NCBI GenBank assembly: GCA_028872955.1
Contig: JAGWNX010000027.1
Coordinates: forward strand, 1 to 39,959
Direction: 5' to 3'
Length of the DNA: 39,959 bases
DNA from: Acidobacteriota bacterium
GTDB lineage: Bacteria; Acidobacteriota; Terriglobia; Terriglobales; Acidobacteriaceae
Below the pieces are notes generated by a model that ran no database searches, was not told the DNA's origin, and was given only the letters and a program-made list of their open reading frames with translations. This document shows, piece after piece, positions 1 to 39,959 of the stretch. A program made the translations under genes and the position numbers. Position 1 is the stretch's first letter. Each line of letters begins with the position of its first letter.

Positions 1-234
1 GTTCCAAGGCAACTGCGGCAGAGGTGGGGCTATCCGGGTCCATGCACCGGCCGGGCTGGACACTCGCTGACTATGCCCCTGATAGTACACAAAGATTGCA
101 AATCGCGCTTAACACAGGAGTTGCACAAGGAGTGACCTGCCCTGCGGGTCCGGGCTCCCCGGGCGATGACACTCACGTAGCACCGGCGCATCCCAGCGGC
201 TCGCCCAGCGAGCGGCGACCTTTATACTTGAGGG
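1..234. other. Intergenic region upstream of miaB
   Basis: No credible gene is visible here; the open frames have no family features. A short GC hairpin (CCGGG at 150-154, CCCGG at 158-162) could be the end of a terminator for a gene to the left. TATACT at 223-228 resembles a -10 box and sits six bases before the GTG start of miaB, but no convincing -35 element lies 16-18 bases upstream. Confidence 0.4.
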
Positions 235-1608
235 GTGAGCAAAACGTTTTACATCGAAACCTTTGGCTGCCAGATGAACGCCCACGACTCCGAGAAGGTG
301 ATTGGGACGCTGGAGCGGCAGGGGTATGCGCAGGTGCAGGATGAGGCAGACGCCGGCCTGATCGTCTATAACACCTGCTCGATCCGCGATAAGGCGGAGC
401 AAAAGGTCTTCCACCGGCTGAACGAGTACAAGCGGATGCAGGGCGAAGGCAAGCGGTTCGCTGTGATCGGCTGTGTGGCCCAGCAGGAGGGCGAGAAGAT
501 CTTTGAGAAGGCGCCTTACGTCTCGCTGGTGGCGGGCTCGGCCAGCTACCGCAACCTGCCGCAGATGCTGGACCGGCTGGAGGCCGGGGAGCGTCGCATC
601 ACGGGGCTGGACGACCGGCAGACGGACGAGACGTTTGAGACGGAGTTCACGGCGCGAACCAATCCGCATCGCGGCTACATCACCATCATCGAGGGCTGTG
701 ACAAGTTCTGCGCCTACTGTGTAGTGCCTTACACGCGCGGCAAGGAGCGCAGCCGCACCTCTGCCAGTGTGCTGGCCGAGGCGCGACGCATTGTGGACGA
801 AGGTTATACCGAGATTCAGGTGCTGGGGCAGAACGTGAACAGCTACCGTGATCCCTCCGGGCGCATGAGCTTTGCGGAGCTGCTGACGGCGCTGGGGCAG
901 ATGAACGGCATTCGCCGGGTGCGATTCACCACCTCGCATCCGCGGGACTTTACCCGCGATATTGTGGAGGCGATGGACGCCACGCCGACCCTGTGTGACC
1001 ACATTCATCTGCCGGTGCAGTCCGGCTCTACGGCAGTGCTGCAAGCCATGCAGCGCGAGTACACGCGGGAGTGGTACCTGGAACGGATGAGCTGGATTCA
1101 CGGGGCGAAGCGAGACATCAGCATTACCAGCGATATGATTGTCGGCTTCCCCGGCGAGACGGATGCGGACTTTGAGCAGACCATTACGCTGCTGGGTGCG
1201 GTGCGCTACGACAGTGTGTTTGCATTCAAGTTTTCGCCGCGGCCCAACACGCCTGCCGTTGCCATGGAGGACTCCATTGCAGAGGAAGTGAAGACCGAGC
1301 GGCTGCGGATTCTGAACGAGCGCCAGCGCGAGATTCAGCGCGAGCACTATGGCCGTCACCTGAACCAGGTGCTGGAGTGTATGGTGGAGGGGACGAACCC
1401 GGCCCGTGGGCAGGTGGTAGGACGCAGCTCGCAGAATAAGACGGTGAACTTTGTGATGCAGCCCGGCCAGCCTGCACCCGCGGTGGGCAGCTACCTACCT
1501 GTTCGCATTACCAGGACGCTGCCGAACAGCCTGGTGGGCGAGGCCGAGGCCGGGCCAGTGTTTGTGCCGGAGCAGCGCCAACGGTCACCACTGGTCGTGC
1601 TGCAGTAA
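235..1608 (+). CDS. miaB: tRNA-2-methylthio-N6-dimethylallyladenosine synthase MiaB
   Basis: Radical-SAM methylthiotransferase that adds a methylthio group to isopentenyl-adenosine 37 of tRNAs reading UNN codons; cytoplasmic. The 457-residue protein has the family's three parts. The N-terminal UPF0004 domain has its auxiliary-cluster cysteines at C12 (GCQMN), C48 (NTCS) and C80 (GCVAQ). The radical-SAM core has C155, C159 and C162 in GCDKFCAYCVVPYTRG. A TRAM domain ends the protein. The GTG start gives the usual N-terminus (SKTFYIETFGCQMN). No Shine-Dalgarno is separable from the start (AGGGG abuts it), and a TATACT box lies just upstream, so the mRNA may be nearly leaderless. The next gene follows after 10 bases, so it probably heads an operon. 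Identification as MiaB rather than RimO or MtaB rests on the full-length resemblance. Confidence 0.95.
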   Translation: MSKTFYIETFGCQMNAHDSEKVIGTLERQGYAQVQDEADAGLIVYNTCSIRDKAEQKVFHRLNEYKRMQGEGKRFAVIGCVAQQEGEKIFEKAPYVSLVAGSASYRNLPQMLDRLEAGERRITGLDDRQTDETFETEFTARTNPHRGYITIIEGCDKFCAYCVVPYTRGKERSRTSASVLAEARRIVDEGYTEIQVLGQNVNSYRDPSGRMSFAELLTALGQMNGIRRVRFTTSHPRDFTRDIVEAMDATPTLCDHIHLPVQSGSTAVLQAMQREYTREWYLERMSWIHGAKRDISITSDMIVGFPGETDADFEQTITLLGAVRYDSVFAFKFSPRPNTPAVAMEDSIAEEVKTERLRILNERQREIQREHYGRHLNQVLECMVEGTNPARGQVVGRSSQNKTVNFVMQPGQPAPAVGSYLPVRITRTLPNSLVGEAEAGPVFVPEQRQRSPLVVLQ

Positions 1609-1618
1609 GGGGATGCCG

Positions 1619-2125
1619 ATGCCAGGTCGCGTAGATGCGGACGAGGTGGAGATGGAGATCCGGGGGCTGATGATGGACCCGGTGACCAACATGCCGATCG
1701 TCGTGCTGAAAGAGGTGGGCGCGGAGACGGTGTTGCCCATCTGGGTAGGGATCTTTGAGGCCAACGCCATTGCCATGGAGATGGACAAGAGCCCGATGCC
1801 GCGGCCAATGACCCACGATCTGCTGGTGCAGGCCATGCGCGGGTTGGGCGCTGTGGTGGAGCGCGTGGTGATCAGCGAGTTGCGTGAGGAGACCTACTAC
1901 GCCTTGATCTGGATGCAGCAGGCGGGCGAGGTGGTGGCCATGGATGCCAGGCCCTCGGACGCCATTGCGCTGGCGATGCGCTGGGACTGCCCGATCTATG
2001 TGCGGCGCACCGTGCTGGAGAGCTCGCGCCAGTCGGCAAGTGGAGCCCAGCAGGGGAACAGCGAGGAGCTGCGCAGCTGGCTGGAGAACCTGAACGACGA
2101 CGAGATGGGCCGCTACAAGATGTAA
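1619..2125 (+). CDS. Bifunctional nuclease family protein (DUF151)
   Basis: A 168-residue protein of the DUF151 family, whose plant and bacterial members are described as bifunctional nucleases. Visible family motifs are LPIWVGIFEANAIAMEM near residues 39-55, a THDLL segment, and ARPSDAIALAMRW in the second half, followed by a charged tail. The ATG at 1619 is preferred: AAGGGG at 1607-1612 lies six bases ahead of it, whereas the ATG at 1613 would touch that site. An open frame back to 1562 overlaps miaB and is not needed. It sits between miaB (10-base gap) and the GT9 gene (26-base gap), which suggests co-transcription. The substrate cannot be inferred from sequence. Confidence 0.88.
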   Translation: MPGRVDADEVEMEIRGLMMDPVTNMPIVVLKEVGAETVLPIWVGIFEANAIAMEMDKSPMPRPMTHDLLVQAMRGLGAVVERVVISELREETYYALIWMQQAGEVVAMDARPSDAIALAMRWDCPIYVRRTVLESSRQSASGAQQGNSEELRSWLENLNDDEMGRYKM

Positions 2126-2126
2126 G

Positions 2127-2142
2127 CAGGCTGCAGGGAGAC
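2127..2142 (+). repeat. 16-bp direct repeat, left copy
   Basis: CAGGCTGCAGGGAGAC, starting one base after the DUF151 stop codon. An identical copy is at 3332-3347, so the two bracket the GT9 gene. The left copy also supplies the GGGAG ribosome-binding site of that gene. Confidence 0.85.
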
Positions 2143-2151
2143 GGACGCGGT

Positions 2152-3306
2152 ATGGCAGGGATGACGGCAGTGATGCGCAAGGTGCTGGCCGTCGAACGGC
2201 TGCTGCGACCGGGCACCCCAAAGCCCCCGGCGGCTGTGCGCAGTGTGCTGGTGCTGGAGTACATGCTGCCGCTGGGCTGCTGTGTGCATTTGACTCCGGT
2301 GTTTGCCGCGTTGAAGGGTGATCGTCCGGAGTTACAAATTGTGGTTGCCACACGCGGTCTGGGCTCGGCGGTGTTGCGGCATAACCCGCATGTGGATGCC
2401 TTGATCGAGACGCCGGATCCGCTGTCAGACCTGCCCGGTGCGGTCCGTGCCTTGCGCGCACGGCTGAAGCAGCGCGGCCTGCAGCCGGAGTGTGTGCTGA
2501 CGGGCTGCAGCGACCAGCGCACCAGAATCGCGCTGCTGGCACTGCTGGCGGTACCGGTCTGGCGTGGCGGGTTCACGCAGGCACCGGAACTGTACGCGCG
2601 CCCGCTCCAGCGCGACCCGCAGCAGAGCCTGATTGGCAATAACCTGCGGCTGGCGCAGATGCTGGGCTCCCGCAGTCACGCGCGCGAACCGGAGTTGTAC
2701 TATGCGGCGGCGGATGCCGCGCGGGCGCAGGCCCTGCTGCGCGACGCCAATCCGCACCAGCTGCCGGTGACTGTTCTGGTGACGCAGAACAGTGGAGGTC
2801 AGCGCACGGGCTGGCACGATGAGCGCTGGGTGCAGGTGATTCGCTATGCGGTGGAGGTGCTGGGGCACGCCGTGGTGTACGTCGGCACAGCGGCAGACTC
2901 CGCAGCCATTGAGCAACTGCGCGCCGCGGCAGGCGGGCTGGGGTCTTCGCTGGCGGGCCAGACCAGTGTGGCAGAGCTGGCAGCGTTGCTGGCCGCCGCC
3001 GATATGGCCGTCGCCCTGGACACAGGAACCATGCACGTCGGGCGTGCCGTAGGACTGCCGATGGTGGTGCTGGGACCAAGCTGGCAGCGGCCGCTGGAGT
3101 GGCTGCCGCTGGGTCTGCCGCAGGTGCGCATCCTGCGCGGAGAGGACCGCGACGGTGGCGCTCCGGAGGGCTATCGGCTGGATGAGATCCGCGCTGAGGA
3201 CGTGTGCCACGCCATGGCCGAGCTGGCGCAGGTCTATCCTGCCAGTGCCACGGCCCGGGAACAGCGGCTGAAACGCTGGATCTCGACGACCGATCCTCTA
3301 CGTTGA
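2152..3306 (+). CDS. Glycosyltransferase family 9 (heptosyltransferase-like)
   Basis: GT9 enzymes transfer heptose or related sugars from nucleotide donors, usually onto the lipopolysaccharide core at the inner face of the cytoplasmic membrane. This 384-residue protein has the two-lobed GT-B layout. An N-terminal segment around VLVLEYMLPLGCCVHLTPVFAALK replaces the usual GDxxxxxP-type start. The C-terminal nucleotide-sugar site reads ALDTGTMHVGRAVGLPMVVLGPS, the most diagnostic element. The start at 2152 follows GGGAG at 2136-2140; ATG at 2161 is an alternative. It is the last gene of the miaB operon and is bracketed by exact 16-bp repeats. Acceptor and sugar are unknown; calling it WaaC or WaaF would be over-reading. 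Confidence 0.85.
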   Translation: MAGMTAVMRKVLAVERLLRPGTPKPPAAVRSVLVLEYMLPLGCCVHLTPVFAALKGDRPELQIVVATRGLGSAVLRHNPHVDALIETPDPLSDLPGAVRALRARLKQRGLQPECVLTGCSDQRTRIALLALLAVPVWRGGFTQAPELYARPLQRDPQQSLIGNNLRLAQMLGSRSHAREPELYYAAADAARAQALLRDANPHQLPVTVLVTQNSGGQRTGWHDERWVQVIRYAVEVLGHAVVYVGTAADSAAIEQLRAAAGGLGSSLAGQTSVAELAALLAAADMAVALDTGTMHVGRAVGLPMVVLGPSWQRPLEWLPLGLPQVRILRGEDRDGGAPEGYRLDEIRAEDVCHAMAELAQVYPASATAREQRLKRWISTTDPLR

Positions 3307-3313
3307 CGATCAA

Positions 3314-3355
3314 CCAGGCTGAAAGATTAACCAGGCTGCAGGGAGACTCCAGGCT
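3314..3355 (+). repeat. Three CCAGGCT units spaced 17-18 bp, including right copy of 16-bp repeat
   Basis: CCAGGCT occurs at 3314-3320, 3331-3337 and 3349-3355. The middle unit begins the right copy (3332-3347) of the 16-bp repeat found at 2127-2142. The first two units share AACCAGGCTG. They lie just after the GT9 stop codon and before the shared terminator. Confidence 0.7.
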
Positions 3356-3374
3356 AGAGGATGACCGCAAAACG

Positions 3375-3408
3375 AAGCGGTGCCGAGCCGGGTGGCGCGG
3401 CACCGCTT
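3375..3408. terminator. Bidirectional hairpin terminator between GT9 gene and aroA
   Basis: Perfect 11-bp stem (AAGCGGTGCCG, 3375-3385, with CGGCACCGCTT, 3398-3408) and a 12-base loop, between two convergent genes. On the minus strand the stem is followed by CGTTTT, so it works best for aroA; on the plus strand the T content is weak. Confidence 0.75.
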
Positions 3409-3430
3409 GCTGCTTCTGCCAGGATCCCGA

Positions 3431-4747
3431 TTAGCGCTCGCTGAGCGAGTCCAGCAGGCTGAAGAACTCCGGGAAGGAGATGGCGGCAGCCTCTGCCCCA
3501 TGGATCTCGGTCTCGCCCGTGGCACGCAGCCCGGCGATGGAGAATGCCATCGCGATGCGGTGGTCGGTGCCAGAGTCGATGGCTGCACCATGCAACTGCT
3601 GATTGCCGGGAACGGAGATGCCGTCCTCGAACTCGGTGAAGGTCGCGCCCATGGCCTTCAGGTTGCGAGCCACCAGCGCAATGCGGTCCGACTCTTTGAC
3701 GCGCAGTTCCTTGGCATCGCGGATGGTGATGCCCTCCGTGGTGAACGGCGCGATGGCGGCGATGACGGGCAGCTCGTCGATGATCTGTGCGGAGAGCGCG
3801 CCAGAGATCTCCATGCCCTTCAGCCCGCCGGGAGCGCGGTTCACCTGGATGGTGCCGATCATCTCGCCGTGCTTCTCTTCGACGTTGAGCACCTTGATGC
3901 GGCCACCCAGCGCCGTGATGACATCCAGCAGCGAGGCGCGCGTGGGGTTCATGCCCACCTGGTCGAGGATGAGGTTGGACTCCGGAAAGAGCAGGGCCGC
4001 GCAGAGGAAGAAGGCCGCCGAGGAGAGATCGCCGGGTACCGTGGCGTCAATGGCGTGCAGCTTCTGGTGGCCGGGGATGCTGAGTCGGTCGCCCTCGCGG
4101 TGAAGCCTGGCTCCGAAGGCGCGCAGCGCGTGCTCGGAGTGGTCGCGGGTCCGGACGGCCTCGGAGAGGCTGGTGGTGCCCTCCGCCTGCAATCCAGCAA
4201 AGAGCACAGCGGTCTTCACCTGGGCGCTTGGGATCGGGGTGGTGAAGTCGATGGCGTGCAGCGGGCCACCGTAGATGTTGATGGGCGCGTGGCCGCCCTT
4301 CTCGCCATCGCCGCCCGTCAGGTGGATCTCAGCACCCATCGCGGCGAGCGGCTTGCGGATACGCTCCATCGGCCGGGCCGAGAGCGAGTGGTCGCCAATC
4401 AGCGTGAAGTGGTGGGGATGCGGGGCGATGAGGCCGGAGAGCATCCGCATGGTGGAGCCGGAGTTGCCGCAGTCCAGCGGGTGTTCCGGCTGGCCGAAAG
4501 CGCCTGCGGTTCCGGTGATCTCGATCACCTGAGCCGGGCCCTCGCCCACCTTGCGCACCGTGGCACCGAGCGAGGCCATGCAGCCCAGCGTGGAGTGCGG
4601 GTCTGCGCCGGTGGAGAAGTTCGAGAGCCGCGTGGTGCCCTCAGCCAGGCCGGCCAGCATGGCGTAGCGGTGCGAGATGGACTTGTCGCCGGGCAGTGTA
4701 ACGGAGCCCTGGAAGTTGCGGGCGGGACGGATAAGCTGAGTAGACAT
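3431..4747 (-). CDS. aroA: 3-phosphoshikimate 1-carboxyvinyltransferase (EPSP synthase)
   Basis: Shikimate-pathway enzyme that joins phosphoenolpyruvate to shikimate 3-phosphate. The protein has 438 residues, normal for the family. Visible motifs: LPGDKSISHR at 18-27, GNSGSTMRMLSG, RPMERIRKPL, RVKESDRI, and DHRIAMAFSIAGL near the C-terminus. The start region (GDKSISHRYAMLAGLAEGTT) looks more like Bacillus-type than E. coli-type enzymes; this is a visual comparison only. The gene follows recR on the same strand after 60 bases and ends at the shared hairpin terminator, so it is probably the last cistron of the dnaX-ebfC-recR unit or has a weak promoter of its own. Confidence 0.95.
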   Translation of the reverse strand: MSTQLIRPARNFQGSVTLPGDKSISHRYAMLAGLAEGTTRLSNFSTGADPHSTLGCMASLGATVRKVGEGPAQVIEITGTAGAFGQPEHPLDCGNSGSTMRMLSGLIAPHPHHFTLIGDHSLSARPMERIRKPLAAMGAEIHLTGGDGEKGGHAPINIYGGPLHAIDFTTPIPSAQVKTAVLFAGLQAEGTTSLSEAVRTRDHSEHALRAFGARLHREGDRLSIPGHQKLHAIDATVPGDLSSAAFFLCAALLFPESNLILDQVGMNPTRASLLDVITALGGRIKVLNVEEKHGEMIGTIQVNRAPGGLKGMEISGALSAQIIDELPVIAAIAPFTTEGITIRDAKELRVKESDRIALVARNLKAMGATFTEFEDGISVPGNQQLHGAAIDSGTDHRIAMAFSIAGLRATGETEIHGAEAAAISFPEFFSLLDSLSER

Positions 4748-4807
4748 TGCAATTAGTTTAAGGCAAAGTTTGCGGGATGTGGGGGATGCGATGGATTTTG
4801 CAGGCAG

Positions 4808-5425
4808 CTACAGCTCGCGGCGGCCTTCCATGGCGCGCGCCAGCGTTACCTCGTCGGCATACTCGATATCGCTACCTGCGGGCACTCCGGTGGCGATGCG
4901 GGTGACGCGCAGGCCCGGCGCCACCTTGTGAATCTCGTGCGCGATGTGCGCAGCGGTCGCCTCTCCCTCCGTGGTGGGCGAGGTGGCCAGGATCACCTCT
5001 TCGGCGTGGTCCAGGCGGGTGAGCAGGTTGGCGATGCGCAACTGCTCTGGCCCGACGCCCCCGATGGGCGAGAGCGTGCCGTGCAGCACGTGGTAGACGC
5101 CCGAATAGGTGCGCGTCTTCTCCAGGCTGGCGATATTGGTTGGCTCTTCCACGACACAGATCAGCCGCTGGTTGCGGACTGCGCTGGAGCAGTAGACGCA
5201 GGGGTCCTCGTCGGTGACGTTATTGCAGATGGAGCAGAGGCGAAGCTTCTCGCGGAGCGTGATGATGGCTGCGGCCAGCGCGCGCGCGTCTTCGTCTGAG
5301 GCGCGGAGCAGGTGGAAGGCCAGTCGCTGTGCCGATCGGGTGCCGACGCCGGGCAGCTTGCGCAGCTCTTCGATCAGTCGCGACATCGGCTCCGCGAATC
5401 GGGACGAAGACAAGCCTGTGGCCAC
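4808..5425 (-). CDS. recR: Recombination mediator protein RecR
   Basis: RecR works with RecO (and RecF) to load RecA onto SSB-coated single-stranded DNA in gap repair. The 205-residue protein has the N-terminal helix-hairpin region (LRKLPGVGTRSAQRLAFHLL), a four-cysteine zinc finger (C64, C67, C76, C79) and a Toprim domain beginning LICVVEEP with the SPIGGVGPEQL segment. The GTG start overlaps the ebfC stop by one base (TAGTG), which points to translational coupling. The order dnaX-ebfC-recR is widespread in bacteria. Confidence 0.95.
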   Translation of the reverse strand: MATGLSSSRFAEPMSRLIEELRKLPGVGTRSAQRLAFHLLRASDEDARALAAAIITLREKLRLCSICNNVTDEDPCVYCSSAVRNQRLICVVEEPTNIASLEKTRTYSGVYHVLHGTLSPIGGVGPEQLRIANLLTRLDHAEEVILATSPTTEGEATAAHIAHEIHKVAPGLRVTRIATGVPAGSDIEYADEVTLARAMEGRREL

Positions 5426-5760
5426 TAGAACATCCCCTGCAGACCGGCCGGCATCCCCAGCCCGCCCAGCATGCCAGACATGGCTGCCTGCTGGGCGGCG
5501 TCGGCGCGTCGCCCCGCCTCGTTGACAGCGGCGGCAATCAGGTCTTCCAGCAGCTCCAGGTCCGCAGGCGTGCTGCCCATCGCCGCCGGGTCAATCTTGA
5601 GGCGCAGCACCTCTTTCTTCCCGTTCATGCGGACGTGGACGACGCCACCGCCAGAGGATGCCTCGACCACGGTGGCGGCCAGCTTCTGATCCATCTCTTC
5701 CTTCATCTGGCGGGCCTGTCCCATCATGTCTTTCAGCTTGGCAAGGTCGGCAAAGTTCAT
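5425..5760 (-). CDS. ebfC: YbaB/EbfC family nucleoid-associated protein
   Basis: Small dimeric DNA-binding protein of the YbaB/EbfC family, 111 residues. The family pattern is visible: an N-terminal helix rich in K, Q and M (DLAKLKDMMGQARQMKEEMD), a central V-x-V strand region carrying MNGKKEVLRLKIDP, then an acidic LLEDLIAAAVNEA helix and a glycine/methionine-rich tail (SGMLGGLGMPAGLQGMF). It lies five bases downstream of dnaX and overlaps recR by one base, so the three are surely one transcript. The regulatory role is known only for a few homologues. Confidence 0.92.
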   Translation of the reverse strand: MNFADLAKLKDMMGQARQMKEEMDQKLAATVVEASSGGGVVHVRMNGKKEVLRLKIDPAAMGSTPADLELLEDLIAAAVNEAGRRADAAQQAAMSGMLGGLGMPAGLQGMF

Positions 5761-5765
5761 GGCGT

Positions 5766-7817
5766 TCAGTCTCCTTCGCGAAGGTCGATGATGGTCCGGA
5801 TCTCTGCCTGGAAGAGCTTCTGTGCCTGCTGCACCACGGGATGCTCCAGGGCGCGCGCCTGCACGGAGCCGGTCTTGACCGGGCGCGGTGCTTTGTTTGC
5901 GTTGGCCGCAGTACCCGGCAGCAGCACCAGCTTCAGGGTGGCGGCGTTGTGCTGCCGCAGCGTGCTCTTCAGGATGCGCTCGGCCTCAGGGTTGATGGCG
6001 ATCGGCAGCATGCTCTTGGAGACCGTGGTCTGGATGCGCAACTCCCCGGCTTCGATGCTCCAGGTGGCGTCTTCGAGCGCTTCGGCGGCGGTCTTCTGGC
6101 CGTTGGCAGCCTCAAGCGCCTCCACGACCGCGCGCTGCAGGGTTTCGGGTTCCAGGCTGGCCGCTGGGGCCATTGCCGCTGGTGCTGCTGCCGCAGCCGA
6201 AAGGGGCGTGGGTGCTGCGGCAGCCGGGGACTGCACGGACACCGAGGACTGCGCGGACGCCGGGGGGACGATGCGAATCGGCTCTGGGACCGGCTCAGCG
6301 CGGCCGGGCGAAAGCGCGACGGGGTCCAGTGCCGGGGCCGAGCTGCCCATGACCGGGGCCGGAGTGGCCGGGTGGGTGGAGCGCGGCACTGCGACCGGGC
6401 CGGGAGAAGCTACGGCAAGGGAGGGGCGTGTCGAACTCGGGGCCACCTCGGAGCGCTCCTCAAAGCGGCTGGAGGCCTGCGGCGCAAACGGAGAAAACGC
6501 CGGGCGGCTCTGCGGAGTCGCCGCACTCGTTGCCGAGGCCTGTGCGGTAGCCGTGGAGTGCGTCGCGCGTGGCGCCGCCGTGCTGGTGGCTCGGCTGGTC
6601 GCCTGTGCAGTGCCGCCGCCCGTGCTGCCGGGGAGCTGGCTCAGCAGCTCTTCAACCGGCAGCAGGCGGCGCAGATGGACCAGCTTCAGCAGGCCAAGCT
6701 CAAAGTGGAAGCGCTGCTCCTGCCGGTAGCCCAGCTCGTCAAAGGTGCGAAGCATGACCTGCAGAAAGCGGGTCAACTCCTCTTCGGTAAAGAGCGCGGC
6801 AGTGCGGGCGGCGCGGCGTTGTTCATCGGCAGAGATCTGTAGCAGGGCAGAGCCACCACCTTCTGAGGTGACGTCCTCGGGCTTCAGACCGTCGATGCGG
6901 GCCATCAGGCAGTTGCGCAGGTAGCGCACACACTGGCGGGCCAGCTGGGCGGGGCTGTTGCCAGCATCCAGCAGCGTGTTGGCCGTGGAGATCACTTCGG
7001 CACTGCTGCCCGCGTTGACGGCCTCAAAGACCTTCTCGAAGACCGTGTTGGGGACCGTGCCCATCAGCTCGCGAATCTGCGTGGCGCTCAGAACGGGGTG
7101 ACCGTCCTGCACGGGGGCGCTGGCGATGGCCTGATCCATGATGGAGAGCGCATCGCGCATGGAGCCGTCGCCGGCCTCGGCCAGCAGGCTGAGGGCTGCA
7201 TCGTCGGCCTGTACGTTCTCATGGCTTGCGATGCCGCGCAACTCGTTCAAAATGTCGGCCAGCTTAACGGCGTGAAAGCTGAAGTGCTGGCAGCGGGAGC
7301 GAACGGTCTGCGGAATATCCTCCGGCTGTGTGGTCGCCATCATAAAGACGATGTGGTCGGGCGGCTCCTCCAGCGTCTTCAGCAGGGCGTTAAAGGCGGC
7401 ATCGGTGATCTGGTGCGCCTCGTCGAGGATGTAGATCTTGTAGCGGTCGCGCGCGGGGCGGTAGCGGGCGGCGTCGCGCAGTTCGCGAATCTCGTCGATA
7501 CCGCGATTGGTGGCGGCGTCGATCTCAATGACGTCGACGGCGGAGCCGGAGCGGATCTCGGTGCAGCTATCGCAGGTGCCGCAGGGCTCGGCGGTGGGGC
7601 GCTCGGCCGAGCCGATGGCGTGGTGGCAGTTGAGGGCACAGGCCAGGATGCGCGCGATGGTCGTCTTGCCGATGCCGCGATGGCCAGAGAAGATGTAGCC
7701 GTGCGCGATGCGCTGCTGCGTGAGCGCATTCATCAGCGTGACGGTAACGTGCTGCTGGCCGGCGACGTCAGCAAAGCGCTGGGGACGATACTTGCGGGCA
7801 AGAACCTGATAAGCCAT
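5766..7817 (-). CDS. dnaX: DNA polymerase III subunit gamma/tau
   Basis: Clamp-loader ATPase of the replisome. The 683-residue protein has the AAA+ core: Walker A GHRGIGKT at 45-52, the zinc-binding cysteines C64, C79, C82 and C85, Walker B with ILDEAH at 130-135, and the LKTLEEPP segment. Domain III follows. A long Ala/Pro/Ser/Thr-rich linker (about residues 400-560) leads to a C-terminal tau-like domain. I saw no A-rich slippery heptamer of the E. coli type near the linker, so a separate gamma made by frameshifting is not supported. It leads the dnaX-ebfC-recR cluster; the upstream SET gene ends 75 bases before it. Confidence 0.95.
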   Translation of the reverse strand: MAYQVLARKYRPQRFADVAGQQHVTVTLMNALTQQRIAHGYIFSGHRGIGKTTIARILACALNCHHAIGSAERPTAEPCGTCDSCTEIRSGSAVDVIEIDAATNRGIDEIRELRDAARYRPARDRYKIYILDEAHQITDAAFNALLKTLEEPPDHIVFMMATTQPEDIPQTVRSRCQHFSFHAVKLADILNELRGIASHENVQADDAALSLLAEAGDGSMRDALSIMDQAIASAPVQDGHPVLSATQIRELMGTVPNTVFEKVFEAVNAGSSAEVISTANTLLDAGNSPAQLARQCVRYLRNCLMARIDGLKPEDVTSEGGGSALLQISADEQRRAARTAALFTEEELTRFLQVMLRTFDELGYRQEQRFHFELGLLKLVHLRRLLPVEELLSQLPGSTGGGTAQATSRATSTAAPRATHSTATAQASATSAATPQSRPAFSPFAPQASSRFEERSEVAPSSTRPSLAVASPGPVAVPRSTHPATPAPVMGSSAPALDPVALSPGRAEPVPEPIRIVPPASAQSSVSVQSPAAAAPTPLSAAAAAPAAMAPAASLEPETLQRAVVEALEAANGQKTAAEALEDATWSIEAGELRIQTTVSKSMLPIAINPEAERILKSTLRQHNAATLKLVLLPGTAANANKAPRPVKTGSVQARALEHPVVQQAQKLFQAEIRTIIDLREGD

Positions 7818-7892
7818 AGAGAATCACAGTGCCGGGAGCCAAGGCTGCCCGTACTCTGACCCCGATTGTAGCCCTGTACGGGCTGTGGAGGG

Positions 7893-8369
7893 CTATCCGC
7901 GAGAGTTGCCGCGCCGGGCAGCTGCCGCACGCCGCTGCTCGCGCCGGGCGCGCCGCTTGACCTCATCGTCGCTGAACATGGTGCCACGGCAGTTGGCTGC
8001 TCCGCACGAGCAATCGGCGGAGGAGTCATCGGAGTCATGCAGGTGGTACTCATAGGTCAGCTCTTCGCCCGCTGCGATGTCGCGGATGGCGCGAATGAAG
8101 ATGCGGCCGTCCTCCTCCTCCGTCTCGCAGTTGGGGTCACAGCAGTGGTTCAGGAACATGGCGGTTCCGAAGCCATCGATGACGGTACCCTCGTCTCCGA
8201 AGCTGAACAGGTAGGTGATGAAGCGGTCGCGGTAGCGTTCGTCGGCCTGCTGCTTGGTGAAGCGTGGGCCGTCGTACTCGCAGACGTTGCTGCCGCGCTT
8301 GATGGGACGGGTGGTGAAGCAGCCTGCAGCGTGGATGGAGGAGGAGCGTACAACCAGACCGTTGGCCAT
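7893..8369 (-). CDS. SET-domain protein (putative lysine methyltransferase)
   Basis: SET domains transfer methyl groups from S-adenosylmethionine to lysine side chains and are best known from eukaryotic histone methyltransferases. From the ATG at 8369 the protein has 158 residues. It contains the SET signature NHCCDPNC at 74-81, GEELTYEY at 101-108 with the catalytic-type tyrosine, and a post-SET zinc motif CSCGAANC (C120, C122, C127). A basic Arg/Ala-rich tail follows (RRARREQRRAAAARR), a possible nucleic-acid or nucleoid contact. A longer version from GTG 8432 adds 21 residues that precede the conserved part, so I prefer 8369; the nearest purine-rich site is a little far (about 15 bases). 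It is divergent from the TPR gene and upstream of dnaX. The substrate is unknown. Confidence 0.85.
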   Translation of the reverse strand: MANGLVVRSSSIHAAGCFTTRPIKRGSNVCEYDGPRFTKQQADERYRDRFITYLFSFGDEGTVIDGFGTAMFLNHCCDPNCETEEEDGRIFIRAIRDIAAGEELTYEYHLHDSDDSSADCSCGAANCRGTMFSDDEVKRRARREQRRAAAARRGNSRG

Positions 8370-8483
8370 GCCGGGTGGAGACTTCTTTCCTGAAAAGAGT
8401 AGGGTGCAGCCGTGCACCCATAGTATCGCCACTCACCAACCGCAGTCTGGCGCATCCAATACCGTGTGCCGAGGAGCAGAGCT

Positions 8484-9251
8484 GTGAGTAGACTGAGGAG
8501 CATGACCTGGCGTAGAAGCTGCGTTGGTGGGCTGGCGATCGCCGTACTGCTGGCGACTGGTCTGGCCGTTGCCCAGCAGGGAGCTGGTTCGGCTGGAGAT
8601 AGCGCGGCTGGAGCTGGCAAGGCGGATGCAGGCAAGTCTGCTGAGAAGACCGCGGCCGAGAAGCCAGCAGGGGGCGCGGCAACGCAGTTTCCGTATCCCG
8701 GAGACCCGGCACCGCCGGATGCGAGTACGGGCGGCTCGTCTGGCGCGGGCCAGCCCGCAGCCGCAGCGCCCTCTGCGACCGGCAAAGCGGCCGATGCCTT
8801 TCCCTATCCGGGTGATCCTGGTGCGGGTTCGGCCCCCGACCACGGGTCCCAGTCGCCGGCGGGCAGCAGCAGCGACGACGACGCCCTGCCGGACCCGGAT
8901 GCGGTGCCCCAGTCCAGCTCCAGGCGCATGCTGCCCAAGGTGAAGGACCTGCAGAGCCCCCAGGAGCGCGCTGCCGAAGACGTGAAGGTGGCAAAGTTCT
9001 ATCGCGACGCGGGCAACCTGAACGCCGCCTACCTGCGCGCGCGAGACGCCGTGAAGTATCAGCCGGACGACGCAGAAGCGCACTTTCTGCTGGCCGAGAC
9101 GGCGCTGAAGCTGAACAAGCGTGACGAGGCGGTGGCCGAGTTTCGGGCGACGTTGCAGCTGGATGCGACATCCAAGCAGGTCAAGGAGTCCAGGCGTTTG
9201 CTTCAGCAGCTGGGAGCGGACGGGCAGGACCCTGCGGCGCAATCGAGGTAG
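8484..9251 (+). CDS. Exported tetratricopeptide-repeat protein with FPYPGDP repeats
   Basis: A 255-residue protein with an N-terminal signal sequence (basic start, then GLAIAVLLATGLAVAQ, probable cleavage after AVA). A low-complexity Ala/Gly/Ser/Pro linker (about 25-150) follows, and one or two TPR units occupy the last 90 residues (AEDVKVAKFYRDAGNLNAAY and DAEAHFLLAETALKLNKRDE). The heptapeptide FPYPGDP occurs twice in the linker. The GTG at 8484 is chosen because GAGGAG at 8471-8476 lies seven bases upstream; an in-frame GTG at 8466 and ATG at 8502 are alternatives. The next gene begins two bases after the stop, so they are coupled. It is likely a periplasmic or envelope scaffold; the family could not be named. 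Confidence 0.75.
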   Translation: MSRLRSMTWRRSCVGGLAIAVLLATGLAVAQQGAGSAGDSAAGAGKADAGKSAEKTAAEKPAGGAATQFPYPGDPAPPDASTGGSSGAGQPAAAAPSATGKAADAFPYPGDPGAGSAPDHGSQSPAGSSSDDDALPDPDAVPQSSSRRMLPKVKDLQSPQERAAEDVKVAKFYRDAGNLNAAYLRARDAVKYQPDDAEAHFLLAETALKLNKRDEAVAEFRATLQLDATSKQVKESRRLLQQLGADGQDPAAQSR

Positions 9252-9253
9252 CG

Positions 9254-9808
9254 ATGGCCGAACGAGACGGCACCAACACGCTGGACTTGCCGCTGGCTCG
9301 GCTGCTGGCGGTACTGCATGATGTGCTGCAGGGGCTGGATGCAGCCCAGACCCAGCTTCGCCTGCCGGGTGCGGAGGGGAAGTGGAGCATCCAGCAGATT
9401 GTGGAGCACCTGCTGCTGACGTATGGCTCCAGCGTGCAGGCGATGGAGGCCCGTCTGGACAAGGGCCGCCCGACCCAGGCTCGTGTAGCCTGGCGGCAGC
9501 GCCTGCCGCGCTTCTTTGTGCTGCGGCTGGGGGTGCTGCCGGCGGGCAGGCAGGCGCCGGAGGCCGTTCGCCCGGGGGTGCCGGTCGAGCCGCAGAGTGG
9601 CGCCATGCTGCTGGAACGAGTCGATACCGCGCTGGCCCAGCTGGACGGGATGACGCAGGCTGTGGTGGCGAGCTTCGGACCGTGCCGCTCCGTACGCCAC
9701 ATGGTGCTCGGGCCCATGTCGCCTCAGGAGTGGCTACGCTTTCACGAGGTGCATGGCAGGCTGCATGCCGGACAGATCCGCGCAATCCGCGAGGCGCACG
9801 GCGTCTAG
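9254..9808 (+). CDS. DinB-like four-helix-bundle protein
   Basis: A 184-residue protein with features of the DinB/YfiT metal-binding fold: an early SIQQIVEHLLLTYG helix and a C-terminal HEVHGRLHAGQIRAI helix, each supplying histidines that would coordinate a metal in the family. Members include thiol-dependent transferases and many proteins of unknown activity. Translation is probably coupled to the preceding TPR gene: the stop and this ATG are two bases apart, and GAGG at 9246-9249 is the ribosome-binding site. It converges on the minus-strand gene 10 bases beyond its stop. Specific activity is unknown. Confidence 0.72.
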   Translation: MAERDGTNTLDLPLARLLAVLHDVLQGLDAAQTQLRLPGAEGKWSIQQIVEHLLLTYGSSVQAMEARLDKGRPTQARVAWRQRLPRFFVLRLGVLPAGRQAPEAVRPGVPVEPQSGAMLLERVDTALAQLDGMTQAVVASFGPCRSVRHMVLGPMSPQEWLRFHEVHGRLHAGQIRAIREAHGV

Positions 9809-9818
9809 CCGATGCGGT

Positions 9819-10385
9819 TTAGCTGGGGATGCGGCGGTGGTGCGGCTGCGGAACTTCAGCCGGTACGGAGTCCGGTGCCGGCCGCGTGCGTGGTGCAGCG
9901 ACGGAGGCAGGCCCCAACCGGGGCGGCGCGGCGGTGGCGGCCAGGGAATCCAGCACGAACGGCCGCGGTGTGGCTGTGGAGTCCTCCGCCAGTTCGTCGG
10001 CAACGCGCAGGAAGCGCTTCATGTAGCGCAGCGGCTCGTCGACCAGGGCCAGTTCGCGCAGGTGGTAGCGCCATACGTCTTCGCGGGCGGTGCGGCGCGT
10101 GTACGGTTTGCGATGCACAACGGTGATGGAGCCATCGGGCCGGGTGCGCGGAAAGGTCTGGCGCTCGACCTGAAAGGTGATCTCTTCGCCAGACTTCCAG
10201 AAGTGCTGCGCAAACTCGTGAGAGAAGAGCAGCGCATAGTAGACGCGGCCCGAGGCCAGCGTCTCCAGGGCATGCTGGGCAGAGATCCACTCCAGCCCTA
10301 ACCGGGTGACATACCAGCGGCGAAAGGCGAACCCGTTGGCACGAGCCTGCCCGATGAGGAGTTTGAGGAGGTCTAACTTCGTCAT
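9819..10385 (-). CDS. Hypothetical protein with Pro/Ala-rich tail
   Basis: Not recognised. From the ATG at 10385 the protein has 188 residues. The first 135 look like an ordinary folded domain rich in aromatic and charged residues (LGLEWISAQHALETLASGRVY, then FWKSGEEITFQVERQ, then WRYHLRELALVDEP). The last 45 or so are Pro/Ala-rich and end in basic residues. No signal peptide or membrane segment is seen. The open frame extends back to 11027, but that extension is antisense to the TPR gene and unlike a protein. It is transcribed divergently from the TPR gene at about 10500 and converges with the DinB-like gene. Confidence 0.65.
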   Translation of the reverse strand: MTKLDLLKLLIGQARANGFAFRRWYVTRLGLEWISAQHALETLASGRVYYALLFSHEFAQHFWKSGEEITFQVERQTFPRTRPDGSITVVHRKPYTRRTAREDVWRYHLRELALVDEPLRYMKRFLRVADELAEDSTATPRPFVLDSLAATAAPPRLGPASVAAPRTRPAPDSVPAEVPQPHHRRIPS

Positions 10386-10449
10386 GAGTTCTCCGTCAAA
10401 CCGGGGAGAAAAGCGTGGAGCGACGATCTGTTGTGTGGTCGAAGACGGG

Positions 10450-10455
10450 TATAGT
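10450..10455 (+). promoter_or_regulatory. Candidate -10 box upstream of the exported TPR gene
   Basis: TATAGT at 10450-10455 is the best -10 match in the divergent region; a TTGACA-like -35 at 16-18 bases is not clear. It would start a transcript near 10462, with the purine-rich GGCGGAGG at 10486-10493 as ribosome-binding site. This argues that translation begins well upstream of the GTG at 10566. Confidence 0.35.
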
Positions 10456-10499
10456 GTACGTGGGCTGGAACCAGAGTTATTAACAGGCGGAGGTGGGCA

Positions 10500-11759
10500 A
10501 TCGCGAGCTGTTTCAAGCGTTGGAACGGGCGTGGCGGCAGGTGGCACGGGCTGCTGGCCCTGAGCGTGTTTGCCCTGATTGGTCTGAGTCACCCAAGCCC
10601 TGCGGTGGCGTCGCAGGCGGCGGTGGGGCACACCAATCCGCTGAATCTGGACCCCCTGGTGCGGGAGGCATATCAGCACTTCTACATCCTGGACTACGAC
10701 GGTGCCATCAGCCGGTTTGAGCAGGTGCTGCAGCAGCACCCCAAGGATCCGATGGCCTATGGCTACCTGGAGATGGCTTTGGTCTTCAAGGAGCTGTATC
10801 ACCAGGATCTGCTGGACACCACCTACTACGCGCATGACTCGTTTCTGACCTCGAAGCGCGTCGTGCAGATTCCTGCGGCCAGCCTGCAGCGTATTGATGC
10901 GCTGGCCGACAACGCAATTTCGCTTGCGGACCAGCAGATCAAGGCCAATCCTCGCGATGCCGACGCCTACTTTGCCCGCGGCTACGCGCGTGGCATCCAT
11001 GCCGGATTCCTGACCCTGGCGCTGCACAGCTGGGTGACGGCCGCCCGGCAGGGATACGCCTCAAAGACCGATAGCGACCAGGTGCTGGCCATCGATCCGA
11101 AGTATGCGGACGCGCGCATGGCGATTGGCATCCAGCAGTTTTCCGTGGCGAGTCTGCCACGGTTCATTCGCCTGATGGTTGGCATGGTAGGGGTGGGGGG
11201 TAGTCGCGAGCGCGGCCTGGCTATGCTTCGGGAGTCTGCGGCGCATGGCACCATCACGGCGGTGGAGTCGCGCACGGTGATGTCGTTGTTTCTTCGTCAT
11301 GATGCGCGCTACCCGGAGGCGCTGGAGGTGGAGCGCGGTCTGGCTCAGGAGTTTCCGCACAACTATCTGTACCGTTTAGAGGAAGCCAACCTGCAGAAGG
11401 ACGAGGGCAACGGCCCGGCGGCCATCGTGGCCTACAAGCACGTGCTGCAGGACGCAGCGCAGCCCGGCTACTTTGTGGATCCACGGCTGCAGTTGGCGCT
11501 GTTCGGGCTGGCGGAGACGGAGCGAGGCCAGAACCTGGTGGCGGATGCGGCGCAGCACTATCTGCAGGCCGCCGAGCAGCCAATGTGCAGCGACTGGCTG
11601 CGCAAGCGCTCGCAACTGAATGCGGGTGAGATGTTTGACCTGCTGCACGACCGCAAGAAGGCGGTGTGGCTGTATCAGATGGCAGCAGCGGGCGGTGGTG
11701 ACCAGTCCCAGGCAGATGCCGCGCGTCGCTACCTGAAGACTCCCTACGCTGGCCGCTAA
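10500..11759 (+). CDS. Exported tetratricopeptide-repeat protein, unusual start
   Basis: The frame encodes an all-helical protein of about 400-420 residues with TPR-like units (for example EAYQHFYILDYDGAISRFEQ followed by PMAYGYLEMALVF, and YKHVLQDAAQ later). The only ATG or GTG start in frame is the GTG at 10566, which has no ribosome-binding site and would begin in the middle of a hydrophobic stretch. Reading the frame further upstream gives a complete signal peptide: basic residues (FKRWNGRGGRWH), a hydrophobic core (GLLALSVFALIGLS) and a possible AVAS cleavage site. GGAGG at 10489-10493 lies six bases before an ATC codon at 10500, which I take as the likely, non-standard, start. A frameshift near 10495 is the other explanation. 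Function is unknown; the context suggests an envelope protein. Confidence 0.6.
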   Translation: MASCFKRWNGRGGRWHGLLALSVFALIGLSHPSPAVASQAAVGHTNPLNLDPLVREAYQHFYILDYDGAISRFEQVLQQHPKDPMAYGYLEMALVFKELYHQDLLDTTYYAHDSFLTSKRVVQIPAASLQRIDALADNAISLADQQIKANPRDADAYFARGYARGIHAGFLTLALHSWVTAARQGYASKTDSDQVLAIDPKYADARMAIGIQQFSVASLPRFIRLMVGMVGVGGSRERGLAMLRESAAHGTITAVESRTVMSLFLRHDARYPEALEVERGLAQEFPHNYLYRLEEANLQKDEGNGPAAIVAYKHVLQDAAQPGYFVDPRLQLALFGLAETERGQNLVADAAQHYLQAAEQPMCSDWLRKRSQLNAGEMFDLLHDRKKAVWLYQMAAAGGGDQSQADAARRYLKTPYAGR

Positions 11760-11871
11760 GCCGGTGGATCGGTACCCCGAGGGGCGTGAGCCTGCCTGGC
11801 GGGGAACCGGCGAGCGGTGGGCTGCGTATCACGCCTGTGTCACAATGTTGAAGTCCTCAGGAGCAAGCTAA

Positions 11872-12180
11872 ATGTACTGTTCAAGCTGTGGCCAGGGAGT
11901 TCCCGATGGAGCGCGGTACTGCTCGTCGTGTGGTGCGGTGTGTACGCCGGCCTACGGTGCGGCGGCGGTACCTGTGTCGCGCCTGACCCGCAGCCGGAGC
12001 CACCGCATGGTCGCGGGCATCTGCGCCGGTATCGCCGTGGCCTACGGATGGGACCTGGCGGTTACGCGGCTGGTGGTGGCGTTGCTGGTGATCTTTACCG
12101 GGGTGGGCCTGCTGGCGTACCTGATCGCCTGGCTGGTCATTCCTGAGGCGCCGCCAGAGATGGCGTTCAAGACTAACTGA
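11872..12180 (+). CDS. Zinc-ribbon and PspC-domain membrane protein
   Basis: A 102-residue protein with an N-terminal zinc ribbon (C3, C6, C17, C20) followed by a PspC domain: the SRSHRMVAGICAGIA motif, an amphipathic WDLAVTRLVVALLVI helix and a second hydrophobic segment (VGLLAYLIAWLVIP). PspC-domain proteins are small inner-membrane proteins linked to envelope-stress responses; no other psp gene is nearby, so the role here is open. AGGAG at 11859-11863 is eight bases before the ATG. lysA begins four bases after the stop, so they are probably co-transcribed. Confidence 0.85.
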   Translation: MYCSSCGQGVPDGARYCSSCGAVCTPAYGAAAVPVSRLTRSRSHRMVAGICAGIAVAYGWDLAVTRLVVALLVIFTGVGLLAYLIAWLVIPEAPPEMAFKTN

Positions 12181-12184
12181 AAGA

Positions 12185-13585
12185 GTGACTGCTACTTTGC
12201 CGAAGAAGACCCTGCCAGAGACGCCCGTGCGCGGTGCGCGCAAGCCTGTATCCCCAACCCTGCGCAGGTCCCGTCCTGCGGCTCTGCCGGCGCGGCCCGT
12301 GGCGTATCGCGGCGACAACCTGTATCTGGATGGTGTGAGCCTGGCCTCGCTGGCCCGGCAGCACGGCACGCCGCTGTATGTGTACTCGGCGCAGCAGATC
12401 AAGGATCGTCTGCAGCTCTTTCAGCAGGCGTTCCGGGGGCGTGCCCACACAGTCTGCTACGCGGTCAAGGCAAACTCCTCGTTGGCTCTGCTGCGCATGC
12501 TGGGGGAGATGGGCGCTGGCTTTGATATCGTCTCAGGCGGTGAGTTGGAGCGGGTGCGCAAGGCCTGCCGCCCGGCGCTGGCCCGGGTGGTCTTCTCTGG
12601 CGTGGGCAAGCAGGAGTGGGAGATCGACGCGGCGCTGAAGGCCGGCATCCTGCTGTTCAATGTGGAGTCTGAGGCCGAGCTGGCGGTGCTGGCGCGTCGG
12701 GCCAAGGCGCTCAAACGGCGCGCGCGGTTTGCCCTAAGGGTGAACCCGGACGTCTTTGCCGAGACACACCCGTATATCTCCACCGGGCTGCGCGAGCACA
12801 AGTTTGGCATCGACATCACACTGGCCCGCGCCATCTATCGCAAGGCTGCGCGCTCCCCCTGGCTGGAGCCTGCGGGCGTCAGCGTGCACATCGGCTCGCA
12901 GATCCGCAAGGTGGAGCCTTTTGCGGCAGCGCTGGACCGGGTCGTGCAGCTGGTGCATGAACTGCGGGCTGACGGGCTGGATATTCGTTACATCGATGCG
13001 GGCGGCGGGCTGGGCATTGAGTACACCGGCGAGGCCTTTGACGCGCGCCGCCAGGTGGAACAGTATGCTGCGGCGCTGGGCCGCGCGCTGGATGGCGTGG
13101 CGGCTGGTTCCCCAGTGGCTGCAGGGCTGCCGGAGCAGACCCACCTGCTGTTGGAGCCGGGGCGTTTCATCGTGGCGCAGGCTGGAGTCCTGCTGACGCG
13201 GGTGCTGTTTGTGAAGCAGAACGGGGCGAAGACCTTTGTGGTGACCGATGCGGCCATGAATGACCTGATCCGCCCGGCGCTCTACCAGGCGCATCATGAG
13301 ATTCTGCCGGTGCGCAAGCGGCCCGGAAGCAAGGGACTGGTGGCCGATGTGGTGGGTCCGGTGTGCGAGTCCGGCGACTTTTTTGCTCGCGATCGCGACC
13401 TGGCCAGCGTCAAGGCCGGCGATCTGCTGGTGCTGCTGGATGCCGGGGCCTACGGCATGACGCAGAGTTCGAACTACAACACGCGGGTGCGTCCGGCAGA
13501 GGTGCTGGTGCAGGGGCGTGAGGCGCAGGTGATCCGCAGGCGGGAGACCTTGCGCGACCTGTTTGGCCCGGAGCTGCTGGCGTAA
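12185..13585 (+). CDS. lysA: Diaminopimelate decarboxylase
   Basis: Last enzyme of lysine biosynthesis; removes CO2 from meso-diaminopimelate using pyridoxal phosphate. The 466-residue protein is a group IV decarboxylase: the cofactor lysine is K95 in CYAVKANSS, with HIGSQI, GGGLGIEY, LEPGRFIV and the CESGDFFARDR segment in the C-terminal half. The first 40 residues form a basic, proline-rich extension that is not part of the family fold. The GTG at 12185 is the only standard start before the conserved region, though its ribosome-binding site is weak (GAAAG), so the true start is a little uncertain. It follows the PspC gene by four bases. Confidence 0.93.
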   Translation: MTATLPKKTLPETPVRGARKPVSPTLRRSRPAALPARPVAYRGDNLYLDGVSLASLARQHGTPLYVYSAQQIKDRLQLFQQAFRGRAHTVCYAVKANSSLALLRMLGEMGAGFDIVSGGELERVRKACRPALARVVFSGVGKQEWEIDAALKAGILLFNVESEAELAVLARRAKALKRRARFALRVNPDVFAETHPYISTGLREHKFGIDITLARAIYRKAARSPWLEPAGVSVHIGSQIRKVEPFAAALDRVVQLVHELRADGLDIRYIDAGGGLGIEYTGEAFDARRQVEQYAAALGRALDGVAAGSPVAAGLPEQTHLLLEPGRFIVAQAGVLLTRVLFVKQNGAKTFVVTDAAMNDLIRPALYQAHHEILPVRKRPGSKGLVADVVGPVCESGDFFARDRDLASVKAGDLLVLLDAGAYGMTQSSNYNTRVRPAEVLVQGREAQVIRRRETLRDLFGPELLA

Positions 13586-13678
13586 CGGCCCGGCGCCATG
13601 GGCAGGCGTTGCCCGGCGGCGCTCATGGTAAACTCACTAGGGCTTCAAGCGGCTGCACTTGCCAGTGCGACTACCCTG

Positions 13679-13684
13679 TATAAG
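13679..13684 (+). promoter_or_regulatory. Candidate -10 box for yebC
   Basis: TATAAG at 13679-13684 would start RNA near 13690, giving a leader of about 22 bases containing GAGGG (13702-13706) before the ATG. The -35 element is not clear: TTGCCA at 13659-13664 is only 14 bases away. Confidence 0.35.
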
Positions 13685-13711
13685 CCAACCATTTCAACCC
13701 CGAGGGAACGC

Positions 13712-14449
13712 ATGTCCGGCCATTCAAAATGGGCGACGATTAAGCACAAGAAGGGCGCACTCGACGCCAAGCGTGGCAAGATCTTTACTCGTCTGATCAA
13801 GGAAATTACGGTAGCAGCCAAGGCTGGCGGCGGAGACGCCGACGGCAATCCGCGTCTGCGCACGGCGATTGCCGCTGCGAAGGCCGAGAATATGCCCGCA
13901 GACAACATCAAGCGCGCGATTCAGCGCGGCACGGGTGAGCTGGAAGGCGTCAGCTACGAGGAGATCACCTACGAAGGCTATGGCCCGGGTGGAGTCGCCA
14001 TCATCGTGGATGTGCTGACGGATAACAAGAACCGCGCGGTGAGCGAGATCCGTCACGCCTTCAATAAGAATGGCGGCAACCTTGGCGCTGAGGGTGCCGT
14101 GGCGTGGATGTTCACCAAGAAGGGTGTCATCAACCTGGCCAAGGACGCGGTGAGCGAAGAGAAGCTGACCGAGGTGGTGCTGGAGGCCGGAGCCGAAGAC
14201 CTGAGCGACGAAGGCGAGAGCTGGGAGGTTCTTTGCGACCCCAAGGACTTTGAGGCGGTTACCAACGCGCTGAAGTCCGCCAACATCACTCCGGAGCACG
14301 CCGAGGTGACCAAGATCGCCTCGACCTACACCAAGCTGGAGGGCGCGCAGGCGAACGCCATGGTCCGCCTGCTGGAGACGCTGGAAGAGCTCGACGACAC
14401 GCAGAACGTGTACTCCAACTTTGATTTCGACTCTGTGGCGGGCGCCTGA
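13712..14449 (+). CDS. yebC: YebC/PmpR family regulator or ribosome-associated factor
   Basis: A 245-residue member of the YebC/PmpR/TACO1 family. The family has been described both as DNA-binding regulators and as factors that help translation of proline-rich stretches. Visible features: the invariant start [14 protein letters not shown], the basic segment [16 protein letters not shown], the [12 protein letters not shown] helix, the [27 protein letters not shown] segment (shown in parts in the family signature), and an acidic second half. The ATG at 13712 is certain from the conserved N-terminus and GAGGG at 13702; the longer open frame from 13598 is not coding. A strong hairpin follows the stop, so the gene is probably monocistronic. 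Confidence 0.93.
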
Positions 14450-14472
14450 GCCGCTGCCGAAGATTGCAACCG

Positions 14473-14503
14473 GGCAAAGGCCGCCGACCGGGCGGCCTTT
14501 GCC
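14473..14503 (+). terminator. Hairpin terminator after yebC
   Basis: Perfect 13-bp stem (GGCAAAGGCCGCC, 14473-14485, with GGCGGCCTTTGCC, 14491-14503) and a five-base loop, 24 bases after the yebC stop. There is no T-tract beyond the stem. Confidence 0.7.
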
Positions 14504-14571
14504 GCGCCTGAAGGGGTACCGCGCAGGCCATAGCCGCACCGGGATTTTGCCGGGAGAGGGAGCCAGATACG

Positions 14572-15303
14572 GTGGCTGGAACGACGATGCGAACGATGTT
14601 GACGGCGCTGGCAGCGCTGCTGCTGGGCACCCTGCCTGTGGCGGCGCAGGCCGTGCCTGCTACGCTGCGGCCCGACCTGAATCGCCAGCCCTGGGAGTAT
14701 GGCGTGCTGGTGCAGGGCGGTAATGGATTGACGGAGGGCCGGAATGACTTCCGGTTCCTGATGGCGGGCGTGCATGCCGGCAAGGTGCTGACGCCGACGC
14801 TGGGCAGGGGCAGGCTGCGTGGCAACTTTGAGTACGCGGTAGAGGCATTTCCGTTCTGGCAGTCCTACACCCCGACCTTTCAGAAGGCAAACTGTGTGGC
14901 GGTGCCCGGCAGTACGGCGATCAACTGCTCGCCGCTGTTTACCGTTGGCGGCACGTTTACGGGGGCTTCGATCACGCCGATCATGCTGCGCTGGAATCTG
15001 GCCTCTGGCCGTCGGATTGTGCCCTGGGCCCAGGCCGCAGGCGGGCTGCTGTGGACGAACCACAAGTATCCGGCCTTTGGCTCCTCCGTACTGACCCTGG
15101 CCAACGACGGCCCCAACGCCGATGCGAGTGTGTGGAACTTCACCCCGCAGGGCGGCATTGGGTTGCACTACTTTCTGCGGCCAGATCGCTCGCTGGACTT
15201 CAGTGCCAATGCGGTGCACATCTCTAGCGCCAGCCTGGGCGACCGCAACCCCGGGGTGAATGCCAGCGTGCAGTTTTCGCTGGGATATACCTGGTGGAAG
15301 TAA
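14572..15303 (+). CDS. PagL-like acyloxyacyl hydrolase (lipid A deacylase family)
   Basis: PagL-type enzymes are small outer-membrane beta-barrels that remove an acyl chain from lipid A. The protein has 243 residues with a signal peptide (MLTALAALLLGTLPVAAQA) and alternating beta-strand patterns ending in an aromatic residue (FSLGYTWWK), typical of barrels. The active-site region is recognisable near the C-terminus: HISSASLGDRNPGVN, with the His-x-Ser pair and the N-x-G-x-N that follow in the family. The GTG at 14572 has GAGAGGGAG about nine bases upstream; the ATG at 14587 is an alternative. It stands alone between yebC and ftcD. Assignment is by motif; catalytic activity is inferred. Confidence 0.75.
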   Translation: MAGTTMRTMLTALAALLLGTLPVAAQAVPATLRPDLNRQPWEYGVLVQGGNGLTEGRNDFRFLMAGVHAGKVLTPTLGRGRLRGNFEYAVEAFPFWQSYTPTFQKANCVAVPGSTAINCSPLFTVGGTFTGASITPIMLRWNLASGRRIVPWAQAAGGLLWTNHKYPAFGSSVLTLANDGPNADASVWNFTPQGGIGLHYFLRPDRSLDFSANAVHISSASLGDRNPGVNASVQFSLGYTWWK

Positions 15304-15315
15304 CGAAAGTGGTAC

Positions 15316-15343
15316 TTGGCTGCCAGACAGGCAGCGCGATACT
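15316..15343 (+). promoter_or_regulatory. Candidate ftcD promoter with embedded palindrome
   Basis: TTGGCT (15316-15321) and GATACT (15338-15343) are separated by 16 bases. The inverted repeat GCTGCC-AGACA-GGCAGC (15319-15335) overlaps the -35 and fills the spacer, which is where a repressor operator would sit. The same repeat could instead be a small hairpin ending the PagL-like gene, but no T-tract follows. Confidence 0.4.
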
Positions 15344-15377
15344 AGAGGAAGGCGTTACGACGCCAAGTGTTTGAGCG

Positions 15378-16334
15378 ATGACTCCAGACGCAATTATTGA
15401 GTGCGTGCCGAACTTCTCAGAGGGTACGGACGCGGAGAAGGTGCGACAGATTGTGGCCGCCATGCGGGTGGAGGGCGTGCGCCTGCTGGACTGGTCTCTG
15501 GATGTGGCGCATAACCGCTCCGTGGTGACGATTGCCGGCTCTCCGACGGCAGTGGTGGAGGCTGCGGTGCAGGCGGTTGGCGCTGCCGCACAGCGGATCG
15601 ACCTGACCCGGCAGACTGGGGTACATCCTCGCATTGGTGCAGCGGACGTGGTTCCGTTTGTACCGGTAAGCGGCGTGTCGTTGGCAGAGTGTGCGATGCT
15701 CTCCCGGCAGGCGGGCCTGCAGATATGGCGGCGCTATGGGGTGCCGGTGTACTTCTACGGTGCGGCGGCGACACGGCCGGATCGCGTGCAGTTAGAGGAT
15801 GTGCGCCGCGGGCAGTTTGAAGGGCTGCGCGAGCTGGCGGTGAAAGACACAGCGCGGCGCCCGGATGTGGGTGGCCCGGGGCTGCACCCGACGGCCGGAG
15901 CCAGTGCTGTGGGCGCGCGCAGCTTTCTGATTGCCTACAACATTTACCTTGAGCCGATTGTGCCCGAGGGTGCGACAGCGGCACCGCCGGTGGACGTGGC
16001 CGTAGCACGTGCGATTGCGCGCGAGATACGGGCCTCTGGCGGCGGCATGCACGGGGTAAAAGCCATTGGTGTGATGGCCAATGGCAAGGCGCAGGTAAGT
16101 ATGAACATCACGGACTTTACGGTGACTCCCGTGCGCAAGGTGCATGCTGCAGTGCAGCAGCTGGCGACCCGCCACGGCGTCCGTACCGGGCCTGGCGAGC
16201 TGATTGGTCTGATTCCGGCAGCGGCCTACGAGCCGGATTCCGACTGGGCTCGTCAAATAGATGGGTTTGATCCGGCGGAGAAGATTCTGGAGCAGCGGCT
16301 GCAGGCTCCGATGGATTGGCCGTCGGCGGGATAG
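15378..16334 (+). CDS. ftcD: Glutamate formimidoyltransferase
   Basis: Transfers the formimino group between N-formimino-glutamate and tetrahydrofolate in histidine breakdown and one-carbon metabolism. The 318-residue protein matches the transferase half of mammalian FTCD without the cyclodeaminase: IIECVPNFSEG at the start, LDWSLDVAHNRSVVT, GVHPRIGAADVVPFVP, and the C-terminal HGVRTGPGELIGLIP. No hut gene is nearby. The ATG at 15378 gives the conserved start. GAGGAA (15345-15350) is far upstream (27 bases), with a small hairpin (GGCGT-TACG-ACGCC, 15351-15364) between, so folding could bring the site nearer. Confidence 0.93.
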   Translation: MTPDAIIECVPNFSEGTDAEKVRQIVAAMRVEGVRLLDWSLDVAHNRSVVTIAGSPTAVVEAAVQAVGAAAQRIDLTRQTGVHPRIGAADVVPFVPVSGVSLAECAMLSRQAGLQIWRRYGVPVYFYGAAATRPDRVQLEDVRRGQFEGLRELAVKDTARRPDVGGPGLHPTAGASAVGARSFLIAYNIYLEPIVPEGATAAPPVDVAVARAIAREIRASGGGMHGVKAIGVMANGKAQVSMNITDFTVTPVRKVHAAVQQLATRHGVRTGPGELIGLIPAAAYEPDSDWARQIDGFDPAEKILEQRLQAPMDWPSAG

Positions 16335-16394
16335 CTCCGTTGCTCCACGGGCTCTGCGGTTGCGGATATAGCAAAGAAGATAGTGAGGGTGAGG

Positions 16395-17348
16395 ATGAAT
16401 CGAACTGGATGGAACTTGTTGGCATGGGCGGCAGCGGCGGTGATGTGCGTGCCTATGGCTCAGGCTGCGCAGTTGAGCAGCGACGGCAAGGCGTCGATTC
16501 CGCGTGATGTGCAGCAGCTGATCGTGGTGGACTATCGCGCCATGCAGAACTCCAGCGCCGCCATGGAGTTGAAAGAGCGGATTATGCCGCCCGAGCTGAA
16601 GCGCCTGGAGACGGCCATGAAGACCTCTGGCCTGAAGGTGGATCAGGACGCCGATACCCTGGCGTTTGCCGCCTTCCGCGCGCCGGGCAGCGATGGCACG
16701 CGCATTGTGGGCATCGCTCAGGGCCAGTTCCACACCCGCGAGGTGATGGCGAACTTTACCAAGCAGAAGGTAAAGCCGGTAGTGTTGCGCAACAACAGCA
16801 TCTACCCCATGGGCTCGGCGGGGATGAGCGTGGTCTTTCTGAATCAGACGACGATGGTATTTGGAGATCGCGAGGCCGTGAAGGCTGCGCTGGACGCGCG
16901 CGATGGCCTGACCCAGAGTCTGTTGGCCAACGGTGACATGATGAACGAGATGAACGCCGTAGACAGTCGCGCTATCTGGAGCCTGCTGGACCAGAAGGGC
17001 ACCCAGACGATGATGAAGAGCGTGCTGGGCGAGGCCGCACAGCTGGCAGACTACGATACCGTGCGGAACAGGATGAAGAGTTCGCGATACACCATGGACT
17101 TTCAGAATGGCGTGAAGTTCGATATGGCGGTGGTGATGAGTGATACCATGACCGCTGCCACCGCAGCAACGCTGATGAAGGGCGTCTCGATTTTGCGCAA
17201 GAGCACCGGCACGCCGCTGGAGCGCTCTGCGCTGGATCAGACGACGATCGACTCCAACGCGGGGACGCTTACCGTCTCCTACTCTTCGTCCGATAGCCAG
17301 TTTGCCTCGTTGCTGAGCTCGCCGCTCTTTCAGTCGGTAGTTCGGTAG
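16395..17348 (+). CDS. Exported hypothetical protein
   Basis: Not assigned to a family. The protein has 317 residues and a signal peptide (NRTGWNLLAWAAAAVMCVPMAQAAQ). The mature part starts with PRDVQQLIVVDYRAMQNS, a pattern seen in exported proteins that monitor or report values per item, then alternates short helices and strands (GQFHTREVMANFTKQK, AVDSRAIWSLLDQKG). It is rich in Met, Ser and Thr and has no cysteine in the mature part and no membrane anchor. The ATG at 16395 is chosen over GTG at 16383 because a GAGGG site precedes it at a normal distance. Two hairpins follow the stop, so the gene is probably a single transcript, separate from the flagellar genes downstream. Confidence 0.65.
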   Translation: MNRTGWNLLAWAAAAVMCVPMAQAAQLSSDGKASIPRDVQQLIVVDYRAMQNSSAAMELKERIMPPELKRLETAMKTSGLKVDQDADTLAFAAFRAPGSDGTRIVGIAQGQFHTREVMANFTKQKVKPVVLRNNSIYPMGSAGMSVVFLNQTTMVFGDREAVKAALDARDGLTQSLLANGDMMNEMNAVDSRAIWSLLDQKGTQTMMKSVLGEAAQLADYDTVRNRMKSSRYTMDFQNGVKFDMAVVMSDTMTAATAATLMKGVSILRKSTGTPLERSALDQTTIDSNAGTLTVSYSSSDSQFASLLSSPLFQSVVR

Positions 17349-17378
17349 CACGGCAGCATCACAACCAGCGTCACACAG

Positions 17379-17439
17379 CACCAGCGTCGTTCTACGGCGC
17401 TGGTGGCGAGAGCGGCCTTGCAGCGATGAGGCCGCTTTT
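17379..17439 (+). terminator. Tandem hairpins ending the exported hypothetical gene
   Basis: The first hairpin pairs CACCAGCG (17379-17386) with CGCTGGTG (17398-17405). The second pairs AGCGGCCT (17411-17418) with AGGCCGCT (17429-17436) and is followed by TTTGTT, a typical intrinsic terminator. Confidence 0.75.
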
Positions 17440-17455
17440 GTTGTGTGTGCTGGAT

Positions 17456-17482
17456 TCATGAGCCCGGTGTTGTAGCCGATAA
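17456..17482 (+). promoter_or_regulatory. Sigma-28-like promoter upstream of cheY
   Basis: GCCGATAA at 17475-17482 is a perfect match to the sigma-28 (FliA) -10 element. TCAT lies 15 bases upstream (17456-17459), a partial match to the TAAA/TCAA -35. It is 52 bases before the cheY start and just after the terminator of the previous gene, where a flagellar promoter is expected. Confidence 0.6.
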
Positions 17483-17533
17483 GGCACACGAGAGCTGTGG
17501 GGAGACCGCAGTGGTACCAACCTGGAGGCAGTG

Positions 17534-17911
17534 ATGGCGGGATGTGTCTTGCTTGTAGACGACTCTTCGGTGATGCGGAAGGTTGTGCATCGCACGCTCA
17601 AGATGGCTGGCATGGAGTTTGACGAGGTGCTGGAGGCTGGCGATGGGGCCGAGGCGCTGCAGCGGCTGGATGGCAAGCACGTAGACCTGGTGCTGTGCGA
17701 TATCAACATGCCGAACATGTCGGGGCTGGAGTTTGTGGCCGCAATGCGCACGACCATGCCGGAGAAGAAGGCTCCGGTGGTGATGGTGACGACTGAGGGC
17801 AGCGAGGCGCAGGTGAAGCTGGCGATTGCCGCCGGAGCTACCGCATACGTGCGCAAGCCATTTAGCGTACAGGACTTTGAGCGCAGCGTGAAACCGCTGG
17901 TCGCACGTTAG
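17534..17911 (+). CDS. cheY: CheY-like single-domain response regulator
   Basis: Stand-alone receiver domain of 125 residues. Expected residues are present: the acidic pair D9/D10, the phosphoacceptor D56 in LVLCDINMPNMSG, the T86/T87 switch position and the K108 in YVRKPF. There is no output domain, so signal is passed by protein contact, probably to the flagellar switch. The ATG at 17534 is preferred to the GTG at 17531 because GGAGG at 17524-17528 is at the better distance. It heads the flagellar cluster and is followed 11 bases later by a CheX-like gene, which fits a phosphorylation/dephosphorylation pair. Binding to FliM rather than another target is inference. Confidence 0.88.
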   Translation: MAGCVLLVDDSSVMRKVVHRTLKMAGMEFDEVLEAGDGAEALQRLDGKHVDLVLCDINMPNMSGLEFVAAMRTTMPEKKAPVVMVTTEGSEAQVKLAIAAGATAYVRKPFSVQDFERSVKPLVAR

Positions 17912-17922
17912 GCAGGTACCGG

Positions 17923-18369
17923 ATGAAGAGAGAACATGAGGAACTGAAGAAGTCGCTGGATGAGACGGTGACGCAGATTGTCGGGCAGATCTGGCCGGAT
18001 ACGATGGGCAGCCTCAGTCCGGCGGAGGCTGCCGTATCGGAGCAGGAAGTGGTTCTGGCGCGAATCGAGTTTGCCGGTAGCTTTCAGGGCGAGTGCCGAT
18101 TAGCGATGGTTCCGGAGACGGCTGCGTCGATGGCGTCTGAGATGCTGGGTGGTCCGTGCGCGCCCGACGAGATTCAGGACGCGGCCCAGGAGCTGTGCAA
18201 CATGATTGCGGGGCACTGGAAGGATCAGATGCTGGTGGCGCCGCAGGACTGCGGGCTGGTTCCGTTGGTCGATGCCGAGGATGTCGAGGAGCAGTCGCCT
18301 GCGCTGGCCACGGGCGAGTATCGCTGGCAGCATCACGGTCTGGCCCTGTCGATTCGGCGGCGGGATTAG
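17923..18369 (+). CDS. cheX: CheX/CheC-type CheY-P phosphatase
   Basis: A 148-residue protein of the CheC/CheX/FliY fold, members of which dephosphorylate CheY-P. The diagnostic catalytic motif E-x-x-N is present as E90 and N93, with glycine G97, in AAQELCNMIAGHW. The family's second motif is not evident, which suits the CheX type with one active site per subunit. The protein is acidic and without a signal peptide. It directly follows the response regulator, which is the probable substrate, and precedes flgF. Confidence 0.75.
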   Translation: MKREHEELKKSLDETVTQIVGQIWPDTMGSLSPAEAAVSEQEVVLARIEFAGSFQGECRLAMVPETAASMASEMLGGPCAPDEIQDAAQELCNMIAGHWKDQMLVAPQDCGLVPLVDAEDVEEQSPALATGEYRWQHHGLALSIRRRD

Positions 18370-18389
18370 GCAGCTCTAAGTAAGCGGTG

Positions 18390-18417
18390 GTGCAGCATGG
18401 TACGTGACGTGCTGCAC
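18390..18417. other. Inverted repeat between cheX and flgF
   Basis: GTGCAGCA (18390-18397) and TGCTGCAC (18410-18417) form an 8-bp stem with a 12-base loop, immediately ahead of flgF, whose start at 18426 has no clear ribosome-binding site. It could be a weak terminator or processing site separating cheY-cheX from the rod genes. Confidence 0.5.
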
Positions 18418-18425
18418 TACCGGGC

Positions 18426-19178
18426 ATGGACAGCGGACTCTACGCGGCATACACGGGGCTGATGGCACGGACACAGGCCCTGGATACGACCGCCAATAAT
18501 CTCTCCAATGTATCGACGAATGGCTATCGTGCGCAGCGCGACTTCTTTGCGCACTTCATGCCGCTCGACAGCAACACGCCGGCTGAGTCGCAGGTGGGCG
18601 ACGCGGTCAACGGCTTCAGCGTACTGGGTGGTAATACGCTGGATCTGAGCCAGGGGCAACTGGTCAGTACCGGCAATCCTCTGGATGTCGCGCTGCGCGG
18701 GACGGGCTTCTTTGCCGTCAAGACGCCGGGTGGCGTGCGCTACACGCGTAATGGCTCGTTTGAGCTCTCCAATAGAGGACAACTGCAGACGATGGCGGGC
18801 TACCCGGTGCTGGATGCCGCGTTGAAGCCGATTGTGCTGCCGGCTGGCGAGATCACGATCTCGCGCAGTGGACAGATCTCTGTGCAGACCGGCGACGGCA
18901 ACGGCATTGCAGGGCAGCTGGGGGTGTTTGACTTTGGCAACCCCGCCGCGTTGCAGGCCGAGGGTGCAGATCTGGTCTCTGCCGGAGCCGAGGCCAAGCG
19001 CACCGCGAGCGCGGCAGAGACGATTCAGGGTTCCATCGAGCAATCCAACCAGGATGCCATTCACGGCTCCATGGAACTGGTGCTGGAGCAGAGGCAGGCG
19101 GAGATGATGCAGAAGGCTCTCTCTGTCTTCAACAACGATCTGGACAAGACTGCCAGTGAAGAGCTGAGCAGGGTGTAG
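18426..19178 (+). CDS. flgF: Flagellar proximal-rod protein FlgF
   Basis: A 250-residue rod protein exported by the flagellar type III system. The N-terminus carries the rod signature (TTANNLSNVSTNGYRAQ), a central domain includes NPLDVALRGTGFFAV and YTRNGSFEL, and the C-terminus has the matching helix (HGSMELVLEQRQAEMMQKALS). It is distinguished from FlgG by its lower conservation and by the clear FlgG that follows. The ribosome-binding site is weak. flgG begins 28 bases later. Confidence 0.9.
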   Translation: MDSGLYAAYTGLMARTQALDTTANNLSNVSTNGYRAQRDFFAHFMPLDSNTPAESQVGDAVNGFSVLGGNTLDLSQGQLVSTGNPLDVALRGTGFFAVKTPGGVRYTRNGSFELSNRGQLQTMAGYPVLDAALKPIVLPAGEITISRSGQISVQTGDGNGIAGQLGVFDFGNPAALQAEGADLVSAGAEAKRTASAAETIQGSIEQSNQDAIHGSMELVLEQRQAEMMQKALSVFNNDLDKTASEELSRV

Positions 19179-19206
19179 CCAGGACCAACGCAGCACGGAG
19201 AGAACG

Positions 19207-19995
19207 ATGATTCGAGCACTGTACACAGCGGCCAGCGGCATGAGCGCCCAACAGGCAAATCTGGACACGATTGCCAATAATCTGGCGAACTCGGCAACCT
19301 CGGGCTTTCGCAGTCGACGGCTGGAGTTTGAGGACATGATCTACCAGAACGTGATTACACCCGGGGCCGCTGCCACGCAGCAGACAGCATCCTCTGGCCT
19401 GCAGATTGGCCTGGGCACGCGCACCTCTGCGACCGAGCTGATTATGACGCAGGGCGAGATGAACCAGACCAGCAATCCGCTGGATATGGCGATCCAGGGG
19501 CAGGGCTTCTTCCAGGTGACGATGCCCAACGGCACGCTGGCCTACACCCGCGATGGCAGCTTTCACCTGAACAACCAGGGCGCTCTGGTTACCGCGGATG
19601 GCAATCCTCTGGTGCCCTCCATCACCATTCCGCCGAATGCGACCAACATCTCCATCTCAACGTACGGAGTGGTCACGGCGACGATTCCCGGGCAGAACAC
19701 GGCCTCACAGCTGGGCGTGATCCAGCTGGCCACCTTCCCGAATGCGGGCGGACTCACGTCGCTGGGTGGCAATCTGTTTGCGCAGAGTCCAGCCTCGGGC
19801 AACCCGATTACGGATAATCCCGGAGGCACCAGTGGTGTGGGCACGCTGCAGCAGGGTTACGTGGAGAACTCCAACGTGGACGTGGTGGGCCAGTTTGTGC
19901 AGATGGTGCTGGCCCAGCGCGCATACGAGAGCAACTCCAAAGTGATTCACGTGGCGGACGACATGTACTCGCAGGTGAATGGCCTGGTGCGGTAG
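19207..19995 (+). CDS. flgG: Flagellar distal-rod protein FlgG
   Basis: A 262-residue distal-rod subunit. It begins MIRALYTAASGMSAQQANLD and carries NNLANSATSGFRSRRLEFEDM, NPLDMAIQGQGFFQV, YTRDGSFHLN and the C-terminal SNVDVVGQFVQMVLAQRAYESN, all FlgG features. A good ribosome-binding site (GGAGAG) precedes the ATG. The flgA gene overlaps or touches its stop. Confidence 0.95.
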   Translation: MIRALYTAASGMSAQQANLDTIANNLANSATSGFRSRRLEFEDMIYQNVITPGAAATQQTASSGLQIGLGTRTSATELIMTQGEMNQTSNPLDMAIQGQGFFQVTMPNGTLAYTRDGSFHLNNQGALVTADGNPLVPSITIPPNATNISISTYGVVTATIPGQNTASQLGVIQLATFPNAGGLTSLGGNLFAQSPASGNPITDNPGGTSGVGTLQQGYVENSNVDVVGQFVQMVLAQRAYESNSKVIHVADDMYSQVNGLVR

Positions 19996-19997
19996 TG

Positions 19998-20381
19998 ATG
20001 ACGAGTGTGCTCCCAGGGCTGGCCTGGCTGCTGCTGGCACCGTTGGCCGGTGGTACGGCACCGCCCGGCTGGTGTATGCAGGCGCAGCCCGGCCACACGG
20101 ACTGGCCAGCGCGCTGGCAGCGCACCGACTGCAGCGCTGCCACGGCGGATGCCTCCACGGTGCGTTCGACCGCCGTGGTGCAATCCGGCCAACAGGTTCT
20201 GGTGCAGGAGGCGGCCGGGCAGGAGGTGATGACCCTGCGTGGTCGAGCTTTGCAGGCAGGCCGGGCGGGGCAGTCGATCACGGTCGAGTTGCAGGGGCAC
20301 TTCCTGTGGGATGGCAGTGCTGAGCGGGTGGTGGTGCGGGCACGTGTTTTGGATGCGCAGACGGTTGAGGTGCAGTGGTAA
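19998..20381 (+). CDS. flgA: Short FlgA-like P-ring assembly chaperone
   Basis: FlgA is a periplasmic chaperone for P-ring assembly. This protein has only about 127 residues, against more than 200 in E. coli. It has a signal sequence (SVLPGLAWLLLAPLAGG) and then a SAF-like beta domain: GQQVLVQEAAGQEVMTLRGRALQ and RARVLDAQTVEVQW, the usual C-terminal module. Most of the N-terminal domain is missing. The ATG at 19998 is two bases after the flgG stop (TAGTGATG); the overlapping GTG at 19995 is possible. Position between flgG and flgH supports the call. Confidence 0.78.
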   Translation: MTSVLPGLAWLLLAPLAGGTAPPGWCMQAQPGHTDWPARWQRTDCSAATADASTVRSTAVVQSGQQVLVQEAAGQEVMTLRGRALQAGRAGQSITVELQGHFLWDGSAERVVVRARVLDAQTVEVQW

Positions 20382-20397
20382 GCGAGTGAGGCGAGCG

Positions 20398-21138
20398 ATG
20401 GCAATACCAAGAGACAGAGGCAGGACAACCCGGGGCTTGAGCTTTGCAGGGTGCGTGCTTTCGGCAGCGCTTCTGCACGCACAGCAGCCCGTAGGCACGC
20501 TGCAGGATACGCGACCGCGCACGGTGACCGAGACCTCGCTGGAGGAGTATCTGAAACGGGTGAACGCCAACCAAGAGAACGAGCGAAGCACGCCGGGATC
20601 TGTGTGGACCGAGCGCGCACGCTTTGCCAATCTGGCGGCGGATACCCGTGCGGTGCAGGTGCATGACCTGATCTCGGTGGTGGTCTCGGAGAGTATTGCG
20701 GCCTCGACGGACGACACGGTGAACAACACGCGCAAGTCGAATGCGAACACTCAGGTGTCGTCGCTGATTGGCGCACTGCACGGCGGCAACGCCTTGCAGA
20801 ACCTGGTGAATCAGAACTCTGCCAGCGGGCTGACGGCGACAGGACAGAGCGCCACGAACACCAGTCTGAGCACCGTCTTTGGTGGCCAGGTCGTGGCTGT
20901 GCTGCCGAACGGAATACTGGTGATTGAGGCGGCGCGGCAAGTGGAGTTCAGCCAGCAGAAGCAGACGATTGTGCTGCGCGGACTGGTGCGGCCCGAGGAT
21001 ATCTCGCAGCAGAATCAGATTCTGTCGACGGCGATCTCTGACATGGAGCTGATGGTGAAGGGGTCCGGTATCAATACGGACTTTACCCATCGTCAGACAC
21101 CGCTGGTCCGTCTGTTGCAGCGATTGCTTGTGTTCTAG
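20398..21138 (+). CDS. flgH: Flagellar L-ring protein FlgH
   Basis: Builds the L-ring in the outer membrane. The 246-residue protein shows the family pattern: SVWTERARFANLAADTRA, VHDLISVVVSESIAAST, and VVAVLPNGILVIEAARQVEF, followed by a C-terminal strand region. Most FlgH proteins are lipoproteins; here the only early cysteine lies in FAGC, a poor lipobox, and the hydrophobic run continues to LLHA-QQ, which looks like a signal peptidase I site. The start at 20398 is set by this signal sequence; the open frame further upstream overlaps flgA. Confidence 0.9.
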   Translation: MAIPRDRGRTTRGLSFAGCVLSAALLHAQQPVGTLQDTRPRTVTETSLEEYLKRVNANQENERSTPGSVWTERARFANLAADTRAVQVHDLISVVVSESIAASTDDTVNNTRKSNANTQVSSLIGALHGGNALQNLVNQNSASGLTATGQSATNTSLSTVFGGQVVAVLPNGILVIEAARQVEFSQQKQTIVLRGLVRPEDISQQNQILSTAISDMELMVKGSGINTDFTHRQTPLVRLLQRLLVF

Positions 21139-21168
21139 CCCAGGGCGACGCGCCAGGAGGGAGTTCGG

Positions 21169-22305
21169 ATGAGGATACGTGGCAGGGCTTGGCTACTGAT
21201 GGGTGCCGTGGCGATGTTGGGAAGCGCAGCGCGCGCGACCGATCTTCCGGCGGGGAATAGCGGCGCACCCGTGACGCATGTGCCGATCAAGGATATCTCG
21301 ACCGTTGAGGGTATCCGCGACAACCAGCTGGTGGGTTACGGCATTGTCGTGGGCCTGGCGGGAACCGGAGACAGCCAGCAGACGACCTTTCCGATGCAGA
21401 CGCTGGCGGCCACACTGTTGCGCATGGGCGTGAGTGTGCCGGCGGCCTCAATCCGCGTGCAGAACCTGGCGGCGGTGTTTGTCGAGGCAAGTCTGCCCGC
21501 GTTCTCTAAGCCGGGCTCGAAGGTTGATGTCACGGTCTCCTCGGCTGGTGATGCGCGCAGCCTGGAGGGCGGCCTGTTGCTGATGACGCCGCTCTACGGT
21601 GCGGATGGCCGGGTGTATGTGCAGGCACAGGGGCCGCTGGTGGTAGGCGGCTACTCGGTGGCCTCGGGTGGCAGCTCCAAGCAGGTGAATCACCCGAACA
21701 CGGCGCGTATTCCGCTGGGGGGAATTGTGGAGCGCGGGGTCACGGTGGATCTGACTGCGCTGGACCAGATGACCGTGGTGCTGAACGATGCGGACTTCCG
21801 CACCGCAGAGTCTGTGGCAACCGCGATCAACACGGCGATGGAGCGCAGCCTGGCGCATGTAGTGGATAGCAGGAACGTGCGCATCACGGTGGCCCATGGC
21901 GAGGATGTGCCCGCATTGATGGCGAGGATCGAGTCGATCGATGTGCCGGTGTATCCACGCGCCAAGGTCGTCATCAACGAGCGAACGGGCACAGTGGTGA
22001 TTGGGGGCACGGTAGGGCTGCAGCCGGTGTCGATTCTGCACGGCGGCCTGACGGTGGATGTGGTGACGACGGCGCAGTTTGAGACGGATCGCATGGGCAT
22101 GCAATCGCACACGGAGGGCCAGCAGGTGACCCAGATTAATAGTCAGGAGAAGCCAGTGGATCGGATTGAGCTGAAGGCCGGTGCCACGGTGGATGATCTG
22201 GTCCGGAATCTGCAGTTGATTGGGGCCACGGCGCGGGATGTGATCTCGATTCTGCAGGCGATGAAAGCGGCGGGTGCGCTGGAAGCGGAGATTGAGGTGC
22301 TATGA
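21169..22305 (+). CDS. flgI: Flagellar P-ring protein FlgI
   Basis: Periplasmic P-ring subunit, 378 residues, with a signal peptide (RAWLLMGAVAMLGSAARA). Family motifs are clear: GIRDNQLVGYGIVVGLAGTGD, NLAAVFVEASLPAFSKPG, LLMTPLYGADGRVYVQAQGPL, GGIVERGV and the C-terminal VDDLVRNLQLIGATARDVISILQAMK region (motifs given in parts). AGGAGGGAG precedes the ATG. The stop overlaps the next start by four bases (ATGA). Confidence 0.96.
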   Translation: MRIRGRAWLLMGAVAMLGSAARATDLPAGNSGAPVTHVPIKDISTVEGIRDNQLVGYGIVVGLAGTGDSQQTTFPMQTLAATLLRMGVSVPAASIRVQNLAAVFVEASLPAFSKPGSKVDVTVSSAGDARSLEGGLLLMTPLYGADGRVYVQAQGPLVVGGYSVASGGSSKQVNHPNTARIPLGGIVERGVTVDLTALDQMTVVLNDADFRTAESVATAINTAMERSLAHVVDSRNVRITVAHGEDVPALMARIESIDVPVYPRAKVVINERTGTVVIGGTVGLQPVSILHGGLTVDVVTTAQFETDRMGMQSHTEGQQVTQINSQEKPVDRIELKAGATVDDLVRNLQLIGATARDVISILQAMKAAGALEAEIEVL

Positions 22306-22679
22306 GTAGCAGCCTGGTTGCGATGGTTCAGGCTCCATCCGGCGTTGGGGGACAGCACGGCAGTGCGCCGCCGGGCAGGCTGCAGCAGGCCGCCAACGAG
22401 TTCGAGGCCAGTCTGTTGCAGGCCATTCTGCAGCCGGTGATGCGCGGGGGCTCGCTGACCGGCAGCACGGCCGAGGGCAACGACTCTGGCGAGGGTGAGG
22501 GGAGTGTGCTGGACAGCTATCGCGTGCAGGCGCTGGCCAGTGCGCTGGCGCAGAAGGGCGGGCTGGGACTCTCGCAGCTGGTGCAGCGTGAGGTGGGAGC
22601 AGAGGCAGCGGCGCATGACCGCGCCCGGCAGGCGGCCCAGGGCGTGAGCGGCTCCCACATAGGAACAAATCATTACTAA
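22302..22679 (+). CDS. flgJ: Single-domain FlgJ rod-binding protein
   Basis: A 125-residue protein equivalent to the N-terminal half of FlgJ, the rod-cap/rod-binding domain. The conserved core is AANEFEASLLQAILQPVMRGG and the SYRVQALASALAQKGGLGLSQLV helix. The muramidase domain of enterobacterial FlgJ is absent, as in many other phyla, so the cell must open peptidoglycan with a separate enzyme. It overlaps flgI by four bases. Its 3' end lies over the -35 box of the flgM promoter. Confidence 0.88.
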   Translation: MSSSLVAMVQAPSGVGGQHGSAPPGRLQQAANEFEASLLQAILQPVMRGGSLTGSTAEGNDSGEGEGSVLDSYRVQALASALAQKGGLGLSQLVQREVGAEAAAHDRARQAAQGVSGSHIGTNHY

Positions 22680-22703
22680 AGTGTTGCGAGTTGCTGCCGA
22701 TGA
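22677..22703 (+). promoter_or_regulatory. Sigma-28-like promoter for flgM-flgK-flgL
   Basis: TAAA (22677-22680), a 15-base spacer and GCCGATGA (22696-22703) match the sigma-28 consensus TAAA-N15-GCCGATAA at 11 of 12 positions; the longer -35 form TAAAGTTT matches at seven of eight. RNA would start near 22710, before the GGAGG (22716-22720) of flgM. It begins at the end of flgJ. Confidence 0.75.
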
Positions 22704-22725
22704 ACTGAAGTATACGGAGGCTGAG

Positions 22726-23034
22726 ATGAGTTTCTTCAGTGTCAATATGGGGATGCAGAGCGCGATTACAGGACTTGCGGCAACGGACAGAGCACAGGCT
22801 GGGAGTGCTGCGGGCAGCAGCTCCTCTGCCACGCAGGCACAGGGCGGAGTTGCCGACCAGGCGCAGCTAAGCCAGTCTGGCGCATTGCTGGCGCAGTCGG
22901 ACGGGGATGCGAGCGTCCGCGAGGCGCGCGTGAGTGCCCTGCAGGCGGCCGTGCAGAGTGGCACCTATCACGTCTCTGCCGGGGCAGTAGCCGATGCGCT
23001 GGTAACGCACATGCTGAACATGGGACAGCGGTAG
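22726..23034 (+). CDS. flgM: Anti-sigma-28 factor FlgM
   Basis: FlgM holds sigma-28 inactive until the hook is finished and then leaves the cell through the flagellar export channel. The 102-residue protein is disordered and Ala/Gly/Ser/Gln-rich in its first 60 residues. The conserved sigma-binding helices are at the end (VREARVSALQAAVQSGTYHV, then GAVADALVTHML). The ATG at 22726 follows GGAGG at 22716-22720 by five bases. A longer frame from GTG 22681 is rejected because the promoter-like -10 element lies inside it. It precedes flgK, as in many bacteria. Confidence 0.88.
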   Translation: MSFFSVNMGMQSAITGLAATDRAQAGSAAGSSSSATQAQGGVADQAQLSQSGALLAQSDGDASVREARVSALQAAVQSGTYHVSAGAVADALVTHMLNMGQR

Positions 23035-23071
23035 AAGAACATGCCGGCAGAGCCGGTGATGGGGGCTGAGG

Positions 23072-24475
23072 ATGGCAACACTCACTTCGCTGATCGATGC
23101 GTCGACAGCAGCCTTGCAGGCTGACCAGGTCGCGCTGGATGCAACGTCGAACAACGTAGCGAACCAGGGAACGGCCGGGTATACGCGGCAGACCGTGCAG
23201 TTTCAAAGCGCCGATGTCGTGTCGCTTGGCAATGGCCAGTACAGCACGGTGGTGACCGCGCAGGCCGTCTCCCAGCGGAATCGTGTCCTGGAGCAGATGG
23301 TGCAGCAGCAGGCGCAGGCGCAGTCGCAGAGCAGCGCCATTGCAGCGGCGTACCAGCAGATTGAGGCGGTCTTCCAGCTCTCGTCGAGCTCCAGTGCGGC
23401 AGCGGGCACGCAGCTGGGCGTCGCGTTGAACGGATTCTTCAGCAGCCTGACCAGTCTCAGCGCTAATCCGTCAGACCCGGCGACGCAGCAGAGTGTGCTG
23501 AGCAGCGCGCAGACGCTGGTTGGAGCCTTCAACGGTGCGGCCAGCCAGTTGACGCAGATCACGGACAGCATCAACCAGACGGTTCCCTCCGTTGTAGGCC
23601 AGGTGAACGCGCTGACCAAGACGATTGCCGGACTGAACCAGCAGATCGCTCAGCTGAGCCCGGGGCAGGATGCCGGCACGCTGGAGGATCAGCGCCAGGC
23701 AGCGATTGCGCAGCTCTCGCAGTACATCGGGCTGGATCAGATCTCCAGCAGCGGCAACGGTATTACGTTGGCCACCACCAGCGGAACGCTGCTGGTGGGC
23801 GATGCGACCTCGTATCCGTTGGGTACGGTGGCGCATCTGGGCAATACGGATGTTCTGGATGCGAGCGGCAACGACATCACGGCTTCGCTGACGGGCAATG
23901 GCGGACAGCTGGGTGGCATGTTCCGCGTGCGCAGCCAGGTGTTGCCGGGCATCAGCAGCGCACTGGACACGCTGGCATACAACCTTGCCACAGCCGTGAA
24001 TGCGCAAAATCAGAGCGGTGTGAACTCCAGTGGTGTGGCGGGTCTGGCCCTATTCGGAGTAAGCGGTGTGGCCGGGGCGGCGGGCAGTCTGTCGCTTGCC
24101 GCCAGCTCAACCGCCGCGCTGGCCCCGGCAGCGGCGGGGCAGGGCTCTGCCGGCAACACCAACGCGCAGGCGCTGGCCGGCCTGGCTAACACGCCGCTGG
24201 TGGGCGGTCAGAGTGCCTCGGGTGCGCTGGCGGCCTTGCTGGGACAGATTGGTGCCAGTGCAGCCGGAGCCAGCCAGGACGCGAGCGCGCAGCAGGCCCG
24301 GCTGACGACCCTGACCACGCAGCGCGACTCGTATTCGGCGGTCTCGCTGGATCAGGAGGCTGCCAACCTGACGCAGTATCAGCGCTCCTACGAGGCGGCG
24401 GCCAAGGTCTTTACGATTGCCGACACGATGATGGCAGCAGCGCTGAACCTGGGCGTGGCGACGGCGGTCTCGTAA
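23072..24475 (+). CDS. flgK: Hook-filament junction protein FlgK (HAP1)
   Basis: First hook-associated protein between hook and filament. The 467-residue protein has the rod/hook-type N-terminal helix (LDATSNNVANQGTAGYTRQTV) and the C-terminal helix typical of FlgK (LDQEAANLTQYQRSYEAAAKVF). The middle is long and Ala/Ser/Gly-rich, with sections such as LAALLGQIGASAAGAS that are less conserved. Length is toward the short side for FlgK. It lies between flgM and flgL, probably in the same sigma-28 transcript. Confidence 0.94.
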   Translation: MATLTSLIDASTAALQADQVALDATSNNVANQGTAGYTRQTVQFQSADVVSLGNGQYSTVVTAQAVSQRNRVLEQMVQQQAQAQSQSSAIAAAYQQIEAVFQLSSSSSAAAGTQLGVALNGFFSSLTSLSANPSDPATQQSVLSSAQTLVGAFNGAASQLTQITDSINQTVPSVVGQVNALTKTIAGLNQQIAQLSPGQDAGTLEDQRQAAIAQLSQYIGLDQISSSGNGITLATTSGTLLVGDATSYPLGTVAHLGNTDVLDASGNDITASLTGNGGQLGGMFRVRSQVLPGISSALDTLAYNLATAVNAQNQSGVNSSGVAGLALFGVSGVAGAAGSLSLAASSTAALAPAAAGQGSAGNTNAQALAGLANTPLVGGQSASGALAALLGQIGASAAGASQDASAQQARLTTLTTQRDSYSAVSLDQEAANLTQYQRSYEAAAKVFTIADTMMAAALNLGVATAVS

Positions 24476-24533
24476 AGCAGGGCTGGTAACGCAGGGCACG
24501 GTCGCAGGCAAAGCAAGCAAGCGGAGAGAGAAG

Positions 24534-25436
24534 ATGACCAGTTTTGATCCGAAGTATCTGCAGTCGCTGAGTGGGTCGATCTCGCAGTCCACGGCACTGG
24601 AGCAGTCGTTGACGACCGAGCTCTCCAGCGGGCTGGCCATCAGCAGCCTGCAGGATAATCCGGTGGCCGTGGCGCAGAGCCAGCTGCTGGGGGCCTCGAT
24701 TGCGCAGCAGGACACGTTTGTGCAGACCGCCAGTGGTCTGCAGTCCAGGCTGCAGGTGGCAGACTCCACCCTGGGCGAGATTGTGTCGCAGCTCACCAAG
24801 GCGGAGTCGCTGGCCGTGCAGGGCAACGGCGGCACGCTAAGCGCCAGCAATCTGCAGGCGGTGCAGCAGCAGCTGCAGGGCATTCAGCAGCAGGTGCTCT
24901 CGCTGATCAATACGTCGTATCAGGGGTCCTTCCTGTTTGGCGGCAGTCAGGGGAGCACTGCTCCCTTTGCCGTGAACAGCACAACAGGAGCCGTCACCTA
25001 CAGCGGCGACAATGCCGTAACGTATGTGACGACGCCCGAGGGTCAGCAGATCCAGACGAACCTGCCTGGCTCTGCTGCCTTCGGCACAGGTGCGAGCGGA
25101 GTGCTGGGCGTGCTTTCGAGCCTGATCCAGGACTTCGCGGGGAGTACACCCTCGACGACCGCAGTCAGCGACTCGTCGGCGCTGACCTCGGCGCTGGCCC
25201 AGGTCTCTGCGCAGCGCAGTGTGTTGGGCAATTCGTTGAGCCGCATCGCCAGCGCGAGCACGTATACGCAGAGCACGGCCGCGCAGCTGACCGCGGCGCA
25301 GAGTTCGCTGGTGGCAGCGGACACGGCGCGGGTGGCCACGCAGCTGAGCATGGCCGAGACGCAGCACCAGGCGCTGCTGAACGTGACCGCTGCGCTGGAA
25401 GGCAGCGGAAACTCGCTCTTCAGCTACATCAAGTAG
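24534..25436 (+). CDS. flgL: Hook-filament junction protein FlgL (HAP3)
   Basis: Second hook-associated protein, related to flagellin. The 300-residue protein has a flagellin-like N-terminal helix region (LTTELSSGLAISSLQDNPVAVAQ), an FLFGGSQGSTAPF segment in the variable part and a flagellin-like C-terminal helix (ARVATQLSMAETQHQALLNV). GGAGAGAG precedes the ATG. No csrA or fliW gene follows, although those often do; a small unknown gene is there instead. Confidence 0.93.
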   Translation: MTSFDPKYLQSLSGSISQSTALEQSLTTELSSGLAISSLQDNPVAVAQSQLLGASIAQQDTFVQTASGLQSRLQVADSTLGEIVSQLTKAESLAVQGNGGTLSASNLQAVQQQLQGIQQQVLSLINTSYQGSFLFGGSQGSTAPFAVNSTTGAVTYSGDNAVTYVTTPEGQQIQTNLPGSAAFGTGASGVLGVLSSLIQDFAGSTPSTTAVSDSSALTSALAQVSAQRSVLGNSLSRIASASTYTQSTAAQLTAAQSSLVAADTARVATQLSMAETQHQALLNVTAALEGSGNSLFSYIK

Positions 25437-25537
25437 AGCCAGCAGTGCGGCGGGTGTGTCCATCGGGTTGAGCTTTGTTGCGCTTTCAGCGAGACTGAAG
25501 GCATGGTTGACCTGGTTGCATCCAAGGTGGTGGGCTG

Positions 25538-25768
25538 ATGTACTGGCTGCGTTTTCTATGGAACGCGACGCGTGGTCATCGGCTGCGTCCCTGGCGGAGC
25601 CCCTATCTTCGGTGGCGCATGGAGACCTATAGCGGAAGGCCTGCCGATCAGTTGCGGCTGCGTGACTTCCGCGAGGTGATGGTGCGCGACCGGATGCAGT
25701 TTGTGCGGTTTCTGCGCTGGACGGAGGAACTGGGCGAGCTGGCCCACCGCAAGGGGCCGGAGGCCTAG
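25538..25768 (+). CDS. Small basic hypothetical protein after flgL
   Basis: Not recognised. A 76-residue protein rich in Arg, Trp and Leu (YWLRFLWNATRGHRLRPWRS), with a middle segment DQLRLRDFREVMVRDRMQ that looks like an amphipathic helix. No signal peptide and no transmembrane segment. It begins 101 bases after flgL on the same strand; GGTGGTGGG precedes the ATG. Base composition is like its neighbours. Where many flagellar clusters have csrA or fliW, this gene stands; whether it is expressed with the flagellar genes is unknown. Confidence 0.55.
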   Translation: MYWLRFLWNATRGHRLRPWRSPYLRWRMETYSGRPADQLRLRDFREVMVRDRMQFVRFLRWTEELGELAHRKGPEA

Positions 25769-25938
25769 CCGGGCGTTTGCGCTAAGCAACCTGGATTCAG
25801 CCGGTTGGACACTGTGCTCGACGGGGGATGCTGTGCTGGTGCCAAGGGCACAAAATTTCCCCGGGGAGTGGGCCGCAGTGGTATCTTTAATCAGACACTA
25901 AGAAGAGTGGACTAGACGAGTTAGGAGTACTAAGAGCA

Positions 25939-26205
25939 GTGTTGGCATCGGCGAAGAAGACAGATTTGATTGAGAAGTTCCGTACGCATGAATCGGACAC
26001 CGGGAGCCCGGAGGTTCAGATCGCTATCCTGAGCGAGCGTATCGGTCAGTTGACGGAGCACTTCAAGACGCACAAGAAGGATCACGGCTCTCGCCGTGGC
26101 CTGCTCATGCTGGTGAGCAAGCGTCGCCGTCTGCTGGATTACCTGAAGCGTAACGACGCAGATCGCTACCGCGATGTGATCGGCAAGCTGGGCATCCGCA
26201 AGTAA
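25939..26205 (+). CDS. rpsO: Small ribosomal subunit protein uS15
   Basis: Primary 16S rRNA-binding protein of the small subunit. The 88-residue protein shows the family sequence: [43 protein letters not shown] and [22 protein letters not shown]. The GTG start is the only one giving the full N-terminus; GGAG at 25923-25926 is slightly distant (12 bases). The rpsO-pnp order is widespread. A 299-base spacer with a terminator separates it from pnp. Confidence 0.96.
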
Positions 26206-26504
26206 GCACACTACCGCCGGAGATCCCGGAGACAAGTTCCGTACATGGAAACGCCCCTGCTCCCAATACCCTGTGCAGACGTGCCCACGCTGAGGCTGGC
26301 GTGACGCAGCGTGCGCTGGGTGGGAGGCAGCGGGCCGTGCTCCATGCGAGTGCGCAGAGACCCGGCAGGAACCCCTACGAGGATTCAAACGAGAGTGCAG
26401 CTTTGCAAGCGGCTGATTAGCCCGCCCATGCGAAGCTGCTTTTTTGTTGCTGGCCGCGCGCAATGACTTTCCTAGAACAAGAAGACGAGAAGACGAGGAA
26501 CAAC
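26206..26504 (+). other. Structured rpsO-pnp spacer
   Basis: No protein gene is seen. The first 190 bases are rich in inverted repeats, for example CACGCTG (26286-26292) with CAGCGTG (26307-26313), and CTCCCA pairing with TGGGAG nearby. An intrinsic terminator is at 26397-26445. The last 60 bases are purine-rich and contain the pnp ribosome-binding site GAGGAA (26495-26500). It may hold an sRNA, or a pnp leader of the kind processed by RNase III in other bacteria; I recognised no known riboswitch or 6S RNA. Confidence 0.45.
26397..26445 (+). terminator. Intrinsic terminator between rpsO and pnp
   Basis: GCAGCTTTGCA (26397-26407) pairs with TGCGAAGCTGC (26429-26439) over 11 positions with one G-T pair, followed by six T residues (26440-26445). 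It lies 60 bases before the pnp start, so it may end rpsO transcripts or act as an attenuator for pnp. Confidence 0.85.
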
Positions 26505-28898
<2,394 letters not shown>

Positions 28899-28917
28899 CA
28901 GGAACGAAGGATGAAAC

Positions 28918-28945
28918 AAAAGGCCGCGCTGATGCGCGGCCTTTT
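28918..28945 (+). terminator. Intrinsic terminator after pnp
   Basis: Perfect 12-bp stem (AAAAGGCCGCGC, 28918-28929, with GCGCGGCCTTTT, 28934-28945) and a TGAT loop; the T run is part of the stem. It ends 17 bases before the start chosen for the next gene. Confidence 0.85.
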
Positions 28946-28962
28946 GCATGGAGCTGGCCTTG

Positions 28963-29826
28963 ATGCGCCGTGTGATGCGCCGTGTATGGATCGTCTTCGT
29001 CGCCTACTGCCTGATGAATGCCAGCAGCTGGGTGTTGCCCGTGGCAACGACGAGGCAGCGTGGCGAGGCGCTGGTTGCTGCGGGCGCAACTGCTCTGCTG
29101 CTGCTTGTCCTGCGCCGTGAGCCGCGCCAGCGGGAGTGGTCCGCTGCCAGTCGTGCTGCACTGTTCTGCCTGCTGATGATGGCGGTGCCGGGCTGGCTGC
29201 TGGAGTGGGCTGGCCGGTACCTTGCAGATGGCTGGAGCGTGGCGGCACTGACTTGCGTGCCGCTGGTGGTTGCGCTGGCACAGGCCGGGCCAAGCGACCA
29301 GCAGCTTCGGGCCTGCGCCCTGGCCATCGCGGCACTGCTGCTGGTGTTGCCTCTGCCGTTGCCCGGTGGCTCCATGGCATGGCTGGCTGCTGGCGTGGTG
29401 GCGCTTGCGGTTCTGCTGGTGGGGCTGAGTGCCGGGCCTGTGTACCGAAGCTTGCAGGGCGTGCAGTATGGCAGCGTGCTTGGTCTGGCCGCTGTGGGCA
29501 AAGGGCTGCTGTTGCTGGCGGCGGACCAGATGGCACCTTCGGCGGGCAGCATCCCCGGCACAGCCGGCCAGGCTGTTGTGGGTTGTGCCGTGGAGGTGCT
29601 GGGGCTGGCACTGCTGGTGTGGCTGGCGGGCAGAGTCGTGCCGGTGCGGTTGGCGGCTCGGTTTCTGCTGGTGCCCTGGCTCACCATCGTGGAGGGCTAC
29701 GCCGTGGTGCGCGAGGGCCTGACGTGGCGGCTGGCCGTGGCGCTGGTGCTGCTGGGTGTGGCCACATGGCAGGCCCTGCAGCCGGGCAGGGAGGAGGCAC
29801 CAGCGCTGTCACTCCGTGCAGACTAG
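28963..29826 (+). CDS. Multi-pass membrane protein, possibly DMT/EamA-like
   Basis: A 287-residue hydrophobic protein with about eight to ten predicted membrane segments (for example VWIVFVAYCLM, ALFCLLMMAVPGWLLEWAG, VALAVLLVGL, LALLVWLAG). Two places resemble the EamA repeat of drug/metabolite transporters: SVAALTCVPLVVALAQ and LTIVEGYAVVREGLTWRLAVALVLLGVATWQALQ (given in part as the final repeat). The substrate is unknown and the family call is tentative. The ATG at 28963 has GGAG nine bases upstream; the ATG at 28948 lies next to the terminator. No clear promoter is seen, so it may depend on read-through from pnp. Confidence 0.55.
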   Translation: MRRVMRRVWIVFVAYCLMNASSWVLPVATTRQRGEALVAAGATALLLLVLRREPRQREWSAASRAALFCLLMMAVPGWLLEWAGRYLADGWSVAALTCVPLVVALAQAGPSDQQLRACALAIAALLLVLPLPLPGGSMAWLAAGVVALAVLLVGLSAGPVYRSLQGVQYGSVLGLAAVGKGLLLLAADQMAPSAGSIPGTAGQAVVGCAVEVLGLALLVWLAGRVVPVRLAARFLLVPWLTIVEGYAVVREGLTWRLAVALVLLGVATWQALQPGREEAPALSLRAD

Positions 29827-29859
29827 GCGTGTCCTCTGCGTCGCATTAGACTCATACGC

Positions 29860-30270
29860 ATGGCTGCTTCCATGTACATCGTGGTCGAGGGCGAAGACCC
29901 CGGGTTCGATATCTTCGTCAACGGCCGCTCGCTGGCTCGGCACGAGGATGCGCTGGAGAAGCTGGCCCTTCGCCTCGGGGTTCGTCCGCTCATCGAGTTC
30001 TTCTCGGCGGATGAGAACTCCATGGCTCTGTTGATTGAGGAGGGCGCGGGCAGCCAGGAGCTTCTGCGCCGTCTGCCTCCACCGCAGTGGTATTCGCCGG
30101 CCGATGGCTTGATCACCGTGCGTGCTCTGCTGGATGCGCTCCATGAGGAGCCGTTTTTACTGGGCAGCGAGAGCGGCAAGGTCCAGAGCGAGCTGCGCGA
30201 GTATGCCACCGTGCTGCAGAAGACCAGCGAGCGTCAACTGCGGTGGCATCTGGCGGTGAGCTGGCGCTAA
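29860..30270 (+). CDS. Conserved-looking hypothetical protein
   Basis: Not recognised. A 136-residue soluble protein (MYIVVEGEDPGFDIFVNGRS at the start; the second ATG at 29872 may be the real one) with an alternating strand/helix pattern, an acidic LIEEGAGSQELLRRLPPPQWY segment and a C-terminal helical region (REYATVLQKTSERQLRWHLA). No signal peptide or membrane segment. It lies between a membrane-protein gene and the convergent dienelactone hydrolase gene. Expression as a single gene is assumed. Confidence 0.6.
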   Translation: MAASMYIVVEGEDPGFDIFVNGRSLARHEDALEKLALRLGVRPLIEFFSADENSMALLIEEGAGSQELLRRLPPPQWYSPADGLITVRALLDALHEEPFLLGSESGKVQSELREYATVLQKTSERQLRWHLAVSWR

Positions 30271-30295
30271 GTCTCCGCGCCCCCGGCCAGCACCT

Positions 30296-31084
30296 TTAGT
30301 GGCGCGTCTCGCCAGCGCCAGACGCAACGGCTGGCAGATCGCCTTCTCCGAGCTTGCGGTGGAAGAAATCAAAGACCAGACCATACAGCGCATAGGCCAG
30401 TTCAGGGTCGTAGCGGACTCCCTCGTCGCGCATAAAGGCGTGTGCGCCGTTGACCTCGTGCCAGCTCAGGCGCTTGCCAAGCTCGTTCAGTCGTTGCAGC
30501 ACCTTCATGCGGCCCTCGGTGGGGATGTGTGGATCCTGTCGTCCCCAGATCATCAGTAGCTCGCCCTGGATCTCTGCGGCGCGCTGCATGGAGTCGTCGG
30601 CCATGCCTTTGCCCAGGCCACCCTTGTGAATGTCGGTGGCGTAGAAGCAGACGGTGCCCAGCACCTCGGGGTTCATGGCCGCGCGGAACGCCAGGTGGCC
30701 GCCGATGCAGATGCCCATGGCGCCCAGGCGACCGGTGCAGTCTGGACGCGAGCGCAGATGGCCCAGCACGGCGCGGGCGTCGTCGTCGTAGGCGGCCAGG
30801 TCTTTGGTGGTCTTCAGGGCGTTGCCGCGGTCAGAGCCCGCCTGGTCGTAAGCAAGCACAGTGCCTGCGGGCTCAAACTCGTGGTAGATCTCCGGCATGG
30901 CCACGATGTAACCGTGGCCGGCCAGCATGGCCGCGGTGCGGCGGATGGGGGCGGTGATCTGGAAGATCTCTGAATAGAAGAGGATGCCAGGGTAGCGCCC
31001 GGGCGCGGCTGGCCGCACAATGTGGGTGCGCATGGGGCCGGTGGGCGTATCCAGGGTAACGTGCTCGTCGTTCACGATGATCAT
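30296..31084 (-). CDS. Dienelactone hydrolase family protein
   Basis: Alpha/beta-hydrolase of the dienelactone hydrolase type, 262 residues. The nucleophile is C126 in GICIGGH, with D184 in GRQDPHIP and H215 in GAHAFMRD completing the Cys-Asp-His triad. The cysteine nucleophile is typical of this family, not of ordinary esterases. No signal peptide, so cytoplasmic. It is divergent from a SnoaL-like gene, with a 137-base region between. No chlorocatechol genes are nearby, so the natural substrate is unclear. Confidence 0.88.
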   Translation of the reverse strand: MIIVNDEHVTLDTPTGPMRTHIVRPAAPGRYPGILFYSEIFQITAPIRRTAAMLAGHGYIVAMPEIYHEFEPAGTVLAYDQAGSDRGNALKTTKDLAAYDDDARAVLGHLRSRPDCTGRLGAMGICIGGHLAFRAAMNPEVLGTVCFYATDIHKGGLGKGMADDSMQRAAEIQGELLMIWGRQDPHIPTEGRMKVLQRLNELGKRLSWHEVNGAHAFMRDEGVRYDPELAYALYGLVFDFFHRKLGEGDLPAVASGAGETRH

Positions 31085-31168
31085 GGGGTTCTCCGCCAGT
31101 GGGGCTGCAACTAGTTGTAGCAGATTGCGCCACAGGCCGAAGTTGCGCCAGAGTTGGCGGAGGAGGCA

Positions 31169-31174
31169 TATAAT
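31169..31174 (+). promoter_or_regulatory. TATAAT box before the SnoaL-like gene
   Basis: A perfect TATAAT at 31169-31174, 48 bases before the start. The best upstream TTG element, TTGCGC at 31143-31148, gives a 20-base spacer, so the -35 is weak. The DLH gene on the other strand must have a separate promoter in the same gap. Confidence 0.5.
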
Positions 31175-31221
31175 CCCCGGCCAGAGGGCGCGGAGTCCTC
31201 TTCGCGCACCAGGAGGCAGTT

Positions 31222-31653
31222 ATGAATAGCCACCGAAACATCGATGTGCAGCGGAGAATTCTGGATGCAGTCAACACCGGAAAGCTGGAGGCGTTGCGAG
31301 ATCTGATTGACGGCAACGTCGTCGATCACGATCCGGCACCGGGGCAGGGACCGGGGCCACTGGGCTTTATGGAGACGTTTGCCGAGCTGCGTGCGGCCTT
31401 CCCGAACCTGCATATTGAGGTGAAGCACACCGTTGCAGACGAGCACTGCGTCGCGATTGCGTACAAGTTGACCGGTACCCACCGCGGGCGCTTTATGGAT
31501 ATCGCTCCGACCGGCCACACCATCATCGTGCGTGGCGTGCAGATGGCGCGCTTCTACGGCGGTCACATGGTGGAGCGCTGGGGCGCGCTGGATGAGCTGG
31601 GTATCCTGGAGCAACTCGGCGTGGCGCCGGGCCGAAACCGCATGATGGCGTAA
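31222..31653 (+). CDS. SnoaL-like ester cyclase family protein
   Basis: A 143-residue protein of the SnoaL/NTF2 cone fold. Typical elements are the RRILDAVNTGKLEALRDLI helix, VVDHDPAPGQGPG, FAELRAAFPNLHIEVKHTVADE (given in parts) and the ending VERWGALDELGILEQLGV. Such proteins include polyketide cyclases and many of unknown activity. AGGAGG at 31211-31216 lies five bases before the ATG. It is divergent from the DLH gene, a pair that may share a substrate, though this is a guess. Confidence 0.85.
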   Translation: MNSHRNIDVQRRILDAVNTGKLEALRDLIDGNVVDHDPAPGQGPGPLGFMETFAELRAAFPNLHIEVKHTVADEHCVAIAYKLTGTHRGRFMDIAPTGHTIIVRGVQMARFYGGHMVERWGALDELGILEQLGVAPGRNRMMA

Positions 31654-31682
31654 GGAATAGCTGCGGTCTGATGTCCCATTCC

Positions 31683-31714
31683 AGCCGGGCACCAGGTATG
31701 CCGGTGGCCCGGCT
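31683..31714. other. Hairpin downstream of SnoaL-like gene
   Basis: AGCCGGGCACC (31683-31693) pairs with GGTGGCCCGGCT (31703-31714) with one bulged C. No T-tract follows, so it may be a Rho-independent terminator of weak type or part of an intergenic repeat. Confidence 0.5.
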
Positions 31715-31867
31715 TCGGTCAGGGCTCGCTCATCGTATGCTCTAGGACGGAGTCGGAACACGCAGGTTCGTGTACGTACCATGAGACGTTGTGGCTGCAC
31801 GCCCACCTTAGGCGCGATACAGCCGCGCCGAAGATGGGGCACCCAGATTCTTACGGAGGATTACGAT

Positions 31868-31893
31868 GTGGGCCACCCGCCCGTGGTGGGCTA
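31868..31893. repeat. REP-like palindromic unit
   Basis: TGGGCCACC (31869-31877) and GGTGGGC (31885-31891) form an imperfect stem with one bulge around CGCCCGT. Copy number in the genome cannot be judged from this window. Confidence 0.4.
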
Positions 31894-31953
31894 AATTCGG
31901 GGGACGCGCCCTTTGTGGTAAGGTATGCGTACATTTCCCTCACGAGCGATCGA

Positions 31954-32406
31954 ATGAATGATCAAGATCTGAATGATGTTGGTCCAACCCTAGCTTCTGA
32001 TGTGATATTTACGCTTCTACCCATCATTGTGATAGTCATGGCTTTGACTCACTATAAGGGATTCTCTTCGGTATTTAGTTCACCGGAATTTTCTTTCGCC
32101 GCCGCGGTCCTATTCGGACAAACGACCGTAAAATTCCTTCGTATATCGAGACCATCTGATGTGCTGATGGGAAAGCTTGGGTTGATTCAATCGCTCCTCA
32201 TAGTGGTTGGTCTCTGTCCAACGCTCCTCGTTTTGTTTTTTCTTTTGGCCGCCGAAATTGTGCACTCTGAACCTAGCCTACTTCTCAAGTTCTCTCAGGT
32301 CATCCTTCTTGTGGCCTCGATCATCTGCTATCTAGTCTTTGGCAGACTTGCGGAGGAATCTTCGGCGGTGGTCACAAGGAATGAGCAAGTGCGTGAACGG
32401 GTCTAA
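31954..32406 (+). CDS. A+T-rich orphan membrane protein
   Basis: Not recognised. From ATG 31954 the protein has 150 residues with three or four membrane segments (VIFTLLPIIVIVMALTHY, LLIVVGLCPTLLVLFFLLAA, VILLVASIICYLVFGRL). It uses many A/T-ending codons and is clearly richer in A+T than its neighbours, a sign of recent transfer. No good ribosome-binding site precedes ATG 31954; GTG 31915 is in frame and also possible. The open frame from 31789 runs through the repeat-like region and is not credible. It could be an immunity, phage or island gene, but nothing shows that. Confidence 0.5.
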   Translation: MNDQDLNDVGPTLASDVIFTLLPIIVIVMALTHYKGFSSVFSSPEFSFAAAVLFGQTTVKFLRISRPSDVLMGKLGLIQSLLIVVGLCPTLLVLFFLLAAEIVHSEPSLLLKFSQVILLVASIICYLVFGRLAEESSAVVTRNEQVRERV

Positions 32407-32444
32407 AGATTCGTAAAAATTGGGCAGGCGACTCTCTTTGATGT

Positions 32445-34433
32445 CTAACTGAATAGGAACTCCTTGGTGCGCAGCTCCTTGATGGTGTCGCGCAAGGTCG
32501 CGGCGCGTTCGAACTCGAACTTTTTGGCTGCCTCGCGCATCTCGGTCTCCAGCTTGCCGATGTAGGTGTCCAGCTCCTGCTGGGTGGCGAAGTCGGGCAC
32601 GCCGCCGGCCTCCTCGGTCAGGTCGGCGTAGTCGGCCTTCAGGATGCCGGCCAGGCCCATGTCCATGGAACTGGAGACGGAGGCCGGGGTGATGCCGTGC
32701 TGCTGGTTGTACTCCTGCTGCTTCTCGCGGCGGCGGTTCGTCTCGTCGATGGCGCGCTGCATGGAGTCGGTCATCTTGTCGGCGTACAGGATGGCGCGGC
32801 CCTCCAGGTGGCGCGCCGCGCGGCCGATGGTCTGGATGAGTGATCCCTGCGAGCGCAGGAAGCCCTCTTTGTCCGCGTCGAGAATGGCGACCAGCGAGAC
32901 CTCGGGCAGGTCCAGGCCTTCGCGCAGCAGGTTGATGCCGATGAGCACGTCGTACTCGCCGCGCCGCAGGTCGCGCAGCAGCTTGATGCGTTCCAGCGTC
33001 TCGATCTCCGAGTGCATGTAGCGGCAGCGCACGCCCACCTCAGTGTAGTAACTGGCCAGGTCTTCGGCCATGCGCTTGGTGAGGGTGGTTACCAGCACGC
33101 GCTGCCTGCGCGCCACGCGGTCGCGGATCTCGGCCAGCAGATCGTCGATCTGCCCTTTGACGGGGCGGATCTCGACGACAGGGTCGATGAGGCCGGTGGG
33201 GCGGATGATCTGCTCGACCACGACGCCGGCAGATTTGGTGAGCTCGTAGGGCCCGGGCGTCGCAGAGACGTAGATGATCTGCCCGGTGCGTGCCTCAAAC
33301 TCTTCGAAGCGCAGCGGGCGATTGTCCATGGCTGAGGGCAGGCGGAAGCCATAGTCGACGAGGTTCTGCTTGCGGCTGCGGTCGCCGTGCCACATGCCGT
33401 GCAACTGGGGAATGGTGACGTGCGACTCGTCGATAAAGATGAGGAAGTCGCGCGGGAAGTAGTCCAGCAGCGTTGGCGGCGGCTCGCCGGGCAGACGCCC
33501 GCTGAAGTGGCGGGAGTAGTTCTCAATGCCGTGGCAGTAGCCGACGGATTTGATCATCTCCAGGTCAAACCGCGTGCGCTGGTGGATGCGCTGCGACTCG
33601 ACGAGGCGGCCCTCTTTCTCCAGCTGAGCCTCCCACTCGAACAGCTCGGCCAGGATGGAGTCGATTGCGGCGGTCTTGCGCTCGGGCTGCACGACGTAAT
33701 GGCTCTTGGGGTAGATGGGCAGGCGGGTGTAACGCTGCTTGACGGTGCCGAAGAGTGGATCGATCTGCGAGAGGGAATCGATCTCGTCGCCGAAGAGCTC
33801 GATGCGGTAAGCGTTCTCGTCGTAGGTGGGGTAGACCTCGATGATGTCGCCGCGCACGCGGAAGGTGCCGCGGCGGAAGTCCACGTCGTTGCGGTCGTAG
33901 AGGATCTCGACGAGGCGCCGGGTGATGTCCTCGCGCTTGAGGCGCTGCCCCTTCTCCAGCAGCAGCAACATGCCGAAGTATGCCTCTGGACTGCCCAGGC
34001 CGTAGATACAGGAGACGGAGCTGACGATGATGCAGTCGCGGCGCTCGAAGAGGGAACGCGTGGCGGAGAGGCGGAGCTTGTCCAGCTCCTCATTGATGGT
34101 GGCCTCTTTCTCGATGAAGAGGTCGCCCGCCGGGATGTAGGCCTCTGGCTGATAGTAGTCGTAGTAGCTGACGAAGTATTCGACCGCGTTCTCTGGGAAG
34201 AAGGTCTTGAACTCGTGGTAGAGCTGGGCGGCCAGAGTCTTGTTGTGCGCCAGGATGAGCGCAGGGCGGTTGGACTCTGCAATGATGCTGGCCATGGTGA
34301 AGGTCTTGCCAGAGCCGGTTACGCCGAGCAGCACCTGATCCTTCTCGCCAGCGGCGAGGCCGGAGAGCAGCTCGCCGATGGCACGCGGTTGATCGCCCTG
34401 GGGCTGGTAGGGAGTCGTAAGCTGGAAGTCCAT
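32445..34433 (-). CDS. uvrB: Excinuclease ABC subunit B
   Basis: Damage-verifying helicase of nucleotide-excision repair; takes DNA from UvrA and recruits UvrC. The 662-residue protein has Walker A GVTGSGKT at 37-44, the damage-binding beta-hairpin region with [12 protein letters not shown], helicase motifs including [10 protein letters not shown] and [17 protein letters not shown], and the C-terminal UVR motif ([20 protein letters not shown]). It is divergent from the phosphatase gene with only 35 bases between the chosen starts. I saw no copy of the lexA-promoter motif in front of it. Confidence 0.97.
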
Positions 34434-34468
34434 GAGCTTATAGGATACTTGGAGGCGGGAGGGTGTAC

Positions 34469-35059
34469 ATGGCGTTGGGGGGAAATCTGTGGTTGATACG
34501 CCACGGCGAGACGGAGTGGAGCGCCAGCGGTCGGCATACCAGCCGCACCGACATTGAGCTGACTGCGCAAGGACGCGAGCGTGCCGTGCTGCTGCGGCAG
34601 TATCTGGCAGGGGAGCGCTTCTGCCGCGTGCTGGTGAGCCCCATGCGTCGGGCCCAACAGACCTGCGAGCTGGCCGGCTGGAGCGAGATGGCCGTGGTAG
34701 ATGCCGGGCTGAAGGAGTGGGACTACGGCATCTACGAAGGCCGCACGACGGCCGAGATTCGAGCCGAGGTGCCGGGCTGGAGTGTGTGGCAGAACGAGAT
34801 CGTCGGCGGCGAGAGCGTAGAGCAGGTGGGCGAGCGTGCCGACGGCGTGATTGCCCGTGCGCTGGATGGACTCGCGCCCGGGGAACAGGTGGCCCTGTTT
34901 GCCCACGCGCACATCCTGCGCGTTCTTACGGCACGTTGGCTGGGCCTGGCGGCAGAGGGCGGCAGGCTGTTTACGCTGGGCACGGGTAGCGTCAGCGTGT
35001 TGGGCTGGGAGCGCGAACAGCGCGTGGTGCAGCGCTGGAATCGCGAGTTTCCGGGCTAG
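34469..35059 (+). CDS. Histidine phosphatase superfamily protein
   Basis: Phosphoglycerate-mutase-like phosphatase, about 196 residues. The phosphorylated histidine lies in LIRHGETEW (RHG at 11-13), followed by LTAQGRERA and the segment [15 protein letters not shown]. The second catalytic histidine is in [17 protein letters not shown] at 34457-34462 is six bases before the ATG at 34469; GTG 34463 is an alternative. Substrates in this superfamily vary widely, from sugar phosphates to cobalamin intermediates, so only the superfamily is claimed. Confidence 0.88.
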
Positions 35060-35074
35060 CCTTGGCCTGCCGGG

Positions 35075-36121
35075 TTAGCGATTGACATGCTGCGCCATAA
35101 AGTCCGCGATGATGCGATACGTCTCGCGAGACTCGGGCAGGGCAACGTCATTCCAGAAGGCGTGCGCCAGCCCGTCAAACACGACCATGCGCGTATCCAC
35201 GCCATCCTCGAGAAAACGGCGTTGCAGGTTGACGGTGCCGCTCAACAGCATGTCGCGCGTGCTGGTAAGGAAGAGCGTGGGCGGCAGACCGTGCAGATCG
35301 GCATAGACGGGTGAGAGTACGGGGTCACGCGGATCGGTCTTGGCGGAGTACTCGCGGATGTCCGGCTTGCCGGAGGGTGGTTCGAGATGCCCGGCCAGTC
35401 CCTGCAGGGAGAAGAGCGCCGTGGAGTCTCCGGCGCGGGCGAAGTCGCCCGTGGCGGAGAAGATGCCCAGCGCCGCGGGCTGCGGCAGACCGAGTTGCTT
35501 AAACCGGACGGCGACCTCGCCGGTCAGGATGGCGCCCGCCGAGGTGCCGTAGATCGCGATGTGTGCGGGGCGATAGCTCTTGAGCAGCTCCCGGTAGACC
35601 GCCACGACGTCGTCCACCGAGGCCGGGAACGGGTTCTCTGGCGCCAGGCGATACAGCACCGAGACCACACGCGTGTGCGTGAGGTTGCAGATGGGGATGC
35701 TCTCCGTGAAGGAGCCGGAGTCGGAGTTGAAGCCGCCGCCGTGCAGATTGATGAGCACGCTCTGCGGGTGCATCGGCTGCGCATCCTGCGGCGTGAAGAT
35801 GCGGACGGGAACTCCGGCGATGCTGCTGGTCTGTTCGTCGACAGGGTAGACCTTGCGCGAGGCCTCTCCCGCGCCCAGTTGCCAGGCGTCGGTGCGCTCG
35901 CGGCGCTGCTGCAGCGTCTGGGGTACGGCTGCGTCCGAGATCTGCCGACGAAGCACGGCTTGTGCCTCTGGGCTTAGGGTGGCTGGCACAGGCACAACGC
36001 GGGTAACGTGCGCGGTGCCATCGGCATCGATCACGCTACTGTCGGACTGCGGAACCTGCTGAGCATAGCTCACCGAGACAGCGAGCAGCAGTGCAGCGGA
36101 GGTACAGAGAACCAGGCGCAT
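35075..36121 (-). CDS. Secreted HSL-type acetyl esterase/lipase
   Basis: Alpha/beta-hydrolase of the hormone-sensitive lipase group. The 348-residue protein has a signal peptide (LVLCTSAALLLAVSVSYAQQ). The oxyanion-hole motif is HGGG at 127-130, the nucleophile S194 in YGTSAGA, D290 in STRDMLL and H320 in GLAHAFW. The substrate is probably a short-chain ester, but this is inferred from the family. It converges with the phosphatase gene and follows gph at an 81-base gap that contains several palindromes. Confidence 0.88.
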   Translation of the reverse strand: MRLVLCTSAALLLAVSVSYAQQVPQSDSSVIDADGTAHVTRVVPVPATLSPEAQAVLRRQISDAAVPQTLQQRRERTDAWQLGAGEASRKVYPVDEQTSSIAGVPVRIFTPQDAQPMHPQSVLINLHGGGFNSDSGSFTESIPICNLTHTRVVSVLYRLAPENPFPASVDDVVAVYRELLKSYRPAHIAIYGTSAGAILTGEVAVRFKQLGLPQPAALGIFSATGDFARAGDSTALFSLQGLAGHLEPPSGKPDIREYSAKTDPRDPVLSPVYADLHGLPPTLFLTSTRDMLLSGTVNLQRRFLEDGVDTRMVVFDGLAHAFWNDVALPESRETYRIIADFMAQHVNR

Positions 36122-36202
36122 GAGTTTTCCATTCCTTGCCAGGCTGGCGATAAAAACGCTGCCAGCATAGCGCAGTCTGCGCAGGTGGCGCCACCGTGAC
36201 GG
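36122..36202. other. Palindrome-rich gap between gph and the esterase gene
   Basis: GGTGGCGCCACC (36184-36195) is a perfect 12-base palindrome. GCGCAG-T-CTGCGC and CTGGC...GCCAG lie nearby. On the minus strand one or more could end gph transcripts or bind a regulator of the esterase; there is no clear T-tract. Confidence 0.4.
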
Positions 36203-36904
36203 CTAGAGTATGCCCAGCAGCGCTGGCCACTCCTGTGCCGAGTGCGACATCAGGTCAGGCTGGGCTACGGCCAGCGCGTGCGGAGCAAAGCCGTAGCTGC
36301 AGCCCAGGGACAGGGCACCACAGCGGCGCGCGGTCAGCACGTCTACGTCGGAGTCGCCAACCATCACCACCGTCTCAGGCGCAATCGCTCGTCCCAGCAG
36401 GGCAGAGGCCTCGCTCCTCAGCGTCAGCAGGCCGTGCGGGTCGGGTTTCTTGGTGTGGAAGCTGTTGCCGCCGTAGTTCTGAAAGAAGTAGCGCGACAGG
36501 CCAAAGTGATCGCAGATCTCCTGCGAGGGCCGCACAGGCTTATTGGTCAGGATGGCCATGGGTAGATTGGGAAAGGCCGTGCGAATTCGATCAAGCGAGG
36601 CGAAGACACCGGGGTAGACCGTGGTGTAATCCACCTTGTGGACGCGGTAGTAGTCCAGAAAGAATGTTAGCGCTTCCGTTACAAACTCCTCGTCGTGGAT
36701 GTCGCCTTCCGGGTCGCCAAGCGCGCGGCGTACCAGCATGGAGGCCCCGTCGCCCAGGTAGCTGGCAATCAAAGCCTCTGGCAGTAGAGGCTTATTGAAG
36801 TGCGCCAGCATGGCATTAATGGCGTTGGTCAGGTCGGTGCGCGAGTCGATGAGCGTGCCGTCAAGGTCGAAGACGAGGAGGGAGAGAGAGTCCGCGGCTA
36901 CCAT
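36203..36904 (-). CDS. gph: Phosphoglycolate phosphatase-like HAD hydrolase
   Basis: HAD-family phosphatase, 233 residues. The nucleophile motif is DLDGTLIDSR (D13, D15). The cap-type region carries LGDGASMLVRRALG, motif II is MAILTNKPVRPS, and motif III/IV is VVMVGDSDVDVLTARRCG. This fits phosphoglycolate phosphatase, which clears 2-phosphoglycolate, but other substrates are possible. The ATG at 36904 starts right before the HAD motif. The same frame stays open upstream into the DUF4097 gene, where it is only a shadow. The start codon lies within a 14-bp perfect hairpin whose loop holds the AGAGGC ribosome-binding site. Confidence 0.87.
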   Translation of the reverse strand: MVAADSLSLLVFDLDGTLIDSRTDLTNAINAMLAHFNKPLLPEALIASYLGDGASMLVRRALGDPEGDIHDEEFVTEALTFFLDYYRVHKVDYTTVYPGVFASLDRIRTAFPNLPMAILTNKPVRPSQEICDHFGLSRYFFQNYGGNSFHTKKPDPHGLLTLRSEASALLGRAIAPETVVMVGDSDVDVLTARRCGALSLGCSYGFAPHALAVAQPDLMSHSAQEWPALLGIL

Positions 36905-36924
36905 GCCTCTATGGTAGCCGCGGA
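36891..36924 (-). promoter_or_regulatory. Hairpin enclosing the gph start codon
   Basis: On the minus-strand mRNA, 5' TCCGCGGCTACCAT (36924-36911), loop AGAGGC (36910-36905) and 3' ATGGTAGCCGCGGA (36904-36891) form a perfect 14-bp stem. The start codon and first codons are in the 3' arm; the ribosome-binding site is in the loop. It should strongly limit initiation unless opened. Confidence 0.75.
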
Positions 36925-36936
36925 AGCTGTCCTCTG

Positions 36937-37797
36937 CTAACGCACCTGGATGTCGCCTGAACCCGTGCGCGCCTTGATGAGCGCGCCGCCGCCGTTGATG
37001 GCGGCGAGGGTGTGGTGGCGGTTGCTGCCGCTCTGGTCTGTGTGCGGCAGCGTGATCTGCACACTGCCTGAGCCGGTCTCGGCGTCCAGCGAGCAGGGGG
37101 AGCCGACGGCAAGCGTCACCCGCTGCGTGCCGGATCCTGTGTCCAGCCGCCACTCCTCGGTCGGCTGGCCGGCGACCTCAATGTCGCCCGAGCCCGTGCT
37201 GGCGTGCAGTGCTCCACTGATGCCAGTCAGACGAATAGAGCCCGAGCCGGTCTGCGCGCGCACCTCGCCCATGCCGGTCTGGTGCAGCTCAATGTCGCCG
37301 GAACCGGTCTGCAGGAAAGCCGGCCCATGCACGTCACGAGCGCGAATCGATCCGGAGCCACTACTGGCTCGCAGACTGGCACCGATGCCATCCGTGGTAA
37401 TGTCGCCAGAGCCGGAGCCAGCATTCAGGGTCGAGTTGGCAGGCACGGTCAGGTCGTAGTCGACACTGATGTTACGAAACAGAGAGTTGTTGTGCTGGTC
37501 GCCGATCAGGACCGTGTCTCCGCTCTGCACGATGGGAGGGTCGTGAGCGATCTGGCGTGCGCGATCGGCAGAGTCCGCTGCGGTGCCGAAGAGCCAGCCG
37601 CCAGAGGCGTGCACGTGGCCTTCGATATGCACCTCATTGTCGCCGCCACGATGCACGCGAATGGATCCGGACCCTGTGTGAACCGTAATGGTGGGAGCGC
37701 TGCTGACGTGCAGGGATCGGGTAAAGGTGGCGTCTTGCGCGCGTGCGCTCGCTACTGCCAGCGCAAGGCTGGCCGCGAGAAGAACAGTGTTCTTCAT
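36937..37797 (-). CDS. DUF4097-type beta-repeat exported protein
   Basis: Secreted or envelope protein, 286 residues, with a signal peptide (KNTVLLAASLALAVASARAQ). The rest is built of short beta units, each with a Gly-Ser-Gly turn: HTGSGSIRV, NAGSGSGDIT, RASSGSGSIRA, LQTGSGDIEL, AQTGSGSIRL, ASTGSGDIEV, DTGSGTQRV, ETGSGSVQI and ARTGSGDIQV. This is the DUF4097 (DUF2807-like) pattern; the function is unknown. AGGAG is seven bases before the ATG. It lies between the HlyD-type adaptor (41-base gap) and gph (32-base gap), possibly in one operon. Confidence 0.85.
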   Translation of the reverse strand: MKNTVLLAASLALAVASARAQDATFTRSLHVSSAPTITVHTGSGSIRVHRGGDNEVHIEGHVHASGGWLFGTAADSADRARQIAHDPPIVQSGDTVLIGDQHNNSLFRNISVDYDLTVPANSTLNAGSGSGDITTDGIGASLRASSGSGSIRARDVHGPAFLQTGSGDIELHQTGMGEVRAQTGSGSIRLTGISGALHASTGSGDIEVAGQPTEEWRLDTGSGTQRVTLAVGSPCSLDAETGSGSVQITLPHTDQSGSNRHHTLAAINGGGALIKARTGSGDIQVR

Positions 37798-37838
37798 GGG
37801 AGTGCTCCTGAGTTTTGATCTGTGGTGGCTGGCCCGGG

Positions 37839-39047
37839 CTACTGCTGCAAGATCACGGTGTCATCTTCCTTCAGACCGGCCAGTATCTCCGTGCGTGTGC
37901 CGTTGGAGATGCCAACTTTGACCGGTATGCTGCGACGGCCCTTCTTCTGCTTAGCGTCTGGAACCTCGACGGTTGCGTTGTGATTGTTGTCGTAGAGGAC
38001 AGCCTGCTCCGGCACGGTCAGCACATCTTTGTGCTCCTCCAGCAGGATCTCGGCGTTCGCAGTCATGTTGGCCTTCAGCTCACCGCCCGGGTTCTCGATG
38101 GAGACGCGGACCTCAAAGGTGGTCACGTTGTCCTTCTCCACGCCGAGTGGCGCAATGCGCGTCACCTTGCCCATGAAGGTCTTGTCCTTGAACGACTCCA
38201 CCTTGATTCGCGCCGGTTGCCCCAGGTAGACCTTGCCGATATCGGCTTCATCCACCTTGCCCTGCACGTATACCTGGCGGGTGTCGCCGACCGTCATGAT
38301 GAGCGTGGCCGTGGAGCCGAGCACCAGAATGGAGCTGACGGCGTCACCCTTCTCCACGTCGCGCGACAGAATGGTTCCATCCATCGGCGAGGTGATGGTG
38401 GTGTAGCTCAGCTCCTCCTCCAACTGCTTCAGCGAGGCCTGCGACTGCGCCACCTGGGCCTGTGCCTGCTGCAAACGCGAGCGATCGACGGAGATCTGCG
38501 CGACGGCCTTATCGCGGCTGTTGACTGCGGCCAGATACTTCTGTTGCGCATCGTCGAGCGACTGCTTGGAGACGACCCCATCGCGCGACATCTGCAGGGC
38601 GCGCTCGTAGGTGTTCTTGAACATCGGCAGGTCAGGCGCCTCGGCGTTGACGCGGTCATACTGAATGGCTGCGGCTGCGGCGCGAGCGTTCGACTCTGCG
38701 GCGCTCAGTTGCGCCTGCTGCGCAGCAACCTGCGCCATAATCTCCTGCTTATCCAGCTGCGCCAGCACCTGGCCAGTGTGGACATGCGCGTTGATGTCCA
38801 CCATCAGATCCGTCACAATGCCCGAGGCCTTGGATTTGACCTCCACCTGCGTGATGGGTTGCACCTTGCCGGTTGCCACCACGGAACGCGCAATATCGCC
38901 GCGCTCCACCCGGGCCAGTTGCGATGGCTCAAGCTTGGGGGTGTTGCCGCGCGCGGCGACGGCGATGCCTAGAGCGACGGCGATCACCAGAACGGTGATG
39001 CTCATCCATATCCAGAGGTTCCGTTTGCGATTGCGATTTGTAGCCAA
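37839..39047 (-). CDS. HlyD/MacA-type efflux periplasmic adaptor
   Basis: Membrane-fusion protein that would link an inner-membrane transporter to an outer-membrane channel. From TTG 39047 the protein has about 402 residues: one N-terminal membrane anchor (LWIWMSITVLVIAVALGIAV), a lipoyl/barrel-sandwich region (VEVKSKASGIVTDLMVDINA), a long coiled-coil (about residues 95-210, rich in Ala and Gln), then the returning lipoyl half (TSPMDGTILSRDVEKGD) and the beta-barrel. GGGAG lies eight bases before the TTG at 39047; the TTG at 39062 is less likely. No transporter or outer-membrane gene is next to it. Confidence 0.85.
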   Translation of the reverse strand: MATNRNRKRNLWIWMSITVLVIAVALGIAVAARGNTPKLEPSQLARVERGDIARSVVATGKVQPITQVEVKSKASGIVTDLMVDINAHVHTGQVLAQLDKQEIMAQVAAQQAQLSAAESNARAAAAAIQYDRVNAEAPDLPMFKNTYERALQMSRDGVVSKQSLDDAQQKYLAAVNSRDKAVAQISVDRSRLQQAQAQVAQSQASLKQLEEELSYTTITSPMDGTILSRDVEKGDAVSSILVLGSTATLIMTVGDTRQVYVQGKVDEADIGKVYLGQPARIKVESFKDKTFMGKVTRIAPLGVEKDNVTTFEVRVSIENPGGELKANMTANAEILLEEHKDVLTVPEQAVLYDNNHNATVEVPDAKQKKGRRSIPVKVGISNGTRTEILAGLKEDDTVILQQ

Positions 39048-39062
39048 GGCATCGACTCCCAA

Positions 39063-39258
39063 TCAGTTCTGACTGTGTGCTCTCGTGTTCACAGGCATGT
39101 ACGCAGGTATGCCGGGGGAAGTTCCGTAGTCGAGGGAAACACGTGCGCCGGCCAGACCAGAGCAGGGGAGGAGGCAGGGGCACGCCATCCACAGTGGCGA
39201 GTTCAGCACCATCATACAGTCGCAAACTATCGGTGGTGCGGCCTCTGACCCAAAGGTG
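39063..39258. other. lexA-adaptor intergenic region
   Basis: No gene is visible. TATGAT is present on the minus strand near 39215 as a weak -10 candidate for the adaptor gene, without a clear -35. No strong hairpin terminator for lexA was recognised. Confidence 0.4.
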
Positions 39259-39864
39259 TTAAGCGTACTTCCGCAGCACACCCAGCACCTTGCCCTGGAT
39301 GCTGACGCTGAGAGCCGGCGCGTAGATCGGCGCCATCTCAGCGTTCGAAGGCTGTAGTCGGATCATGTCGCCCTCGTGATAGAAGCGCTTGAGCGTCGCC
39401 TCTGCCCCGTCGATGAGGGCCACAACGATCTCGCCCTCGCGAGCCGTGCGGGTGCGCTCCACCAGCACGTAGTCGCCAGAGACGATGTGCTCATCCCGCA
39501 TGGAGTCGCCGCGTACCTCCAGTGCGAAGACCTCGCGGTTGCCGATGATGTCGCCGAGCGAGATGGTCTCGGCGGTCTCGATCGCCTCAATCGGCCGCCC
39601 CGCCGCAATGCGACCCAGCATGGGCAGACGCTCTGCCGCGCGACGAACCGAGCGCTGGGGCAGCACATCAATCGACCGGCTGCGATTGTGGGCGCGCTGC
39701 AGCAAGCCCTTCTTCTGCAGGTTGGTAATGTGCTTGTGCACCGTGGCCAGCGAACTGAGGCCAAGCCCGTTGGCAATCTCTTCGTAGGAGGGCGAGTACC
39801 CGTTCTTCTGCGTGAAGCTGGAGAGAAAGTCGAGAACCTCTTTTTGTCGCCGCGTGATGGCCAT
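39259..39864 (-). CDS. lexA: LexA repressor
   Basis: SOS-response repressor and self-cleaving protease, 201 residues. The N-terminal winged helix is YSPSYEEIANGLGLSSLATVHKHI (in part) with the basic LLQRAHNRSRSIDV. The cleavage site is A88-G89 in GRIAAGRPI; S121 in EVRGDSMRDEHI and K159 in EATLKRFYHEG are the catalytic pair. All key residues are present, so it should be functional. It probably controls its own promoter. The ATG at 39864 has no ribosome-binding site in the few bases upstream. Confidence 0.96.
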   Translation of the reverse strand: MAITRRQKEVLDFLSSFTQKNGYSPSYEEIANGLGLSSLATVHKHITNLQKKGLLQRAHNRSRSIDVLPQRSVRRAAERLPMLGRIAAGRPIEAIETAETISLGDIIGNREVFALEVRGDSMRDEHIVSGDYVLVERTRTAREGEIVVALIDGAEATLKRFYHEGDMIRLQPSNAEMAPIYAPALSVSIQGKVLGVLRKYA

Positions 39865-39959
39865 GCGCGAATTGTAGCGAATAAAAAGCGAACTTGGGAA
39901 GCGGTTTGCGGGTAGGTATCTAAAACTTTAATAAAGTTACCCGTTCTGGGAGGGGCGTT
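39865..39959 (-). promoter_or_regulatory. lexA promoter region with phased GCGAA repeats and a palindrome
   Basis: On the plus strand GCGAA occurs at 39867-39871, 39877-39881 and 39888-39892, 10 and 11 bases apart (TTCGC on the coding strand). The coding strand has TACAAT, a -10-like box, between the first two copies, six bases before the ATG. A perfect 15-bp palindrome, AACTTTA-A-TAAAGTT, is at 39924-39938. These are candidate operator and promoter elements for LexA autoregulation. Confidence 0.5.

Follow-up and report, generated by a model that had tools for sequence, protein, structure and literature searches.

Positions 22677-22703 of the window, the whole 39,959-nucleotide stretch of acidobacterial DNA analysed here, very probably form a class 3 (late) flagellar promoter for FliA (sigma-28) polymerase, from which a transcript beginning near 22710 would carry flgM, flgK and flgL. 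Three lines of evidence bear on this reading, namely the sequence of the site itself, its conservation before flgM and before fliC of the genus, and a FliA encoded in the same genome. Taken together, they uphold the earlier note's description of a near-canonical sigma-28 promoter.

Elements of the probable promoter and neighbouring genes

The site matches TAAA-N15-GCCGATAA at 11 of 12 bases. Its -10 element agrees with GCCGATAA at seven of eight positions and stands at exactly the right spacing, 15 bases from TAAA and 11 between the octamers, while the -35 octamer carries the TAAA of TAAA(GTTT). Between the -10 and the flgM ATG we count 22 bases rather than the 23 previously given. The transcription start was placed from the usual distance between a -10 element and the start. 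The features, all on the + strand, are as follows.

22677..22684, +: -35 element TAAA (22677-22680) within the octamer TAAAGTGT; from sequence, with TAAAGT conserved in the alignment
22681..22695, +: spacer of 15 bases, conserved little past its first four bases and containing the GTG at 22681
22696..22703, +: -10 element GCCGATGA; from sequence, motif scans and alignment
22708..22711, +: predicted transcription start
22716..22720, +: GGAGG, likely ribosome binding site, in the leader ctgaagtatacggagg
22302..22679, +: flgJ-like rod-binding protein with weak matches, its 3' end overlapping the promoter; PF10135 17.1 bits (cut-off 25.1), FlgJ model 20.3 (cut-off 193)
22726..23034, +: flgM, anti-sigma-28 factor of 102 aa with an ATG start; TIGR03824 45.8 bits (cut-off 40.75), PF04316 43.1 (cut-off 25)
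23072..24475, +: flgK, hook-associated protein; TIGR02492 283.7 bits (cut-off 170.75)
24534..25436, +: flgL, hook-associated protein; TIGR02550 151.7 bits (cut-off 127.2)

All three genes behind the promoter score above curated family cut-offs, which confirms the identities given to them in the earlier note. The leader resembles a pattern, tcaagtagacggagg, found in many relatives. FlgI, FlgH and two genes resembling FlgE/F/G lie upstream of the flgJ-like frame. Immediately ahead of the flg genes, 17531-18369 encodes a CheY-like receiver protein and a CheX phosphatase. A search of 17300-26500 for a sigma-70-like site found none, and no terminator-like site was found on the + strand from flgJ to flgL. 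The terminator scan returned four sites against 3.8 in shuffles, with none on the + strand behind flgL, and thus says little about where the transcript would end.

Conservation upstream of flgM

Relatives were sought with FlgI: among 12, the nearest were Edaphobacter sp., E. modestus and another acidobacterium (69-71% identity), and the other nine were enterobacteria (38-40%). FlgM was found in 35 of 61 genomes searched, and 30 loci among the matches listed were used; a class-wide search with PF04316 matched 77 of 151 genomes, and 27 of its 30 listed loci were added, the remaining three coming from genomes already included. We scanned the 400 bases upstream of these 57 listed flgM loci, with 596 other 400-base windows of the same loci as control. 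Ten or more of the 12 bases match at 50/57 listed flgM loci compared to 8/596 control windows, and 11 or more at 38/57 compared to 1/596. Seven loci (L039, L042, L237, L252, L254, L262 and L265) have no match of at least 10 at the 15-base spacer, and a few other flgM loci are better fitted by a spacer of 16 bases.

For base-by-base comparison, 27 sequences were aligned: that of the window, 25 from the genus and one from a different family. Omitting three loci (L039, L041 and L042) makes the footprint cleaner than in the whole set. The best-kept columns are TACTAAAGT (TAC-TAAAGT-n-T) and GCCGAT. Of these, TAAAGT and GCCGAT hardly vary at all, whereas the spacer is variable over most of its length. 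Some A-rich columns before the motif and the GGAGG-like columns after it are kept less well.

Flagellin genes as positive control

Flagellin matches were obtained in 36 of 41 genomes of the genus, and 30 listed loci were scanned over 400 bases upstream. At least 10 of 12 bases match at 29/30 of these loci, compared to 10/348 control windows, so that among the matches listed the motif occupies the expected position before both late flagellar genes, flgM and flagellin.

The fliC leader in the genus (L137-L165) is roughly 105-150 bases long with a conserved 5' part. With 27 of the 30 aligned, a seven-pair long-range helix has 97.4% of cells paired compared to 94.4% in shuffles (0/500 as high), a structure derived from the same alignment that was used to score the pairing. 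One pair changes from GC to AU in 6/27 sequences, possibly in one lineage. Rfam searches of seven fliC loci and one flgM locus gave no match up to E = 1.

Motif scans and FliA in the same genome

In the draft genome of 3,480,206 bases, TAAA-N15-GCCGATRA has a single exact match, which is the flgM site. There are a further 24 sites with one mismatch, and a reversed control pattern gives 11 matches in all. Only two of the 25 exact and one-mismatch sites, the flgM site and C149:37831-37857, are intergenic (background 0.10) as called by a rough codon-usage gene finder; as a group, the one-mismatch sites other than flgM therefore show no sign of being promoters. The genome search proposed in the earlier note thus returns the flgM site exactly and lends no support to a wider regulon in this organism. 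A scan allowing two mismatches gave 231 sites compared to 123 for the control and is too loose beyond its first rows. These top rows hold two exact and 13 one-mismatch sites, among which, by eye, a convincing ribosome site and a close ATG follow flgM and L087 only. The second exact site of that scan (C172:7890-7914, ending GCCGATC) was rejected; it lies inside long open frames.

FliA is encoded at C74:28852-29511 (253.6 bits, cut-off 189.6), the sole match above cut-off, with six others below. Its residues 56-282 align (E 9.8e-53) with the FliA chain of PDB 6pmi, which we take to be that of E. coli. The aligned region spans RIRGA.LD.LR..DW.PR..RR..R, whose arginines presumably touch the -10.

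Searching the same genome with PF00669 and with a relative's FliC matched the FlgL gene alone. We rejected absence of flagellin from the organism: fliD is truncated where contig C53 ends (L266), and in both relatives checked fliD follows fliC, so that fliC of this genome most likely fell into an assembly gap.

Alternative explanations

Loose matches to the motif are common, and a scan of the window with TAAA-N15-GCCGATAA gives 13 sites at up to three mismatches compared to 7.2 expected from shuffles. The site could on that basis be chance sequence at a gene junction, with flgM transcribed only together with the upstream flg genes. We regard this as very improbable, given how often the match recurs at the listed flgM loci relative to control windows and that no other exact TAAA-N15-GCCGATRA site exists in the genome. 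In the window itself, the flgM site is the only one with one mismatch; of the others, two differ at two positions and ten at three. A different source of constraint is the end of flgJ: the TAA at 22677-22679 within the -35 also terminates the flgJ-like frame (22302-22679), and some relatives likewise have a frame of 60 codons or more ending at that point, so the bases might be conserved for coding or for the stop codon and not for sigma-28. In other relatives, however, TAAAGT is kept even though the closest long frame stops several bases short of it or past it, and the same elements precede fliC, where there is no flgJ. Conservation for flgJ is accordingly very improbable, and we retain the reading of a sigma-28 promoter.

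The promoter also bears on where flgM begins. As previously noted, a longer flgM frame with the promoter inside its 5' end does exist, open from the GTG at 22681 and adding 15 residues. That flgM begins at this GTG is nevertheless highly unlikely: 24 of 29 listed relatives have no open in-frame start upstream of the end of the -10 (the exceptions being L039, L044, L055, L059 and L060), and by manual count an ATG lies 20-25 bases past the -10 in 24/29 listed relatives (L039, with a poor motif, was not counted). The comparison of sequences supports a start at ATG 22726, with GTG 22681 not a conserved start. The earlier note had chosen the same ATG and considered the start settled by the promoter; the choice appears right, while the promoter alone is insufficient because a transcript running on from flgJ could include the GTG, and the relatives provide the stronger argument.

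Comparison with known flagellar systems

FlgM and FliA are a known pair, in which FlgM inhibits sigma-28. The E. coli sigma-28 consensus is TAAAGTTT-n11-GCCGATAA (PMC2859248). The E. coli FliA promoters and the window share both elements and their spacing (PMC2859248), and FliA is present in the genome here. The window departs from this consensus (PMC2859248) in having G as the seventh base of both its -35 octamer (TAAAGTGT) and its -10 (GCCGATGA). This -10 variant also precedes 25/30 listed flagellin genes of the genus; the change from A to G is thus common within the group.

The arrangement also resembles that of flgM in Salmonella, sharing a late promoter dedicated to flgM and, probably, read-through from early genes; the order in the window, early flagellar genes first and then flgM with its own late promoter, fits that mechanism. 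The Salmonella gene is in an operon with flgN, whereas in the window flgI and a flgJ-like gene precede flgM, and flgK and flgL follow. A narrow search of open-licence literature on flagellar sigma-28/FliA regulation in Acidobacteria and on flgM in Edaphobacter returned nothing relevant, a weak negative.

Sites elsewhere in the genus

For counting regulon members we used the strict pattern TAAAGT-N13-GCCGATR, which matches in 33 of 41 genus genomes, with 0-4 sites each except in genomes G019 and G026. The other 39 contain 61 sites, where the reversed control has 17. A FlgM match follows within 400 bases at 23 of the 61 and a flagellin match at 13, which leaves 25 in other places, and at this control level many of the sites away from FlgM and flagellin may be chance. 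Sigma-28 promoters further from consensus than the strict pattern may also exist.

G019 (L166-L190) has 25 strict sites and G026 has six, each with a control of 0; among 151 class genomes, which do not include these two, the maximum is five. In G019, 17/25 sites are intergenic (background 0.18), and the frames 7 to 268 bases behind sites include flgM, lon and topA as well as those of an MCP, an Hpt protein, a Clp-type ATPase, two peptidases and a protein kinase; several other sites are followed by a frame without a family or have no gene in the right place. The genome has two FliA above cut-off and, judging from these sites, apparently an enlarged sigma-28-type regulon. In G026, the frames behind sites include motA and a GGDEF protein. 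Open-licence literature searched for a FliA regulon with lon/clpC yielded nothing, again a weak negative.

In the window's own genome, the L087 site (C178:4399-4423) reads TAACGTTTG-N11-GCCGAT, with one mismatch in TAAA. The frame behind it (L087:1148-1471) encodes 107 aa and carries RRPTxxQGxALExLxxAxEYL; Pfam gives nothing for it up to E 0.1, and its sole NCBIfam match is irrelevant. Homologs lie close behind exact TAAAGT-N13-GCCGATR sites in G001 (L109), G022 (L272) and G026 (L194), the last with a weak DUF6683 match below cut-off. The copies of G001 and G022 are 75% identical, so the four genomes represent perhaps three lineages. These homologs were sought among loci already in the analysis, many of them chosen for holding the motif, and are a lead and not a census.

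We put forward tentatively, as somewhat less than an even bet, that most members of the genus have reduced their sigma-28 regulon to a few strict promoters (those of flgM-flgK-flgL, of fliC and, in certain members, of a small protein without a known family), which leaves the anti-sigma gene among the main targets of the factor it inhibits, and that in G019 the same promoter has spread to 25 places, including positions ahead of lon, topA and the gene for a Clp-type ATPase.

Proposed mechanism and implications

We propose that the promoter sits at the flgJ/flgM junction, its -35 overlapping the flgJ stop, and that FliA polymerase would start a transcript there, near 22710. Early FlgM would probably come from transcripts reading through from the flg genes further upstream. 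On completion of the hook-basal body, FlgM would be exported and FliA freed, and the freed FliA would in turn draw from the promoter further FlgM as well as the hook-filament junction proteins. By analogy with the known pair, we infer a feedback loop between FlgM and FliA.

The promoter and FlgM circuit are of a known textbook kind, here in an acidobacterium, and the promoter itself is an ordinary kind of element; perhaps less expected for specialists are the sites of G019, the small protein and the fliC leader. TAAAGT-N13-GCCGATR provides a motif with which to seek the sigma-28 regulon in this group. The FliA-FlgM checkpoint, known from enterobacteria, would be extended to an acidobacterium, where comparison of relatives gives a clean footprint.
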